A stretch of 64,000 bases of DNA from Allopusillimonas ginsengisoli. Its GTDB lineage: Bacteria > Pseudomonadota > Gammaproteobacteria > Burkholderiales > Burkholderiaceae_B. The DNA is taken from the NCBI RefSeq assembly GCF_004153455.1, contig NZ_SDQE01000002.1, forward strand, positions 496,001-560,000, given 5' to 3'. The translations under genes were made by a program, and so were the position numbers. The notes under the pieces were generated by a model that was not told where the DNA came from, searched no databases, and saw nothing but the letters and a program-made list of their open reading frames with translations. Shown piece after piece: positions 1-64,000 of this stretch (position 1 is its first letter; every line of letters starts with the position of its first letter).

Positions 1-434
1 AGCCCATAGCTTTCAATGCAGAAAAATCAGCAATCGCACCAACCCTGTTGGTGTGGTTTAAGTATCCATCAATGTAAGAGTTAGGGCTAACATCGTTTGT
101 TTCTGTTGCGTTTTTCCAGTTATGTATAGCCCCCTGATCCGTGGGCGGGATAAATAAATTCTCGCCAGTCTTCGGATGGAAGCCGACAAAAATTGTTGTG
201 TCCGCGCATTTATCTCCGATCTCCGAGCAATCTGCCGGACCGGATAAAGCACCACTCTTTCCACACTCGCCGCCGAACGCCTTCCAGCCCTGATCACATC
301 ATGGGTATCGTTATACATTAACTCCCCGGCACACCGTCGGGATCAGCGCAGGCAGCAAAGGCTGGCATAGGCGAGAGAGTCGATACACCCAATAAAAACG
401 CACAGAAAAACAGGCTCGTCCTTAAACGGCCCAC
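1..434 (-). pseudogene. Frameshifted gene for a small secreted protein (partial)
   Basis: Reading leftwards from a GTG at 434, one frame gives a signal peptide with a hydrophobic core (LFFCAFLLGV) and a likely cleavage site PAFA-A, followed by CADPDGVPG. It then stops at about 327. The next frame continues with ELMYNDTHDV. A third frame, from about 302 to the window edge, continues with CDQGWKAFGG, several further Cys residues and no stop. Together they resemble the 'C..pG.l.YN....q.CDG..W' pattern of small secreted or pilin-like proteins. I infer one gene broken by two small indels (near 325 and near 302). The 3' end lies outside the window. Sequencing error is an alternative. No function is assigned. 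Confidence 0.55.
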
Positions 435-701
435 CCTACGTATGAAGCCCAAGCAAGGGCTTATCAAAAAATGGTCTTACCCCCCCACTCGAATTCTGGA
501 AAATGCCAATCATTTGTGCGATGCCCTGCTCGTTTTGCAAATGGAAGTACCGAATCCTTTATAGCCCTTAGCCCTTCCCATTTAAAGGGCTAAGAGACGA
601 GCGCCATCAATCCCTAGAACTGTTGCCTCGTCACGGATTCCAACCGATTCCAACGCTTGCCGATAAGCTGTTTTCATTGCCACCATTGCAAGAAGCCAGC
701 C

Positions 702-983
702 ATGAACAAGGAAAGCAGCGGACTCTACAAAAGCATTTCTATGCTCGGAAATGCCATTGCGCTGGGCGCGGCCCTTATCGGCACCCCCATAGTTTTCGAT
801 GCCACCCAGCAAATCGCCTTCTTCTATCTCGCCAAGACATGGGGCTTAAGCACTGCCGAAATACTCATCTGGGTGCTGGCGGCAATCGAGGCCTATGTCA
901 TCTACGCCGCCGTGTCCTTCATCATCACGGCGGGCATTGTCTGGCTCATAACTGTCATTGCCACACGCAGTTTCCGGGAGTGA
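702..983 (+). CDS. Small membrane protein upstream of the coupling protein
   Basis: A 93-residue protein. I place the start at ATG 702 (MNKESSGLYKS). Two hydrophobic segments can be seen, one near residues 10-40 (AIALGAALIG onward) and a longer one near 55-88 (AEILIWVLAAIEAYVIYAA onward), so it is an inner-membrane protein. It ends 5 bp before the TraG-like gene, so the two are probably co-transcribed. In conjugation systems a small membrane protein often pairs with the coupling protein, so a partner role is inferred. I do not recognise a specific family. Confidence 0.6.
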   Translation: MNKESSGLYKSISMLGNAIALGAALIGTPIVFDATQQIAFFYLAKTWGLSTAEILIWVLAAIEAYVIYAAVSFIITAGIVWLITVIATRSFRE

Positions 984-988
984 TCGCC

Positions 989-2629
989 ATGACAACCCAT
1001 CATGAAGAATTCCGTTTCGGCAGTGCCCAATGGGCAACATCCCGCGAGATTGCACGAGCCGGGCTGCATATACCTCATGGTCCGTTTCTGGGGTTTTTAG
1101 GGCAGCGCCCCTTGCGTCTGGCGAATGATTCTCCCTTGATTACATTCGGCGGGGCGGGATCAGGCAAATTGCGTGATTGCCTTGCTTATAATTTATGCGG
1201 CATCCGTGATGGTAAAGGCTCATGGCACGCGCCCCGCCGTATGCTCGTCAACGACCCACGCGGCGAGTTGTCCGCCATTTCCATTAGCAACCAGCTAAGT
1301 CTTGGAAAAGCCGCCTATTGCATCAATCCCTTTGGGCTGCACGGCCTGCCCCGACACCGGGTCAATCCGTGGAACATCTTGCGCCAAGACTCCCCCACCT
1401 TTCACGCGGACGTCAAATTACTGGTCAGCGACTTAATCACGCTCCCCGCCCGTGGTGATGATTACTTTGGCAGACGCGCCCGTGAATTATCAGAGGCGCT
1501 TATCAAAACCCATATTGCAGGAGCCGGGTCCAGCAAGACGCGGGATGCAATCAGCCTGTCCACCTTTTACGATCTGGTCAATATGATGGCGATTCCGTCA
1601 GGCTGGGATACCCTTGTTACCCGGATGATGGCAATGCCGGACGGCGACATTCACCGCGTGGCCGAAGAAATGTCCAGCAAGCGTAAGGAAGCCCCCAAGG
1701 AATACGGTGCCATTGTCGGCAGCCTTTATGAAAGCATCCAAGCCTTAAGCGATCCCGCCATTCGCGACACGTTGAGCGGGTCTGATTTCTCGCTGGAAAT
1801 CCTCTGCCAGCAGGATTGTAATATCTATATTGTGATCCCCGCCGAATATCTGGGTCTGCTGGCCCCTGTGCAACGGGCCATCTTTGGCACCGCCATTCTT
1901 TACAAAAATCGCCACCCCGCCGCCCCCGGCGTGTTGCTGGTGGTCGATGAAGCGGCACAGCTTGGCAATTTTGAAGCCCTGATACGCGCCTATAGCTACG
2001 GGCGCGGCATGGGCTTGCGGACATGGTCGTTCTGGCAAGACCCCGGCCAGATCACGCGCAATTACGGCGAGGCGGCGCTCTCCGGGTTCATCGGTTCCAG
2101 CCAATGCCGCCAGTTCTTCGGTGTGCGCGATCTGGAAACCGCACGGCTGGCCTCTAATATGCTCGGTCAGCAAACGCTGGAATACGATGCCGTGCTGGAA
2201 CAGGGCATGGCACGCATCCGGGCAAAACACGCCGTTCAAAACATCCTTGCAGGCGGCGATCCCTTTACGACTGGATTTGAGCTTGCCCAACATACACGTG
2301 CAGCGTCACACCGCACAAAGCAGGCCCGTGCCCTCATGACGCCCGATGAAGTGCTGAATATGCCGGAAGACAGGCAAATTCTCTTTATATCCGGCTTTGG
2401 TCTTGCGCCAGTCCGCGCACATAAGCGCCCCTATTTCACTCGTCCCGAAATGGCAGGCGGATACCTGCCCAACCCTTACCACAAGCCATATGATCGCGTG
2501 CACATCGCCGGGCGCTGGTCACGCCGTTGGGCGAAGGTGATCCGGGAACGCGTACCTGCCAGCCTCGCCCATTGGCCGCAGCATCAATCCGGCGAATGGG
2601 CCTATGTCGAAGGCCATCGGCCTGTCTAA
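989..2629 (+). CDS. TraG/VirD4-family type IV coupling protein
   Basis: A 546-residue P-loop ATPase that would link a relaxosome to a type IV secretion channel. The start is ATG 989 (MTTHHEEFRFGSAQ); the open frame continues upstream but there it overlaps the small membrane gene. A P-loop region FGGAGSGK lies near residues 53-60 and is followed by Leu-Arg-Asp rather than Ser or Thr. A Walker B-like LLVVDEAAQLG lies near residue 316, and an SFWQDPGQI segment fits the conserved Gln of this family. There is no obvious long N-terminal membrane domain, so the neighbouring 93-residue protein may supply the anchor. The relaxase and channel genes of this element are not in the window. It could be a remnant of a larger element. 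Confidence 0.8.
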   Translation: MTTHHEEFRFGSAQWATSREIARAGLHIPHGPFLGFLGQRPLRLANDSPLITFGGAGSGKLRDCLAYNLCGIRDGKGSWHAPRRMLVNDPRGELSAISISNQLSLGKAAYCINPFGLHGLPRHRVNPWNILRQDSPTFHADVKLLVSDLITLPARGDDYFGRRARELSEALIKTHIAGAGSSKTRDAISLSTFYDLVNMMAIPSGWDTLVTRMMAMPDGDIHRVAEEMSSKRKEAPKEYGAIVGSLYESIQALSDPAIRDTLSGSDFSLEILCQQDCNIYIVIPAEYLGLLAPVQRAIFGTAILYKNRHPAAPGVLLVVDEAAQLGNFEALIRAYSYGRGMGLRTWSFWQDPGQITRNYGEAALSGFIGSSQCRQFFGVRDLETARLASNMLGQQTLEYDAVLEQGMARIRAKHAVQNILAGGDPFTTGFELAQHTRAASHRTKQARALMTPDEVLNMPEDRQILFISGFGLAPVRAHKRPYFTRPEMAGGYLPNPYHKPYDRVHIAGRWSRRWAKVIRERVPASLAHWPQHQSGEWAYVEGHRPV

Positions 2630-2658
2630 AGGGGAAAGCCATGCTCCGCCATCAATCG

Positions 2659-3000
2659 CTACTGAAACGGGTTTCCGGTTCCGCCAGCCGCACGGCTGCG
2701 CTCAATCTCATTCGCCAAGTCTCCGATGAGTTCCAGACGCTCCCGCCAATCGCCAAAACCCGCTTCGATTTCCCGCAAGAAGTCCTGCACCCAGAGAAAT
2801 TCAGCATGGCCTTTCATGTGTTCATCATCAATCAGACCGATGATCGAATCCGCAAGGCCACGCACGACCGAAATCATCGGCATCCCCTCATCAACCAAGC
2901 CACGCGCAATGGCGAGAAATTGCATTTCCGCACGCCGTGCATCGTCGTCTTGGTCCAATTCTTCCTGCGTGGGCGGCAATTCGATTTTTGAGTTAATCAT
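2659..3000 (-). CDS. Hypothetical protein, mobile-element accessory
   Basis: A 113-residue acidic protein, start taken at ATG 3000 (MINSKIELPPTQEELDQDDD). It lies opposite in direction to its neighbours. It is predicted mostly helical, with a charged N-terminus and no membrane segment. I recognise no family or motif. An upstream extension to 3060 is possible but would overlap the next gene's leader. It could be a regulator or an orphan accessory gene of the left-hand element. Confidence 0.45.
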   Translation of the reverse strand: MINSKIELPPTQEELDQDDDARRAEMQFLAIARGLVDEGMPMISVVRGLADSIIGLIDDEHMKGHAEFLWVQDFLREIEAGFGDWRERLELIGDLANEIERSRAAGGTGNPFQ

Positions 3001-3077
3001 TGGAAACTCGCTCTTTCTGATCAATCCACCCTGCCACGGGGGATTCCGACCCGCAAGCACAAATTGGAGATGTGGCT

Positions 3078-3548
3078 ATGAACCACCAGCAAATCAACTC
3101 TGAATTTTCGGCAAAAGCAGGTGAGCGAATTTTAGAAATTTTCCTGCTGTCAGATGCCGCCCGAAAAGAATTCAAGAAGATACAGGAGCAAGGCGCAAGG
3201 GAAGAAGCACGGCTGCATGACGAGCTACAGGCACGCCGGGCGGAAGACCTCGGCACGGCCAAGCGCGAAATCAGCACAGAACGACCAAAGCCCGAACTCG
3301 CCCCACCGTGGCGATTACGCAGGGATAAGCGACACAAGGCCGATCTGCAAGCATCGGCGGAACACTTGGTGTATGCCCGAAATGCGGTAATCGTGAACGC
3401 CTTAACCCACAAACACCGTGAACGTGAAGACGCTTTTCTTTCCCACCATCGGGAGGAACGCCTTTTGCGCGAAGCGCAAGAAAACCACGCATCGCGGGAC
3501 CGCCCATCTTCGCCTTCCTTAACTCGCGATTTCGAGCAATCACGTTAA
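3078..3548 (+). CDS. Hypothetical charged, coiled-coil-like protein
   Basis: A 156-residue, very charged protein. GGAG at 3066-3069 is 8 bases before ATG 3078, which decides the start over the in-frame GTG at 3072. The sequence is rich in Arg, Lys and Glu in helical repeats (EARLHDELQARRAEDL), suggesting a coiled coil, and the C-terminus is basic. No catalytic motif is visible. It sits between a reverse-strand unknown gene and the recombinase block of the left-hand element. Function unknown; nucleic-acid binding is a guess from charge only. Confidence 0.5.
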   Translation: MNHQQINSEFSAKAGERILEIFLLSDAARKEFKKIQEQGAREEARLHDELQARRAEDLGTAKREISTERPKPELAPPWRLRRDKRHKADLQASAEHLVYARNAVIVNALTHKHREREDAFLSHHREERLLREAQENHASRDRPSSPSLTRDFEQSR

Positions 3549-3667
3549 TAACTGGCCCATTTTAAACAAGGAGAACAACACACAAACGTATTCGCGCAGC
3601 CATTTCCTTTACGAATTATTAATAGGGATGACTGTATTATGGAAATTAATACCCGCGGGGGGTTGCC

Positions 3668-3985
3668 ATGACAGACAAAAAACCTTTCACTCCTAATTCT
3701 GCACCGCAGCAGGCTTCTGGTGTTCTACCGTTTCAGGTGGAAAAATACCTTGAACATATCGAAGATTGCGAACTGACCGAAACTCAAAAGGCAGAGTTCC
3801 TTCAAACGCTTTGGGACATCATGGCAACGTTTGTCCGGTTAGGGTTCGTTGTTGAATATGCACTGCCCATCCTCTTTCAAAAGGCTTCAGAAAACAGCGG
3901 GAATACGCTAGAACAGGCTATTCCAACGCATGAATTCAATGTCTCCGCCGATGATACGGTGGACGACGAGGAGGAAGTGACATGA
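3668..3985 (+). CDS. Small acidic protein coupled to the serine recombinase
   Basis: A 105-residue protein starting at ATG 3668, with GGGGGG at 3657-3662 as a possible ribosome site. The middle (QVEKYLEHIEDCELTETQKAEFLQTLW) is helical and the C-terminus is very acidic (DDTVDDEEEVT). Its stop overlaps the ATG at 3982 of the recombinase gene by four bases (ATGA), a classic coupled arrangement. A role in recombinase control or directionality is therefore possible but unproven. No known family is recognised. Confidence 0.55.
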   Translation: MTDKKPFTPNSAPQQASGVLPFQVEKYLEHIEDCELTETQKAEFLQTLWDIMATFVRLGFVVEYALPILFQKASENSGNTLEQAIPTHEFNVSADDTVDDEEEVT

Positions 3986-5582
3986 CCATAGAGCAACAAT
4001 GCGCCGTCATCTATTGCGGGTATCCAGCGCAGCGCAGACCAAGCGCGGCGATGGCCTAGGTTCTCAAAAGACACGCTGTATCGAATACGCCAACGCAAGG
4101 GGCTACAAAGTCATCGAAACCTTTATGGACGATGCTTCTGGCAGCCTGATTGAACGCCCCGGCATGAAATCCATGTTGGCCTTTCTCAAAAAGCACCGTC
4201 AAGCGGGACTTGCCGTCCTGATTGACGATATTTCCCGGCTCGCTCGTGGCATGAAAGCGCATATCGAGTTACGCGCCGCGATTAGCCTTGCGGGTGGAAC
4301 ACTGGAATCACCCAGCGTCGAATTCGGTGACGATGCCGATAGCGAATTGCAGGAATACATCCTTGCAACCGTGGCGCAGCACCAGCGCCGCAAAAATGCG
4401 GAACAAACCAAGAATCGTATGCGAGCGCGCGTCATGAACGGCTACTGGCCGTTTGCTTGCCCGGTAGGCTACCGCTATCAGCGGGTTCCCGGTCATGGCA
4501 ACGTTCTGATACGCAACGAACCGTTAGCATCCATTATTCAAGAAGCCCTCGAAGGTTTTGCTTCTGGCCGCTTTCAAATTCAAGCCGAAGTCGGGCGCTT
4601 TCTGGAATCGTTCCCGGAATTCCCGCGTGACCGCAAAGGGAATGTCCGCAGCCAGCAAGTAACCGATATTCTGACACGCCCGGTCTATGCCGGGTACGTA
4701 GCCGCGCCCAAATGGGACATATCCCAACGCAAAGGCTATCACGAAGCCCTTATTAGCTATGAAACACTGATAAAGATTCAGGACCGGATCAACGGCAAAG
4801 CCAGGGTGCCGAACCGCAAGGACCTGAGCGCTGATTTTCCATTGCGCGGAGCCGTAGCCTGTGGGGATTGTGGTACGCCGCTAACAGCGTGCTGGTCCAA
4901 GGGAAATACAGCGTATCACCCGTATTACCTCTGCCGCTTGCGCGGCTGCGATAGTTACGGCAAATCCATCCGCCGCAGCGTGATTGAAGCGGATTTCGAG
5001 GAATTGCTAAGAAAAATGCAACCGTCAGCCAATCTCTTTAAAGCGGCACGCGCCATGTTCAAAGACCTTTGGGACCATCGCCTTGCGACAGGCGCGACCC
5101 GGACCAAGACGCTAAAGGCCGAATTGGCGAAAGTCAGCGAGCAGGTCGAACAGTTCCTTGACCGAATCGCGGATGCTTCTGTGCCATCTGTGATCGCGGC
5201 CTATGAAACCCGCATCAAAACACTGGAAGACCGGAAGATTGTTCTAGCCGAAAACATCGCCAATTGTGGGCGTCCTGTACGCAGCTTTGATGAAACACTT
5301 AGAACCGCCTTCGATTTCCTCGCAAGTCCTTGGAAACTATGGACTTCTGAGCGGCTAGAGGACAAACGAATCGTCCTTAAACTGGCCTTCGTCGAGCAGC
5401 TGGCCTACACAAGAAACGAAGGGTTTAGAACCCCCAATTTCTCCTTACTTTTCAAGGCTTTAGATCGCTTTAAAGGGGGCAATTTGGTAGTGGCGCGCCC
5501 GACAGGAATCGAACCTGTATCAAGAGCTTCGGAAACTCTCATTCTATCCATTGAACTACGGGCGCAAGGGACGACATTGTAG
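3982..5582 (+). pseudogene. Large serine recombinase (integrase), frameshifted near the catalytic serine
   Basis: A site-specific DNA recombinase with a resolvase N-terminal domain, a recombinase domain (GYWPFACPVGYRY onward), a zinc-ribbon-like segment (CGDCGTPL...YYLCRLRGC) and a coiled-coil C-terminal part. The natural start is ATG 3982 (MTIEQQCAVIYC), which overlaps the previous stop. After TATTGC at 4012-4017 the frame is lost. Adding one base restores YCRVSSAAQTKRGDG, the expected catalytic Ser motif. As it stands, only a shorter product from ATG 3999 (MRRHLLRVSSAAQTK) can be made, lacking strand beta-1. The last 28 or so codons run antisense through the tRNA-Arg gene. Either an inactivating mutation or a sequencing error. 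Confidence 0.8.
5491..5565 (-). tRNA. tRNA-Arg(CCG)
   Basis: The minus strand folds as a cloverleaf. Acceptor GCGCCCG pairs with CGGGCGC, the anticodon arm AGAGT/GCTCT carries loop TTCCGAA (anticodon CCG), the T-arm is ACAGG-TTCGATT-CCTGT, the discriminator is G and CCA is encoded. The 3' end faces the left-hand mobile element, so it is probably that element's attachment site. The recombinase reading frame crosses the whole gene in antisense and stops 17 bases beyond it. Confidence 0.95.
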
Positions 5583-5824
5583 CGTGTTTGGCGACGGTTG
5601 GCAGCCGCCTCGGCTCAAGCGACCTAACCTCGTATTATGCACGCCTGCGGCACTCTCGTTATAATCATTCATTCTGGACGTTGTGGGCGCGCGCTGAATA
5701 GTCCTGCCCCAACGGCCTACGGCTGGCACAATCCCTCGTTTCGGTTCGGCCCACTTTAGTATGGGTTCTATTGCTGCATGAGGTCTTGGTGCCCCTCAAA
5801 AACAGGAAGACGCAGGATTCGATC

Positions 5825-6802
5825 ATGAATAACACGGAAGAGCACATCGAAGAGCACATCGAGGATCACGAGGGGTTCATCAAGACACCCAAGCAGTTGA
5901 TAGTCACTGTCATCCTGTCCTTTATTGTGCCAATCGTGGTCATCGTCATGCTTGCCAACCTGGTTACGGCCGGCATCAGCAACAATCCAGGCTCCGATGC
6001 CAAGAACCCGGAATCAATCGCCTCCCGCATCAAGCCCGTTGCCGACTTCAAGCTTGTCGACGCCAGTGCACCCAAGGTCTTCAAAACGGGCGAACAAGTA
6101 TTCGAATCCACCTGTAGCGCCTGTCACACGGCGGGCGTTGCCGGCGCCCCAAAACTGGGCGATAAGGCCGCGTGGGCGCCCTTCATCGAAAAAGGCTACG
6201 ACGATCTGATCAAGAACGCCTTGCATGGCGTCGGCGCCATGCCTCCCAAGGGCGGCAATCCCTCTCTGGACGACTTCGAGGTCGAACGTGCTGTGGTCTA
6301 CATCGTCAATCAGTCCGGCGCCTCGTTCGACGAACCCAAGGAGCCCGCCGCCGAAGGCGAAAAGGCTGATGACAAAGCCGCGGCAGCCGCTCCCGCAGAG
6401 GCCGCACCCGCTGCCGCTGCCGCTCAAACAGCTTCAGCTGCCGAGCCTGCCAAGGCAGACGCTGACCAGCCCGCCGAGCAAGCAGAGCCTTCCGCTGAAG
6501 CAGCGCCGGCCGAGCAGGCTGCAGCTCCCGCGGCAGAGCAAACCGCTGATGCCGGTGCTATCGACCCCGCCGGCGAAAAGCTCTACAAGTCTGTTTGCTT
6601 TGCCTGTCACGACGCTGGGGTCGCTGGCGCGCCCAAGTTCGGCGACAAGGCCGCCTGGGCCCCATTTATCGCGAGCGGCCTGGACACCATGGTCGAGAAG
6701 GCCATCAGCGGCGTAGGCGCGATGCCACCACGCGGTGGCTCGCAAGCCAGCGATGACGAAATCAAAGCAGCTGTTCAGTACATGGTGCACGCAGCCCAAT
6801 AA
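5825..6802 (+). CDS. Diheme cytochrome c, membrane anchored
   Basis: A 325-residue electron-transfer protein. ATG 5825 (MNNTEEHIEE) is preferred to upstream in-frame starts because AGGA lies about 9 bases before it. A single membrane segment (LIVTVILSFIVPIVVIVML, about residues 25-43) anchors it with two periplasmic c5-type domains. Their heme motifs are CSACH (97-101) and CFACH (258-262), each followed by the same AGVAGAPK-x-GDKAAWAPFI block and a GVGAMPP heme-ligand loop. An Ala/Pro/Glu-rich linker of about 75 residues joins them. The domains are near copies, so internal duplication is likely. It is monocistronic, with a strong terminator just downstream. It probably feeds a terminal oxidase. 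Confidence 0.9.
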   Translation: MNNTEEHIEEHIEDHEGFIKTPKQLIVTVILSFIVPIVVIVMLANLVTAGISNNPGSDAKNPESIASRIKPVADFKLVDASAPKVFKTGEQVFESTCSACHTAGVAGAPKLGDKAAWAPFIEKGYDDLIKNALHGVGAMPPKGGNPSLDDFEVERAVVYIVNQSGASFDEPKEPAAEGEKADDKAAAAAPAEAAPAAAAAQTASAAEPAKADADQPAEQAEPSAEAAPAEQAAAPAAEQTADAGAIDPAGEKLYKSVCFACHDAGVAGAPKFGDKAAWAPFIASGLDTMVEKAISGVGAMPPRGGSQASDDEIKAAVQYMVHAAQ

Positions 6803-6850
6803 GCCGGCTGAGCCAGAAAGGGCTACGCTGGCGGCCTAACGCGCACCAAA

Positions 6851-6899
6851 CAGCCCCCGGATATCGGACTTGGCGTCCATATCCGGGGGCTGTTTTTTT
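6851..6899 (+). terminator. Rho-independent terminator after the cytochrome gene
   Basis: A perfect 14-bp inverted repeat (CAGCCCCCGGATAT / ATATCCGGGGGCTG, arms 6851-6864 and 6879-6892) with a 14-base loop is followed by seven T at 6893-6899. It ends the cytochrome c transcript and separates it from the converging acyl-CoA dehydrogenase gene. Confidence 0.93.
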
Positions 6900-6939
6900 G
6901 CCTGTGGCCGTCGTACCGAAAGCGCGGCGGCCAACTCAA

Positions 6940-8466
6940 TTACTGGCTCGCCGCCTCCGCGCGCAGCGACATCCCCAATTGCACGCGACGCTGCAGCCAC
7001 AGGCTGGGCCGGTAGCGCATGTCGCCCGTTACGCGCTGCATGGCGCGCAGAATTTCGAGCAGATGCGACGCACCCAGTTTGTCGCCAATGGACAGCGGGC
7101 CGCCATGGGGATAACCCAGCCCAAGCGACACGGCCAGATCGATATCGCCAGGACTGGCGATAGACTGCTGGGCGATATCGCAGGCCACGTTCACAATGGC
7201 TGCAACAATACGCTGCGCGACAAAACCGGCCGAATCCTGGATGACGGAAACAGCTGTGCCATCGCCGGCAAACAATGCATGCGCGGCATCGCGCCATTGC
7301 GGCGCGGTGGCAGCACAACACATCAGCACACGTCTACGGCCTTGCTCGAGACCGAAAAACGTGTCCAACGCAACCGTGCGCTCACCATCGAGCTCGTACG
7401 CGCCAACAATACTCGCTGCGTCCTCCCCAAAAGGCGTGACCACGATCAAGGCATCGTGGGGAGGACGATCCGACGTGATCAAGTTTGCCCCGAGCGCTTT
7501 GAGCAACGCCGCAGCCCGCCGATGGCCCACCGATTGAAACGGAGCGAGCCAGACCCTCAGGCCATCCGGCAGCGGCGGGACGGCGGGCGCTTCTGGCTTG
7601 GCGGTTTGATCTTCGCCATAATCGTAAAATCCCCGGCCGGTCTTGCGGCCCAGCAGCTTGCCCGCTACCCTGACTGCCGTGATGGGAGAAGGACGAAAAC
7701 GCGGCTCATCATAGAATTGACGATAAACAGATTCCATAACGGGATGTGAAACATCCAGCCCCGTAAGATCCATAAGCTCAAATGGCCCCATGCGAAAACC
7801 CGCCTGCTCTCGCATGATCGCATCCACCTGGGCAAATGAGGCAACCGACTCTTGCACAGCCTTGAGGCCTTCGATGTTCATGCCCCGGCCGGCATGATTC
7901 ACGATGAACCCAGGCATATCGCGCGCGCGCACGGGGGTGTGCCCCATCTCGCGCGCCAGCGCGATCAACGCGTCTCCCGTTTGCGCGTCACTGCGCAGCC
8001 CATCAATGATTTCGACCACCTTCATCAGGGGAACGGGATTGAAAAAGTGATAGCCAGCAACCCTGCCGGGCTTTTCGCACGCCTGGGCAATGGCTGTGAT
8101 CGACAGCGACGAGGTATTTGACGCCAGTATGCAGTCTGCGGCAACAATTTCTTCTAATTGTTTAAACAACTCGCGTTTGATGTCCAGCCGCTCGACGATC
8201 GCCTCAATCACCAATTGGGCCTGCGCCATATCCTGCAATGAAGCGCATGTGCGCACACGAGCAAGCGACTCGCCTGCCACGGCCTCCGTGATTTTGCCTT
8301 TGGCCGAGAGTTTTTCCCACACCTGCTGCAAGGATTGCCGAGCCGCAGCCACCGCTTCCTGGTTCTGATCGAACAATAACACCTCAAAACCAGCCTGCGC
8401 CGCAATCTGCGCAATCCCGCGCCCCATCGCTCCTGCCCCGATCACTCCGATCGTTCTGATACTCAT
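6940..8466 (-). CDS. 3-hydroxyacyl-CoA dehydrogenase, PaaH-like
   Basis: A 508-residue NAD-dependent dehydrogenase that oxidises 3-hydroxyacyl-CoA to 3-ketoacyl-CoA. The N-terminal Rossmann motif is GVIGAGAMGRG (about residues 6-16), then ASNTSSLSIT and GYHFFNPVPLMKVVEI, the signature of this family. It carries two C-terminal helical domains. That doubled form is usual for PaaH/PaaC 3-hydroxyadipyl-CoA dehydrogenases of about 505 residues. I chose ATG 8466 because the upstream ATG at 8478 overlaps the ribosome site itself (GGAGAAGACA before ATG 8466). It is probably co-transcribed with the CoA-transferase gene 43 bp upstream. No other paa genes are seen, so the substrate is open. Confidence 0.88.
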   Translation of the reverse strand: MSIRTIGVIGAGAMGRGIAQIAAQAGFEVLLFDQNQEAVAAARQSLQQVWEKLSAKGKITEAVAGESLARVRTCASLQDMAQAQLVIEAIVERLDIKRELFKQLEEIVAADCILASNTSSLSITAIAQACEKPGRVAGYHFFNPVPLMKVVEIIDGLRSDAQTGDALIALAREMGHTPVRARDMPGFIVNHAGRGMNIEGLKAVQESVASFAQVDAIMREQAGFRMGPFELMDLTGLDVSHPVMESVYRQFYDEPRFRPSPITAVRVAGKLLGRKTGRGFYDYGEDQTAKPEAPAVPPLPDGLRVWLAPFQSVGHRRAAALLKALGANLITSDRPPHDALIVVTPFGEDAASIVGAYELDGERTVALDTFFGLEQGRRRVLMCCAATAPQWRDAAHALFAGDGTAVSVIQDSAGFVAQRIVAAIVNVACDIAQQSIASPGDIDLAVSLGLGYPHGGPLSIGDKLGASHLLEILRAMQRVTGDMRYRPSLWLQRRVQLGMSLRAEAASQ

Positions 8467-8508
8467 TGTCTTCTCCATCTGAAACCAACCCCCTATGGGG
8501 CGCCGTGC

Positions 8509-9735
8509 CTAATTCGCCATAACCTGCTGGATTTCCTCAGCCGACAATCCTAAGCGTTCGCGCAATACCTGTTCAGTATGCTCTCCCAGCAGCGGTGCCG
8601 CATGCTGATAGCGTACCGGCGTATCAGAGAGCTTGAGCGGACTGGCGCTGATCGGCGCCACGCCCGCGCTGCTGTGCGGAAGCGACTGGCGCATACCGCG
8701 CGCCTTGACCTGCGGATTGTCGTAGACCTGCTCTATCGTGTTGATGGGCCCGGCCGGCACACCTACGCGCTCCAGTTCCTCCAACCAGTAGTCCCTGCTT
8801 TGCAGTTTCATGGCCTCTATCAGCATGGGGACCAGCAGTTCGCGATTGATCACGCGATTGGAATTGGTATTGAAACGCACATCATCTGACAGCCCCGGCC
8901 TGCCAATCACTTCGCAATAGGCGCGGAACTGGGTGTCGTTGCCCACTGCCACAATAAGATGGCCATCGGCCGCCGCAAACACCTGATAAGGCACCAGATT
9001 CTGGTGTGCATTGCCCGCGCGCCTGGGCGACACGCCACTGGTCATGAAGTTGAGGTTCTGGTTTGCAAGCATCGCCACCTGGCAATCAAGCAATGCCATA
9101 TCGATATGCTGTCCCAAGCCACTGCGGGTACGCTCATGCAGCGCTGCAAGCACGCCCACAGTGGCGTACATGCCGGTCATCAAATCGGCAACCGCCACGC
9201 CCGCCTTCTGCGGACCGCCGCCTGGCAGATCGTCTCGCTCTCCGGTAATGCTCATCAACCCGCCCATACCCTGGATCATGAAGTCATAACCCGGCCGCTT
9301 GGCATAAGGCCCATCTTGACCGAATCCCGTGATGGAACAGTAGATAAGTGCGGGATTGATCGCCTTGATGCTTTCATAATCCAGACCATACTTGCGCAGT
9401 CCGCCTACCTTGAAGTTCTCGACGAGAATATCGCTTTGCTTGGCCAGCTCGCGCACCAGTTCGGCGCCGCGAGGGCTTGCGATGTCAAGCGCTACGGACT
9501 GCTTGTTGCGATTGGCAGACGCATAATAGGCGGCTTCGGACGTGTCGTTGCCCTGTTGATCCTTGATATAGGGCGGACCCCACCCTCGGGTATCATCCCC
9601 AGCGCCCGGACGTTCTATCTTGATGACTTCGGCGCCCAGATCGGCCAGATTCTGAGTGCACCAAGGACCAGCCAGCACCCTGGTGAGATCCAGGACCTTG
9701 ATTCCAGCCAACGGGGCGGAGCGTATAGGCGACAT
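8509..9735 (-). CDS. CaiB/BaiF family (class III) acyl-CoA transferase
   Basis: A 408-residue enzyme that moves CoA between carboxylic acids. Seen: LAGPWCTQNLADLGAEVIKI near the N-terminus, then GYDFMIQGMGGLMSITG, and VAVADLMTGMYA, which holds the Asp nucleophile of this family. ATG 9735 (MSPIRSAPLAG) is favoured over ATG 9744, because AGGA is properly spaced only for 9735. It heads a two-gene unit with the 3-hydroxyacyl-CoA dehydrogenase, so the pair may activate and oxidise an organic acid such as a dicarboxylate. The exact substrate cannot be read from the sequence. Confidence 0.88.
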   Translation of the reverse strand: MSPIRSAPLAGIKVLDLTRVLAGPWCTQNLADLGAEVIKIERPGAGDDTRGWGPPYIKDQQGNDTSEAAYYASANRNKQSVALDIASPRGAELVRELAKQSDILVENFKVGGLRKYGLDYESIKAINPALIYCSITGFGQDGPYAKRPGYDFMIQGMGGLMSITGERDDLPGGGPQKAGVAVADLMTGMYATVGVLAALHERTRSGLGQHIDMALLDCQVAMLANQNLNFMTSGVSPRRAGNAHQNLVPYQVFAAADGHLIVAVGNDTQFRAYCEVIGRPGLSDDVRFNTNSNRVINRELLVPMLIEAMKLQSRDYWLEELERVGVPAGPINTIEQVYDNPQVKARGMRQSLPHSSAGVAPISASPLKLSDTPVRYQHAAPLLGEHTEQVLRERLGLSAEEIQQVMAN

Positions 9736-9967
9736 GGTGAACATATCCTAGGTAAAAAGCATCATTTTGCCTCATTACACGCAGTGCTGCCCGCCAGTAT
9801 GCTCGCGTAAGAGGCAATCCCCCCATTGCGTCCCGCTCATTTCGCCCTAGAATGCGTTGTACAGTTTTTGCGCGGCACAGCAAAATAGCCCATGTCAAGA
9901 ATTGCAGGCCCTACAGCCCTGCCTTCCTGGAGCCTGCTTGCGCACACTCTTTTTTGGAGATTCATCA

Positions 9968-10957
9968 ATGCCTCACCCATTGACCAGCACGTTGTATCCA
10001 CAAATGGTTTTACCTGTCATGTCCGCCCCCATGTTCATAGTTTCGGGGCCGGAGCTGGTTGTAGCGCAGTGCGCGAGCGGGATCATCGGCGCCATGCCGG
10101 CCCTCAACGCCCGCCCGCAGTCCGAATTGACCAAATGGCTGACTCAAATAGAAACCGAGCTGGCCGCGCTTCGGCAGCGCGAGCCCAATCGCGTCATCGC
10201 TCCCTACGCCATCAACCATATTATTCACGCCTCCAACGAAAGGCTGGAGCAGGATATGGAAGTCTGCGCGGAGCACAAGGTGCCCCTGATCATCACCAGC
10301 CTGCGCGCACCCAACGAAATAGTGGAAAACGTCCATGCCTGGGGTGGCAAGGTGTTTCACGACGTCACCACCTTGAGGCATGCCCGCAAAGCCATCGATG
10401 CCGGCGTTGACGGACTCATATTGGTTTGCGCGGGGGCAGGCGGGCATGCCGGCACCCTGAGCCCCTTTGCGCTTCTGGGCGAGGTCCGCAGGATATTCGA
10501 CGGCCCCATTGTGTTATCCGGCGCCATTTCGAGCGGCAGGGATATTCTGGCGGCTCGGGCAATGGGTGCGGACTTCGCCTATATCGGCACCCGCTTTATT
10601 GCCAGCACCGAAGCCCGCGCGCACGAGGCCTACAAAGACATGCTCACCAAAGCGCAGGCCAGCGACATTGTCTATACCCCTTTTTTCACAGGTATCCCAG
10701 GCAACTATCTGCGGCCTAGCATCGTGCAGGCGGGACTGGATCCCGAGAAGCTCACCCAGCCAGATTCCAATGCCGGTCTTTCTTCCGTTACGGCGCCTTC
10801 CAGCGCCCTGAGCAAACCTTGGCGTGACATCTGGAGCGCGGGCCAAGGTGTAGGCAGCATCGAGACGATCCAGCCCGTTGCCCAAATTGTGGATACGCTG
10901 AAAAATGAATACCGCCAAGCCTATGCGGCACTTGGCGATCATTTTTGCGCGCTGTAA
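9968..10957 (+). CDS. Nitronate monooxygenase-like FMN enzyme
   Basis: A 329-residue TIM-barrel flavoprotein of the 2-nitropropane dioxygenase / nitronate monooxygenase superfamily. It is likely to oxidise alkyl nitronates or related metabolites in the cytoplasm. Seen: an N-terminal LPVMSAPMF motif, CAGAGGHAG with the candidate catalytic His, an IVLSGAISSGRDILAARAMGADFAYIGTRF phosphate-binding region (interrupted listing of the motif: SGAISSG then GADFAYIGTRF) and a long C-terminal tail. GGAG seven bases upstream decides ATG 9968. It is divergent from the acyl-CoA genes and shares their upstream region. FabK-type enoyl reductases are relatives, so assignment within the superfamily is moderate. 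Confidence 0.82.
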   Translation: MPHPLTSTLYPQMVLPVMSAPMFIVSGPELVVAQCASGIIGAMPALNARPQSELTKWLTQIETELAALRQREPNRVIAPYAINHIIHASNERLEQDMEVCAEHKVPLIITSLRAPNEIVENVHAWGGKVFHDVTTLRHARKAIDAGVDGLILVCAGAGGHAGTLSPFALLGEVRRIFDGPIVLSGAISSGRDILAARAMGADFAYIGTRFIASTEARAHEAYKDMLTKAQASDIVYTPFFTGIPGNYLRPSIVQAGLDPEKLTQPDSNAGLSSVTAPSSALSKPWRDIWSAGQGVGSIETIQPVAQIVDTLKNEYRQAYAALGDHFCAL

Positions 10958-10985
10958 CGGATAAACCACACCTTTCCCATCAATT

Positions 10986-11025
10986 AGGGTAAACCCTTGC
11001 CTATATTTAGGGTTTACCCTATAAT
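10986..11025 (+). promoter_or_regulatory. Strong promoter with paired 12-bp operator-like repeats
   Basis: A perfect -10 box TATAAT (11020-11025) sits 17 bp downstream of a -35 like TTGCCT (10997-11002). Two 12-bp elements, AGGGTAAACCCT (10986-10997) and its exact reverse complement AGGGTTTACCCT (11009-11020), abut these boxes. Each is nearly a palindrome itself, and their centres are 23 bp apart. This fits a dimeric regulator occupying the promoter of the 77-residue gene downstream. The regulator is not identified. Confidence 0.75.
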
Positions 11026-11080
11026 AGGTTCTGTCAGCCAAACATGTTGTTTGAAGACACATTGAAAGGTGAGGTTAATT

Positions 11081-11314
11081 ATGTCGATCTACGCTTTAAA
11101 CTCCAATACCCGTTTAAGCGATGCGTTGGAACGCGACCTGATGCGTCAGGAACTGACCAACGGCGAATCGACTTCCATTGCCAAACTTAGCAAAAGCGTT
11201 GCGGTCAGCGTGAAGAATTTCGTCGTCGCTTTCTGGAGCTACGTCGTTGATGTCACCGTCGCACTGAACGACGCCCGCGCAAAAGACAGCCGCTTTTCCG
11301 GCGCGCAGTGGTAA
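11081..11314 (+). CDS. Small conserved-looking protein of unknown function
   Basis: A 77-residue protein, MSIYALNSNTRLSDALERDL onward. The ribosome site AGGTGAGG lies before ATG 11081, so I reject the in-frame GTG at 11069. The middle carries a hydrophobic stretch (KNFVVAFWSYVVDVTVAL, about residues 42-60) that may be an amphipathic or membrane-associated helix. The ends are polar. It stands alone between a strong regulated promoter and a hairpin terminator, a layout typical of abundant stress-induced small proteins. I do not recognise a family, and no function is assigned. Confidence 0.75.
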   Translation: MSIYALNSNTRLSDALERDLMRQELTNGESTSIAKLSKSVAVSVKNFVVAFWSYVVDVTVALNDARAKDSRFSGAQW

Positions 11315-11377
11315 GTAGCGGTTGAGAAGGTCAAGATTGCCATCAGGCAACGCTCTGACCAGACACTCCCGGGTTCC

Positions 11378-11410
11378 AAAGCCTGCCTAATTCGGCAGGC
11401 TTTTGCTTTT
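11378..11410. terminator. Bidirectional terminator between converging genes
   Basis: AAAGCCTGCC (11378-11387) pairs with GGCAGGCTTT (11394-11403) around a six-base loop. T-rich sequence follows on the plus strand (TTTTGCTTTT), and A residues before the stem serve the minus strand. It lies between the small gene and the converging rep helicase gene. Confidence 0.85.
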
Positions 11411-11442
11411 CAGGTCGCCGCGCTCGGCAAATAACGTCACGG

Positions 11443-13605
11443 TTAACTCTTGCCCAGCAACGCCTTGAGCATTCCTAGCCGCTCCTTGGGGCTGATGCTG
11501 CTCTCGGGCTCGGCATCCCCCTCCTTTGGTTGAGCCAGCCCCATTTCCTCGATAAAACGCGACGGCTCCCGCACCAAATCTTCACGTGCGCGGCGCCGCT
11601 TCTTGCACCATGTAAGGTGCAGGCTTCGCCGGGCCCGGGTAATACCGACATACATCAATCGGCGCTCCTCTTGTATGCGGGAAGCCAGCGTTTCGGCTGC
11701 CTTGTCGGGGTCGGTATCCTCGTCGTCCCTGCCCAAATGCGGCAGCAGGCCTTCTTCTACGCCAGCCAGATACACATGTGGGTACTCCAGCCCTTTGGAG
11801 GCGTGCAGGGTTGAAAGCTTGACCGTGTCAGGGTCGTCCTCGTCGCCGCGCTCGAGCATCGTCACCAGGGCAACATGCTGAGCCAGTTCCAGCAACGTTA
11901 GTTCGTCTTCTTCGGCCTTGCGCTTGAGCCAGCCTGTCAGTTCCAGCACATTCTGCCAACGATTTTGGGCTGGCCGTTCCTCAAGCGTATCGTACAGATA
12001 CCGCTCATACTGGATTGTGTTCAGGAGATCGTCCAGCACGGCGCCTGCGGAATCTTCCCTTGCCCCATCAATGCCCACATCATCACCGGGTTCCTGCGCA
12101 TCCAACGATGACAGCGACGCCTGCGCTGGAGCCGGCAAAGCACGCGCAGCGCTCTTGCGCCCCGCACGCGCCTGCAACCGCTGTATGAACTGGCCAAATG
12201 CCTGCAATGGTTCCAGCTGGCGCACCGACAATCCATCCGCCTCGCCAATTTCGAAAATAGCCGCAAACAATGAAAGCTTGTGCCTGGCGGCAAATTGCCC
12301 CAGCGTTTGCAGCGTCGCCTGCCCTATGCCTCGTTTGGGCGTGGTGACCGCACGGATAAAAGCCGGGTCATCGTCATCATTGGCAATCAGCCGGATGTAG
12401 GAAAGAATGTCCCGTATTTCTGGCTTTTCGAAAAAACTTTGCCCGCCCGATATCGTGTAGGGGATATGCAGATTGCGCAACGCCTGCTCAAGTATCCGGG
12501 CCTGGTGATTGCTGCGATACAGCACGGCAAAATCCCGCCACTCTGCGCGCCGCTCAAAGCGCGCAGCAGACAGTCGCATAGCAATGGATTCCGCCTCGGC
12601 CTCCTCGTTGGCCATCGGTGTAACTTGTATCGCTTCGCCGACACCAAGGTCTGACCAGAGCTTCTTGCCGAATATGTTGGGGTTGTGTCCAATCACCCGA
12701 TTGGCGGCAGACAATATGCGCTGCACAGAGCGATAGTTCTGCTCGAGCTTGATAATCTTGAGGGTGGGATAGTCACTTGTCAGGTTGGCCAGGTTTTCTA
12801 CAGTGGCGCCACGCCAGGCATAAATGGCCTGGTCATCGTCTCCCACTGCGGTAAACAGAGAACGCCCGCCCGTCAGCCATTGCACCAACCGGTATTGACA
12901 CACGTTCGTGTCCTGGTACTCATCCACCAGCAGATAATGCACCCGTGCCTGCCAGCGCCGGCGAACGTCGTCGTTGTCCTGCAGCAGCATGGCGGGCAAC
13001 CGGATGAGATCGTCAAAATCAACAGCCTGGTATGCCGCCAACGTTGCACTGTAGCTGCGATACACTTTGGCGGCTTCCGCTTCGCTGGGCGATGCAGCTG
13101 CGCGCTCGGCCGCGTCCGGATCCATCAATGCATTTTTCCAGAGAGAGATGTTCTGCTGAACCGCACGAAGACGCGCCTTGTCTGTCGTTGCGAGCAGTTC
13201 CTGGACAATGCCAAGCCCATCGTTGGCGTCCAGTATGGAAAACCGGGGCTTTAGCCCAACGAGCTCAGCCTCTTCTCGCAAGAATCGCAGGCCCAGCGAA
13301 TGAAAGGTGCTCACGGTCAGGCCCCGCGCCATCTTGGGATCCACCAGTTGCTTCACCCGCTCATTCATTTCACGCGCGGCCTTGTTGGTGAAGGTAAGCG
13401 CCACAACATTACGGGCCTGGTAGCCGCATTCGCGCAAGAGATAGGCAATCTTTTGCGTAATTACGCGGGTTTTGCCGCTGCCTGCACCGGCAAGCACCAG
13501 ACATGGACCATCCAGATACAACACTGCCTGGCGCTGCATGGCATTCATGTCTGGCGGTACCGTGTGGCCGCGAGATTGAAGAGGAATGTCCGCCGCTATG
13601 GTCAT
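11443..13605 (-). CDS. rep: ATP-dependent DNA helicase Rep
   Basis: A 720-residue superfamily-1 3'-5' helicase that clears protein blocks ahead of replication forks. Seen: the Q-motif and Walker A LAGAGSGKTRVIT (about residues 38-50), the Walker B region LLVDEYQDTN, GDDDQAIYAWRGA, LEQNYRS, TLHASKGLE and YVGITRARRSL. All are family motifs in the right order. The C-terminal tail (about 50 residues, acidic then SPKERLGMLKALL) is less conserved. Its ATG overlaps the priA stop by four bases (ATGA), so translation is probably coupled to priA, a meaningful pairing because both act in fork restart. UvrD is the near alternative. The opening and the LNxxQ-like start favour Rep. Confidence 0.9.
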   Translation of the reverse strand: MTIAADIPLQSRGHTVPPDMNAMQRQAVLYLDGPCLVLAGAGSGKTRVITQKIAYLLRECGYQARNVVALTFTNKAAREMNERVKQLVDPKMARGLTVSTFHSLGLRFLREEAELVGLKPRFSILDANDGLGIVQELLATTDKARLRAVQQNISLWKNALMDPDAAERAAASPSEAEAAKVYRSYSATLAAYQAVDFDDLIRLPAMLLQDNDDVRRRWQARVHYLLVDEYQDTNVCQYRLVQWLTGGRSLFTAVGDDDQAIYAWRGATVENLANLTSDYPTLKIIKLEQNYRSVQRILSAANRVIGHNPNIFGKKLWSDLGVGEAIQVTPMANEEAEAESIAMRLSAARFERRAEWRDFAVLYRSNHQARILEQALRNLHIPYTISGGQSFFEKPEIRDILSYIRLIANDDDDPAFIRAVTTPKRGIGQATLQTLGQFAARHKLSLFAAIFEIGEADGLSVRQLEPLQAFGQFIQRLQARAGRKSAARALPAPAQASLSSLDAQEPGDDVGIDGAREDSAGAVLDDLLNTIQYERYLYDTLEERPAQNRWQNVLELTGWLKRKAEEDELTLLELAQHVALVTMLERGDEDDPDTVKLSTLHASKGLEYPHVYLAGVEEGLLPHLGRDDEDTDPDKAAETLASRIQEERRLMYVGITRARRSLHLTWCKKRRRAREDLVREPSRFIEEMGLAQPKEGDAEPESSISPKERLGMLKALLGKS

Positions 13606-15728
13606 ATCTCCAACGGATCAACTTCAAGATGGTAGCGAACTTTGAAACCGCGGGCGCAATCGGGAAGCTCGTCGGACCACCTTGACAGAAAATGCTGCAG
13701 CGCAGGCCGATGAGCGCTTTCAACCAGTAATTGAGCGCGTTCGACATGCGCAACACGCACAATCCGCAAGGGAACGGGATCATAAAGCGTTACGTCCGGC
13801 GCAGAGGGGTAGCGGTCGCTATGTTGCTCCGGCAAGCTGCGCGCGCCAGCCAGGAACGCCAGCGCATCCGCCAGCTCTCGCGCCTCTGCTGTCAAGAGTG
13901 CCTGATACGCGTAAGGCGGCAGCCCCACGGCTTTGCGCTCGGCAAGGCCGTAATTGGCAAAACCCAGGTAGTCGTGCCGCTGCAAGGCTTGATAAACCGA
14001 CTGTTCGGGGTAATCGGTCTGGATGATCACTTCTCCGCCCTTCACGTGTCGCCCTGCTCTGCCGGCCACCTGCATCAATTGCGCGAACAGTCGCTCTGGC
14101 GCCCGAAAATCCTGCGCAAACAACATGGCGTCCGCATTGAGCACGCCGACCAATCCCAGCCCCGTGAAATCATGGCCTTTTGCGACCATCTGCGTGCCGA
14201 CCAGAATGTCCACTTCGCCAGCGTGCACTTTGGAAAACAAGGCCTGTGCGCTGCCCTTCAAACGTGTGCTGTCGGCGTCGATACGGGCGATGCGGGCGTC
14301 CGGAAACAATGTGCCCAGATGCTCCTCGACACGTTGCGTGCCGCGGCCCATGGGCTTGAGATCCTGATCACCGCAATCGGGGCAGGAGCGCGGCACGCTG
14401 GCCTGATAGCCGCAGTGATGGCATTGGAGATAGTTGCGGCGATGCCCGCTTTTATGCAGCACCGCATAGGCAGTGCAGCGAGGGCATTGGCTCACCCAGC
14501 CGCAAGAGGCGCAATTGAGCACGGGCGCATAGCCCCGGCGATTCAAGTAAATAAGCACCTGCTCGCCTGCCTCCAGACGCTGACCCATGGCTTCGATCAG
14601 TTGTGGAGAAAACCCCTGCTCCATGGCCAGCCGCCGCGTGTCGACCAGCCGGATCCGCGGCAACTCCACAGCCCGTGCGCGCTGAGCCAGCGTACAACGC
14701 AAGTAATGGCCGCTTTCCGCGTGGCGCCAGGTTTCGAGCGAGGGCGTCGCCGAACCCAACACAACCGGGATATCCAGATCGCGCGCGCGCCACACTGCGA
14801 GGTCTCGGGCGGAATATCGAAGGCCTTCTTGTTGCTTGTAAGAGGTGTCGTGCTCTTCGTCGACGATGATCAGGCCCAGCGCTGGCATGGGCGCAAACAC
14901 CGACATCCGCGTGCCCAGCAATACCCTGGCCTGGCCGCGCTGTATGCTCACCCAGGCCCGCAACCGTTCCCCATCTGCCAGGCCGCTGTGAAGCACCGCT
15001 ACCGTGCCGGAACCCGCGAGCCCGGACAGCCGGGCTCGCAGAGAATGTTCCAGTTGCGGCGTGAGATTGATTTCTGGGACCATGAACAACACCTGACGCC
15101 CCTGCGCCAGCGCTGCCTGCGCAGCACGCAAATAGACCTCAGTCTTGCCGCTGCCGGTTACGCCATGCAGCAACACGGTCTTGTGCGTCTTGAGCGCGGC
15201 AATAGCCGCCACCGCCTGAGCCTGCTCGGCATTCAGGTCAGGTGCGTTATCTGTCGCAACGTGCGCGGGGGACGTACCGGGACGCCTGTCCATCCTGTGT
15301 ACCGGCCCACCCGCAGAGCGCTTGCCTTGATAGGCCGACACGCGGCGCAAGGACACTGGCAGCGTCGGCAGCATGACCTCGCCCAATGGCCGCTGATAAT
15401 ATTGCGCCGCAAAACGGGCAAGGCGAATCCAATCCTCAGGCAAAGGCGGTGTGTCGTCCAGGACCTGATCCACATCCCGGACCAGTTCAGGAGCAAGGGC
15501 AGGCGTGTCAGGGTTGTCGACCACAACGCCGACCAACTTGCGCCGGCCAAAAGGGACGATCACACGCGTTCCGATGCCTATCAGATGCGGGGCGCGATAA
15601 TCAAACAGGCTGCGCAACGGTACATCGAGCGCTACGCGCACCCACATGTCACCCACCCCCACCTGATCGTGGACGCGCTGGCGGCTGTCCTTGGAATCGT
15701 GGCTGGCAATAGGTAACGAACTGGGCAT
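13602..15728 (-). CDS. priA: Primosomal protein N' (replication restart helicase PriA)
   Basis: A 708-residue SF2 helicase that recognises stalled forks and reloads DnaB. Seen: the 3'-binding domain (RVALDVPLRSLFDYRAP), Walker A HGVTGSGKTEVYLRA, DEEHDTSYKQ, the zinc cluster with CASCGWVSQCPRC and CHHCGYQASVPRSCPDCG (eight Cys), then GTQMVAKGHDF and QVAGRAGR. The start at 15728 gives an extra stretch of about 27 residues before MWVRVALDV, so an internal start at MWVRV is possible. It is followed by rep with a four-base overlap. A consensus DnaA box lies about 77 bp upstream. Confidence 0.93.
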   Translation of the reverse strand: MPSSLPIASHDSKDSRQRVHDQVGVGDMWVRVALDVPLRSLFDYRAPHLIGIGTRVIVPFGRRKLVGVVVDNPDTPALAPELVRDVDQVLDDTPPLPEDWIRLARFAAQYYQRPLGEVMLPTLPVSLRRVSAYQGKRSAGGPVHRMDRRPGTSPAHVATDNAPDLNAEQAQAVAAIAALKTHKTVLLHGVTGSGKTEVYLRAAQAALAQGRQVLFMVPEINLTPQLEHSLRARLSGLAGSGTVAVLHSGLADGERLRAWVSIQRGQARVLLGTRMSVFAPMPALGLIIVDEEHDTSYKQQEGLRYSARDLAVWRARDLDIPVVLGSATPSLETWRHAESGHYLRCTLAQRARAVELPRIRLVDTRRLAMEQGFSPQLIEAMGQRLEAGEQVLIYLNRRGYAPVLNCASCGWVSQCPRCTAYAVLHKSGHRRNYLQCHHCGYQASVPRSCPDCGDQDLKPMGRGTQRVEEHLGTLFPDARIARIDADSTRLKGSAQALFSKVHAGEVDILVGTQMVAKGHDFTGLGLVGVLNADAMLFAQDFRAPERLFAQLMQVAGRAGRHVKGGEVIIQTDYPEQSVYQALQRHDYLGFANYGLAERKAVGLPPYAYQALLTAEARELADALAFLAGARSLPEQHSDRYPSAPDVTLYDPVPLRIVRVAHVERAQLLVESAHRPALQHFLSRWSDELPDCARGFKVRYHLEVDPLEI

Positions 15729-15958
15729 CTAAAGTTAAAGTAAATTCTGGCTTAGTGACGGAAAAGCGCATGGTTGCGCGGTTTTTAATTTTTTAATGAC
15801 AGCCTGTGGATAACTTTGGGGAAAATCCCATGAACAAGCTCAAAAAAAGTCAAGCGACTCGCCTCCGCGAACTGGAAATATCGATAAAACCATGATTTTT
15901 TTTCAATGAATCCAATGATTTGCGTCGTTTAACAAAATGGTAACTAAGAAAAATCATA
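15729..15958. other. Intergenic region between priA and hemE with one DnaA box
   Basis: No gene is visible. The stretch is AT-rich and contains TGTGGATAA (15805-15813), a perfect match to the DnaA-box consensus TTATCCACA on the minus strand. The priA promoter should lie here, but I could not assign -35 and -10 boxes with confidence. Confidence 0.5.
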
Positions 15959-15993
15959 GCGTTGTGCACAGCAGCGCAGGCTGTGCACAACGC
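15959..15993 (-). terminator. Terminator of hemE
   Basis: A perfect 13-bp inverted repeat (GCGTTGTGCACAG, 15959-15971, and CTGTGCACAACGC, 15981-15993) has a nine-base loop. On the minus strand it is followed, after four bases, by GATTTTTC. It lies 37 bp past the hemE stop. Confidence 0.75.
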
Positions 15994-16030
15994 ATCGACC
16001 AAATGCTGAAAAACCGCGGTGAAAGCAGGT

Positions 16031-17113
16031 TTAAGCGCCGTTTTGATGCATGCTGCGGCTATAGCTATGCACTTCGTCAACCAGTGCCGCAACAGCCTGT
16101 GGCGGCGTGAAGCGCGAGATGCCATGGCCAAAGTTGAACACGTGACCGCCGTTACCGACCGGACCGAAATCATCAATGACCTTGCGAGCTTGTGCGCGAA
16201 TAACCTGATCCCCAGCGAACATGGCCATGGGATCCAGATTGCCCTGAAGCGCTACCTTATCGCCGATACGCTTGCGGGCATTGGTCAGGTTGGCGGTCCA
16301 GTCTAGCCCGACTGCATCGCAACCGAGATCGGCGATATCTTCCAGCCATAGAGCGCCGCCTTTGGTGAACACGATGACAGGGACGATGCGTCCATCGTTC
16401 TCACGAATGAGCCCTTTAAGAATCTTGCGAATATAGGCCAAGGAAAATTCCTGGTACATGCCATCGGCCAGCACACCCCCCCAGCTGTCAAACACCATGA
16501 CCGCCTGCGCACCGGCCTCTATCTGCGCATTGAGATATTGTGTCGTGGCCTGAGCGTTGATTTCGAGTATACGATGCAGCAGGTCCGGGCGGCTGTACAG
16601 CATGGTTTTGATAAGTTGATATTCTTTGGTGCCTTGGCCTTCCACCATGTAACAGGCTACAGTCCACGGGCTGCCCGCAAAGCCAATAAGAGGCACCTTG
16701 CCATCAAGTTCTTTGCGTATCAAAGATACCGCGTCGAATACATAGCGTAGGTCGCCCATATCCGGCACGCGCAACCTGTTTACGTCGTCTTCGTGGCGCA
16801 CCGGGTGCGCAAAGCGGGGACCTTCGCCCGCCAGAAAGTCCAGGCCAAGCCCCATGGCGTGAGGAATAGTCAGAATATCCGAAAACAGAATCGCGGCATC
16901 CAGATCGAAGCGCTGTAAAGGCTGAAGTGTAACTTCGCAGGCGTATTCACAGTTTTGCGCCAGCTCCAGAAAGGAACCGGCACGCGCCCTTGTTTCGTTA
17001 TATTCTGGTAAATAGCGCCCTGCCTGGCGCATAAGCCAGATGGGAGTGTAAGAAACCGGCTGACGCATTAACGCGCGCAGGAACGTATCGTTTTTTAAGG
17101 CGGGAAATGTCAC
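16031..17113 (-). CDS. hemE: Uroporphyrinogen decarboxylase
   Basis: A 360-residue cytoplasmic heme-biosynthesis enzyme that converts uroporphyrinogen III to coproporphyrinogen III. Seen: [15 protein letters not shown] (substrate-binding Arg), the [15 protein letters not shown] segment with its Asp, [22 protein letters not shown] and FNFGHGI near the C-terminus. I choose GTG 17113 because AGAGGA sits five bases before it and the product ([15 protein letters not shown]) then matches the family length. A TTG at 17131 would add six residues. The gene follows a small regulator gene by 29 bp and ends in a hairpin terminator. Confidence 0.95.
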
Positions 17114-17142
17114 GTCTGTCCTCTTGATCAAGACCCTTGATT

Positions 17143-17946
17143 TTACCCGTCTGTGAGGGTATTTGTATTTTGCTTGGTTCGGAACGCCGTGGCATCGATA
17201 CTGTGCTTGCGCATAAGCTCCCAGAAAGCCCGGCGATGCTTCTGCGCGGCCCGTGCGGCCATGGCGATATTGCCCGAATTACGGCTCAGAGCAGCAGTAA
17301 TGTAAGCGCGCTCGAAATGCTCAATGACCCGGCCCTTTGCCCGCCGGAATGACTCTGACGAAGATGTGTAACGAGACGCCGATGCAACCGCGAAGGCTTC
17401 CAGCTCCGCCTTGCCAGGGCCGGGGGTGTCAGAGACTGCCCGCCTCGATGTCGGACAAATAATGGCTTCGCCTACGCGATAGTGCGCAAGGCTGGCATCA
17501 CGCACAACCATGCGTGCTGGCTTGGCGGGCGATCCGTTACGTCGCTTGTCGAGTAGGCGTTCGATGCGAACGCGCAGTTCTTCGAGGCAAAGCGGGTCAC
17601 GCATGAAATCCGCAATACCCAGTGTGAAAAGGTCGTTGATTGCCGCGGCTTTGAGATCGCGGGCCAGTACCAGCAAAGGTGTCTTGATGCTGTGCTGGCT
17701 GGCCGAGAGCAGGGTTCGCGTCCACGCCAGGCTGGCCTGGCTCACGGGAAGCAAGCATGCATCGAAGCGGCACAGGTGCATCGCATGATCAGCCAGCACG
17801 TTTGTCGCACCCGGCTTGTTGATATCGAGCTTGTCGCACACGGGCCTGAGCTGAAGACGTGCCGAGACGGAGGGATAAGCGTTCAGGTTGATCCAGCGAT
17901 CATTGCATGTGGTGACCAGGACGGCGCAATCGAGATGTTCCCTCAT
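17143..17946 (-). CDS. Receiver-like regulator with Fis-type helix-turn-helix
   Basis: A 267-residue protein. The N-terminal half looks like a degenerate response-regulator receiver: hydrophobic strands ([25 protein letters not shown]) with a terminal helix [17 protein letters not shown]. The canonical acidic pocket is unclear. After a basic linker, the C-terminus ([45 protein letters not shown], positions about 208-252) fits a Fis/NtrC-type DNA-binding helix-turn-helix. There is no AAA+ domain, so it cannot drive sigma-54 alone. It lies 29 bp upstream of hemE, and co-transcription or a link to heme control is possible. (Motif quoted in pieces: [30 protein letters not shown].). Confidence 0.7.
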
Positions 17947-18071
17947 ATTTACTTCCTAAAAAGTGTCAATGAGAAAAATGATAGCGATGGATGAAAATAG
18001 GAACAATTCGCAAAAACAACAATTCGGAAACTACTAATGTGCGCGCAAGAACACACAAGACGCACCAAAAG

Positions 18072-18120
18072 CAAACAGCACCCCAGAGATCGGAATATCA
18101 ATCCGACTTCTGGGGTGCTG
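18072..18120 (-). terminator. Terminator of the ATP synthase operon
   Basis: CAGCACCCCAGAGATCGGA (18076-18094) pairs with TCCGACTTCTGGGGTGCTG (18102-18120), with one small mismatch and a seven-base loop. On the minus strand it is followed by TTTGCTTTTGG. It ends leftward transcription about 85 bp beyond atpC. Confidence 0.88.
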
Positions 18121-18203
18121 TTCAAAAACTTTTTGCGCCCAATACCCGGCGGTTAGCGCTTGATGTCTGAATGAAAGCGCGCGGCAAGCGCGCTTTCAGC
18201 TTA

Positions 18204-18632
18204 TCAATGCGAACTGCGGCGCATGTGCCTGAGTTTGCGGGCGGCGGCAGCCTGGGCTGCCAGCATTGCGAGCTCGGCTTCGACAACGGCAATGTCTTCC
18301 TTGTCTTTGGCGTTGCGCAGCGCTTCTTCAGCCTGTTTGCGCGCTTCCAGTGCCTTGGCTTCGTCGAGGTCTTCTGCGCGGATTGCCGTGTCGGACAATA
18401 CGGTAACCATCCCCGGCTGAACCTCGAGGATACCGCCGGCCACGAAAATGCCGATTTCGGTGCCATCGGCCTGCACAACCTTGACGGTGCCAGGACGAAT
18501 GCGCGAAATCAGCGGCGTGTGGCCGGGCAGTATGCCCAGCTCGCCGGACTCGCCAGGCAGCGTCACGAACTTTGCCTCGCCGGCAAAAATCGATTCTTCT
18601 GCGCTGACTACGTCAACATGCAATGTGGCCAT
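18204..18632 (-). CDS. atpC: ATP synthase epsilon chain
   Basis: A 142-residue subunit of the F1 central stalk. It couples rotation to catalysis and can inhibit ATP hydrolysis. The N-terminal beta-sandwich ([34 protein letters not shown]) is followed by a C-terminal helical hairpin rich in Ala (about 100-135). It is the last gene of the operon and starts 9 bp after atpD. Length and order are normal. Confidence 0.96.
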
Positions 18633-18641
18633 GAGTATTCC

Positions 18642-20075
<1,434 letters not shown>

Positions 20076-20105
20076 CTAAATATCTTTGACGGGATGCCTT
20101 GCTGA

Positions 20106-21017
20106 TTACACAGCGGCAGCTCCCCCCACGATTTCTGAAATTTCTTTGGTAATGGCTGCCTGACGGGTCTTGTTGTAGACCAGTTCAAGGTCGCCGATGA
20201 CTTTCTTGGCGTTGTCGGATGCCGCCTTCATGGCGACCATGCGAGCCGACTGCTCGGAAGCCATGTTTTCCGCTACCGCCTGAAACACCAGACCTTCGAC
20301 GTAACGCAGCAACAGCTCGTCGATCACGGTCTTGGAGTCGGGTTCGTAGATGTAATCCCAGCCGTAGGTCGACTTGACCTTGCCCGCTTCCATTTCTTCG
20401 TTGTCCGCTTCCGAGAGGAAGGGGTCGACGAGGCTGCTGGGCAAAGGCAGCAGACGAATGAAGCTGGGATCCTGCTTCATGGTGTTTACAAAACGATTGG
20501 TGGCCAGGTACACAGCGTCGATCTTGCCATCAACGAAGTCGTCCAGCTGAACCTTGACTGCACCAATCAGGCGCTCGAGGTTGGGCGCATCGCCCAGCTG
20601 AACTTCTTGGGACACCAGATTGGCACGTATACGGGTAAGCAAGCCCGCGCCCTTGTTGCCGAACGCCGTGAATTGGGTCTTGACGCCTTTTTGCTCGAAC
20701 TCTTTCAAGCGAGCCAGCACAAGACGCATAATGTTGGTGTTCAAGCCGCCACAAAGGCCTTTGTCTGTCGTGACAACCACAACGCCGACTGAGCGTACGT
20801 CGGTACGTTCAATCATGTAAGGGTGCGAATAATCGGGATGTGCCTGCATCAGATGGGCGGCAATCTCGCGCACTTTGGTCGCATAGGGACGGCCAGCACG
20901 CATCCTGTCCTGCGCTTTGCGCATTTTGGATGCCGCAACCATCTCCATGGCTTTGGTGATCTTGCGCGTGTTTTGCACGCTCTTGATCTTGGTTCGAATT
21001 TCCTTAATTCCGGCCAT
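20106..21017 (-). CDS. atpG: ATP synthase gamma chain
   Basis: A 303-residue rotor shaft of F1. The conserved N-terminal helix [20 protein letters not shown] is present with [15 protein letters not shown], then the central Rossmann-like part ([15 protein letters not shown]), and the C-terminal helix ([21 protein letters not shown], motif shortened here to [12 protein letters not shown]). Those two helices form the coiled coil inside the alpha3beta3 ring. It is about 10 residues longer than usual, in the middle loop. It sits between atpA and atpD as in all proteobacterial operons. Confidence 0.97.
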
Positions 21018-21116
21018 CGCTCTTTCCTGAAAGGGCGTTATAGCGGGACCGCCTGAGCAGTTCCCGCCTTACGGTCGGACGCCCGGGCTACCCTGCCCGG
21101 CCATCCGTGCCTTCAC

Positions 21117-22658
21117 TCAATAAGCACCGTGCTTCTTGAACTCTTGAATGGCGGCGACCAGTTCGCCCTCGTCTTCCTTGGACAGTTCTTTTTTGTCCTG
21201 GATACGCTGGATCAATGCATCCTGTTTGCTGCGCAGGTAATCGCGCAGCGCCTTCTCGAAGGGCAGAATCTGTTCGACTTCGAGATCGTCCAGGTAGCCA
21301 TTGTTGACGGCAAACAGAGACACGGCCTGTTCCCACACCGAGTTGGGCTGGTACTGGGGCTGCTTGAGCAGTTCGACCACGCGCTTACCGCGTTCGAGCT
21401 GGCGACGGGTGGCGTCGTCGAGGTCGGACGCAAACTGCGCAAAAGCGGCCAGCTCACGATACTGGGCCAGGTCGGTACGAATACCACCGGACAGCTTCTT
21501 GATGACCTTGGTCTGAGCGGAACCGCCCACGCGCGACACCGAAATACCTGCATTGATGGCGGGACGGATGCCCGCGTTGAACAGGTCGGTTTCCAGAAAG
21601 ATCTGGCCGTCGGTAATGGAGATGACGTTGGTCGGCACGAAAGCGGAGACGTCGCCGGCCTGGGTTTCGATGATGGGCAGCGCCGTCAGCGAACCTGTTT
21701 TGCCCTTGACTTCGCCATTGGTGAACTTTTCGACATACTCTTCGTTGACCCGGGCAGCGCGCTCGAGCAGGCGGGAGTGCAGGTAGAAAACGTCGCCGGG
21801 GTAAGCTTCGCGGCCTGGCGGGCGGCGCAGCAACAGCGACACCTGGCGATAGGCCCAGGCTTGCTTGGTGAGGTCGTCGTAAATGATCAAGGCGTCTTCA
21901 CCGCGATCGCGGAAGTATTCGCCCATGGTACACCCGGAGTAGGCAGCCAGATACTGCATGGCGGCCGATTCGGACGCCGCGGCGGCCACAACGATAGTGA
22001 ACTCCATGGCGCCGTGCTCTTCGAGCTTGCGAACCACGTTGTTGATCGTGGAAGCCTTTTGCCCGATAGCGACGTACACGCAGGTGACGTTCTGGCCTTT
22101 TTGGTTGATGATGGTATCAACCGCAACAGCTGTTTTGCCGGTTTGACGGTCACCAATGATCAGTTCGCGCTGACCGCGGCCAATAGGCACCATGGCGTCG
22201 ATGGCCTTGGTACCTGTTTGCAGCGGTTGCGTCACGGATTTACGTGCAATAACGCCCGGCGCGACCTTTTCGATGATGTCGGTGGCCTTGGCGTTGATGG
22301 GGCCCTTGCCGTCGATGGGAGAACCCAGCGCGTCGACAACACGGCCACGCAGTTCGGGGCCGACCGGCACTTCGAGAATGCGACCGGTAGTCTTGACCGG
22401 ATCTCCTTCGGAAACACCGGTGTACTCGCCCAGAATCACCGCGCCAACGGAATCGCGCTCAAGGTTGAGCGCCAGACCGAACACGTTGTTCGGGAATTCA
22501 AGCATTTCGCCTTGCATCACATCAGACAGACCATGGATGCGGGTAATACCGTCGGTCACGGATACGACCGTGCCTTGTGTGCGAACGTCTGTGGACGCGC
22601 CCAGGCCTTCAATGCGGCTCTTGAGCAGTTCGCTGATCTCTGACGGGTTAAGTTGCAT
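21117..22658 (-). CDS. atpA: ATP synthase alpha chain
   Basis: A 513-residue non-catalytic nucleotide-binding F1 subunit. Seen: [19 protein letters not shown] (typical first residues), Walker [16 protein letters not shown] (about residues 169-183), [20 protein letters not shown] and the arginine-finger region [15 protein letters not shown]. Its length equals the E. coli protein. It follows atpH by 34 bp. A long open frame on the opposite strand is a shadow of this GC-rich gene. Confidence 0.97.
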
Positions 22659-22692
22659 GTTCAGACTCCTGGAATCCTGTTAACTGGCCGCG

Positions 22693-23232
22693 TCAGGCGA
22701 CCAGAGCATCGCGCATGCGGGCCAATTGGGCCTGCACGGAAGTGTCAAGTACTTGATCGCCGACGAGCACGCGTACACCGCCGATCAGGGCGGGGTCCAC
22801 CGTAACGGCCGGTTTGAGCTTGAGGCCAAATTTCTTCTCGAGCCCCGACACCAGCTCTCCGACCTGCTCATCGCTGAGCTCGAAGGCGCTGGTGATCTGT
22901 GCCAGCGCAGTACCGTCGCGCTGGTTTCTGAGCACGTCGAACTGCTCGGCGATCTGCGGCAACAACAGGATGCGGTTGTTGTCGACCAACAGTTCTATGA
23001 AATTGCGCGCTGCGGCCGAAAGCGGGGTTTTGATGAGCCCGGCAAACAGGTCGACACGCTGGGCCGCATTGAGCCGCGGATCAGTCAGCGCTTCGCGCAC
23101 GTCTTCCATACTTGCCACCTGGGCAAGTTCGGAAACCAGACCGGACCAGGACTCCAGGCCTGCCTGGTCGTCGAGCGCCGCAGCGAACAGCGCTTCGGCG
23201 TATGGTCTGGCAATAGTCGATAATTCAGCCAT
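22693..23232 (-). CDS. atpH: ATP synthase delta chain
   Basis: A 179-residue peripheral-stalk subunit that ties F1 to the b-subunit dimer. The N-terminal helical bundle ([20 protein letters not shown]) and the C-terminal [20 protein letters not shown] block are the standard landmarks of the family. Its length is normal (about 177-180). It starts 14 bp after atpF and is followed by atpA. Confidence 0.96.
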
Positions 23233-23246
23233 GGCTTGCCCTGAGT

Positions 23247-23717
23247 CTAGAGTTGAGCCTTAAGCTGATCCAACAGCTTGGCATGAGCCTGTGCATCGAC
23301 CTCGCGCTGGAGAATCTGCTCTGCACCCTTGACCGCCAGCACGGCCACATCATTGCGCAGACCTTCGCGCAGGCGCTGGACTTCCTGGACGGCGTCCTGA
23401 CGAGCTTGAGCCAAAATACGGGCCTTTTCGGCCTCGGCTTCGCGGCGAGCTTCGTCTATCATGACTGCGGCCTGTTTCTCGGCCTCGACCATGCGAGCAT
23501 GGTTTTCCGTTTTGGCAGAAGCCTCTATCAGGCTGATGCGCGCCTGAGCCTGAGCCAGATCCGCCTTGCCTTTGTCGGCGGCCGCAAGGCCATCGGCAAT
23601 TTTCTGGCGGCGGTCATCCATTGCTTTCGTGAGCGGCGGCCATACGAATTTCATCGTAAACCAGCCTAGCACGAAAAACACGATCATCTGAAAAAAGAGA
23701 GTCGCGTTTAAATTCAC
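23247..23717 (-). CDS. atpF: ATP synthase subunit b
   Basis: A 156-residue peripheral-stalk protein. A single N-terminal membrane helix ([20 protein letters not shown], about residues 5-24) is followed by KPLxxA-like [19 protein letters not shown] and a long charged right-handed coiled coil with many Ala, Glu and Lys. It dimerises along the outside of F1. The size equals the E. coli protein. Confidence 0.96.
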
Positions 23718-23796
23718 GGTCGTTTCCCTTTAAGCCACTCGTGCCAGGCAGCGACGCCACATGACACTTGATATTCAAGCCGCAAGCGCGCACCGG

Positions 23797-23830
23797 GCCG
23801 CCTGCGGCTGCTTGTCCCGCAAAAAGCGGG
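23797..23830 (-). promoter_or_regulatory. Two short hairpins between atpE and atpF
   Basis: In the 127-bp gap after atpE, GCCG/CGGC (23797-23808) and CCCGC-AAAAA-GCGGG (23816-23830) can fold as adjacent hairpins in the transcript. They may shield the atpE message or reduce read-through, fitting the higher demand for subunit c. No experiment supports this here. Confidence 0.4.
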
Positions 23831-23844
23831 CTGCGTTTGCCCTG

Positions 23845-24120
<276 letters not shown>

Positions 24121-24188
24121 TCAAAAAGTATCGCAAGAAAATCCTGCACCCCCGGCCGGCGGACGAATCCACCTGCACCGAAACCTAT

Positions 24189-25067
24189 TTAATGGCTATC
24201 GTGAGCCTGACCAACATAAACCAGGGTCAGCATCATGAAGATAAAGGCCTGCAGCAGCACGATCAGAATGTGGAAAATAGCCCACACCGAACCCGCCAAT
24301 ATATGACCAATACCCAAGCCCAAGCTTGCGCCATTAAAGCCCGTCCATGCGCCGCCAAGCAGGGCGATCAACATGAAAATGAGTTCACCGGCAAACATGT
24401 TGCCGAACAACCGCATGCCCAGCGAAACCGATTTGGCAGCGTACTCGATGCAGTTCAAAAGGAAGTTGAACGGAGCAAGCACCAGCCCGGCAAGGCCCGG
24501 AGCGTGGAAGGGCGCGGTAAACAGACCCTTCACGAAACCGCCGGGATGGTGGATCTTGATGCCGTAGTAGAACATCAGGAGCAACACGCCCAGGGACATG
24601 CCCATGGGCACGTTCAGGTCGGCAGTGGGAAGGATGCGGTGATAATAGAGAATGTCGCCGTGATGAGTGCCAAGACCGGTTACCTTGAAGATCCAGGGCA
24701 GGATATCGACAGGCACGAGGTCGAGCATGTTCATCAGGATGATCCAGAGAAACACGGTGAGCGCAAGCGGCGATACAAAAAGACGCGATTTTGCGCTGGG
24801 AATAATGCTCTTGGCCTGCTCTTCGACCATATCGACGAGCATTTCGACGGAAACCTGGAAGCGGCCAGGAACTCCCGTGGTGGCGCGCTTGGCGGCGCGC
24901 CAGAGAAAGAAGACAACAACCAGGCCTGTAAGAATGGCCCAGAAAAGGGAATCGTAGTTGACGAAACCGAAATCAGCGATGGCCGACTGCTTTTGGCCGG
25001 CGTTATTCAGGTGAACCAAGTGATGCTGAATGTACCCGGACTGTGGCGATATATCACTAGCAGCCAT
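24189..25067 (-). CDS. atpB: ATP synthase subunit a
   Basis: A 292-residue polytopic Fo subunit that provides the proton half-channels next to the c ring. Seen: five or six hydrophobic helices, the essential Arg in [17 protein letters not shown] (about residue 220), and the C-terminal [20 protein letters not shown]. The N-terminal periplasmic part with several His residues is longer than in enteric bacteria, as usual in Burkholderiales. It follows the atpI-like gene by 57 bp. Confidence 0.96.
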
Positions 25068-25124
25068 CTGAATGAACCTTTATCCCGTTAACGAGCGCGC
25101 AACGCCCGTGAATCAATAAAACAA

Positions 25125-25613
25125 CTACGGCAACCTGCGAAACAGCAACAGCAGCACATAGCCTTTCAATACACACAACAGACCAACCAGCAAGGCCGGC
25201 CAGACTATCCAGCCCGACCCCAGCCAGGCGGCCAGGCCCAGCGTAAGCACCGCAGCCCCCAGCTTGAAAGCCTCACCCACGAAAAAGGTGAAGGGAGTGG
25301 ATGTTACCGGCCCCCAGAGACCTGCCAGCAAACGCAACGCAAACAACCCATTTGGGATCAGGTAGGCACCGCCTCCGATCAGCGCGGACCATGCCGCAGC
25401 CGCCCCGGAAACCAGACCACACACCAGTATTGCTGCACCCAGCATGACCGTCTGGGCAACCAGCGCCCGGACGAGTCCTTTGCTTGCACGTAGATGTATG
25501 GCCGCGCGGTCGTGCTCACTCAGAGACAACCTTTCGGCACCCGCCCCCCCTGCTGTATCGTCAGGTTCGCAGCCGCGTTGAACATCGTTTGTATCCATTG
25601 CCAGCGACCGCAT
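25125..25613 (-). CDS. atpI: ATP synthase subunit I (assembly factor)
   Basis: A 162-residue membrane protein. After a polar N-terminus of about 50 residues, four hydrophobic helices follow (TVMLGAAILVCGLVSGAAAA, LIGGGAYLIPNGLFALRLL, FKLGAAVLTLGLAAWLGS, WPALLVGLLCVLKGYVLLLL). The GGGAYLIPN and GEAFKLG motifs are those of the betaproteobacterial AtpI family that helps assemble the c ring. It is the first gene of the operon. ATG 25613 has AGG very close in front, so the internal ATG 25598 is an alternative start. Confidence 0.88.
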   Translation of the reverse strand: MRSLAMDTNDVQRGCEPDDTAGGAGAERLSLSEHDRAAIHLRASKGLVRALVAQTVMLGAAILVCGLVSGAAAAWSALIGGGAYLIPNGLFALRLLAGLWGPVTSTPFTFFVGEAFKLGAAVLTLGLAAWLGSGWIVWPALLVGLLCVLKGYVLLLLFRRLP

Positions 25614-25648
25614 ACCTATTTAATTACTGCGAGGCGTCAAACCCATGG

Positions 25649-25678
25649 AGTATAGCTTTATTTTTTATTCGTAAGCAA
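25649..25678 (-). promoter_or_regulatory. Putative promoter of the ATP synthase operon
   Basis: On the minus strand TTGCTT (25673-25678) and TATACT (25649-25654) are 18 bp apart in an AT-rich spacer, ending 35 bp before the atpI start. The -10 matches five of six consensus bases; the -35 matches three. Confidence 0.5.
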
Positions 25679-25718
25679 CTTGTAAGGCAATAATCTGTGG
25701 GTTGCTACCTACATTTTG

Positions 25719-26495
25719 TTAGCGATGCTTGAATGCCGGCTTGCGTTTCTCGACAAAGGCGGTCATGCCCTCTTTCTGGTCTTCGGTGGCAAATAAGGCA
25801 TGAAAATTACGACGCTCGAACATTAATGTATCGTTCAGCGAGCCCTCGTAGGCCATGTTGACACACTCCTTGGCCATGATCACGGAGGGCAGCGACATCG
25901 ACGCGATCGCAGTGGCGGCCTCCAGGGCTACGTCCATCAATTTGTCCAGCGGCACCACGCGAGAGACCAACCCGGCACGCTCGGCTTCTTCAGCATCCAT
26001 CATGCGGGCGGTAAGCACAAGATCCATCGCCTTGGATTTGGCCACTGCGCGCGGCAGCCGCTGCGTGCCCCCAAAACCGGGTATGACACCCAGCTTGATT
26101 TCAGGCTGGCCAAATCGGGCGTTATCCGCGGCAATGATAATGTCGCAAGTCATGGCAAGCTCGCAGCCACCGCCGAGCGCATAACCCGCAACGGCCGCGA
26201 TGATTGGCTTGCGTATGCGTCTGAGCGAATCCCAGTTGCCGCCCAGATAATCCTTTTTATATACATCCATGTACGACCAGCTCTGCATGGCGCCAATATC
26301 GGCGCCGGCCGCAAAAGCCTTTTCGCTGCCCGTCAACACCATGACGCTGATGCCTTCGTCGGCGTCGAATGCGCGCATGGCCTCCGCCAGCTGATCGATC
26401 AGCTCGTTGCTCAGCGCGTTCAGCTGCTTGGGCCGATCCAGAGTGATGATGGCTATCCGGCCACGTGTTTCGGTCTTGATCATAGGCTCGCTCAT
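25719..26495 (-). CDS. Enoyl-CoA hydratase (crotonase family)
   Basis: A 258-residue enzyme that adds water to trans-2-enoyl-CoA. AGGAG six bases before ATG 26495 (MSEPMIKTETRGRIAII) fixes the start; the open frame upstream is not coding. Seen: GSEKAFAAGADIGAM (oxyanion-hole Ala/Gly), GYALGGGCELAMTCDIIIA with the first catalytic Glu, GQPEIKLGVIPGFGGTQRL with the second, and a C-terminal EKRKPAF typical of short-chain enoyl-CoA hydratases. It is divergently transcribed from the M61 peptidase gene with only 24 bp between starts, so the two promoters must overlap with the genes. Confidence 0.93.
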   Translation of the reverse strand: MSEPMIKTETRGRIAIITLDRPKQLNALSNELIDQLAEAMRAFDADEGISVMVLTGSEKAFAAGADIGAMQSWSYMDVYKKDYLGGNWDSLRRIRKPIIAAVAGYALGGGCELAMTCDIIIAADNARFGQPEIKLGVIPGFGGTQRLPRAVAKSKAMDLVLTARMMDAEEAERAGLVSRVVPLDKLMDVALEAATAIASMSLPSVIMAKECVNMAYEGSLNDTLMFERRNFHALFATEDQKEGMTAFVEKRKPAFKHR

Positions 26496-26519
26496 GCCGT
26501 CTCCTGACAAAGTTAATAT

Positions 26520-28313
26520 ATGGGGATGAGAAAAGAATCCATACTTTATACCGTAACGCCCAGCGATCCGTCTGGTCATCGGATGACAATTCAGTTGCTC
26601 ATTCAAAAGCCATCGTCCACCGGCCAAGTACTGTCGCTGCCCGCCTGGATCCCTGGCAGCTATCTGATTCGGGATTTTTCCAGGCAAATCGAACAAATCT
26701 CGGCCACTTGCCGCAACAGGCCAGTCGCGCTTCGCAAGACGGGCGATCATACCTGGCGCTGCGCCCCGGTCACGGGACCGCTGCTTGTTGAATATACCGT
26801 TTATGCCTGGGATCTTTCCGTGCGTGGCGCGCATGTCGACGAGCGCCATGCCTTCTTTAACGGCACCAGTGTGTTCCTGTGCGTTCAGGGCCAAGAAGCC
26901 CTGCCATGTCACGTAAAACTATGCCCTCCGCCTCACGCTCGCAACTGGAAGGTCTACACCAGCCTGCCGGAGGCAGCCGGCCATGCGGATGCTGCGCCGC
27001 GACATGGCTTCGGCATGTACCGCGCGCCAGACTACGACGCCCTGATCGACCATCCCGTCGAAATGGGCACGCCGCAGGTCGCGAGGTTTCGCGTGCACGG
27101 TGCCCCGCACGAATTGGTTTTTACCGGCGTCATACCCAATCTCGACCTTCAGCGCATTGCTGTCGATGTGCGCCGCATTTGCAGCACGCAGATTTCGTTT
27201 TTCGAACCTGACACCCACACCGCGCCATTCCTGGACAGCGCTGATCGCTATGTGTTCATGACCACTGTCACGGATAACGGATACGGCGGTCTGGAACATC
27301 GCGCCTCGACAGCGCTGATGGCGTCGCGACGCGACCTGCCCACTGTGGGGCGGACCGACACGGGCGAGGGCTACCAGACGTTTCTTGGCCTGGTAAGCCA
27401 CGAATATTTCCATACGTGGAACGTCAAACGCATCAAGCCTGCCGCCTTTGCGCCGTATAACCTGACCCGCAGCACGCCAACCACCTTGCTTTGGGTGTTC
27501 GAAGGCTTCACGTCTTACTATGACGATCTGATGCTCCTGAGGGCCGGCGTCATCACCGAAGCAGATTACCTGCGCATGGTGGGCAAGACTATCAGCAGCG
27601 TCCATAGCGCCCCCGGGCGTTTCAAGCAAAGCGTGGCTGAAAGCTCGTTTGACGCCTGGACGCGCTACTACAAGCAGGACGAGAACTCACCCAATGCCCT
27701 GGTCAGCTACTACACCAAGGGCTCACTGGTTGCGCTGGGGCTGGATATCACCCTGCGCCAAGCCACTGATGGCAGGCGTTCGCTGGATGATGTCATGCAT
27801 CTGCTCTGGGAGCGTTACGGACGCGACTTTTACCAGGGCGGCGGGAAAGGTGTTCCGGAAAAGGCGTTGCCCGGCCTTATTCGCGAAGCAACCGGCATCG
27901 ATGTGTCGTCGTTTATCGAGCGCTATGTTATGGGCCGCGAAGACGTACCGCTCGATACCTTGCTGGCCCATCAGGGTATTGCGCTCAGTTGGAAGCCGAC
28001 AAACAATCTGCCCTCGCTGCAGGCTCGCATCAAGGTCGAACAGGGGGAATCAAAGCTTGCCACCGTTTACGAGGGTGGCGCCGCACACCAGGCCGGCCTT
28101 TCCGCTGGCGATACCCTGATTGCCCTGGACGGTCTGAGGGTTAGCGATGCGGCGTCTTTGAACCAATTGCTGGCGGCGTATCAGCCAGGCGATGTCGTGC
28201 AAGCCCATGTATTCAGGCGTGACGAATTGCGTGTTTTCAGCCTCACGCTGGCGGCGCCGCCTGAAAGCGAATGCGTGCTCACACGCATCGAACCGGCACC
28301 CGGCACTCAATAA
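26520..28313 (+). CDS. M61 family (glycyl aminopeptidase-like) metallopeptidase with PDZ domain
   Basis: A 597-residue zinc peptidase. The zinc site is HEYFH (about residues 294-298) followed by TWNVKRIKP, with the downstream Glu in LLWVFEGFTSYYDDL. The N-terminal beta-rich domain has LPAWIPGSYLIRDFS, typical of M61. A PDZ domain (about 500-585: VYEGGAAHQAGLSAGDTLIALDG in two pieces) follows. No signal peptide is seen, so it is probably cytoplasmic, as in related bacteria. Start: ATG 26520 or ATG 26526 (MRKESILYTV); neither has a strong ribosome site. The physiological substrate is unknown. Confidence 0.9.
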   Translation: MGMRKESILYTVTPSDPSGHRMTIQLLIQKPSSTGQVLSLPAWIPGSYLIRDFSRQIEQISATCRNRPVALRKTGDHTWRCAPVTGPLLVEYTVYAWDLSVRGAHVDERHAFFNGTSVFLCVQGQEALPCHVKLCPPPHARNWKVYTSLPEAAGHADAAPRHGFGMYRAPDYDALIDHPVEMGTPQVARFRVHGAPHELVFTGVIPNLDLQRIAVDVRRICSTQISFFEPDTHTAPFLDSADRYVFMTTVTDNGYGGLEHRASTALMASRRDLPTVGRTDTGEGYQTFLGLVSHEYFHTWNVKRIKPAAFAPYNLTRSTPTTLLWVFEGFTSYYDDLMLLRAGVITEADYLRMVGKTISSVHSAPGRFKQSVAESSFDAWTRYYKQDENSPNALVSYYTKGSLVALGLDITLRQATDGRRSLDDVMHLLWERYGRDFYQGGGKGVPEKALPGLIREATGIDVSSFIERYVMGREDVPLDTLLAHQGIALSWKPTNNLPSLQARIKVEQGESKLATVYEGGAAHQAGLSAGDTLIALDGLRVSDAASLNQLLAAYQPGDVVQAHVFRRDELRVFSLTLAAPPESECVLTRIEPAPGTQ

Positions 28314-28339
28314 ATACGGTCGGGCGTTGCCAGAAGGAT

Positions 28340-29323
28340 TCAGCGCCCCGCTTCGACCCTGGCCTGTATCGCTTTGGCGGCGGTCACCCCGTCCGCCAAG
28401 GCAGTTACGACACAAGGATGCTGGCGCTGGGCGACTTCGCCTATTGCATACACGCCGGGGAAGCTGGTCTGGGCGGTGGCCTGATCCGTGGCAATAAAAC
28501 CCCGTGCACTGCGCCTCAGGTTCAGGGTAGCGGCAAAGCGCGTGCACGGCTCCCAACCATAGAACACCATGATCAGGTCGTACGGTTGGCCATTTACCGT
28601 GCGGGCCTGCGCATCAACGACATAGTCGCCGACTGTGACAGCGTCCAGCGGGAATTGATGCACGAACTGGCGCTGCGCCCTGACGGTGCGCGCAAACAGG
28701 CGAACAGTACGGGCGCCATGCTCCAGCGCATAGAGCGCATTTTCGAAAGCATTATCGCCGCCGCCCAAGACCGCAATCTTTTTGTTGCGAAAGTCTTGGG
28801 CAACGATATGGCTGCCCGGGCCTGTGAGAATGCCATCCGTTTGCGGAACAGATGCCGTGCCTGCCGGAATGCCGCCCGGACAATGACCTGCCTGCCTTGT
28901 CCGCAGAGCAGTGTTCTCTGCCTGAGCCAGCGCGCGCGCGCGCACACCCGTCGCCAACACCAAATGGCGGGCATACAGCGGATCGGGCAGGCCCGCCACG
29001 CGCAGCGCAAAACCAGAGGCGAGCGTATCGGCTGCCAAGGCCATGGCATCGACGCGCTCAACCCGACTGGAGAGTCGCGTATCCACACCCGCCTGTGTCA
29101 GGCTTCTTGCAAGATTGGCAGCGACCTCGGGACCTGTTGCACCGGGCAGCGACGCATTCCACTCATCGGCAAACGGATGGCTGCGACACAGGCCGCCCAC
29201 CGCGTCGCCTGACTCGAGCAGCACAGGCTGCAAGCCCAGGCGCGCGAGCCAGACTGCGCAGGAAACGCCTGCCGGCCCGGCGCCCACAATTGCCGCGTCA
29301 TAGGGGATAGTGCCTGCGTTCAT
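28340..29323 (-). CDS. FAD/NAD(P)-dependent oxidoreductase, thioredoxin-reductase-like without CxxC
   Basis: A 327-residue flavoprotein. FAD-binding DAAIVGAGPAGVSCAVWLARLG lies at the N-terminus (GAGPAG core), NAD(P)-binding KIAVLGGGDNAFENALYAL in the middle (GGGDNA core) and the FAD-closing TSFPGVYAIGEVA at the C-terminus. The fold matches thioredoxin reductase and ferredoxin-NADP reductase type 2, but no CxxC redox pair is present, so it cannot reduce thioredoxin in the usual way. GGAA six bases upstream supports ATG 29323 (MNAGTIPYDAA). It is divergent from folB. The electron acceptor is not known. Confidence 0.82.
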   Translation of the reverse strand: MNAGTIPYDAAIVGAGPAGVSCAVWLARLGLQPVLLESGDAVGGLCRSHPFADEWNASLPGATGPEVAANLARSLTQAGVDTRLSSRVERVDAMALAADTLASGFALRVAGLPDPLYARHLVLATGVRARALAQAENTALRTRQAGHCPGGIPAGTASVPQTDGILTGPGSHIVAQDFRNKKIAVLGGGDNAFENALYALEHGARTVRLFARTVRAQRQFVHQFPLDAVTVGDYVVDAQARTVNGQPYDLIMVFYGWEPCTRFAATLNLRRSARGFIATDQATAQTSFPGVYAIGEVAQRQHPCVVTALADGVTAAKAIQARVEAGR

Positions 29324-29367
29324 ATGAATTCCAACATACAATTCAATCTATTCTACAAGGCCCGACT

Positions 29368-29727
29368 ATGCCCACACGACGCGTTTTCTTTTCGCAGCTT
29401 GCGCTCGACGCACGCATCGGTATCCTCGAACACGAACTGCGCGCAACCCAGCCACTGCATATCGATGCCGAGTTCGACGTCGACGTCACGCAGGAAGTAC
29501 ACGACCAGAATATACAAACCGTGCTCGACTATCGCCTGTTGCGCAACGCTGTCGTCGATGAGTGCACCAGATCGCACGTCAATCTGCTCGAAACGCTGAG
29601 TGAACGCGTGGTGGAACGCATTCTGGCTGATTTCCCCGCCGTGCAGCACGTTAAAATACGCATCAGCAAGCCACTGGCGTTTTCCGACTGCGCTTCCGTG
29701 GGTATAGAGCTCCAGCGCGGGCGCTGA
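29368..29727 (+). CDS. folB: Dihydroneopterin aldolase
   Basis: A 119-residue tetrahydrofolate-pathway enzyme that splits 7,8-dihydroneopterin to 6-hydroxymethyl-dihydropterin and glycolaldehyde. Seen: [19 protein letters not shown] (the conserved Gly-Ile/Tyr-x-x-E start), [26 protein letters not shown] with the catalytic Glu region, and [11 protein letters not shown] with the conserved Lys-Pro. Family length is about 120. ttcA follows 29 bp downstream, probably in one transcript, a pairing found in other Burkholderiales. Confidence 0.92.
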
Positions 29728-29756
29728 TCCTCACAGCGACACCATTCCCATTTGCC

Positions 29757-30758
29757 ATGCAATCCGATACGCTTCAGACAACCATTACTGACTCTCCAGA
29801 CGCCGACAGCCGCCGCGCCCAAAAGCAGCGGCACAACGACAACAAGCTGGCCAAGCGTCTTATACGCGAAACCGGGCGCGCCATCAACGATTTCAACATG
29901 ATCGAAAATGGCGACAAGGTCATGGTCTGTCTTTCGGGCGGCAAGGATTCCTACAGCTTGCTGGACATCCTCCTGACGCTGAAAGCGCGGGCGCCCATCG
30001 ACTTCGACATCATTGCCGTCAATCTCGACCAGAAACAGCCCGGTTTTCCTGACCATATCCTGCCTGAATACCTGCGTGGCCTGGGCGTCCCCTTCCATAT
30101 CGAAACGCAAGACACCTATTCCATCGTTACCCGGGTCATCCCCGAGGGCAAGACCATGTGCTCGCTATGCTCGCGGCTGCGGCGCGGCATTTTGTACCGG
30201 GTCGCCAGCGAACTGGGCGCAACCAAGATCGCGCTGGGCCATCATCGCGACGATATCCTCGGCACCTTCTTCCTGAACCTGTTCTACGGCGGGCGCATGA
30301 AGGCCATGCCGCCCAAGCTGATGTCCGACGATGGCAAGCATATCGTCATCCGCCCGCTGGCCTATGTGCCTGAAAAAGACCTGATCAGCTATGCGCAATA
30401 CAAGCAGTTTCCCATCATCCCCTGCAATCTGTGCGGTTCACAGGAAAACCTGAAACGCAAGGAAGTGACCCGCATGATTGCAGAGTGGGACCGCAGTTTC
30501 CCCGGGCGCTCCTGGAATATATTTGGCGCCCTGTCGCGCGTTGTGCCCACCCACCTGATGGACCGCGAGCTGTTTGATTTCGTGGGCATCACGGCCAATG
30601 GCGAATCGTTCGAGAACGGCGACAAAGCATTTGATGCCGAAGACTTCGATGTGCCGCCACCCTCGGCTGCCCACCTTGACGATGACGCGCCCGACAACAA
30701 TGGCGGCCTCGACACACTGATTCCCAGGATTGTTGCGCGGTCACGCCATCAACCCTGA
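29757..30758 (+). CDS. ttcA: tRNA 2-thiocytidine(32) synthetase TtcA
   Basis: A 333-residue enzyme that thiolates cytidine 32 of some tRNAs. It has the PP-loop SGGKDS (residues 60-65) that activates the base with ATP. The iron-sulfur cysteines are in [12 protein letters not shown] and [21 protein letters not shown] and the [18 protein letters not shown] segment are also family marks. ATG 29757 follows directly after folB. The C-terminal tail (about 30 residues, acidic) is variable in the family. A clean terminator follows. Confidence 0.95.
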
Positions 30759-30810
30759 TGTCTGCGGGACTGACAAGCAAGCAGTGTGGATGTTACCCTT
30801 GAAAAAGATG

Positions 30811-30840
30811 AAGCACGTTGACCACGTGCTTTTTTCTTTT
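30811..30840 (+). terminator. Rho-independent terminator after ttcA
   Basis: AAGCACGT (30811-30818) pairs perfectly with ACGTGCTT (30824-30831) around a five-base loop. Ten bases that are nearly all T follow. It separates the folB-ttcA unit from the channel gene. Confidence 0.9.
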
Positions 30841-30867
30841 TGCACATCGCCAGAGGGAGACAGCCGA

Positions 30868-33336
30868 GTGAAGCTGAGTACGGCCAACGACACTTTGAGC
30901 CGGCGCATCTGGACGCGCCTGATGACACTGATGCCGATATTGCTGTTGATCAGCATGGTGGCAGCCGGAAATCCAACCTGGGCGGCAGAAGACACATCTG
31001 CTGCTGATTCAAGCCAGCCTGCCTCAAGCGAAGCAGGCCGCTCCAACCCATCCACACAGGAGGGCGCTGCGGTCGAAGGGGCGTCCTATGCCGCGCTGGC
31101 CAACCTGCTGGAGAACGACAAGACCAGAAAGCAGTTGATCGAGCAACTGCGCGCCATGGCCCCTTCTGACGGCGATGGCGCTTCATCATCCGCAACACCG
31201 GCTGTCGGCACGGAAGCATCCCCCCAGGCAGAAGCCGACCTTCCTCTCTCGCAGCGCCTTGCCCTGCAGCTGGAGAACTTCACCACGAGCCTGGCCAAGG
31301 ACTTCTCGCAAACCAACGAAGTCATCAAGGCACTGGCGACAGGGCAATCCGTACCCGGCGCCCCCATACAACGCGCTGCGCCCGCGCTCAAAGTGCTGCT
31401 CGCCACGGTGATTGCCGTGCTGGTTGCCTACCTGCTGCTGCGTCTGGTCGCCAAGGTCGGCTTTACCCGGCTGAACGTATGGATACAGAAAGACAATGGC
31501 CAGCCATTGTTCGGCCCGCGCGTCCCCACGCCCGAAGAGAGCATGGGCCCCGCGCAGCGACGATTTCCCGGCGTACGCCTGAGTCGCAAGCTTCTGGGCG
31601 TTATCGCCGCCTTGCTTATTGATGTATCGGCCACCTTTCTCGCCGCGCTGGCCGGTTACCTTTGCGCGATCACACTTGCGCAAAGCAGCAGTCACACCAC
31701 TTTTGCGCTCCAGTTCCTGAGCGCGTTCTTCATGATTGAAGTCGTCAAGGCCCTGTCGCGCGGCGTGTTCGCCACGCGGTACGATCACCTGCGCCTGCTG
31801 CCGATTTCCCCAGAAGCGGCAAACTACTGGAATCATTGGCTGACTCGCCTGATCGGGCTGACTGGCTACGCACTCATGGCCGTTGTGCCTATCGTCGAGG
31901 CCGTGTTCCTGCCGTCTGTCGCGCAGATCGTTGGCCTGCTGATCATGCTGGGCATTTATATCTATGCGGTAAGGGTTGTCTGGAGCAACCGGAAAACGGT
32001 ACGCACCGGCCTGCTGCACCACGCAGAATCATCCAGCATTGCGATACTGGGAACGCTGTTGAGAGTACTGGGGCGATTGTGGCATGTGCTGGCCATCGCT
32101 TACTTCACCGTGCTGCTGGTTGTCAGCCAGACCAATCAGCACGAAGCGCTTGAGTTCATGGCCAGCGCCACAATACAGAGCGTGGCAGCTGTCATCCTGG
32201 GCATGCTGCTGGGCGGCATCCTTACCCGATTGTTGGCGCATCGCCTGGCCTTGCCGGATCGCTGGCGGCAGTCTTTCCCATCGCTGGAACGACGCCTGAA
32301 CTCCTACGTACCTGCGACCCTAAGAATGGTGCGCCTGCTGATTCTGATCATTGTGTCCCTCGTTGTGCTCGACGCCTGGCATGCGTTCGATTTGGTCGGA
32401 TGGCTGGAATCCGCGAGCGGCCGCACTGTTGTGGGACACCTGTTTCGCATCGCCATCATTCTTGGCTTTGCCGCGCTGAGCTGGACCATTGTCGCCAGCA
32501 TCATTGAACACCGCATGGGTGGCCAGGGGGTCAGGCGGGCAACCGAACGCGAAAAAACGCTGTTGATGCTGTTCCGCAATGCGACGGCCATTGTGATCGC
32601 GACCATGACAATCCTGATCCTGCTGTCGCAGATAGGTATCAATATTGGCCCACTCATTGCGGGCGCCGGCGTCGCGGGCCTGGCCATCGGTTTTGGCGCG
32701 CAGAAGCTGGTGCAGGACGTCATCACGGGGGTGTTCATCCAGCTGGAAAACGGCATGAACACGAACGATATCGTTGAGGTCGCCGGGCTGTTTGGCACAG
32801 TCGAGAAAATCACGATTCGTTCCGTCATGATACGGACGCTGGATGGCGGCTTTCATCTGATTCCGTTTTCCGTTATCGATAGGGTGTCCAACCACACGCG
32901 CGATTTTGGCTATCACTACGGTGAATACAACATCGCGCATCGCGAAAGCGTCGACGAAGCCATTGCCCAGTTGCGCCTGGCCTTCCAGGATCTGAAAGCG
33001 GATGCCGCGTTGGCGCCGGAAATTCTGGAAGACATTGATATTCCGGGCGTAACCGCCCTGAACGAACGGGGCTTTACGATACGCGTGCTGATCAAGACGA
33101 CGCCGGGCAATCAATGGGCTGTGCAGCGTGGCTTCAATCGGTATGTGAAGCAGCGCTTTGACGCTGCCGGTATCGAACTACCGTATCCGCAGACGGTCGT
33201 GCACTTCGGGCGCGACAAGTCCGGTTACGCCGCCCCCGTCGATGTGCGGGGCGTGGATGCGATGAAAGAAAAACTGGAAGGCGCCGTGCCTGCACCGGGA
33301 CAGACAACGCGGCCTACGCCCAAGCCCGCTACGTAA
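30868..33336 (+). CDS. MscS-family mechanosensitive ion channel, large type
   Basis: An 822-residue inner-membrane channel that opens under osmotic downshock. GAGGGAGA seven bases before GTG 30868 fixes the start and gives a cleavable signal peptide (LMPILLLISMVAAG, ending NPTWAAE). A periplasmic Ala/Ser-rich region is followed by about ten membrane helices. The C-terminal MscS core has the pore helix GAGVAGLAIGFGAQKLVQD, then FIQLENGMNTNDIVEVAG and the beta domain with TLDGGFHLIPFSVI. Its size and architecture resemble YbiO- or YnaI-like long MscS proteins. It is monocistronic. Confidence 0.9.
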   Translation: MKLSTANDTLSRRIWTRLMTLMPILLLISMVAAGNPTWAAEDTSAADSSQPASSEAGRSNPSTQEGAAVEGASYAALANLLENDKTRKQLIEQLRAMAPSDGDGASSSATPAVGTEASPQAEADLPLSQRLALQLENFTTSLAKDFSQTNEVIKALATGQSVPGAPIQRAAPALKVLLATVIAVLVAYLLLRLVAKVGFTRLNVWIQKDNGQPLFGPRVPTPEESMGPAQRRFPGVRLSRKLLGVIAALLIDVSATFLAALAGYLCAITLAQSSSHTTFALQFLSAFFMIEVVKALSRGVFATRYDHLRLLPISPEAANYWNHWLTRLIGLTGYALMAVVPIVEAVFLPSVAQIVGLLIMLGIYIYAVRVVWSNRKTVRTGLLHHAESSSIAILGTLLRVLGRLWHVLAIAYFTVLLVVSQTNQHEALEFMASATIQSVAAVILGMLLGGILTRLLAHRLALPDRWRQSFPSLERRLNSYVPATLRMVRLLILIIVSLVVLDAWHAFDLVGWLESASGRTVVGHLFRIAIILGFAALSWTIVASIIEHRMGGQGVRRATEREKTLLMLFRNATAIVIATMTILILLSQIGINIGPLIAGAGVAGLAIGFGAQKLVQDVITGVFIQLENGMNTNDIVEVAGLFGTVEKITIRSVMIRTLDGGFHLIPFSVIDRVSNHTRDFGYHYGEYNIAHRESVDEAIAQLRLAFQDLKADAALAPEILEDIDIPGVTALNERGFTIRVLIKTTPGNQWAVQRGFNRYVKQRFDAAGIELPYPQTVVHFGRDKSGYAAPVDVRGVDAMKEKLEGAVPAPGQTTRPTPKPAT

Positions 33337-33457
33337 GAACAAAGCAGAGGTGTCCTTCGACGCACGTCAAAGAACTGGGCGGTGGGCTTATTCGTCAGGC
33401 ATCAAACCCTGTGCGGCAAGCCTTGGGGGTGCCGCGGGAGGCACTCCATTTAGCAAA

Positions 33458-34912
33458 TCACGCCCACGGCAGCGTAAACGTTTTGCCATTGGTGAAGGAC
33501 TTGATGGCTTCCTGCACGCCTTCCTTGTAGCCCAGGCCTGAATCCTTGATGCCGCCAAACGGCGTGAGCTCAATGCGATATCCTGGCACTTCCCAGATGT
33601 TGACATTGCCCACATGCAGCTCGTTGGCGAACCGCGTGGCGTAATCCATGCGATTGGTGCAGACCCCTGAGGACAAGCCGAAGGCGGTGCCATTGGATAT
33701 ACGGATGGCGTCGTCTATATCTTTGAAGACGATGATAGGCGACACCGGCCCAAAGGTTTCTTGGCGCACCAGGGCCATGTCCGGATGGACATTGTCCAGC
33801 ACCGTCGGCGAGTACAGCGCGCCGTCACGATGATTGCCGATCAGCAATCGCGCACCCTGAGACACCGCCGCATTGACGCGCTGTTCGAACAACATGGCAG
33901 CCGCCTCATCAATCACCGTACCCATGTCGGTGTCGGCATCCATGGGATCGCCATATCGCCAATGCCTCGTTTTTTCTACCACCATTTCGGTAAACTCGCC
34001 CACCAACGAAGCGTGCACCAACATGCGCTTGACGGCGGTGCAGCGCTGGCCCGAGTTTTTGTAAGAGCCTTGCACAGCCAGCTCCGCAGCGCGCTCGATG
34101 TCTGCGTCTTCCATGACGATGAGCGGATCGTTTCCGCCCAGCTCCAGCACAATACGCCGGTACCCTGCCCTGGCTGCTATATGTTTGCCGATGGCCACGC
34201 CACCCGTGAACGTGATGAGATCAACATGCGGATTGCCGATCAGCTCGTCTGCAATCTCGCGAGGATCGCCCGTGACAATCTGCAGCATTTCCGGCGGCAA
34301 GCCCGCCTCGTAAAGCAGCTCGGCAAAATAACAAGCCGACAAAGGCACTTTTTCGGATGGTTTTAGCACCATGCGGTTGTTCGTCGCAATGCTGGGCACA
34401 ACCTTATGAGCCACTTGATTCATCGGATGATTGAAAGGGGTGATGGCCGTAATCACGCCCTGCAGCGGTTCGCGCATGGTAATGACTTTGCGGCGCTTTC
34501 CGTGCGGCGTAAGATCGCAGGAGAAGACCTGCCCATCGTCGCGCAAGGCCTCGTTGGCGCCAAAATTGAGCACATCGGCCACGCGCCCTATTTCGTAGAT
34601 GGCGTCTTTCTGGCAAAGCCCTGATTCCAGACTGATGAGACGCGCTGCTTCGGCAAGGCGCATGCGCAACATTGCGGCGGCGCGATTCATGATGTCAGCG
34701 CGTTCGTAACGGCTCAACGCGGGTCGATACGCCTGTGCAATGCGGAATGCTTCGCGGACCTGATCGACGGTGGCCATCGCCACGACGCCAATGCGGGCCC
34801 CGGTATAAGGGTGATGAACGTCGAGAAAACGCTCACTATGTGCGGGCTCGCCACCCAGGAGTAAGGGCTTTGTCATGAACAAGGGATGATCCTGAACCAA
34901 AGCTTGCTCCAT
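33458..34912 (-). CDS. NAD(P)-dependent aldehyde dehydrogenase, PhnY/GapN-like
   Basis: A 484-residue aldehyde dehydrogenase. The catalytic Cys is in NSGQRCTAVKRMLVH, the general-base Glu in IVLELGGNDPLIV, and the nucleotide region includes ITPFNHPMNQVAHKVVPSIA and FTGGVAIGKHIA. SGQRCTAVKR is typical of phosphonoacetaldehyde dehydrogenase (PhnY), GapN and lactaldehyde dehydrogenases. No phosphonate genes are nearby, so the substrate is open. The start is uncertain: ATG 34912 lacks a ribosome site, and ATG 34876 (MTKPLLLGGEPAH) is an equally good or better choice. It stands alone, ending the hemA-side block. Confidence 0.87.
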   Translation of the reverse strand: MEQALVQDHPLFMTKPLLLGGEPAHSERFLDVHHPYTGARIGVVAMATVDQVREAFRIAQAYRPALSRYERADIMNRAAAMLRMRLAEAARLISLESGLCQKDAIYEIGRVADVLNFGANEALRDDGQVFSCDLTPHGKRRKVITMREPLQGVITAITPFNHPMNQVAHKVVPSIATNNRMVLKPSEKVPLSACYFAELLYEAGLPPEMLQIVTGDPREIADELIGNPHVDLITFTGGVAIGKHIAARAGYRRIVLELGGNDPLIVMEDADIERAAELAVQGSYKNSGQRCTAVKRMLVHASLVGEFTEMVVEKTRHWRYGDPMDADTDMGTVIDEAAAMLFEQRVNAAVSQGARLLIGNHRDGALYSPTVLDNVHPDMALVRQETFGPVSPIIVFKDIDDAIRISNGTAFGLSSGVCTNRMDYATRFANELHVGNVNIWEVPGYRIELTPFGGIKDSGLGYKEGVQEAIKSFTNGKTFTLPWA

Positions 34913-34963
34913 TCAAACAGTATATGCCTGGCCGGCGTGCATCATGCATCCGGCCTGCGCGTA

Positions 34964-35536
34964 TCACGCCATCCCCGTCCAATGAGGGCCCGGGATATTG
35001 ATATCAAACATTTCCAGCACGCGGGCGACGGTGTGATCCACCATTTCGTCCAGCGTTTTGGGATGGTGATAAAACGCTGGCAAGGGCGGGAAGATGATGC
35101 CGCCCATTTCGGTCACAGACGTCATGTTGCGCAAATGCGCAAGATTGAAAGGTGTTTCGCGCACCATCATGACCAGCCGGCGGCGCTCTTTAAGCGTCAC
35201 ATCGGCCGCCCGTGTGATCAGGTTATCGGAAAACCCGTGGGCAACTGCCGCTAGCGTACGCATGGAGCACGGCACCACAACCATGCCGGCGGTGGCAAAC
35301 CCACCGCTCGCCAGCGCAGCACCTACATCGCGAAAACTGTAGACTTTGTCAGCCAGCGCATGCACCTGCTGCCTGTCCATGCCAAGCTCGTACTTGATAT
35401 TGAGCACACCCGGCGGCGAAACCACCAGGTGCGACTCAACATCGGCTACGCCCCGCAGTGCCTGCAGCATGCGCACCGCATAAATGGCCCCCGTTGCCCC
35501 CGTAACGCCTATAACCAGCCGGCGCAGCGTGTTCAC
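34964..35536 (-). CDS. ubiX: Flavin prenyltransferase UbiX
   Basis: A 190-residue enzyme that makes prenylated FMN, the cofactor for UbiD-type decarboxylases in ubiquinone synthesis. Seen: RLVIGVTGATGAIYAVRMLQ (FMN phosphate loop), VVVPCSMRTLAAVAHGFSDNL, RLVMMVRETPFNLAHLRNM and the GGIIFPPLPAFYHHP segment, all diagnostic. The start is GTG 35536, overlapping the grxD stop as GTGA, so translation is coupled. No ubiD gene is in the window. It is the last gene of the hemA-prfA-prmC-grxD-ubiX block. Confidence 0.94.
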   Translation of the reverse strand: MNTLRRLVIGVTGATGAIYAVRMLQALRGVADVESHLVVSPPGVLNIKYELGMDRQQVHALADKVYSFRDVGAALASGGFATAGMVVVPCSMRTLAAVAHGFSDNLITRAADVTLKERRRLVMMVRETPFNLAHLRNMTSVTEMGGIIFPPLPAFYHHPKTLDEMVDHTVARVLEMFDINIPGPHWTGMA

Positions 35537-35859
35537 GCAAGCGCCCCAGCCTCTTTCAGCGTGGTTTCGAGCTCGCCGTTTTCGTACATCTCGGCAATGA
35601 TGTCCGACCCGCCAACGAATTCGCCGCCAACGTACAGTTGGGGAATCGTGGGCCAGTTGGAAAATTCCTTGATGCCCTGGCGAACCTCGTCGTCGTCCAG
35701 CACGTTGACGGTAACCAGCTTGGTCACGCCAGATGCCTTGAGCACCTGGATGGCACGGCCGGAAAAGCCACACTGTGGAAACTGGGCTGTGCCCTTCATG
35801 AACAGCACTACCGGATTGGAAGTCACTGTCTCGCGGATGAAATCTTGAACGTCGCTCAT
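35533..35859 (-). CDS. grxD: Monothiol glutaredoxin (Grx4 type)
   Basis: A 108-residue protein with the CGFS active site at residues 30-33 (FPQCGFSGRAIQVL). This type carries a [2Fe-2S] cluster with glutathione between two monomers and delivers clusters in the cytoplasm. WPTIPQLYVGGEFVGGSDII is the glutathione-binding region. Its length is normal. It is followed by ubiX with a four-base overlap and preceded by prmC by 42 bp. Confidence 0.96.
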   Translation of the reverse strand: MSDVQDFIRETVTSNPVVLFMKGTAQFPQCGFSGRAIQVLKASGVTKLVTVNVLDDDEVRQGIKEFSNWPTIPQLYVGGEFVGGSDIIAEMYENGELETTLKEAGALA

Positions 35860-35901
35860 GATGCTCTCTATCGGGAAAATGTTGTCCCCTGAGGGAAAAA
35901 A

Positions 35902-36804
35902 CTAATTATAAAGACCGCCGGTCACGCGCTCGATTCCGGCAAGATCCGCACTACTGTTTACCTGCCCGAACCCCGAACGGAGCAGGATATCGCGCACTGC
36001 GGCCGATTGATCCCAGCCATGCTCCATGTACAAGCCGCCCCCTGGTTTTAGCCACTGCATGGCGCCTTGCGCAATGGCCTGCAGATCAGAGAGCCCATCT
36101 GCGCCGTCTGTCAGGGCCTGGGCAGGCTCGAACCGTACATCACCCTGCTGTAAATGGGTATCGGCGGCAGCAATATAAGGAGGATTGGACACGATCAGAT
36201 CGTATTTGTTCGCGAGGGAGATGGGTTTAGGGCCGGCGCCGTTGTCCGTATTATCCGGACGCAATAGTGCATCGTACCAAGTCCCGCAGAAAAACTCGAC
36301 CCGGGCCCCCAAAATCCTGGCATTTTCAACGGCAATAGCGAGGGCGCGGGGGCTGATGTCCGTTGCCGTGACTTGCGCCGCAGGGCATTCAAGCGCGAGG
36401 GAGACCGCAATGGCACCCGACCCCGTCCCCAGATCCAGAACACGGAGCACGGGGGTTTCCCCCTGCGCTACGCGGTCGCGGGTCTGCTGTTCGCGCATCC
36501 GGAGGAACCGCAGCGCGAGCTCCACCAGCAGTTCTGTTTCAGGCCTGGGAATCAATACATCCGGCGTTATACGGAATTCGCGGCTCATGAATTCCCGGCT
36601 GCCCAGAATATAGGCCATCGGCTCGCCGTGCAGCCGGCGCTGCTCCAGCTTGCGGAACCGTGCTATCTGTTCAGGCGGCAGCGTGTCAGTGTCGTGCGCA
36701 ATCAGCCAGACACGCGGCACTTGCAGCACATGCTGCCACAGCATTTGCGCTTCGAGCCGGGGCAGGCTCGATACGCGCATCAGGCTGCGCAGGCTATCGC
36801 CCAT
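35902..36804 (-). CDS. prmC: Release factor glutamine methyltransferase PrmC
   Basis: A 300-residue SAM-dependent enzyme that methylates the Gln of the GGQ motif of release factors. Seen: the N-terminal helical substrate domain, IPRPETELLVE, the SAM loop VLDLGTGSGAIAVSLA, and the catalytic SNPPYIAA. It begins three bases after the prfA stop, so it is co-expressed with its substrate. The genome order hemA-prfA-prmC is the classic one. Confidence 0.96.
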   Translation of the reverse strand: MGDSLRSLMRVSSLPRLEAQMLWQHVLQVPRVWLIAHDTDTLPPEQIARFRKLEQRRLHGEPMAYILGSREFMSREFRITPDVLIPRPETELLVELALRFLRMREQQTRDRVAQGETPVLRVLDLGTGSGAIAVSLALECPAAQVTATDISPRALAIAVENARILGARVEFFCGTWYDALLRPDNTDNGAGPKPISLANKYDLIVSNPPYIAAADTHLQQGDVRFEPAQALTDGADGLSDLQAIAQGAMQWLKPGGGLYMEHGWDQSAAVRDILLRSGFGQVNSSADLAGIERVTGGLYN

Positions 36805-36807
36805 GGC

Positions 36808-37887
36808 TCAGTCCTGCCCCAGTGCGGCCAGTTGCGCCGCCTGATGCTCTGCCAGCAGCGCACCAGTGAGCTCGTCCAGATCGCCTTCCATGATGTAGCC
36901 CAGCTTATACAGCGTGAGGTTGATGCGGTGATCCGTCACACGGCCTTGCGGGTAGTTATAAGTGCGGATGCGCTCGGAGCGATCTCCCGACCCCACCAGG
37001 CTCTTGCGCTGGGCCGCCTCCTTGTCGTGCACCTCCTGCTGCTGCTTGTCTTTGAGCCTTGCGGCAAGCACCTGCATGGCCTTGTCCTTGTTGCGGTGCT
37101 GCGAGCGATCGTCCTGGCATTCGACGACCAACCCCGTGGGAATGTGTGTGATGCGCACGGCAGAGTCTGTCTTGTTGATGTGCTGCCCACCTGCACCGCT
37201 GGCGCGAAAGGTATCGATGCGCAAATCATTGCTATTGATGACAATATCGCTTTGCTCATCCGCCTCCGGCAGGATGGCCACCGTGCAGGCTGAGGTGTGT
37301 ATACGGCCCTGTGTCTCGGTTTCGGGCACTCGCTGAACGCGATGCGCGCCCGATTCGAACTTCAACCGGCCGTAGACCCCATCGCCATCAACCCGGGCAA
37401 TCACTTCTTTGTAACCACCCACCTCGGACTCGCTGGCAGACATGATCTCGACCCGCCAATTGTTGCGCTCGGCATACCGACTGTACATGCGCAGCAAATC
37501 ACCCGAAAACAAGGCACTCTCGTCGCCCCCCGTGCCTGCACGGATTTCCAGAAATACGCTGCGGCTGTCGTCGGGGTCTTTCGGCAACAACAGCACCTGC
37601 AGCTCGCTCTCAAGCTCTTCGATCCGAGCCTTGCCCAGCTTCAGCTCCTCTTCGGCCATGTCCCGCATTTCGGGGTCCGACATCATTTCCTGCGCCGTCT
37701 GCACGTCCGCTTCAGCCGATTCATAGGCATTGAAGGCGATGACAACAGGCTCGAGTTCCGCCCGTTCCCGCGAAATCTTGCGAAAGCGGTCCATATCACT
37801 CGCGATCTCGGGTTCGGCAAGCAATGCATCAACTTCGATCAACCGGTGAGCAAGCTGCTCCAGCCGGTTTCGCATAGAGGTTTTCAT
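36808..37887 (-). CDS. prfA: Peptide chain release factor 1
   Basis: A 359-residue protein that ends translation at UAA and UAG. Seen: the catalytic GGQ in [18 protein letters not shown], the codon-reading region with [19 protein letters not shown] (motif PxT written here as PET), and the C-terminal [16 protein letters not shown] choose ATG 37887 ([16 protein letters not shown]), which matches close relatives. An upstream in-frame TTG and a downstream ATG 37875 are possible. There is no strong ribosome site. It lies 82 bp after hemA. Confidence 0.95.
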
Positions 37888-37969
37888 AAGCAAAGGGGGG
37901 GTTAATGCGGTGAAAAGACACAGATGCAGGTGAGCATCCGCAAGGCAAGGCAGGACAGGCGCAGCGGCG

Positions 37970-39244
37970 CTAACGCCGACGGTCGACGCGCGGCAGGAGT
38001 CGCGGCAACAATGCCATCAGTTGCTGGCGCTCTTCGGTTTCGCTGCGGTTGAGCGCCGCCAGCGGTCCATGCATGTATTTTTGCGTCAGGCCATGGGCCA
38101 GTTGCTCGAGCACCAGTTCCGGCGATTCGCCACGCGCCAGTGCACGCCGTGCGCGTTCCAGCTCAGACTCGCGAACCAGGTCTGCCGCTTGCTGGATGTC
38201 GAGTATGGCCGGCACGATTTCCCGGCTTTGCATCCAGTGCATAAAGCCCTGGACTCGGGTTTCGATAATGGCTTCGGCCTGCACCACCGCCGCGCGGCGG
38301 GCATCCGTGCCACTCTGAACCATGCGCCCGAGGTCGTCGACAGAATATAGGTAGACGTCTGCCAGACGACCGACTTCGGTTTCGATATCGCGCGGCACGG
38401 CCAGATCGATCATGACCATGGGCCTATGCCGGCGCACCTTGGTCACCCGCTCTACCATACCCAACCCGAGTATGGGGAGCGTACTGGCCGTACAGGACAC
38501 AATCACATCAAACTCGGCCAACTTGTCGGGGATGTCCGACAGTTTCATGCTTTTGGCCATGAAACGGGTTGCCAACGTATCCGCACGCTCGAGCGTGCGA
38601 TTTGCCACAACCATGCCCTTAGGCTTGGTCGCGGAAAAGTGCGTGGCGCAGAGCTCGATCATTTCGCCGGCGCCAATGAACAATACATTGGACTCGGAAA
38701 GATCGCCCAGTACGCGCTCAGCCAGACGAACCGCCGCCGCCGCCATGGACACCGAATGCGTGCCGATGGCCGTTTGCGAGCGAACTTCTTTGGCGACCGA
38801 GAAGGTGCGCTGGAAGAGCTGATGCAAGAGCGTGCCGAGTGCGCCAGCCTGCTCGGCTGCGCGTACGGCGTCTTTCATCTGGCCAAGAATCTGCGGCTCG
38901 CCCAGCACCATGGAGTCAAGCCCGCTGGCCACACGAAAAGCGTGGCGTACGGCGTCGTTCTGATGATATTGATACAGATGCGGCTGAAGACTGCCCGCTT
39001 CAACGCGATTGAACTCTGCCAGCCAGGAGGGCAGATGCTCTTGCACCTGCGGCTCGGCTGCGCAGTAGATCTCGGTACGGTTACAGGTAGACAGAATGGC
39101 GGCTTCTTTGACTGAAGCGCCGAATGCCGACCGCAGGCCGTCGAGCGCAGGCTTGACCACATCGAGCGGAAACGACACGCGTTCCCGCACCGAAACCGGG
39201 GCGGAAACGTGGTTCAAGCCAAAAGTAAGGACGTCGACTGCCAT
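37970..39244 (-). CDS. hemA: Glutamyl-tRNA reductase
   Basis: A 424-residue enzyme that reduces glutamyl-tRNA to glutamate-1-semialdehyde, the first committed step of heme synthesis. Seen: the catalytic Cys in [30 protein letters not shown], the NADPH-binding [13 protein letters not shown] and ANRTLERAD, and the C-terminal dimerisation helices. I start at ATG 39244 ([16 protein letters not shown]), which matches the family. An upstream frame to 39283 is not conserved in style. It heads the prfA-prmC cluster. Confidence 0.95.
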
Positions 39245-39596
39245 GGATATGTTACAAGCGTGCGCATACGCACTTGAGGACACTCCCGATTATAGTCCTC
39301 TTGGCCTCTTCCTGATCTGTTTGGGGGTGTTTCCGGGACAATTTGCCCCAGCCGCGTCGTGTATTGGCCGCAAAATACAGCCAGGATCAAGTTAACACGG
39401 CATTTTCGGCTAGCTTATTGAAAATGATACCTATTTCCGCTGAAAATTCGTCATTTATCCAGCGTATGTCTTAGAATGGGCATCTTCTCAACCGGGGCAA
39501 TCTAGGTTTTTGTGCGTTGATCAGAGACCCGGAAACGAAGCAATATACGGCCACCTGCACATATCCGAATTTTCGTGTATGATTTCGCCTTTCGTT
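39245..39596. promoter_or_regulatory. Divergent region between hemA and tRNA-Phe
   Basis: No gene is visible in this 352-bp gap. For hemA, a perfect minus-strand TATAAT lies at 39289-39294, but I find no good -35. For tRNA-Phe, TGCACA (39556-39561) and TATGAT (39578-39583) are 16 bp apart and would start transcription about 7 bases before the tRNA. Confidence 0.5.
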
Positions 39597-39672
39597 GGCC
39601 TGGTAGCTCAGTCGGTAGAGCAGAGGATTGAAAATCCTTGTGTCGGTGGTTCGATTCCGCCCCAGGCCACCA
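39597..39672 (+). tRNA. tRNA-Phe(GAA)
   Basis: Acceptor GGCCTGG pairs with CCAGGCC, the D-arm is GCTC...GAGC, the anticodon arm GAGGA/TCCTT carries loop TTGAAAA (anticodon GAA), the T-arm is GGTGG-TTCGATT-CCGCC, discriminator A and CCA are encoded. The P4-type integrase gene begins 173 bp downstream in the same direction, so its 3' end is the attachment site of the right-hand element. Confidence 0.97.
39648..39672 (+). other. Predicted left attachment site (attL) in the tRNA-Phe 3' end
   Basis: P4-type integrases usually insert elements at the T-arm/acceptor end of a tRNA gene and rebuild it. The tRNA is intact here, so a direct repeat of this segment should mark the other end. I found no second copy up to 64000, which implies the element continues past the window. 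Confidence 0.5.
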
Positions 39673-39845
39673 TCTTGCTGTTCCAGCACGCTTCAAAACA
39701 TCCCAAAACGCAGAAATATCAATATCTTAGGCGACAGTCATCGCCCAGGACGTCTCACTGCGCGTCGCTATATCCCGCATTTGTCTGTACCCCAGTTTGT
39801 ACCCCACAATGGTTTCGTGAAAAACAGCCTTTGGGGGTACAAGTC

Positions 39846-41159
39846 TTGGGCTTACTAAGCGAAACACAGATCAAAGCGGCCAAGCCTGGCCAGAAGGAAT
39901 ACCTACTGAATGACGGGGACAATCTGTACCTGCGTGTGCGAACCACGGGTAAGGCCTGGATTTACCGTTACATGAAGGATAGCAAGCCCATCAAACTTGG
40001 GATGGGGCCATACCCGGAAGTTTCCCTCGCGCAGGCACGAGCCAAGGCATACGAAGCCAACAGTCAACGAGCCAATGGCCTGGACCCGAAAGAAGTCCGT
40101 GAGCACCAGGAAGAGCTGGCTCGAATCGCTCGTCTGCATACCTTCGAGTTACTAGCCCGCGCCTGGCACACCAGTGCCAAGAAAGACCGCGAATGGTCGG
40201 AGGACTACGCCCAGAAAGTCATCCGACATTTGGAAATCCACATCTTCCCATGGGTAGGACACAAACCAATTGAGGTGATTCTGCCCACAGAAATTGTCCG
40301 GTGCCTGCATCGTCCGAAGGATCGCGGCAATCTGGAAACTGCCCAGCGTGTGCGCGAGGCCGTTCAGCACGTCTACCAATACGCTGTAGACGTGGGAGCG
40401 CTGGAGCCGAGCAAGAATTTCGTCAACAAGAACACCGGCGGCCTGCCACCGCCACGCAGTCGGCATTTCGCAGCGATTACCGAACCTGCCCAACTTGGGC
40501 AACTGCTCCGCGATATTCGCAGCTACCACGGCCATTTCATCACGCGATGTGCATTGAGGCTTGCGCCCATGATGTTTCAGCGGCCGGGCCAGATCCGGCT
40601 CGCTGACTGGGAGGACATCAACTTTGAAGTTGAACTATGGCGCTGTCCGCCCGAGAAAATGAAGATGCGTGAGTGGCAAAAACGGGATAGCCGTACGCCG
40701 GCACACATCGTACCGCTACCTCGCCAGGCCTTGGAAGTTCTGCGGGAACTATATCCATTGACTGGCCCCACCGGCCCCGTGTTCCGTAGCATGTCACGAC
40801 GTTCGGAGAAAAGCCGCTACATCAGCGATAACACGATTAACGCGGCGCTGCGCACCATGGGCTATGACACGAAGGAAGAAATCACCGGTCACGGCTTTCG
40901 CGCCACAGCACGCACGATGATCCGCGAACATCTGGGCTGGGAGCCCGACGTCATCGAACGCCATCTGGCCCACACTTCAGACGAAGAGCTCGGCAGCAGT
41001 TATGACCGCGCAGCCTTCATTGCCCAGCGCAAAACGATGGTGCAGCAATGGGCCGACTTTCTGGATGAGCTGGAAGTTGGGCAGATGCCTATGCCCGAGG
41101 ACAACATACTGCAATTCATCCGTCATCGGCCACGGCCTGCGCTACGGGTCGGGACATGA
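39846..41159 (+). CDS. int: P4-type tyrosine integrase
   Basis: A 437-residue site-specific recombinase. The N-terminal arm-binding domain (LSETQIKAAKPGQKEYLLND, DNLYLRVRTTGKAWIYRY) and a SAM-like core-binding domain lead to the catalytic domain. That domain holds the first Arg region MFQRPGQIRLADWEDIN, the H-x-x-R box GHGFRATARTMI and the C-terminal LAHTSDEELGSSYDRAAF with the Tyr nucleophile. The frame is open back through the tRNA, but TTG 39846 with GGGGG nine bases before it is the likely start. It should excise and insert the element at tRNA-Phe. Complete, no frameshift seen. Confidence 0.9.
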   Translation: MGLLSETQIKAAKPGQKEYLLNDGDNLYLRVRTTGKAWIYRYMKDSKPIKLGMGPYPEVSLAQARAKAYEANSQRANGLDPKEVREHQEELARIARLHTFELLARAWHTSAKKDREWSEDYAQKVIRHLEIHIFPWVGHKPIEVILPTEIVRCLHRPKDRGNLETAQRVREAVQHVYQYAVDVGALEPSKNFVNKNTGGLPPPRSRHFAAITEPAQLGQLLRDIRSYHGHFITRCALRLAPMMFQRPGQIRLADWEDINFEVELWRCPPEKMKMREWQKRDSRTPAHIVPLPRQALEVLRELYPLTGPTGPVFRSMSRRSEKSRYISDNTINAALRTMGYDTKEEITGHGFRATARTMIREHLGWEPDVIERHLAHTSDEELGSSYDRAAFIAQRKTMVQQWADFLDELEVGQMPMPEDNILQFIRHRPRPALRVGT

Positions 41160-41232
41160 CGAAACTTAGGGCATTGCTATCTGGTGGCAATGCTCAAGTG
41201 ACGACTGACTGTATCTCCCAAGGAACCTACCC

Positions 41233-41526
41233 ATGAATGAGTCCCTTTCTGAAGTCATCCGCATCCGAGTGACTCCCTCCCATGCCGCTCGTCTGGGCGA
41301 GGCGGCAGCTCTCTCAGGGCTGTCCCTCTCGGATTACATGAGGAGGCGACTGTCCGCCGATGACATGCTGCAGGAAGAATTGACGCTGTTGCGTCAGATC
41401 GTGGCAGACCTGGGTCATCTGCGCGATACCCGTCTGGCCGCCATCGAAACCGCCCATCTGCTGCGCGCCATGGCCAAGCCTGAACACATTGCCATCGCGC
41501 AACAAACACTGCAGCATCAACGCTGA
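41233..41526 (+). CDS. Small mobilisation-type protein (ribbon-helix-helix, MobC/TraJ-like)
   Basis: A 97-residue protein. The N-terminus (SEVIRIRVTPSHAARLGEAA and LSGLSLSDYMRRRLSADD) looks like the ribbon-helix-helix DNA-binding fold found in relaxosome accessory proteins (MobC, TraJ). The rest is helical (LTLLRQIVADLGHL). The ribosome site AGGA precedes ATG 41233. A diverged copy of its last 21 codons lies beyond the toxin-antitoxin pair. It might bind an oriT or act as a regulator. No relaxase gene is nearby. Confidence 0.6.
   Translation: MNESLSEVIRIRVTPSHAARLGEAAALSGLSLSDYMRRRLSADDMLQEELTLLRQIVADLGHLRDTRLAAIETAHLLRAMAKPEHIAIAQQTLQHQR
41461..41526 (+). repeat. Direct repeat, copy 1 (3' end of the mobilisation-type gene)
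   Basis: The last 22 codons of the gene, from CTG 41461 to TGA 41526, are repeated with several mismatches at 42287-42352. The two copies flank the toxin-antitoxin pair. Confidence 0.85.
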
Positions 41527-41571
41527 TTCTTACTGGACGTAGTCAAACTATCCCTGAAATGGTATATTAAC

Positions 41572-41937
41572 GTGAAGCCTGCCCCTATAAAACCGCTTTT
41601 TTGGCTTGGTAGCAGCAAGAAAGATCTGCTGGCGTTACCTGTGCCAGTACGGAAATTCTTTGGCCATGTTCTTGATACCGCCCAACGAGGTGAACAGCAC
41701 GAAGCAGTAAAGGTGCTGAGTGGCTTCGGCAGCGCAGGTGTACTGGAGATCATCGAAGACGACTCCGGCAGCACATACCGAACCGTCTACACCGTGCGGT
41801 TCTCTGAGGCCGTGTTTGTGCTGCATGTCTTTCAAAAGAAGAGCAAGCGCGGTATTGAAACGCCCAAGCCAGATATGGACATCATTCGCCAGCGCCTCAA
41901 AGCCGCCGCCCTCGTTGCTCAGGAGTTGAAAAAATGA
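41572..41937 (+). CDS. RelE/HigB-type (phage Gp49-like) toxin
   Basis: A 121-residue protein of the Gp49/HigB family of mRNA-cleaving toxins. Seen: PLFWLGSSKKDLLALPVPV near the start, the core strand segment SGSTYRTVYTVRFSEAVFVLHVFQKKSKRG (in parts: YRTVYTVRF and FVLHVFQKKSKRG) and a basic C-terminus. The start is GTG 41572 with no clear ribosome site; TAGTCA/TATATT at 41540-41568 (17-bp spacer) would give a nearly leaderless transcript. The antitoxin ATG overlaps its stop by four bases. This toxin-first order is typical of HigBA-like pairs. It probably helps keep the element in the host. Confidence 0.82.
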   Translation: MKPAPIKPLFWLGSSKKDLLALPVPVRKFFGHVLDTAQRGEQHEAVKVLSGFGSAGVLEIIEDDSGSTYRTVYTVRFSEAVFVLHVFQKKSKRGIETPKPDMDIIRQRLKAAALVAQELKK

Positions 41938-42269
41938 CTAAACGCATTGTTGCAGGAGTTGAAATCGAGGCCAGCTCGGGCAATGTATTCGCAGACCTCG
42001 GCCTACCCGATGCCGAGAAGCTACAGATCAAATCGGGGCTGACTACCGAAATCGCCAAAGCCATTCGGGAGCGTGGACTTACCCAAGTCGAAGCGGCACA
42101 GCGCATGGGTCTGACACAACCCAAAGTATCGAGTCTGCTGCGCGGTGAGTTCTCAAATCTATCCGAGCGCAAGCTGATGGACTGCCTGAACCGCCTGGGC
42201 TATGACATAGAAATTCGCCTGCGTAAAACACCGGAGACAGTCGGCCATCTGATGCTGACTCATGCCTAA
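41934..42269 (+). CDS. XRE-type antitoxin with helix-turn-helix
   Basis: A 111-residue protein. A helix-turn-helix of the Cro/C1 class can be seen at about residues 50-75 (LTQVEAAQRMGLTQPKVSSL). The first 40 residues (GNVFADLGLPDAEKLQIKSG) are the usual opening of HigA-type and 'nucleoid' XRE antitoxins. It overlaps the toxin stop by four bases (ATGA), so the pair is one operon. It probably binds the toxin and represses the promoter near 41540. Confidence 0.85.
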   Translation: MTKRIVAGVEIEASSGNVFADLGLPDAEKLQIKSGLTTEIAKAIRERGLTQVEAAQRMGLTQPKVSSLLRGEFSNLSERKLMDCLNRLGYDIEIRLRKTPETVGHLMLTHA

Positions 42270-42286
42270 GACTATAGCCGTACAGG

Positions 42287-42352
42287 CTGCGGGCCATGGC
42301 CAAGCCTGAACAAATCGCCATCGCCCAACAGAATCTCCAGCGTCAACGCTGA
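42287..42352 (+). pseudogene. 3'-end remnant of the mobilisation-type gene (direct repeat, copy 2)
   Basis: CTG 42287 to TGA 42352 would encode LRAMAKPEQIAIAQQNLQRQR, against LRAMAKPEHIAIAQQTLQHQR at the end of the gene at 41233. No start or upstream part is present. It shows that the toxin-antitoxin pair was inserted at, or recombined into, the end of this gene. Confidence 0.8.
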
Positions 42353-42405
42353 TTCGTCCTCGGCCTGTTCCAAGGCCTGCCGTACCCATTCCCGGAGACA
42401 TCTTC

Positions 42406-43071
42406 ATGCACACCCTTCCCGCCTTGCGGGCTGGGGCGCTGGCGCTCGCCTGCGTCCTGGCTCCTGTCACTCATGCTGCCGACACCGCTGACCTGCTCAC
42501 GGGCGTCCCCCGCCTAGCCTGCGAAGCAACGCTCTGCCTGTCTTCCAGCTTGCGACCGGGCGAATGCAGTCCATCCCTGGACCACTACTTCGACATCAGG
42601 AAGTACAACAAGCACGGCCTGGACTGGTCTGCTACCGTCTCAGCGAGACGTTCCTTTCTATCCCAGTGTCCCGCGTCCGGCGACTCAGGCATGTCAGAGC
42701 GCATTGATGCCATATCACGCGGTGCTGGCAAATGCGACGCGGAATTCTTGAACCAAACCTATGCCGATACGGCGTACAAATGGCGCAAGCGTGAATACGG
42801 CGGTGACAGCGGTCAGACCGTCTACGAAGTCCATCCGCTACCTACAGTCACACTCGACCAGCTACCCACCTATTGTGTCGTTTACAACGATCACGCCTGG
42901 ACGTATGAGCTGTCTGTACGCTACGTCGGCAGGCCAACCATGGGCGGGCATTGGGTCAAAGCCGAAGAATTCGAAGCGGCACAAGCCAAATGGGATGCCG
43001 ACCATAGCGGGTTATGGGCGAAAGGCTGGAATTTTTCCCTAACGAATCCCAGACACCGGCGTGGACGCTGA
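42406..43071 (+). CDS. TrbM/KikA-like conjugal transfer protein
   Basis: A 221-residue periplasmic protein. A signal peptide (LRAGALALACVLAPVTHAAD) is followed by several Cys (LACEATLCLSSS, GECSPSL) that match the TrbM/KikA/MpfK family of conjugative plasmids. GGAGA before ATG 42406 supports the start. It leads directly into virB1 with a 43083 start 12 bp after its stop, so it heads the virB-like operon. Its exact role in mating is unknown even in IncP and IncN plasmids, where it improves transfer. Confidence 0.75.
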   Translation: MHTLPALRAGALALACVLAPVTHAADTADLLTGVPRLACEATLCLSSSLRPGECSPSLDHYFDIRKYNKHGLDWSATVSARRSFLSQCPASGDSGMSERIDAISRGAGKCDAEFLNQTYADTAYKWRKREYGGDSGQTVYEVHPLPTVTLDQLPTYCVVYNDHAWTYELSVRYVGRPTMGGHWVKAEEFEAAQAKWDADHSGLWAKGWNFSLTNPRHRRGR

Positions 43072-43082
43072 AGGAGCCAGGC

Positions 43083-43748
43083 ATGATCGCAGAAATAGCA
43101 GCCTTGGCCCTCACCTGCGCGCCCAACATCCACCCAGTCACCCTGCATGCACTGATTCGTCATGAATCCCGAGTCCAGCAGTACGCCATCGGCGTCAACC
43201 GCAAGGGCCAGCACCTTCGACGGCAACCTCAAACCTTGGCCGAAGCGACCACAGTCGCTGATCGCCTCATTGACCAAGGCATTGACTTCGATGCCGGGCT
43301 GGGACAGATCAATGTTCGCAACTGGGCGTGGTTGAATCTGGATAGCAAGACCGTCTTTGATCCCTGCCGCAACTTGGCGGCTGCCCAGACAGTACTGGCA
43401 GAGTGCTATGCCAGAGCGCTACCCCGACAGACGGACCCGCAGCATGCCTTACGCGCCGCACTGTCCTGCTACAACACCGGCAATTTCAAGCGTGGTTTCA
43501 CCAATGGCTATGTCGGCAAAGTACTGGCCCAAGCCAAGATCAAGGTTCCTGCCTTGGCACCGTTGAAAAACGAAACGGCCGAGCCCGCGACAAAGGCCAC
43601 GCCGGCAGAGCCAGCGCAGAAACCCGATCAAGGACCACCGGCTCCACCAGAAGGCGCACCGGACGGTTTCAGCGCCAATCCGGCAACCGACGGTTTTTCA
43701 CAAACGCGTGACGACGAGCCAGAAAGCAGCGCTAACTCCGACACCTGA
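43083..43748 (+). CDS. virB1: VirB1-type lytic transglycosylase
   Basis: A 221-residue muramidase-like protein that opens peptidoglycan for the secretion channel. Seen: ALIRHESRVQQYAIGVNRKG with the catalytic Glu, then the FDAGLGQINVRNW region of the SLT fold, and SCYNTGNFKRGFTNGYVGKV. The C-terminal 60 residues are Pro/Ala-rich and probably unstructured. AGGAG fixes ATG 43083. The first residues are hydrophobic (EIAALALTC), but a classical signal peptide is weak. It stands directly before virB2. Confidence 0.88.
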   Translation: MIAEIAALALTCAPNIHPVTLHALIRHESRVQQYAIGVNRKGQHLRRQPQTLAEATTVADRLIDQGIDFDAGLGQINVRNWAWLNLDSKTVFDPCRNLAAAQTVLAECYARALPRQTDPQHALRAALSCYNTGNFKRGFTNGYVGKVLAQAKIKVPALAPLKNETAEPATKATPAEPAQKPDQGPPAPPEGAPDGFSANPATDGFSQTRDDEPESSANSDT

Positions 43749-43838
43749 CGCACTTTTGGCCAACGTGGCCGCGCTTATTCCTTTTCTTACCAACCACCAC
43801 CCCTGCGCCACTTGGTCCCCAGGGGCAGGAGTCTTTAC

Positions 43839-44159
43839 ATGTCTCTACTGACACGCATCAAGAACGCTATGTCCTTCCTACGGATCATCAGTAAACCGAC
43901 TACAGCCGCACTACTGCTCGGTATCCATCAGGCTGCATTTGCACAATCCATCGGCGGACTTTCCCGAGCGCAAACGACATTGCAGACCCTCCGAGACAAT
44001 CTGGATGTCATCCTGCCCATTGCGGCCATCATCATCGGCGTCATCATTTTTGTACTGTATTCCGCAGAGGTCATGCGTAAAGACGATGCCATTCGTTGGG
44101 GCATTGGCGTGCTGCTGGCCGGATCCGTTGCCGAACTGGTTGTGTTGCTTTGGAGGTAA
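43839..44159 (+). CDS. virB2: VirB2-type pilin
   Basis: A 106-residue major pilin precursor. A long N-terminal signal (MSFLRIISKPTTAALLLGIHQAAFAQ, in parts: TTAALLLGIHQAAFA) ends near residue 36. The mature part has two hydrophobic helices (ILPIAAIIIGVIIFVLYSA and WGIGVLLAGSVAELVVLLW) with a charged loop (EVMRKDDA), as usual for this family. GGGGCAGGAG before ATG 43839 is a strong ribosome site. virB3 begins three bases after its stop. Confidence 0.88.
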   Translation: MSLLTRIKNAMSFLRIISKPTTAALLLGIHQAAFAQSIGGLSRAQTTLQTLRDNLDVILPIAAIIIGVIIFVLYSAEVMRKDDAIRWGIGVLLAGSVAELVVLLWR

Positions 44160-44162
44160 GCC

Positions 44163-44483
44163 ATGGCAACCAACACCTATCCGGTCTTTAGAGGACTGGG
44201 CCGCAAGGCCACCTTCATGGGCGTTCCCACCAAGCTATTACTGGGTGCCTTTACCTGCGTAGCCATAGTCGCCATGACGGCAGGTCTGGCCTGGTGGGGC
44301 TTGCTCTTCATCGTCATACCCACGCTCGCCATTCTCACCCGCGATGATGATAAAGCGCTGGATGTGCTGTGGCTCGAATTGAAAACGCGACGACGCAATC
44401 GCAATCAACGCTTCTGGCAGGGCTCCAGTTACGCCCTGCAAGGCTATCACCGGCGTCGGCCCTGGCGCTCGCTCATCAAGTAA
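44163..44483 (+). CDS. virB3: VirB3-type inner-membrane protein
   Basis: A 106-residue subunit of the inner-membrane complex. The opening TYPVFRGLGRKATFMGVPT is typical of VirB3. It is followed by two close hydrophobic helices (LLGAFTCVAIVAMTAGL and WWGLLFIVIPTLAILT) and a basic tail. GGAGG precedes ATG 44163. In this family VirB3 works together with VirB4, and the next gene begins 12 bp downstream. Confidence 0.9.
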   Translation: MATNTYPVFRGLGRKATFMGVPTKLLLGAFTCVAIVAMTAGLAWWGLLFIVIPTLAILTRDDDKALDVLWLELKTRRRNRNQRFWQGSSYALQGYHRRRPWRSLIK

Positions 44484-44494
44484 AGGATGTTTCC

Positions 44495-46939
44495 GTGACT
44501 GCTGCTACCACCCTGGCCGTGGACGAACGGCGCGTCTCGCGCTATCTGCCCTACTCCCACCATGTCACCGACCAGATCATTGCCTGCGACAACCATGAAT
44601 ACCTGGCGGTCATTAAGGTAACGGGCCGTGCGCCGGATGCCTATGCACAAGATGAGCTGAAGGATTGGATCGAAGCGCTGCATAACGTACTACGCGGCTT
44701 GCCCATGGGATCGCTTGGCCTGTACTCCCACATCGTGCGCCGCCGCGTCACGGAATACCCCGACAGCACTTTCAGCCAGCCCTTTGCTTCCCGGTTCGAT
44801 GCTGCCTACCGTGCCACGTTCGATGCCTCGGGCCTCATGATTAACGATCTATACCTGACGGTGCTTATTCACCCAGTACAGGATCCAATACTGGGTACAT
44901 TCGCCAGTCTGGAAAAAGCCGACGCGCCACGCATTGCGCACTGGCAAGCCGAATCCATCGAACGCCTGAACGGCATCATACGTGCCTTGAGCGCTGGCCT
45001 GTACCGCTACGATCCACAAACCCTGAGCATCGTAGATCGCAAGGGCTTTGCCTTCAGCGAAGCCGCCGAGTTCCTGGGATTTCTGCTTTCCGGTACGCAC
45101 CGGCCCGTACCAATCAGCCGAGAACGCTTGCGTGACACGCTGCCCTACGCCAGACCGATCTTTGGCCGCCATGGAGAATTGGGCGAACTGCGTACCGTCG
45201 CCAGCTCCCGCATCTTCGGCATGATGGAGCTGCGCGACTACCCGGAAGCCACAAAACCGGGACACCTGGATCGGCTACTGGGCCTGCCGCACGAATTCGT
45301 GCTCACCCAATCGTGGGGCAGCCATACTGGGGCCGCAGCCAAGAAGCTGGTCAAGAAGCATCACAAGCTACTGGTCGATTCCGGCGACGATTCGATCAGC
45401 CAGGTCACCCAACTGACTGAGGCCATGGACGACCTGACGTCAGCGCGCCTGGGTCTGGGCGACCATCACGCCACGATGCTGATTTATGGCGACACGGCTG
45501 AAGGGGTGCGCCAGGCCTTGGCCCAGACCGCCACGGCGCTGGCCGAAGAGGCGGTCGGCTTCCGGCCACTGGATCGAGCGCTGGAAGCCGGATTCTGGGC
45601 GCAACTGCCCGGTAATTGGCACTGGCGGCCACGCCCGGTGCCCATCACATCGCTCAACTTCCTGTGTTTTTCCAGCCTGCATAACCAGTTGACCGGCAAA
45701 CCGGTCGGCAACCCCTGGGGGCCAGCGGTCACGCTGCTCAAAACTCAAACCGGCAGCCCGTTCTTCTTTAACTTCCATGCCTCTACCGAGGACTTGGACG
45801 AAACCGGAAAGCGTCGTCCGGGCAACACCATGATCATTGGGATGACCGGCACGGGTAAAACCGTGCTGCAGGGAATGCTACTCACCCAGGCGCAGAAGTT
45901 TGGCGCAACGTGTGTTGTCTGGGACAAGGATCAGGGCATGCAGGTGCTCATCATGGCGCTGGGCGGCCGCTACTTCAACATCCGACTTGGTGAAGCAACA
46001 GGCTGGAATCCGTTCCAGATGGAGCCTACCAAAGGCAACGTCGCCTTTATGGTGCGCCTGGTCGTATTCCTGGCCGAGCGCCGGGGCGAAGCAGTCACCA
46101 CACGGCAGCAGGCCGAGATCACGCAGGCCGTGCAGCAGCTAACCACCCTGATCGATCGAGAGGCCCGCACGCTATCGACTTTAAATACCTTGCTGCCCAA
46201 TCCTTACAGTGAGGATGACACCACGAGCACCATCCATGCTCGCCTGGCCCCTTGGTGCCAGGGCGGTGAATACGGCTGGGTGTTCGATAACCCTACCGAT
46301 GAACTGAGTCTAGCCACGGATACGGGCGAACCTGCCATCTTCGGATTTGATCTGACCGAACTACTCGATGATGACGCGGTACGGGGCGCAGCCACGATGT
46401 ATCTGAAGCACCGCATTGATGCCCTGCACGATGGCCGACGCATCATCAATCTGTACGACGAGTGCCAGCACCCGTTGAAGGACAGGCATTTTCAGGAAGA
46501 CATGCAAGATGCCAGCCGCACCATCCGCAAGAAAAACGGCGTGCTGGCCTTCGCTACCCAGGAGCCGGGGGCTATCACGGACAACCCGGTCGGCCCCTCC
46601 CTGGTTCAGCAGACAGCCACCTTGATTCTGCTGCCCAATCCCAGAGCCAAGGCCCGCGACTACATCGAGGGCTTCGGCCTGTCGCCCACTGAATTCGAAC
46701 TGTTGAAGTCTTTGGGCGAGGCCAGCCGTAAATTTCTCGTCAAGCAAGGTTCAAGCGTCACGGTCGCGCAACTGGACTTGTCCGGCTGCGAAGACGAATT
46801 GCTGGTGTTCTCTGGCAGCCCCGACATGGCCGAGATAGCCGAGCAGGCCGTGACCCAGGCCGGGCGTGATCCGGCCGCCTGGCTACCCGTGTACCTGGAC
46901 ACCGTCAAACAAAACCGTCAGTTAACCGCCCTCTCATAA
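44495..46939 (+). CDS. virB4: VirB4-type secretion ATPase
   Basis: An 814-residue ATPase that powers pilus assembly and substrate transfer at the cytoplasmic base. The Walker A MIIGMTGTGKTVLQG lies near residue 450 and the Walker B-like RRIINLYDECQHPL further on. The motif LAFATQEPGAITDNPVG is the usual Gln motif of VirB4. I start at GTG 44495, because AAGGA lies seven bases before it; the open frame further upstream overlaps virB3. The domain layout and size are normal for the family. Confidence 0.93.
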   Translation: MTAATTLAVDERRVSRYLPYSHHVTDQIIACDNHEYLAVIKVTGRAPDAYAQDELKDWIEALHNVLRGLPMGSLGLYSHIVRRRVTEYPDSTFSQPFASRFDAAYRATFDASGLMINDLYLTVLIHPVQDPILGTFASLEKADAPRIAHWQAESIERLNGIIRALSAGLYRYDPQTLSIVDRKGFAFSEAAEFLGFLLSGTHRPVPISRERLRDTLPYARPIFGRHGELGELRTVASSRIFGMMELRDYPEATKPGHLDRLLGLPHEFVLTQSWGSHTGAAAKKLVKKHHKLLVDSGDDSISQVTQLTEAMDDLTSARLGLGDHHATMLIYGDTAEGVRQALAQTATALAEEAVGFRPLDRALEAGFWAQLPGNWHWRPRPVPITSLNFLCFSSLHNQLTGKPVGNPWGPAVTLLKTQTGSPFFFNFHASTEDLDETGKRRPGNTMIIGMTGTGKTVLQGMLLTQAQKFGATCVVWDKDQGMQVLIMALGGRYFNIRLGEATGWNPFQMEPTKGNVAFMVRLVVFLAERRGEAVTTRQQAEITQAVQQLTTLIDREARTLSTLNTLLPNPYSEDDTTSTIHARLAPWCQGGEYGWVFDNPTDELSLATDTGEPAIFGFDLTELLDDDAVRGAATMYLKHRIDALHDGRRIINLYDECQHPLKDRHFQEDMQDASRTIRKKNGVLAFATQEPGAITDNPVGPSLVQQTATLILLPNPRAKARDYIEGFGLSPTEFELLKSLGEASRKFLVKQGSSVTVAQLDLSGCEDELLVFSGSPDMAEIAEQAVTQAGRDPAAWLPVYLDTVKQNRQLTALS

Positions 46940-46950
46940 GAAGGTAGCCT

Positions 46951-47508
46951 ATGAAACCAGATATTCATGATCGGGAAAAGCAGCTAGCAGCGCTTGAACA
47001 CAACCAGCGCCAAGCACAGGCCCGCGACGATTTGCAAGCAACGAAAGATCAGGACTTCTATGCCCGCCTGGGGCTTTCCGGTCCGGACGCCGAAGCGGAC
47101 ACCCCAGATGATGCTTTTGTCGTTTCCATCCACTGCGAACGCTGGACACTTTCAGATCTGGAAGCAGGTGGAGTCAGTACCCACGACATCGAGCTCGACC
47201 GCGTCACCTTCAATGCCGATGACTTGGCGCGCCATAGCCGGGATTACGGAATTTCCGAACCATCGAGCACCGATCCCAGCATGACCCCGAACATCTGGTT
47301 CCGTTCCACGTATCCGCGCGAAGATCGTGCTTACTTTAAGCAAGGTGTAGAAAAATATTACAGCCTACACATCCACGAAGTGAACGGCCACCCACCTGGC
47401 TCCGCCGAGTATCAACGGGTGGCTGACTTGGTCGGCGTCCGCTTTGATCAAGCCGTACTAAGGCAGGAGCAGGAGCTCGAACAAGACGGGCCAGACCTAT
47501 GCTCATGA
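46951..47508 (+). CDS. Hypothetical protein between virB4 and virB5
   Basis: A 185-residue soluble, acidic protein (MKPDIHDREKQLAALEHNQR) with no signal peptide, no membrane helix and no motif that I recognise. AAGGT precedes ATG 46951, 11 bp after virB4, so it belongs to the operon. The middle has several Asp/Glu-rich turns. It could be a regulator or an accessory of the transfer system. The stop overlaps the next small frame. Confidence 0.55.
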   Translation: MKPDIHDREKQLAALEHNQRQAQARDDLQATKDQDFYARLGLSGPDAEADTPDDAFVVSIHCERWTLSDLEAGGVSTHDIELDRVTFNADDLARHSRDYGISEPSSTDPSMTPNIWFRSTYPREDRAYFKQGVEKYYSLHIHEVNGHPPGSAEYQRVADLVGVRFDQAVLRQEQELEQDGPDLCS

Positions 47509-47690
47509 ATCCATTCAGCCTCCAACATATCCCTGCTCCGAATGACGACATGGGCGTACTTTGTCGGTACATCCTGAAACATAAACAAGCGCCCGACTGG
47601 CTTACAAAGGCTGGGCACGTTTGCAGCGTGACCGATGCCTGGGCAGCATTCAAACGCAGCCCGGCCCACCCCAACAACCGTTCACCATAG
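47499..47690 (+). CDS. Possible small protein
   Basis: A 63-residue frame starting ATG 47499 inside the end of the preceding gene (ten-base overlap, ATGCTCATGA). It has no clear ribosome site and no known motif, with a central AWAAFKRSPAHPNN tail. The tight overlap and the lack of another gene up to 47699 make coding plausible, but evidence is thin. Confidence 0.35.
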   Translation: MLMNPFSLQHIPAPNDDMGVLCRYILKHKQAPDWLTKAGHVCSVTDAWAAFKRSPAHPNNRSP

Positions 47691-47698
47691 GAAACCCA

Positions 47699-48076
47699 AT
47701 GAATCGACGACATTTCATCACTGCCGCTGGTGTCAGCGCCTTAGCAATTCTTGCGGGCTGCAAGACTGAGCCCAACGGAGAAAAATTCATCGGGTACTGG
47801 TTTTCGGACAATGGTCGCTATCCCCCAACCCTGGTTCACATTGAACGCAATGGCGACAGTTTTCTATTCACAGAAACCGCCTGGAATAATCTAGGCAAGG
47901 TTGGCTACCAATCCAATACTGCGCCTGCCACGCTCAAGGATTCAGACAATATTCTCGTAGTAGCCGACGCTGCTCAGGTGGCCTACAAAGAAGCAGATGA
48001 TGAGATTGTTTCTGACAGCCTGAAGGCCCGGCGCATCACAGAAGCCGAATACCAAGCCGCCATTTCGAGAAAGTAG
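47699..48076 (+). CDS. Small lipoprotein, possible entry-exclusion protein
   Basis: A 125-residue protein. A signal peptide with a twin-Arg-like start (MNRRHFITAAG) ends in the lipobox LAGC, so it is an acylated protein. AGGA fixes ATG 47699. Between virB4 and virB5 many conjugative plasmids carry a small lipoprotein (Eex) that blocks entry of the same plasmid. The position supports that role here, but there is no sequence proof. The mature part has YWFSDNGRYPPTLVHIERNG and is otherwise unrecognised. Confidence 0.65.
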   Translation: MNRRHFITAAGVSALAILAGCKTEPNGEKFIGYWFSDNGRYPPTLVHIERNGDSFLFTETAWNNLGKVGYQSNTAPATLKDSDNILVVADAAQVAYKEADDEIVSDSLKARRITEAEYQAAISRK

Positions 48077-48154
48077 ACCTTTACCGCTCGTTCCCGAGTA
48101 CGGCACCAAAAGCGGCGACCCCGTTCGCCGTCATCATTTCCCCCTGGAGTCCTC

Positions 48155-48859
48155 ATGACACGCTGCAAATTCCTTGCGGCAGGCATTGCCCTGTCCGCCG
48201 CCTTCCTGAGCCCAGCCCACGCCAGTGGTATTCCTACGGTCGATGCAGCCACCATCGCCCAACTGCAGGAACAATTGCTGACTGCCCGCGACCAGTTGAA
48301 GAACTTGACCGAACAACTACAAACAGCAAAAAGCCAACTGGCGGCTTTCACCCAGTCTAGCGGTTACGGGAATATCGCGAGCGATCTCGATATCCGCAAT
48401 CAACTGCGCGCAGCGCTGCCATCCAGCGCCCAAGACCTCTTAGATCGCTCCGGCAGTTCGGGTCTTAACGGGGATGTCTCCCGAATCACTGATGATGTTA
48501 TGGCACCAGTGGATTTCAGCGAGGATCGCCAACAGCTCTCAAAACGAGCACTGAATATTGAAGCCACGGCGAAGGCAATGAGCGAGCGTGCATACGACTC
48601 CATGACTCAACGTCTAGCTAATGTGGATACGCTACAAAGCAAAATTAACCAAACCACTAATCCCAAAGAGATCGCCGAATTGCAGGCTCGCATCCAGATT
48701 GAGCAGGCCAATATCACCGCAGAGCAGACACGTATTGAATTGGCGTCTCAGCAACTGGAAGCAGAACGTAACTTGTTGCAGGCAAGAGCCGAACGGGTCT
48801 ATGGCGGCTGGTTTGGAAACAGTTCGGGATCGAACAGCCCCACCCTCCCTGCAGAATAG
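48155..48859 (+). CDS. virB5: VirB5-type minor pilin
   Basis: A 234-residue exported pilus-tip protein. The signal peptide (FLAAGIALSAAFLSPAHASG) is followed by a long helical region with coiled-coil heptads (TIAQLQEQLLTARDQLKNLT and LQSKINQTTNPKEIAELQAR). This matches the VirB5 family in length and order. GGAG before ATG 48155. It leads to virB6 12 bp downstream. Confidence 0.87.
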   Translation: MTRCKFLAAGIALSAAFLSPAHASGIPTVDAATIAQLQEQLLTARDQLKNLTEQLQTAKSQLAAFTQSSGYGNIASDLDIRNQLRAALPSSAQDLLDRSGSSGLNGDVSRITDDVMAPVDFSEDRQQLSKRALNIEATAKAMSERAYDSMTQRLANVDTLQSKINQTTNPKEIAELQARIQIEQANITAEQTRIELASQQLEAERNLLQARAERVYGGWFGNSSGSNSPTLPAE

Positions 48860-48870
48860 GTCCGAACATC

Positions 48871-49821
48871 ATGGCCAGTCTCAACCCTCCCGTCGCACCT
48901 CCCTCAGCCCCTAGCGACATCGCACAATGGGTCACAACTCAGACTGAAAGCATCCTGAGCGATGCCATCAACAGTCCCATGCAAGCGCTATTTGAAGCGC
49001 TGATGCCCGTTATCGTGGTGGGCCTAACCCTGCAATTTGTCGTGTACGCATTTGCCCTTATGCACGGGCAGAGCAATATGACCGTGACTGAGTTCTTTCG
49101 TAAAGCAATTCTCGTGGTCATTATTTCAATGATTTTTGGTGCTGGTGGCCTGTATCAGGCCGACATCGCGAAGACGATGATCGCACTGCCAGACGACGTC
49201 ACGCAATTGGCACTTGGCACAGGTGACGTAGCCTTGGAAGTAGACAGACTGCAGAATGAAACAAGCGAGGCATCCAATGCCATGCTCGGCGCGAGTAAAC
49301 GCCCTTGGTACAACTTCATGCCTTCAACAAAGGAAGTCCTAGTTAGCATTCTGGCGACACTGCTGCGTATCAATGCTGCCGTAGTAGGCAGCATCATTAT
49401 GGTGATTGTCGTGGTCTGCAAAGTAGGAATGGCCCTAGTCGTCGCCGCAGGCCCAATTTTCATTGCCGCCACGTTGTTTGAACCAACTAAGCAACTTTTC
49501 AACAGTTGGGTGTCTCAGGCACTGAACTTCATATTCCTGGCCTTGCTCGCCGGCCTTGTCTTTGGCCTCATCCTACAGCTCAATATTCAACTGATCCGCA
49601 TGATCGCCGATCAGATAGAAACAGGTGTTTCTGACGTTCTCTCACTGTTCGGAGCTCAAGTGCTGGTTGGGGCTGCAAGCCTTGTCATCATGGTCATGAT
49701 CCCAGGCCTCGCCGCCGGTCTCTCCAACGGCTTCGGCGCTCAGCTCGGTGTGGGTACCGCTGCCAAAGGGGCGTTCTCAATGCTACGGCTGCGTAGCATG
49801 CTGCGCCTGCGCGCCAAATAG
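48871..49821 (+). CDS. virB6: VirB6-type polytopic membrane protein
   Basis: A 316-residue inner-membrane channel component. Seven or so hydrophobic helices can be seen (for example VVGLTLQFVVYAFALMHGQ, VVCKVGMALVVAAGPIFIAA and LIFLALLAGLVFGLILQL-like stretches). The conserved central PIFIAATLFEPTKQLFNSWV is diagnostic for the family. It follows virB5 by 12 bp. Basic C-terminus. Confidence 0.9.
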   Translation: MASLNPPVAPPSAPSDIAQWVTTQTESILSDAINSPMQALFEALMPVIVVGLTLQFVVYAFALMHGQSNMTVTEFFRKAILVVIISMIFGAGGLYQADIAKTMIALPDDVTQLALGTGDVALEVDRLQNETSEASNAMLGASKRPWYNFMPSTKEVLVSILATLLRINAAVVGSIIMVIVVVCKVGMALVVAAGPIFIAATLFEPTKQLFNSWVSQALNFIFLALLAGLVFGLILQLNIQLIRMIADQIETGVSDVLSLFGAQVLVGAASLVIMVMIPGLAAGLSNGFGAQLGVGTAAKGAFSMLRLRSMLRLRAK

Positions 49822-49909
49822 GCAGTCCGCCTGTCGGCCCATGCCGGGCCAATCGCCATACCATCCATCCCCAATCCTTCTGCCGGTCCGGCAGGATAGG
49901 AACCTTTCT

Positions 49910-50047
49910 ATGAAAAACCTCTTTGCCGCCCTCGCGCTGGCCGGGCTGCTGACTGGTTGCGCCTTTCATGCGCCCCAGCCGCCGCAACCGGCCGATACGT
50001 CACGCGTGCCAGTCAATGCCACGCCGCCTCTTTTCAAAGGAGTTTGA
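49910..50047 (+). CDS. virB7: VirB7-type small lipoprotein
   Basis: A 45-residue lipoprotein: MKNLFAALALAGLLTGCAFH has a lipobox LTGC, and the mature part is Pro-rich (APQPPQPADTSRVP). It is the expected size and position for VirB7, which stabilises VirB9 in the outer-membrane ring. AGGA before ATG 49910. It ends three bases before virB8. It was too short to be found by length-based gene calls. Confidence 0.85.
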   Translation: MKNLFAALALAGLLTGCAFHAPQPPQPADTSRVPVNATPPLFKGV

Positions 50048-50050
50048 CTC

Positions 50051-50737
50051 GTGTCCGCGCCACTTAAATCCGAAGACATTGCCGCCTACCTGGAGCAGTC
50101 GCGCGGCCTGGAACGCGATCACCTCGGTGAGCTCGTCAGTAGCCGTAAACGCGCTTGGCAGGTGGCCATCGGTGCTGGCCTGATCGCCCTGGCCTCCATT
50201 GCTGCTGTTGCGGGCCTTACCCCTTTGAAGCAGCCGCCTGAAATGTATGTAGTGCGGGTCGATAGCGCTACCGGCTCCATCGAACATGTCAGCAGCCTGG
50301 GCCAGCCGCTCGAAGACTACGGTCAGCGCATCGCCAAGTATTTTCTGAACACTTACGTGCTGAACTGCGAGGGCTACAGCTGGCAAACGATACAGGAGCA
50401 ATTCGACACGTGCGCCCTGCTGTCCTCTGCACCCATCCAGACGCAGTACGGCAAACGATTCGAAGGGCAGGATGCTGTCACGACACGCCTCGGTACTCAG
50501 GGCACCGTCGATGTGCAGGTTCATTCGATCACATTGGGTGCCAACCAGGCCGCCATCGTGCGCTTTACCAAGACAGAGCGGGAAGTCACCACGGGCAACA
50601 TCACCAAGGCTCAGCACCTGATTGCCACCATGGCTTACCAATACACCGACGTGCCGCTCACCGAAGAAGTCGCCCGCCTGAACCCGCTGGGCTTTCAGGT
50701 CATGCGCTATGACTTGGCTGCCGACCTGTCGCGCTGA
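50051..50737 (+). CDS. virB8: VirB8-type assembly factor
   Basis: A 228-residue bitopic inner-membrane protein. A short cytoplasmic part leads to one membrane helix (AIGAGLIALASIAAVAGL, about 38-55). The periplasmic domain has YVVRVDSATGSIEHVSSL and the conserved VNPLGFQV-like C-terminal segment (ARLNPLGFQVMRYDL). The start is GTG 50051, 3 bp after the virB7 stop. It bridges the inner and outer membrane parts of the secretion machine. Confidence 0.92.
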   Translation: MSAPLKSEDIAAYLEQSRGLERDHLGELVSSRKRAWQVAIGAGLIALASIAAVAGLTPLKQPPEMYVVRVDSATGSIEHVSSLGQPLEDYGQRIAKYFLNTYVLNCEGYSWQTIQEQFDTCALLSSAPIQTQYGKRFEGQDAVTTRLGTQGTVDVQVHSITLGANQAAIVRFTKTEREVTTGNITKAQHLIATMAYQYTDVPLTEEVARLNPLGFQVMRYDLAADLSR

Positions 50738-50764
50738 CACCGACAAGGATCTGAAGGAATTCTT

Positions 50765-51652
50765 ATGTTTAAACATTTCCCCAGTCGGCAGGCGCTGGCG
50801 TTGTTTCTTTGCCTGGCCATCCCTGCCAGCGCGCTGGCGCTGGAGACCCCTCGTTCCTCGCGACTCGACCACCGCGTGCGCTATGTCAATTACAACGACG
50901 CCAATGTCATCCAGCTCAATGCCGTGATCGGCGTGGCCACCCATATCGTGCTGGAGCCCGGCGAAAAATACGTCTACCACGTCTTTGGCGATAGCCAAGC
51001 CTATGCGTTTACCTACAAGAACAATCACCTGTTCTTCAAACCCACGGCAGAAGACGCCAACACCAACCTTATCGTCGTCACTGACAGGCGCGATTACAGC
51101 TTCAGGCTCTCGTACAGCGACAACCGTAATTCAGCCGCCCTGTACAAACTGGTGGTCCGTTATCCAGAGGTTCAAGCCAGGCAACGAGCCCAGGCCGCAC
51201 AAAAGGCTGCGATTGAGCGATCCTTACAAGCCGTCAGCTCGAACATGAACTGGCAGGCCTACACCCGCAGCGGCGACGCAGCCATCGCACCGGTACACGC
51301 CTGGGATGATGGCCGCCAGACCTGGCTGCAGTTTGCACCGCAAGCCGACATCCCGACCGTGTACCGCGTCACGCCAGACGGCCAGGAAGTCATCACCAAT
51401 CACCACATGGCAGATGAACGCACCATGGTGCTGCATCGCACGTCTGCCTTATGGCACCTTCGCCTGGGCGACCAAGTGCTGGCGATTCACAACGACGCCT
51501 ACGGCACCACACCCGTACCAGCACATACCGGCACGGCATCACCGGCAGTCAGACGCAGCATCAAGAGTAGTGCGAGCTCGCAAGCGCCCGCTGCGGCACC
51601 TGTGCCCACCATCCGCATACGCGAAGCCACGCAAGAAAGGAATTCCCCATGA
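50765..51652 (+). CDS. virB9: VirB9-type outer-membrane channel protein
   Basis: A 295-residue secreted protein. A signal peptide (ALALFLCLAIPASALALETP) is followed by the conserved N-terminal domain (RVRYVNYNDANVIQLNAVIG) and a C-terminal domain with WDDGRQTWLQFAPQADIPTV. AAGGA lies before ATG 50765. Its stop overlaps the virB10 start by four bases. With VirB7 and VirB10 it forms the core complex. Confidence 0.92.
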   Translation: MFKHFPSRQALALFLCLAIPASALALETPRSSRLDHRVRYVNYNDANVIQLNAVIGVATHIVLEPGEKYVYHVFGDSQAYAFTYKNNHLFFKPTAEDANTNLIVVTDRRDYSFRLSYSDNRNSAALYKLVVRYPEVQARQRAQAAQKAAIERSLQAVSSNMNWQAYTRSGDAAIAPVHAWDDGRQTWLQFAPQADIPTVYRVTPDGQEVITNHHMADERTMVLHRTSALWHLRLGDQVLAIHNDAYGTTPVPAHTGTASPAVRRSIKSSASSQAPAAAPVPTIRIREATQERNSP

Positions 51653-52782
51653 CGGAAAAGGAACAAGATCAGGCACAAGAGCAAGCCTCGCAAGAGGGGA
51701 ACCCTAAAGACGCTAATCTGGAGCGGGAAACACTGAAGCTGGAGGCAACCGGGCGCAGCGCCCCACGCGGTGCCCGCGCATTTCTGTGGCTCACCATTCT
51801 GATCGCTGTTGCAGTGGCTGCCGGCGTGCTCATGAAGGTCTGGAGCAGCGAACCAGCGGCAAAAGCCGATAGCGGCCTGGAAGCCGATCAAAGCGGCATT
51901 ACCAATCGCCTCAAAGCCCCCAAGGTAGAGCGTCCCACGCCACCTCCAGCGCTGCCGCCTCCGACACCCGAGCCAACGGTGGCGCCCAGCTACAACGTCC
52001 CGGCACCCATGCCCGCAACTCCGCCTCCCGTCGATGAGCTTACCCAGCGTCGGCTGACCAGCCCGCTACAGGCGGGCGGTGCAGACGCAAGCGGCACGAC
52101 CACAAGCCAGTCAAATGCCCCCCAAGGGCCTTATAGCGATGCGGGTCCCCTGGCCGACAAGCTGCGACCGCTGGAGCTGGCCCCATCGGTGGCCGGGCAA
52201 CTGGGTGACCGCAACTTCCTGCTCACGCAAGGCACCATGATCGACTGCACCCTGCAGACCAAACTGGTCAGCACCCAGTCCGGGCTTCTGACGTGTCTGG
52301 CCACGCACGATGTCATGAGCGCCAACGGCAAGGTCAAGCTCATTGATGCCGGCACCAAATTCACGGGCTACCAGTCTGGGGGCATACAGCAGGGCCAGGC
52401 CCGGGCCTTTGTGACCTGGAACCGGCTGGAAACGCCTACCGGGGTCATCGTGAACCTGAGTTCGCCCGGCACCGGCCCCCTGGGCGAAGCGGGATTGGGC
52501 GGACATATCGACAATCACTTCTGGGAACGCTTTGGCAACGCCATTCTGCTTTCTCTGGTGGGCGACTTCGGTAACTGGGCATCCAATCAGGGGCAATCGG
52601 GCAGCAACAACATCCGCTTTGACAACACCGCCGAGGGCGGACAGGAAGCGGTCGCAAAGATTCTGGAAAAGTCCCTGGACATTCCTCCCACCCTTTACAA
52701 GAACCAGGGCGAGCGTATCGGCATCATGGTCGCCCGTGATCTGGATTTCAGTCACGTCTATGAGCTTGAACCCATCCACTGA
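51649..52782 (+). CDS. virB10: VirB10-type energy-transducing scaffold
   Basis: A 377-residue protein spanning both membranes. A cytoplasmic part, one membrane helix (FLWLTILIAVAVAAGVLMKV), a Pro-rich periplasmic linker (PPPALPPPTPEPTVAPS), then the beta-barrel domain with LLTQGTMIDCTLQTKLVST and the antenna region FGNAILLSLVGDFGNW. ATG 51649 overlaps the virB9 stop (ATGA). Its length is normal, and the start of virB11 lies inside its last 23 bases. Confidence 0.93.
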   Translation: MTEKEQDQAQEQASQEGNPKDANLERETLKLEATGRSAPRGARAFLWLTILIAVAVAAGVLMKVWSSEPAAKADSGLEADQSGITNRLKAPKVERPTPPPALPPPTPEPTVAPSYNVPAPMPATPPPVDELTQRRLTSPLQAGGADASGTTTSQSNAPQGPYSDAGPLADKLRPLELAPSVAGQLGDRNFLLTQGTMIDCTLQTKLVSTQSGLLTCLATHDVMSANGKVKLIDAGTKFTGYQSGGIQQGQARAFVTWNRLETPTGVIVNLSSPGTGPLGEAGLGGHIDNHFWERFGNAILLSLVGDFGNWASNQGQSGSNNIRFDNTAEGGQEAVAKILEKSLDIPPTLYKNQGERIGIMVARDLDFSHVYELEPIH

Positions 52783-53779
52783 AGCCATCCCCTTTGATCG
52801 ATCCATTGCGGTTCGCACCTTTCTGCGGCCTTTGTCCAAACATCAGGAGGATCCCAATGTCACTGAAATCGCCATCGTGCGAGCCGGTGAGCTGTACACC
52901 CGCGCACGCGGTGCCTGGCAGCTTCACGAATGCCCCCAGCTTTCCTACCCTCACCTGGAGGCCCTGGCCACGGCGCTGGCTGCGTACAACCACATGGCAC
53001 GCAGCCCCATCCAATCTGTCGTCCTGCCCGATGGCGAGCGTGGCCAGATCGTATTGCCACCAGCCTGCATTGACGGCACTTTGGCCATCAATATCCGCAA
53101 GCACGCCCAAGTGGCGCTCTCCCTGGAGGAACTGCACGCGCAAGGCGCGTTTGAGGCCACCCACGACGCCGCCGCCCAATACACGCCAGACGGTATTTCG
53201 AGAACCGATCAAGAACTGATGGCGCTGAAGGATGCTGGTGATATTCCCGGATTCCTGCTCGCTGCCATTCAGGCTCGCAAGAATCTGGTCATTTCCGGCG
53301 CGACAGGTTCGGGCAAAACCACCTTTGCAAGATCGCTGATCGACCGGGTGCCCGTCGATGAACGCCTGGTCACCATCGAAGACGTGCATGAGCTCATTCT
53401 GCCCCGACACAGAAACCGCATTCATCTGATGTATGGCGGCACACGCGGTAGGGCTTCGGCCACCGAAAGCCTGGCCGCCTGCATGCGTCTGTCGCCAGAC
53501 CGGATATTCCTTGCCGAGCTGCGCGGCCCTGAAACCTGGGATTACCTGGCGGCCTTAAATACCGGCCATCCAGGATCAGTCACCACCACCCACGCCAATG
53601 GGGCCGCCGATGCCTTTGACCGCCTGGCGATGCTCATCAAGCAATCACCCACGGGCGGTAACCTCGATCTGCCAACCATTCAAACATTTCTGCGCCAGAC
53701 CGTAGACATCGTGCTGCATTTCGAGCGGTTCAGGCTGAAAGAGCTTTGGTTTGAACCCAGACGGCAAGTCAACCGCTGA
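52760..53779 (+). CDS. virB11: VirB11-type hexameric ATPase
   Basis: A 339-residue ATPase of the VirB11/TraG-pilus family. Walker A ISGATGSGKTTFARSLI lies near residue 180, with EDVHELILPRH (Asp box), the RIFLAELRGPETWDYL Walker B and the TTHANGAADAFDRL His box. I set the start at ATG 52760 (MSLNPSTEAIPFD), overlapping virB10 by 23 bases; a frame open further left is in virB10 antiphase and unlikely. It ends the T4SS set, and a palindrome-bearing gap separates it from trfA. Confidence 0.93.
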   Translation: MSLNPSTEAIPFDRSIAVRTFLRPLSKHQEDPNVTEIAIVRAGELYTRARGAWQLHECPQLSYPHLEALATALAAYNHMARSPIQSVVLPDGERGQIVLPPACIDGTLAINIRKHAQVALSLEELHAQGAFEATHDAAAQYTPDGISRTDQELMALKDAGDIPGFLLAAIQARKNLVISGATGSGKTTFARSLIDRVPVDERLVTIEDVHELILPRHRNRIHLMYGGTRGRASATESLAACMRLSPDRIFLAELRGPETWDYLAALNTGHPGSVTTTHANGAADAFDRLAMLIKQSPTGGNLDLPTIQTFLRQTVDIVLHFERFRLKELWFEPRRQVNR

Positions 53780-53794
53780 ACCACCGCTAACGAC

Positions 53795-53806
53795 GCCCTA
53801 TAGGGC
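53795..53806. promoter_or_regulatory. Perfect 12-bp palindrome upstream of trfA
   Basis: GCCCTATAGGGC lies in the 146-bp gap between virB11 and trfA, where no gene is seen. It may be an operator for trfA autoregulation or for a Kor-like repressor. No matching copies were found elsewhere in my reading. Confidence 0.35.
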
Positions 53807-53925
53807 ATCCATTTCCACCCATGCGGACTGGCATCGCTGCCTGGCCGCATCTACCCCTGAACCCGTGTGAGGCGCTGCACACGTTCCGGGCAGGCCTTGC
53901 ATGGGCTCGTCTGGAGCTTTTACCC

Positions 53926-54843
53926 ATGACTTCATCCACCCGTATGCCCTTTCACAAGGACAAGAACCTCCTGCGCCTGTCAGCAGCCATGCAACGTGCT
54001 CAGCAAAAAGCCACCCAGGCACTGGCCGCCGCAGCACAAAAGCAGGCCTCAACCCCTACACCATTCATACTGCCCGGTATCAATGAAACAGCACGCGCCA
54101 TTCCGAATTACATCGCCCGTAGTGCCATCTTCGCACCGGTTCGTCGGGGCTGGCGCATCCTACACGATGACACGGTGTTTCTGGAGGGCAGCAACATCCT
54201 GCTCAAAGGATCCGGCAAACAGTTGAGCGAAGACCACGCCGACATCTGGATGCACGCCATATACCTACAAACCACGGCTCTGCCAGGCGATCAACCTGTC
54301 ATCAATCGTGCAGATTTCTTACGCGGAATGGGTAGGAATACCAGCGGAGCCAGTTACGAATGGCTGCACCAAGGCATGAAAGACCTCGCCAAGTTCGTAA
54401 TATGCATCGAAGCAAAAAAACGGAACGGCACCGTCAAGTACAGCTATGGCAATCATCCTTCAACTCGAGTGCTGCCAATGATAGGAGGCTTTGATTATGA
54501 CGAACCCACTGGCATCTACACGCTACACATAGACCCCCGCTGGGCACAGATTTTCAGCAATCGCGAGTATGCATTAGTGGACTGGGAAAAGCGTCTGAAA
54601 ATGCGTCACGATTTGTCCAAAAGCCTGCAACGGCTTGTTGGAACCTCGGCCGATGAGATTCAAAAATACAGCTTGGATATTCTGAAAGAAAGAGCGCAAT
54701 ACACCGGACGTGTACGAGATTTCAGACCCTCTTTGGAACGCTCACTTCTGGAGCTTGAGCGGTTGGAAATTATCGCCAAACCTCGCATAGAGATCAGCAG
54801 CAAAAACCAACTACAGGCAGTCTGGCTACGTTTAAGTCGATAA
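53926..54843 (+). CDS. trfA: TrfA-family plasmid replication initiator
   Basis: A 305-residue protein resembling the TrfA initiator of IncP plasmids. TrfA binds iterons in oriV and melts the origin with host DnaA. Seen: a basic N-terminus, NYIARSAIFAPVRRGWRILH, GKQLSEDHADIWMHAIYLQT, the DPRWAQIFSNREYALVDWEKR stretch and a C-terminal winged-helix-like region. GGAG fixes ATG 53926. It lies right after virB11 and directly upstream of four iterons and DnaA boxes, which supports the call. An integrated element with its own replicon is the likely reading. Confidence 0.87.
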   Translation: MTSSTRMPFHKDKNLLRLSAAMQRAQQKATQALAAAAQKQASTPTPFILPGINETARAIPNYIARSAIFAPVRRGWRILHDDTVFLEGSNILLKGSGKQLSEDHADIWMHAIYLQTTALPGDQPVINRADFLRGMGRNTSGASYEWLHQGMKDLAKFVICIEAKKRNGTVKYSYGNHPSTRVLPMIGGFDYDEPTGIYTLHIDPRWAQIFSNREYALVDWEKRLKMRHDLSKSLQRLVGTSADEIQKYSLDILKERAQYTGRVRDFRPSLERSLLELERLEIIAKPRIEISSKNQLQAVWLRLSR

Positions 54844-55218
54844 ATAAAGCAGCAATCGAACGGTATTTTTAGGCTGTGGATAACTCGTTTTATCCATCGT
54901 AATAGCATCGCGCCTTCGTCGTAATAACATCGCGGATTATCGTAATAGCATCGCGCTTTATCGTAATAGCATCGCGCACGATTTATGAAAACCCGCATGA
55001 ACAGGCGCTTTCCAGCCATAAAAACGCCTTCTACCTTATTTCTACCTTATTACTACCAGCAAGGCCTGTGGATAAGTCAGGCCGTCGTCTTGCATGATCA
55101 GGCTAAGCAGCCGCGCAGCGGCTGCATCGGTCTGCAGCAAACCACACCCGCCCTTCCGGGCACCACCTTCTCTCATCCGCCATCACTTCCCTTCAAGCCG
55201 CAAGGCAAAGGAGATCCC
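54844..55218. other. oriV: Putative iteron-type origin of replication (oriV)
   Basis: No gene is seen in this 375-bp gap. It contains DnaA-box matches TGTGGATAA at 54875-54883 and 55067-55075, a near match TTATCCATC at 54890-54898, four iterons (54897-54976) and two abutting 11-mers TCTACCTTATT (55030-55051) with a partial third, like the AT-rich unwinding repeats of replicons. It lies directly after a TrfA-family initiator gene. StbA-binding repeats are the alternative reading for the iterons. Confidence 0.75.
54897..54976 (+). repeat. Four direct repeats (iterons)
   Basis: The 16-mer TCGTAATAGCATCGCG occurs at 54897, 54940 and 54961, with a one-base variant (AATAACATCGCG end) at 54919. Start-to-start spacing is 22, 21 and 21 bp, two helical turns, as expected for initiator binding on one DNA face. 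Confidence 0.9.
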
Positions 55219-55677
55219 ATGCACGCAACCATCGACACCCGCATGCTCGACATCGCTCAACAAGCTGCTCACTACGGCATTGGCACCATGAGTCTGGGCG
55301 AAGCCCTGACTGCAGCTCTAGTGCTGGATCGCAGCGACTGGCTGCATGATCGCGGCTACAGCATCGCCGAAGCCCTGGATCGCATCGGCCCGCACTGGGC
55401 CGCTCGCCTGTGCACAGTGGCCCGGCAATTTCACACCGAAGCGACTCAGGCCCAACTTCGGTACTCCTTCGAAATCATCCCTTACCCATCCGATGCTGGT
55501 GGCTACACCCTGCGCCTGCTGGATGACGGTCAGGAGGTCGGCGGTGGGCAATTCTCTGCTCGAGGCAAGTCAGTCCGCTTCACTGACGAGCAATCTGCTT
55601 ACGACGAAGCGCTGGCTGCAGGCTGCTCCTGGCTGGCAGGCAAGCAGACCGAGGCCTTTCCAGCCCTATCGCACTGA
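55219..55677 (+). CDS. Hypothetical protein between oriV and the stb operon
   Basis: A 152-residue soluble protein (MHATIDTRMLDIAQQAAHYG). GGAG before ATG 55219. The middle (YSFEIIPYPSDAGGYTLRLL) may form a beta sheet, and the last 30 residues are Ala-rich. I recognise no family. Its place next to the origin suggests a role in maintenance or copy control, not more than a guess. It ends 34 bp before the StbA-like gene. Confidence 0.55.
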   Translation: MHATIDTRMLDIAQQAAHYGIGTMSLGEALTAALVLDRSDWLHDRGYSIAEALDRIGPHWAARLCTVARQFHTEATQAQLRYSFEIIPYPSDAGGYTLRLLDDGQEVGGGQFSARGKSVRFTDEQSAYDEALAAGCSWLAGKQTEAFPALSH

Positions 55678-55711
55678 GCGAAACCGTGATTACTCCAACT
55701 TCAGGAAACCT

Positions 55712-56191
55712 ATGAGTGAATCTGCACCTGTAACACGCTACCGCACTGTCCTTGCGGCCCTGGACCCTCGCATCAGCCTCTCAGCGCAACTACGAGCACT
55801 GTTCCCGCTGATCGAGGTTGAAATGGCTGCAGGTGTGCCACATGCCGCCGTGCTGGACGATCTGGCTGCCGCAGGCTTGACGGTACAACGCCGCACCTTC
55901 GCCATCACGCTGTACCGATGGCGCAAAGCCCAACGATCCGCAGCCAGAAAGCGCCTGAATGCAGCGGCCTCTGTCGATGACATGTCCAGTCAGCCAACGC
56001 ATGCTGGCAACCCCCAACCACAACCTCCCGCACCCGATGCCATTCAAGGCCGACCACGCAGCATCCAGACACCTGGCGATCTACGCAAGATTCGCGACAT
56101 GCGCGTAGACCTGGAAGCCTTGCGCCGCGAAGGCCTGGCCAATCGCGCTCAATCAGCTGACAACAACCCCACCAAAAGGAATGAATCATGA
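55712..56191 (+). CDS. StbA-like DNA-binding stability protein
   Basis: A 159-residue protein. The N-terminal 80 residues (LSAQLRALFPLIEVEMAAG, VQRRTFAITLYRWRKA) look like a DNA-binding helix-turn-helix domain, followed by a polar Pro/Gln-rich linker. It overlaps the start of the StbB-like gene by four bases. Gene order, sizes and overlap match stbABC of IncW plasmid R388, where StbA is the regulator and partition protein. The assignment rests on context more than on sequence. Confidence 0.6.
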   Translation: MSESAPVTRYRTVLAALDPRISLSAQLRALFPLIEVEMAAGVPHAAVLDDLAAAGLTVQRRTFAITLYRWRKAQRSAARKRLNAAASVDDMSSQPTHAGNPQPQPPAPDAIQGRPRSIQTPGDLRKIRDMRVDLEALRREGLANRAQSADNNPTKRNES

Positions 56192-56895
56192 AAGTCGCCG
56201 TCCTGAACTACACCGGCTCTGTTGGCAAGACAGTCGCTGCCTCTCACCTGCTGGCACCGCGCATGAATAGTGCCCAGATTTTTGCAGTGGAATCCACCAA
56301 CGAAACGGGCGCTGACCTGGGCTTGAATGTCGATCAGCTACGCGGCGAACACTTTGGCCGCTTATTCCGCGAGCTGCTCACCCGCGAAGATGCGATTGTC
56401 GATGTGGGTGCCAGCAACATTGAGGATTTTCTGACGCACATGATGCGCTACGAAGGCGCGCACGAGGAAATGAACTATTTCGTACTGCCTGTCATCAACA
56501 CCGGCAAGGCCCAGCGCGAAACCATCAAGACGGTGGCGGCCCTGGCAGAACTGGGCGTTGACCCAGAGCGAGTACGGATCCTTTTCAATCGTGTCGATAG
56601 CAGCGTGCATGACGAGTTTCCCTCGATCCTGGCCTATGCCGCCAAAACAGGCGAAGTGCAGGCCAACCCCCAGGCCGCCATTTACGAAAACGAAGTCTTC
56701 GAGTTGCTGGCCGACCAACGCACCACGATTGCCGATGTGCTGGCTGACCAGACTGACTACCGCGCCCTGCTTCGCGCTGCCGAACCTGACGACCACGTCC
56801 GAATTTCACAGCTAAGCAACCGGCACGCCCTGCGCGCCCTGGCCAAGCCTGTGGACCGGCAAATGAACGCGGCTTTTACCGCGCTGTTTTCCTGA
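56188..56895 (+). CDS. stbB: StbB-type ParA-like ATPase
   Basis: A 235-residue P-loop protein. It opens MKVAVLNYTGSVGKTVAASH, a deviant Walker A with GSVGKT. AIVDVGASNIEDFL is the second motif (DVGASN). The family is known as plasmid stability protein StbB in IncW and related plasmids. The start ATG 56188 overlaps the upstream stop (ATGA). It may work with StbA and StbC for stable inheritance or transfer. Confidence 0.82.
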   Translation: MKVAVLNYTGSVGKTVAASHLLAPRMNSAQIFAVESTNETGADLGLNVDQLRGEHFGRLFRELLTREDAIVDVGASNIEDFLTHMMRYEGAHEEMNYFVLPVINTGKAQRETIKTVAALAELGVDPERVRILFNRVDSSVHDEFPSILAYAAKTGEVQANPQAAIYENEVFELLADQRTTIADVLADQTDYRALLRAAEPDDHVRISQLSNRHALRALAKPVDRQMNAAFTALFS

Positions 56896-56905
56896 GCTGG
56901 CCACC

Positions 56906-57340
56906 ATGGAATCACACTCGAATTCCAGTGGCGCTCGTACCAAGCTGGATTTGCTGTACCACGAGGTGCTGGGTGAAGTCGCTAGCCTCGTAGCTAGACT
57001 GGAAACAGCCACCCAAAGCCTGGATGCGCTGCAAAAGCAGATGCAATCCATGGGCGAAGCGCAGCAAGTCTTGCCTGAACAACTCAGCCGCCATCTGACC
57101 GCCACGATGGAAGCGGCAGCCAAACCCATCAATCAGCAGGCTCAACGCGCCATCCAGACCATGCTGGATGACACCGGCAGCCGGCTGGATCAATTGGCCC
57201 GGGATGCCGCGAAGTACGCCAGCATCGCCCACCGATCCGCACGACGCATGGCAATCATCGCCCTAGCCGTAGGCGGCACAGCAGGTATTCTGGGCGGCTT
57301 GCTGGCAGGCCTGGCCCTGGGTCAGATCCTGATCTCTTGA
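56906..57340 (+). CDS. StbC-like stability protein
   Basis: A 144-residue protein with a predicted coiled coil (about residues 25-110: ARLETATQSLDALQKQMQSM and later DDTGSRLDQLARDAAKYASI) and a C-terminal hydrophobic helix (IIALAVGGTAGILGGLLAGL), so it is a tail-anchored membrane protein. Position and size match StbC of R388. Its ribosome site is weak. It is followed by the coupling protein 12 bp downstream, as in R388 where trwA comes between. Confidence 0.65.
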   Translation: MESHSNSSGARTKLDLLYHEVLGEVASLVARLETATQSLDALQKQMQSMGEAQQVLPEQLSRHLTATMEAAAKPINQQAQRAIQTMLDDTGSRLDQLARDAAKYASIAHRSARRMAIIALAVGGTAGILGGLLAGLALGQILIS

Positions 57341-57352
57341 GGACCGATACTT

Positions 57353-58999
57353 ATGTCCACCTTGATCTCACCCATTACCCGGCGGCGCATTGCCGCCTTT
57401 TCTTTGGCGCTCTTGCCGACCGGTGCCTGGATGGCTGCCGCCACCTGGGGCAGCCATATGCACTGGCGAGACTGGAACGCCAAAACGTTCTGGCATTTTG
57501 TGATGCTGACGCCGCAGTACCCAGTGCTCTACGGCTCACTGGGCATCGGTCTGGTTCTCGCATTGGCACTTATCCTGCTTATCGGGCGCACCGCCAGAAC
57601 CGAAGGGTTTGAGGGCGCTGCCTACAAACGCTTTGTGCGTGGCACACGCACTACCTCGGCAAAAAGCCTGGCCCGCCAGTGCGAAGAAAGTGGCAAACAG
57701 CAAATCGACGTGGGCGGCATCCCCATGCCGCCTGCCAATGAGAACCTGCATTTGCTCATCAGCGGTGCCACGGGCTCCGGTAAATCGGTGTTGTTGCGCC
57801 ACATGGCCGCTTCGGTACTCAAGCGCTCACAGCACGACATGAGCAACCGTTTGCTCGGCCAAACGCCCGAGCGCAACGACCGGATGATCGTGATTGACCC
57901 CAATGGGGACCTACTCAGCAAATTCTGGCAACCCAGCGATGTGATCCTGAATCCCTACGATGCCCGCAGCCAGGGCTGGTCGTTCTTCAATGAGGTTCGT
58001 GCCGATTACGACTGGAAGCGGCTGGCCCACTCTATGGTTCCCATGAGCCAGGACAAGAACGCTGAAGAATGGAACGACTTCGGCCGCCTGCTGCTACGCG
58101 AGACGGCCAAGAAACTCCACCAATTGCAGGGCAACGAGGCTAGCGTCATGGATCTGTTTCGCCTATGCACCATCGAAGACCCCAAGGTTTTGAAGCAATT
58201 CCTAGAAGGCACCCTGGCCGAATCTCTTTTTGTTGGTTCCAGCGAAGCCAGTAAGGCGCTGTCTTCCGCCCGCTTCGTACTGTCGAACAAGCTGTCCGAG
58301 CACACCGGCATGAAGCCCGGGCGGTTCTCCATCCGAGATTGGCTGGCCAAGCCCGATGGTGGGAACCTGTACATCAACTGGCGCGAAGACATGATGAGTT
58401 CCATGAAGCCACTGGTGTCGTCATGGGCCGACGTATTCATCACGTCCATCTTATCCATGCCTGAAGGCACCCACCGACGCTGGTGGTTGTTCATTGATGA
58501 GTTGGCTAGCCTGGAAGCCCTGCCGTCACTGGAAGCGGGCCTAACCAAGGGCCGGAAAAACGGCCTGCGCATCGTGGCGGGATTACAGAGTACATCCCAA
58601 CTGGAACACATCTACGGTCGCACCATGGCCACTACCATTCGAGCCAGTTTCCGCAACCTGGCTGTCCTGGGCGGCTCCCGCACCGACCCACAGACGGCGA
58701 AAGACATGAGTGAAAGCCTCGGCACACATGAGGTTGAACGACCCAAGTACAGCATCAGTCGAAGTGTGGACCATCGCAACACCTCGGACAATATGGATCG
58801 GACGTCAGAAGACGTCGTGACGGCGGCGCAGATACAGGCGCTGCCTGCGCTGGGCGGGTACGTGGCCTTGGCGGGGGATTTCCCGATTGCTAGGGTGAGC
58901 TTGCCGTTCAGAGAGTTTGCTGTGGCTGCGGCGGCGTTTGAGGAGTCTGGGAAAGTGCTGAATGCTGCTGCGTCCACAACGACACTATCACACAGATAG
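57353..58999 (+). CDS. TrwB/TraD-type coupling protein
   Basis: A 548-residue VirD4-like ATPase that links the relaxase to the VirB channel. Two N-terminal membrane helices, Walker A LLISGATGSGKSVLLRHMA (GATGSGKS at 138-145), then MIVIDPNGDLLSKFW, and the Walker B WWLFIDELASLEALPSLE, the hallmark of TrwB. It ends with AGDFPIARVSLPFREFA. GAGGA fixes ATG 57353. In IncW plasmids a relaxase gene follows trwB; here a reversed unrelated operon follows. It is complete, so the coupling function may be intact. Confidence 0.92.
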   Translation: MSTLISPITRRRIAAFSLALLPTGAWMAAATWGSHMHWRDWNAKTFWHFVMLTPQYPVLYGSLGIGLVLALALILLIGRTARTEGFEGAAYKRFVRGTRTTSAKSLARQCEESGKQQIDVGGIPMPPANENLHLLISGATGSGKSVLLRHMAASVLKRSQHDMSNRLLGQTPERNDRMIVIDPNGDLLSKFWQPSDVILNPYDARSQGWSFFNEVRADYDWKRLAHSMVPMSQDKNAEEWNDFGRLLLRETAKKLHQLQGNEASVMDLFRLCTIEDPKVLKQFLEGTLAESLFVGSSEASKALSSARFVLSNKLSEHTGMKPGRFSIRDWLAKPDGGNLYINWREDMMSSMKPLVSSWADVFITSILSMPEGTHRRWWLFIDELASLEALPSLEAGLTKGRKNGLRIVAGLQSTSQLEHIYGRTMATTIRASFRNLAVLGGSRTDPQTAKDMSESLGTHEVERPKYSISRSVDHRNTSDNMDRTSEDVVTAAQIQALPALGGYVALAGDFPIARVSLPFREFAVAAAAFEESGKVLNAAASTTTLSHR

Positions 59000-59372
59000 A
59001 GTATCCCGAAGGTTGAAAGCGGCCACAAGCGGTCATCCGCCGATGCTTGGATACAGAAGTTCAAGCGTCACCCCTACCTTCGACCGGCCTTTCAGAGACT
59101 GACTTCGTCTATCGAAAGATCGGAAAGAGCCGTCGATCATGCCGCATTGTCTGCAGCCGACTGCGAACCGCTGCTTTCGGAAAGTACAAATTGAACGCTG
59201 CCTCTGTTCGTCACACGAGCTACTGTCACAGTATTGACAAGACATTGTGCGCTCAATCTCACACACTCCAGCGCCAACCTGTCCAAAAGGTCCTGCATGT
59301 GTCGGTCTACTTTTGGGCGTGGTTAGAATGCGCCTTATGCCGAAGACTTCGAACTCAACCGCGTGCGCATAA
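59000..59372. other. Junction region after trwB, no clear gene
   Basis: A 373-bp stretch without a supported gene, between the trwB stop and the end of the leftward operon. A TTGACA box occurs at about 59235, without a convincing -10. Open frames here are short with atypical composition. It may hold remnants of the sequence lost when the right-hand operon was inserted. Confidence 0.4.
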
Positions 59373-60548
59373 TCACGAGTAGGCCTCCCCGGTTAGTAAT
59401 AACGCAGATATCGCTGGCTTAGATGCCTTGAGATCACTAATTGACGCCACGTATCGCTTAGGTTCCGCATGCGGGATAGTCACACCGTATTTTTCGTTCA
59501 GGTCGGCCGGCCGCATCTCGAAACAGGCTAGGCCGGCGCCTAGTGTCACCAACTTACTTCCAAGAGGAGTCACGACGATCCGACATCCACCGAGGATTTT
59601 CATGCTGTCTTTGTACCGTTGCATTGCCTTCAGCAGCTGTCTATACGCCTCGAAAGGGTTCGATTCATGCACATGCAGGATGTTCGTCGTCGGAGTTCTG
59701 CGGCTTGCAAACAGCGGCGTTTCATATTCCACTAACAGGTCATCGGCACGCCGTGGATTCAAGGATGGATGCGGCAATACGGGGCAGATCTCGGCTGAAT
59801 CGGGAATCTCAGCGAGTGCCATCAGCTTTTGCAACTGACTTACCCTGTTCTCGCCTAAGATCGGAAACCAAACGAGCGGCCAATCTCGCACGCTCTCGGC
59901 ATGCATTGCTCCGGTGAAACCTGGGATTAGAACGAGGTCATTGCTTGGATCTTCTGCGCGAATGTTCCCGTCTAATCTAGCGTCCTCTGCTACCAAAACT
60001 TGAAAATTGACACCATTTGCCGCCAAAGGATGCACGCCATCCGTCTCGATGGCTTTGTTTGGAACGAGTTTATTAAGCAGGCTGGTTAGCAATGCTAGGT
60101 AGGCAACCCGTGGCAACGAACTAACGTCAAGAACGATGTCAGTTTGATCGGTGACCTCTTCGAGCACCGCCCTGATTCCTATGGCAAGTGCGGTGCTTGC
60201 ACTAATGTCATCTTCGTCATTAGAGGATGAGCCAATAGGAATGTTCTTCACTGCACCGAGCGGTGCGAAGATCATCTCTAGACGCGCAGCATTTTCCTCG
60301 GTAAGTTGGGCGATATCGTCTTCGAGTTCGTAATCTGTGAAGCCAACCAGTAGCAACTGGGCTTTCTCGACATTTCGGCCAGACGCTTGCAGACTCTTGA
60401 CCATCTCCTGCATAACATATTGGGCGCGAACGTCGAAGCCGCGGCCTGCAATGTAGAGTAGGCGCAGTGGGCGTTTGTCGAAAAGCCGATCCCACATTTC
60501 GTGGACGCCATTTCCTCTGCGAAAGACATAGTGGTCCCAAAGCATCAT
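59373..60548 (-). CDS. Unrecognised Rossmann-like protein, last gene of the four-gene operon
   Basis: A 391-residue protein that I do not recognise. The start is ATG 60548, whose A is the last base of the preceding stop (TAATG). GGAG lies eight bases before it. Pattern: PLRLLYIAGRGFDVRAQYVM near residues 27-46 (a glycine-rich loop after a strand), IVLDVSSLPRVAYLALL at 138-154 and IVVTPLGSKLVTLGAGLACF at 324-343. These fit repeated strand-loop-helix units of a nucleotide-binding Rossmann-like fold. No membrane helix or nuclease motif is seen. Its genetic linkage to a phosphoribosyltransferase, an ATPase and a HAD suggests a sensor or effector of a small-molecule system. Confidence 0.7.
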   Translation of the reverse strand: MMLWDHYVFRRGNGVHEMWDRLFDKRPLRLLYIAGRGFDVRAQYVMQEMVKSLQASGRNVEKAQLLLVGFTDYELEDDIAQLTEENAARLEMIFAPLGAVKNIPIGSSSNDEDDISASTALAIGIRAVLEEVTDQTDIVLDVSSLPRVAYLALLTSLLNKLVPNKAIETDGVHPLAANGVNFQVLVAEDARLDGNIRAEDPSNDLVLIPGFTGAMHAESVRDWPLVWFPILGENRVSQLQKLMALAEIPDSAEICPVLPHPSLNPRRADDLLVEYETPLFASRRTPTTNILHVHESNPFEAYRQLLKAMQRYKDSMKILGGCRIVVTPLGSKLVTLGAGLACFEMRPADLNEKYGVTIPHAEPKRYVASISDLKASKPAISALLLTGEAYS

Positions 60549-62470
60549 TAGCTCATCTCCAGACGGGGGCGGCGGCTTGGAACAAGGCCTCGCTCCATCC
60601 AATCGATCATCTGGGCCGCAGTAATATCCTGCCAACCGCCTTGCTGCAGGGGTAGGCCGTAGTGAGCGCAGAGAGTTCTGTTCAAATAAAAAACCGTCCC
60701 GCTTTCCCTCGATGTGCTGGCGGCACTGGGTTTGGCCAGCAATAAATTTTCCGCAGCACATTCTGCCAGAACACGAATCAGTAATGTGCTTTTTTCGGCC
60801 AACGCCTTCGTTGCAGTCTCGAGTTTGTTTAACTCGCTCTGGGAAAGACGCACTCCAGTAACACCCGGTGCATACGGGGCGTTGGGTGCGAATGTTCTCT
60901 CGCGGCAGAAAACCCCAACGGAGTCGAGAAGTCGCTGTGCTCGCAAGCCCTCAGTGTGACTCTTGGGGATGAACTCCCGCTTTCGTTTGGCAGCATCCTT
61001 GAGTAGCTTTTCTTGCTCGACCGGAGTCAGAGTCGGCTCTGGCTTCCGTAGCACCTGCTTGTTCTGCATGCCGATATAGAGTGCTGCCGCCAGCGACAGC
61101 AACTCTTCGACGTTGGCACTAGCCATCACACATAGTCGATCGAGGCCGAAGTAGTATGGAATCTTTAACTCGTCGTGCATGAAGATTTCTGCAGCACCTC
61201 TGACCTGTGAGTTATCACGATCATCTAACTCTTCTGTTGACAGGGCCATGTCCAAGGTCATCTGACGCTTCGATTCGTCCCGCGCAAGCAGGATGCGCGT
61301 GACATAAAGTTCAACCAAGGACTCGATGCTGGCTTCTGCACTGTGCTGTTCCGCTCGAGCTAGCCACTCGCTATATCGAACATTGCTCTCGTGTCGTTGG
61401 ACATCGTCGCGAAATACCTGAATGCCTTTGCCTACCTCAGTCCGGATTTCGTCAAGAACAAGCTCTCCACGTAGGCACTGTGAGAATGAATTAGATGCGA
61501 CTACGTCCTGTATCAACATCCGCCGGTCCAAGATACTTTGCGCAAACGTCGCGAATTGGTGTGGGCCACGTGGCCCGCTCCACATTTCCTCTAAGGCATA
61601 CTCGTGTATGTCTCTGCCTTGTCGAACACCTTGCGAGAGCAGGCCCTCGCCGAGTGCAATGGACCGCTCGGCAAGCCAGATCGGGATGGTAGAACGCTGA
61701 ACCGCGAGTTCATCGATTAAAAGCGCGCGCTGTTTTCGCCGAAGCTTGTGAAGATCGTCGATCATCAGCAAACGTTTCGATGCGACTTGTCGCCCTTCGA
61801 CGACAAACTGCACGGTTTGAAGCCATAGCGCGCCCTCGAACTGAAAATGGGAAGGCATGTCTGCAGTGTCCTGCTCAACGAACGCATCGAGCTGGGCATA
61901 CACACGCTGCTCATGCTGCTCCGCCCAATCGGCAAGTTCTCGAGCGCTGGCAAGGCGTGGGATGCCTTTCAGGTCGTTAATCTGCTCGGCATACTCTAAT
62001 CGGATGGTATCGAACTGATCGGGCGTGCTGAAGCCAAGCAGCGCTCCGACACTACGAAGCGTTCTCAGCACTACGCGACAGTCGAGCAGCGCGCGAAATA
62101 ATCCCTCCTGTTTAATATCGGCACCTGGCGGAAGGTCTGCATAGCCCGAAGCGCAGGAGAGCAATACACCAAGAAACTGAGGCCGATCCTGATCGTCCAA
62201 CACCCCTTTCGAGACTAGTTTCTGAAAAGACTCGGCCAACTCTGGGGAGCGACGAGCGGTCCAGAACGCGCGCAGTGCTGTTGGCGTGAATGCTCGTAGT
62301 AGCGTAGTTTTTCCCGCGCCGGGGGCACTTCTGAAGATATGGATACCGCCCTTGAAGGCGTCCTCGGCTAGCTTCTCCAAAATCTTCGGCGAGAACAGGC
62401 GAACGAAGTCGAGATCTGATGTCGTACGCTCCGACATACGTTCTAAGAATGGATTAGTGTGATAAGCCAT
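60548..62470 (-). CDS. P-loop ATPase (Orc/Cdc6- or STAND-like)
   Basis: A 640-residue ATPase. The start ATG 62470 shares one base with the upstream stop (TGATG). Walker A RSAPGAGKTTLLRAF lies at about residues 47-61, Walker B RLLMIDDLHKLRRKQR at about 233-248. The layout after it (an arginine-bearing helical part and a C-terminal basic region) recalls Orc/Cdc6-like or STAND AAA ATPases found in defence loci. No nuclease or protease domain is visible in the C-terminal half, which is helical and charged (PVEQEKLLKDAAKRKREF). It probably acts as the sensor or switch of the operon. Function inferred. Confidence 0.75.
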   Translation of the reverse strand: MAYHTNPFLERMSERTTSDLDFVRLFSPKILEKLAEDAFKGGIHIFRSAPGAGKTTLLRAFTPTALRAFWTARRSPELAESFQKLVSKGVLDDQDRPQFLGVLLSCASGYADLPPGADIKQEGLFRALLDCRVVLRTLRSVGALLGFSTPDQFDTIRLEYAEQINDLKGIPRLASARELADWAEQHEQRVYAQLDAFVEQDTADMPSHFQFEGALWLQTVQFVVEGRQVASKRLLMIDDLHKLRRKQRALLIDELAVQRSTIPIWLAERSIALGEGLLSQGVRQGRDIHEYALEEMWSGPRGPHQFATFAQSILDRRMLIQDVVASNSFSQCLRGELVLDEIRTEVGKGIQVFRDDVQRHESNVRYSEWLARAEQHSAEASIESLVELYVTRILLARDESKRQMTLDMALSTEELDDRDNSQVRGAAEIFMHDELKIPYYFGLDRLCVMASANVEELLSLAAALYIGMQNKQVLRKPEPTLTPVEQEKLLKDAAKRKREFIPKSHTEGLRAQRLLDSVGVFCRERTFAPNAPYAPGVTGVRLSQSELNKLETATKALAEKSTLLIRVLAECAAENLLLAKPSAASTSRESGTVFYLNRTLCAHYGLPLQQGGWQDITAAQMIDWMERGLVPSRRPRLEMS

Positions 62471-63576
62471 CAGAATTCTCGATGCCGGCTGACGCGCGGA
62501 AACAAACCGAAAGGTGTGTTTGACTCCGGCCCCCACAGCATGTAGATTGAATTGTTCGGGGAGTTATGCGAAAGAACAACGGGTAATGCGCAGCCAGCAA
62601 AGCCCATACGGGCATCAGACGTTCCGCCTACTGCAATGTGCTTGTCAGTCGCTCTGGCGTCGTAATAGTCGGTTTTTTCCAGAAGAGCACGAATCTTTGG
62701 ATCAGACTCACGTTTGAGCGAAGTTTCAGGTTCGATCGGGCATAGCACCCGAACCTGCAGCGGCTTGTAGCCTTTTTCGGAAGTAAAGCGTTCAGACCAG
62801 TATTCGATGTGGTCGATGGCCTGACGTGTCGCAGTGTAGAGGAGGAGGAAGACTTCATAGTGAGAGGTATCCACAAGATCGCCTCGATGAAGGCGTTCGT
62901 ATATCTTCCTAATCTTCCCTTTAAAGGTTCGTTTCTCGCTGTCATACCGGATATAGGTATTACCGCTGCCAGAAAAGTCATCAAGTAACCAGATCAAGTT
63001 GAAACGGGGCCGCTCAAGTTGGAACTCGGAATCCGTAAGTGAGGCTTTCAACTCCTTGAGCATGTCATCGGCCTTTTCATCACTCAGCTCATAGGCTTGC
63101 CATATCTGCTCGTTCGTGATGTCGCCGCCGCTTGCGCGCCGCAATTCGTTGGTGCGAGCGCCGTCGCTCAATCCCAAATATAAAGATTTAAGTCGAAGTT
63201 CGTTGAAGCGAGGGTGGCCTGAAATCTTCCCGACGAGGTGCGCAGAGATGTCGTGCTCTTCGGCGACGAGACGCATGCACTCTTGAACAATCAGGTCCGG
63301 ATATGCAGTGCTTACTAGATGAGTGAATTCAGCATCAGAGAAGTACACCAGTCTACGAGTCACGAGTTCAAGCGCAGCTTCACGATCTTCGGGGCTGAAT
63401 TGATCAAGCCAAAGTGCCAGACTCTCGATAAAACGACGCCCAGGCCCAAACTGTTGATAGTGATCGTATTTGTAGTCTGCGAGCAACTGCAGAGTTGGCA
63501 AGAAACGCGGAGGGGCATCAAGGTCTCTCCAGTCCATTACCTTTGCAAGTAGTTGTGCTGCGTTATGGTCATGCAT
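62470..63576 (-). CDS. Phosphoribosyltransferase-like protein
   Basis: A 368-residue protein. After a helical N-terminal third, a motif RPRFNLIWLLDDFSGSGNTY (residues 189-208; LDDFSGSGNT at 198-207) matches the PRPP-binding loop of type I phosphoribosyltransferases (hydrophobic strand, two acids, then GSGxT). LYLGLSDGARTNELRR (133-148) may be the substrate hood. The end of the gene overlaps the ATPase start. Its own start ATG 63576 overlaps the HAD stop by eight bases. The domain resembles the PRTase-like families described in conflict systems by Aravind and co-workers (from memory, not searched). The nucleobase used is unknown. Confidence 0.72.
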   Translation of the reverse strand: MHDHNAAQLLAKVMDWRDLDAPPRFLPTLQLLADYKYDHYQQFGPGRRFIESLALWLDQFSPEDREAALELVTRRLVYFSDAEFTHLVSTAYPDLIVQECMRLVAEEHDISAHLVGKISGHPRFNELRLKSLYLGLSDGARTNELRRASGGDITNEQIWQAYELSDEKADDMLKELKASLTDSEFQLERPRFNLIWLLDDFSGSGNTYIRYDSEKRTFKGKIRKIYERLHRGDLVDTSHYEVFLLLYTATRQAIDHIEYWSERFTSEKGYKPLQVRVLCPIEPETSLKRESDPKIRALLEKTDYYDARATDKHIAVGGTSDARMGFAGCALPVVLSHNSPNNSIYMLWGPESNTPFGLFPRVSRHREF

Positions 63577-64000
63577 GGCTGGATGACTCCGTCTGCTCTG
63601 GAGGCGAAAGGCGTACGGAGAACGACCCCGAGTCGTCTTCTACGAAACGCTCCAGGTACCAAAGCGAGGCATCCACGTCACGCCGATGAGAAGGCGCAAG
63701 CTTCCAGCCTCGATCGAGTCTGCGCGATGGGACGTCCACGCTAAGTGAAAACCGGTGTTCAAGAAGCGCAGAGTCGTTTCCGGGCCACGCCCCTTGGTCG
63801 CCTAGTGTCAAAATCTCATATGGGTCAATCTTGAAATTTTGGATAATGTGCGCGATAAGCCTAGATTTGGTGATGCCCGCAGCGAGTATATCGACAGAGT
63901 GCTTGCTCTTAACCATGCTAGAGAGGTCGAGACCAGCTTGACGCAGTGCGTCTGCCACGACGAACCACATGTTGTCGGTAGGTAGGCCCTCTCGGAATCG
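63569..64000 (-). CDS. HAD-superfamily hydrolase, partial (N-terminus beyond the window)
   Basis: The last 143 residues of a longer protein. The frame is open to the window edge (RFREGLPTDN precedes the first ATG at 63970), so the true start is to the right. DPYEILTLGDQGAWPGNDSALLEH carries the C-terminal GD-x-G...ND acid motif of HAD phosphatases (like sucrose-phosphatase types), and VKSKHSVDILAAGITKS resembles the Lys motif region. The nucleophile DxD would lie in the missing part. It overlaps the PRTase-like gene by eight bases, so the proteins are made together. A phosphatase acting on the PRTase product is a plausible inference. Confidence 0.68.
   Translation of the reverse strand, partial: RFREGLPTDNMWFVVADALRQAGLDLSSMVKSKHSVDILAAGITKSRLIAHIIQNFKIDPYEILTLGDQGAWPGNDSALLEHRFSLSVDVPSRRLDRGWKLAPSHRRDVDASLWYLERFVEDDSGSFSVRLSPPEQTESSSHA

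Follow-up and report, generated by a model that had tools for sequence, protein, structure and literature searches.

A six-gene operon on a mobile element, recurring across many kinds of bacteria, is described here, and it probably represents an undescribed kind of anti-virus system. The operon combines a CARF-type sensor, an ORC/CDC6-like ATPase, a phosphoribosyltransferase-fold protein (PRTase), a fused sugar-phosphate enzyme (SIS-HAD), a NADAR protein and an RHH-like protein. Our preferred reading, held tentatively and at somewhat below an even chance, is that of a horizontally mobile anti-phage operon in which a PRPP-using PRTase effector, switched by the CARF protein together with the ATPase, makes a product that NADAR erases. 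The defence role suggested in a preliminary description of this DNA was retained as a likely reading.

Gene Organization and Genomic Location

The window, that is, the whole stretch of 64,000 nucleotides that was analyzed, holds the 3' part of the operon, and the rest reaches 2.3 kb beyond the window edge. Positions 59000–64000 of the window were identical to the genome stretch L002, and coordinates above 64000 carry the window's count on past its edge. In operon order, the genes encode the RHH-like regulator of 62 aa (66159–66347; L002:7160–7348), which lies outside the window and upstream of NADAR; the NADAR protein of 199 aa (65554–66153; L002:6555–7154), likewise outside the window and upstream of SIS-HAD; a fusion of a SIS domain with a HAD-IIB phosphatase of 662 aa (63569–65557, minus strand; L002:4570–6558), of which the window contains only the C-terminal 143 codons (63569–64000); a PRTase-CE protein of 368 aa (62470–63576, minus strand); an ORC/CDC6-like P-loop ATPase of 640 aa (60548–62470, minus strand); and a CARF6-family sensor of 391 aa with tandem Rossmann-like halves (59373–60548, minus strand).

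The preliminary description had reported four overlapping genes in a single coupled operon. The frames were indeed open on the minus strand, with overlaps of 8 bases between SIS-HAD and PRTase, 1 base between PRTase and ATPase, and 1 base between ATPase and CARF, and the single coupled operon was upheld, but its four-gene extent was not: on extension of the sequence, the NADAR and RHH-like genes were found to precede SIS-HAD, and a four-gene system was thereby ruled out. The NADAR and SIS-HAD genes overlap by 4 bases, and a 5-base gap separates the RHH-like gene from NADAR. Family matches agreed with the earlier identification of the HAD, PRTase and ORC/CDC6-like ATPase proteins, the HAD part being additionally fused to a SIS sugar-phosphate domain, whereas the 391-aa protein, previously called unknown, was recognized as a CARF-type sensor. 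The operon sits between conjugation genes, in agreement with its proposed status as cargo of a conjugative element, and nearby genes encode, among others, HNH, PDC-S06 (2.8e-279) and OLD/Gabija-like proteins.

The CARF Protein and the ATPase

The CARF protein matched the PADLOC family CARF6 (PDLC01910) at 8.3e-115 over residues 2–390, and its AlphaFold2 model had a pLDDT of 93.5. According to PMC4012209, the ligands of CARF domains are presumed to be of nucleotide type, and the domains carry the signature [DN]X[ST]XXX[RK] after core strand 4. The stretch D141-V-S143-S-L-P-R147 agreed with this signature and directly followed strand 137–141, which is the fourth core strand of the model if strand 28–36 counts as the first; D141 and S143 were conserved in 67/67 sequences and R147 in 63/67. 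A Foldseek search with the model placed Csm6 (9w3u) at rank 18 (E = 1.8e-4, probability 0.99, TMq 0.37), below KCC C-terminal domains, KaiC and universal stress proteins. The ATPase matched PF24389 at 1.2e-21 (77.6 bits, cut-off 27), with the Walker A residues G51 and G53 conserved in 38/38 and K54 and T55 in 37/38 sequences, and the Walker B residue D238 in 38/38. Searches of PDB sequences with profiles of the CARF protein, the PRTase and the ATPase returned nothing convincing.

The genome that carries the operon had no match to the Cas10 models Csm1 and Cmr2, which led us to reject a type III CRISPR system as the source of the CARF ligand. When these two models were run against 42 genomes, namely this one and the genomes of 41 loci out of the 80 described below, 33 matched neither at E <= 0.001; the other nine had some match, with five exceeding a curated cut-off. 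In the genomes without a match to Csm1 or Cmr2, the cyclic oligoadenylate of type III CRISPR therefore seems unavailable. With the PRTase coupled to a CARF protein where no Cas10 was detected, the identity of the ligand sensed by CARF proteins of this kind becomes of interest.

The PRTase and Its Relatives

The PRTase matched PF24390 at 1.4e-15 (58.4 bits, cut-off 27; residues 56–361, profile positions 4–253) and the PADLOC model of the retron PRTase_III-A at 1.3e-16. Its AlphaFold2 model had a pLDDT of 93.8, and Foldseek matches of this model to known PRTases were weak, the best having an E-value of 3.9e-3 and none reaching E <= 0.001. The sequence LLDDFSGSGNT fits DD..(S/T)G, which we take to be the PRPP-binding motif; D199, D200 and G205 were conserved in 58/58 sequences and S204 in 57/58. 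Three relatives of the PRTase occurred in viral contigs, and none was found in the phage collection searched.

To place the family in a wider context, 22 PF24390 loci were sampled separately in the class and phylum. A reverse transcriptase stood beside the PRTase at ten of them, none of which showed a NADAR, and NADAR stood beside the PRTase at five, with no ATPase or CARF protein in the stretch. PF24390 is next to RVT_1 at L192. PRTase-ATPase-CARF trios made up two further loci and the full operon type four, one of which, L224, coincides with L048 of the main set; the remaining locus, L212, was left unassigned. Four of the PRTase-NADAR pairs were scanned, and they scored above the cut-offs of NCBIfam DS32_1 and DS32_2. 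The ATPase and CARF6 proteins, for their part, also occurred with HD-CE, with a serine/threonine kinase fusion, with a ParA-like fusion and with PRTase-CE alone, and six such loci (L162–L166 and L213) had no SIS-HAD, PfkB or NADAR in the stretch. The PF24389 cut-off was exceeded in nine other genomes, of which five were followed; one scan of a 3.6-kb contig (G224) and of three genomes with short P-loop matches gave no result.

NADAR, the RHH-like Gene and the Inverted Repeat

The NADAR protein matched PF08719 at 2e-26 (93.6 bits, cut-off 35.1), is of the YbiA type, and also matched TIGR02464, the riboflavin-intermediate N-glycosidase, with 83.6 bits. Residues E57, K64 and E149 were conserved in 13/13 sequences, and the spacing of E57 and K64 equals that of the catalytic E88 and K95 given for the E. 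coli C7 NADAR in PMC11543638. The same source describes NADAR as hydrolyzing ADP-ribosyl-guanine, and the enzyme class is known to cleave N-glycosidic bonds between ribose and guanine. All eight plasmid NADARs with 61–77% identity belonged to this operon type, and the next best had 48%, indicating that the operon NADAR belongs to a dedicated subfamily. This, together with the separate pairing of NADAR with other PRTase-CE genes, led us to reject NADAR as a passenger.

The RHH-like protein had weak matches, all below cut-off, and a same-strand homologue was found upstream of NADAR in 20 of the 45 other NADAR loci examined. Farther upstream lies a candidate operator, a perfect 18-bp inverted repeat with a 9-bp loop (66387–66431; L002:7388–7432). 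This repeat did not recur at any of 16 other loci inspected; two of these carried repeats of 12 and 17 bp whose loops measured 59 and 66 bases.

SIS-HAD and the PfkB Kinase

SIS-HAD matched HAD-IIB at 7.1e-11 and NagB-II at 1.7e-6, as well as SIS and HAD chains in PDB, and residues D403, D405, K564, D587, N594 and D595 were conserved in 39/39 sequences. The SIS part is similar to GlcN6P deaminase and bears a weak resemblance to fructosamine-6-P deglycase, and the PfkB kinase present in other lineages is similar to sugar kinases, among them fructokinase, ribokinase and ketohexokinase. Both SIS and PfkB look metabolic, which speaks against our preferred reading, as a writer-eraser pair alone does not explain them.

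Conservation and Spread of the Gene Set

A lack of conserved co-occurrence of the four genes across genomes had been named in the preliminary description as one finding that would refute it, and the gene set passed this check. Among 80 genome loci, 29 were without the flank asked for and were excluded from the count of presence and absence; at 50 of the other 51, SIS-HAD, PRTase, ATPase and CARF occurred together, and all 51 had NADAR, the PfkB kinase or both. No NADAR adjoined at 24 of the 51, indicating that the system can do without erasure by a linked NADAR. Each of the four proteins, searched alone, led to the same 17 plasmid records, nine of which were typed as conjugative or mobilizable; two of the plasmid matches, H16 and H17, were equal to H15 in identity and coverage. 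The operon type is broad, with 301 confirmed relatives in a genome scan, and often plasmid-borne, and among 61 genomes (its own and 60 relatives) the ATPase was present in its own only. A quickly built tree of 66 rows showed four long branches.

In the flanks, 110 proteins from 14 loci matched 40 PADLOC families at <= 1e-15, compared with four families (three names) for an equal number of control proteins (110) drawn from those 14 genomes, 18 control stretches having been sought of which four did not exist. This test counts families and not distinct proteins, and the 25 of the 40 families listed comprise seven names, each matched by one protein among those listed. For defence genes this amounted to a modest enrichment, a point that weighs against our preferred reading.

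Possible Role of the Operon

According to our preferred reading, a sensor-switch pair formed by the CARF protein and the ATPase would license the PRTase. The latter would spend PRPP to phosphoribosylate a nucleobase-type target, either in nucleic acid or in a nucleotide pool, and this modification would stop either the phage or the cell it has infected. NADAR would strip the phosphoribosyl mark as an eraser or antitoxin, and SIS-HAD, with the PfkB kinase in other lineages, may handle the sugar phosphate that is released or needed. The repeated pairing of the PRTase family with NADAR, whose chemistry is known, allows this concrete and testable guess at the PRTase activity. The fixed gene set, the association of the PRTase family with reverse transcriptases and with the DS32 pair, the dedicated NADAR subfamily, the CARF signature and the nearby HNH, PDC-S06 and OLD/Gabija-like genes favour this reading; the scores of the operon's own pair below the DS32 cut-offs, the loci where NADAR was not seen (24/51, and all ten with a reverse transcriptase), the weak PRTase matches and the low rank of Csm6 in the Foldseek searches weigh against it. 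A more specific version, possible though rather doubtful, would have the operon parallel DarT1-NADAR but run on PRPP: phosphoribose would be put on guanine-type bases of nucleic acid or nucleotides by the PRTase and erased by NADAR, and the CARF-ATPase pair would gate the reaction via a messenger other than the cyclic oligoadenylate of type III CRISPR, made or tuned by the operon's sugar-phosphate enzymes. If true, PRPP-fuelled phosphoribosylation would also account for what PRTase effectors do in type III retrons and in DS-32; PMC9122126 calls the mode of action of retron PRTase effectors unknown.

The chemistry in the preliminary description, a nucleoside-like product of PRTase and HAD, is a serious rival. 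It is not preferred, because the recurrent partners of the PRTase family in the 22 loci were a reverse transcriptase or NADAR. Also a rival, though a doubtful one, is a self-made signal, in which PRTase, SIS-HAD and PfkB would together produce a second messenger resembling a nucleotide or sugar phosphate for the CARF protein to read, with the ATPase as output and NADAR and HAD degrading the messenger. The nucleotide-type ligands ascribed to CARF domains (PMC4012209) and the nucleoside-type signal that PMC7824862 attributes to Ter PRTase and HAD proteins agree with such a signal, as does the lack of Csm1 and Cmr2 matches in this genome and, at E <= 0.001, in 33/42; it fits poorly with the ATPase-CARF6 modules that have HD, kinase or ParA-like partners or the PRTase alone, and no SIS-HAD, PfkB or NADAR in the stretches scanned, and with PRTase-NADAR pairs that exist without CARF.

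Two further explanations dispense with phage defence. Element maintenance by a PRTase toxin, a NADAR antitoxin and an RHH-like autoregulator, serving stability or plasmid-plasmid competition, appears improbable: the RHH-like gene directly upstream of NADAR here and in 20/45 other loci, the flanking conjugation genes and the service of NADAR as antitoxin to DarT1 (as reported in PMC11125620 and PMC11543638) speak for it, but a sensor and an ATPase exceed the needs of a maintenance module, 24/51 loci are without NADAR, and NCBI files the PRTase-NADAR pair as anti-phage. Slightly less probable again is a metabolic or metabolite-repair operon on mobile elements, for nucleotide or sugar salvage or for control of glycation or riboflavin-intermediate damage. 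The deaminase-like SIS domain, the sugar kinase-like PfkB and the TIGR02464 match of NADAR would suit such a function, whereas the sporadic spread (ATPase in 1/61 genomes), the conjugative or mobilizable plasmids (9/17), the CARF and ORC/CDC6-like ATPase partners, and PRTase relatives that adjoin reverse transcriptases or form the DS32 pair argue against it.

Comparison with Known Systems

The DS-32 system, comprising DS32_1 (NF053875, "phosphoribosyltransferase-like anti-phage protein") and DS32_2 (NF053876, "NADAR family anti-phage protein"), resembles the operon in that PRTase-CE (PF24390) adjoins NADAR, but within the stretches scanned the DS-32 pairs were not accompanied by a CARF protein, the ATPase, SIS-HAD or PfkB. 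The operon PRTase had no match to DS32_1 at E <= 0.1 and the operon NADAR scored 57.9 bits against DS32_2, below the cut-off of 240; with neither protein reaching its DS32 cut-off, membership in DS-32 was rejected. Type III retrons carry PRTase effectors, as noted in PMC12548924, and that of type III-A belongs to the same Pfam and PADLOC family as the operon PRTase. The operon is nevertheless no type III-A retron, as the required reverse transcriptase was absent from it and from the eight neighbours scanned; where the retron has an RT-DNA switch, the operon would have CARF and ATPase in its place. Another PRTase, paired with DprA, is described as anti-phage in PMC9122126.

The CARF6-ATPase modules share with the operon a PF24389 ATPase next to a CARF6 protein and differ in that the six examined show no SIS-HAD, PfkB or NADAR; a kinase-AAA-CARF fusion family has been described in PMC4012209. 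The Ter-associated loci, where PRTases and HAD phosphoesterases are thought to produce a nucleoside-type signal (PMC7824862), likewise have both proteins in one neighbourhood, and to this extent the earlier mention of Ter loci agrees with that source. The partners in the operon, however, are CARF, an ORC/CDC6-like ATPase and NADAR, and none of its six proteins is a Ter protein, the wider neighbourhood having been partly scanned. DarT1-NADAR, in which NADAR is the antitoxin (PMC11125620, PMC11543638), resembles the operon in pairing a transferase with a NADAR that cleaves a base-ribose N-glycosidic bond. DarT1, however, uses NAD+ as an ADP-ribosyltransferase (PMC11543638), whereas no ART family was matched by any of the six operon proteins, whose transferase is instead a predicted PRPP-type PRTase.

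Organization and Genomic Site of the Operon

The preliminary description had reported four overlapping genes, encoding a HAD phosphatase, a PRTase-like protein, an Orc/Cdc6-like ATPase and an unknown 391-aa protein, with a defence function inferred. The minus-strand frames are open in all four genes, with overlaps of 8, 1 and 1 bases. This set is correct within the window; however, extension to the right, into the stretch L002 (adding 58999 to an L002 position gives the window position), showed that the operon runs 2.3 kb further. The full HAD gene encodes a 662-aa SIS-HAD fusion (63569–65557, minus strand; numbers above 64000 extend the window's count). A NADAR gene (65554–66153) overlaps the SIS-HAD gene by 4 bases and is preceded by a gene for a 62-aa RHH-like protein (66159–66347). 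The operon is flanked by a TrwB-type coupling-protein gene (window 57353–58999) and a TrwC-type relaxase gene (L002:7773–10670), both on the opposite strand, and thus interrupts a block of conjugation genes. A site of the same kind was seen in a Sulfitobacter alexandrii plasmid (L007:2891–13261), where virB11 and the gene of a conjugative coupling protein flank the operon.

Next to the relaxase gene, L002:11497–18007 (window-equivalent 70496–77006) contains genes for an HNH protein (7.2e-13), a PDC-S06 (AAA_13) ATPase (2.8e-279) and an OLD/Gabija-like ATPase-TOPRIM protein; this cluster is likely a defence island in the same element. A matched flank test of 14 loci, which is not quantitative, found defence matches to be more numerous and stronger in the flanks than in control stretches.

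Identification of the Encoded Proteins

Pfam searches matched the NADAR protein (2e-26), the SIS-HAD protein (HAD Hydrolase_3, 1.8e-7), the PRTase (PRTase-CE, 1.4e-15) and the ATPase (ORC-CDC6-like, 1.2e-21). The 391-aa protein gave no match in the Pfam search but matched CARF6 of PADLOC at 8.3e-115. The SIS half was matched by NCBIfam NagB-II (1.7e-6), and a profile search found the SIS chains 2aml (7.7e-6), 8eol and 3hba (both 6.1e-5). PADLOC matched the PRTase to PRTase_III-A, a retron name (1.3e-16). Its AlphaFold2 model (pLDDT 93.8) matched solved structures weakly, with a best E of 3.9e-3 and none reaching 0.001; 16 of the 21 listed matches with a probability of at least 0.60 were named phosphoribosyltransferases, the other five having no functional name, and dynein and AAA proteins appeared at probabilities of 0.44 or less. 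The CARF protein was modelled by AlphaFold2 (pLDDT 93.5) as a tandem Rossmann-like fold. Its top structural matches were to universal stress proteins, KaiC and the C-terminal domains of KCC proteins; Csm6 ranked 18th (E 1.8e-4, prob 0.99, TMq 0.37).

The CARF signature, [DN]X[ST]XXX[RK] directly after core strand 4 (PMC4012209), occurs as D141-V-S143-S-L-P-R147 after strand 137–141, which is the fourth strand if 28–36 is counted first. D141 and S143 are kept in 67/67 aligned proteins and R147 in 63/67; K332, in the second half, is likewise kept in 67/67. Conservation extends to the catalytic motifs, with D199, D200 and G205 of the PRTase (58/58), D403, D405, K564, D587, N594 and D595 of the HAD domain (39/39), and G51, G53 and D238 (38/38) as well as K54 and T55 (37/38) of the ATPase. 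E57 and K64 of the NADAR protein (13/13) have the spacing of catalytic E88 and K95 in the E. coli C7 NADAR (PMC11543638).

Conservation and Spread of the System

A genome scan by PRTase alignment gave 333 pattern matches and 301 confirmed relatives, from which 80 loci were kept. By record title, the carriers, many of them metagenome-assembled, include Pseudomonadota, Bacteroidetes, Acidobacteriaceae, Planctomycetota, Chloroflexota, Armatimonadetes, Nitrospirae and Nostoc. Presence and absence were counted in the 51 loci with at least 6 kb upstream and at least 5.5 kb downstream. The expected co-occurrence of the four genes was borne out: SIS-HAD, PRTase, ATPase and CARF were joined in 50/51, the sole exception (L053) lacking ATPase and CARF. 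The order PRTase>ATPase>CARF held in all 71 loci with the three complete, and the median gaps, with starts set by script, were -4 (SIS-HAD/PRTase), -1 (PRTase/ATPase) and +2 bases (ATPase/CARF).

Since the PRTase had served to pick these loci, the four proteins were also used as separate queries against 72,556 plasmid records. The PRTase, CARF and SIS-HAD proteins each matched 18 records and the ATPase matched 17; all four shared 17 records, of which 8 are typed as conjugative, 1 as mobilizable and 8 as non-mobilizable. Of the three extra records, one held a lone PRTase (L020), one a 94-residue fragment of a CARF protein and one a match restricted to the HAD part. A second ATPase-CARF or PRTase-ATPase pair adjoins the operon in Sinorhizobium meliloti pRRI128_5 (L009) and Rhizobium tumorigenes pRt1078 (L006); the core can therefore be duplicated.

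Among the 51 loci, 24 had a PfkB sugar kinase without NADAR, 20 had NADAR without PfkB (19 with the full four-gene core, plus L053), seven had both and none had neither. In a quick tree built from 66 PRTases, PfkB changed state once, the 22 PfkB-less rows, including the window's, forming one side of a branch with SH-aLRT 100; NADAR was present in all 22, and its state changed five times. The absence of PfkB only where NADAR is present suggests that the two have overlapping roles. All eight plasmid NADARs at 61–77% identity to the window's lie inside this system, the next best being at 48%, which makes this NADAR a dedicated part of it. The PfkB kinases carry a CPxCG knuckle in most alignment rows and a C-terminal CxxC in many, suggesting a zinc site, which would be unusual among sugar kinases.

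Proposed Function

PRTases are effectors of type III retrons (PMC12548924), with a mode of action called unknown in PMC9122126, and NADARs cleave the DarT1-made bond of ribose to guanine N2 (PMC11543638). Taken together, these facts are most simply read as pointing to a PRPP-dependent writer with a NADAR eraser: CARF and ATPase would form a sensor-switch, the PRTase would be the effector, NADAR would reverse its mark or remove its product, and SIS-HAD, with PfkB in other lineages, would handle the sugar phosphate. A serious rival is a messenger-making pathway whose product is read by the CARF domain, as nucleotide-type products have been proposed for Ter-locus and mobile-element PRTases (PMC7824862, PMC5512222). 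As for a CRISPR source of CARF ligand, no Csm1 or Cmr2 match was found in the A. ginsengisoli genome, nor at E <= 0.001 in 33 of the 42 genomes searched. Less likely than either the writer–eraser or the messenger reading is a purely metabolic role.

Comparison with Known Systems

Elsewhere in the class, PF24389 (ORC/CDC6-like) ATPases adjoin proteins that match CARF6, and the partners of these modules differ: PRTase-CE in L162, HD-CE in the module at L164:67–3963, a ParA-like fusion in that at L163:8079–11856 and a protein-kinase fusion in that at L165:7790–11324, the last assigned in L166 by size and neighbours only. PF24390 (PRTase-CE) was sampled independently of this system in 369 class and 398 phylum genomes (5 and 17 above the cut-off, own genome aside). 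Reverse transcriptase adjoined the PRTase in 10/22 loci (retron-like), PRTase-NADAR pairs made up 5/22 (L189, L210, L211, L190, L191), PRTase-ATPase-CARF trios 2/22 (L162, L213) and the present system 4/22, three with NADAR (L224 is the L048 locus); L212 is left unassigned. The L190:4405–7630 and L191:5000–8152 pairs belong to type I restriction-modification loci, where HsdM and HsdR genes flank them. Each pair consists of PRTase-CE and a protein of 703–732 aa that begins with a NADAR domain; in L190 this protein also matches the HsdS specificity domain.

In NCBIfam scans, which covered four of the five pairs, every pair scanned exceeded the cut-offs of the anti-phage models DS32_1 (PRTase-like) and DS32_2 (NADAR), whereas the window's own proteins did not reach them. 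The DS32 name probably traces to DefensePredictor (PMC13092281), which has PRTase in a legend and NADAR domains in its text, although "DS-32" is absent from its main text. We found no description of this gene set in the literature searched, and likely papers outside that search may hold an earlier mention. Its parts are already known: CARF6 in PADLOC, PRTase-CE and ORC-CDC6-like in Pfam, and PRTase-NADAR, as anti-phage proteins, in NCBIfam.
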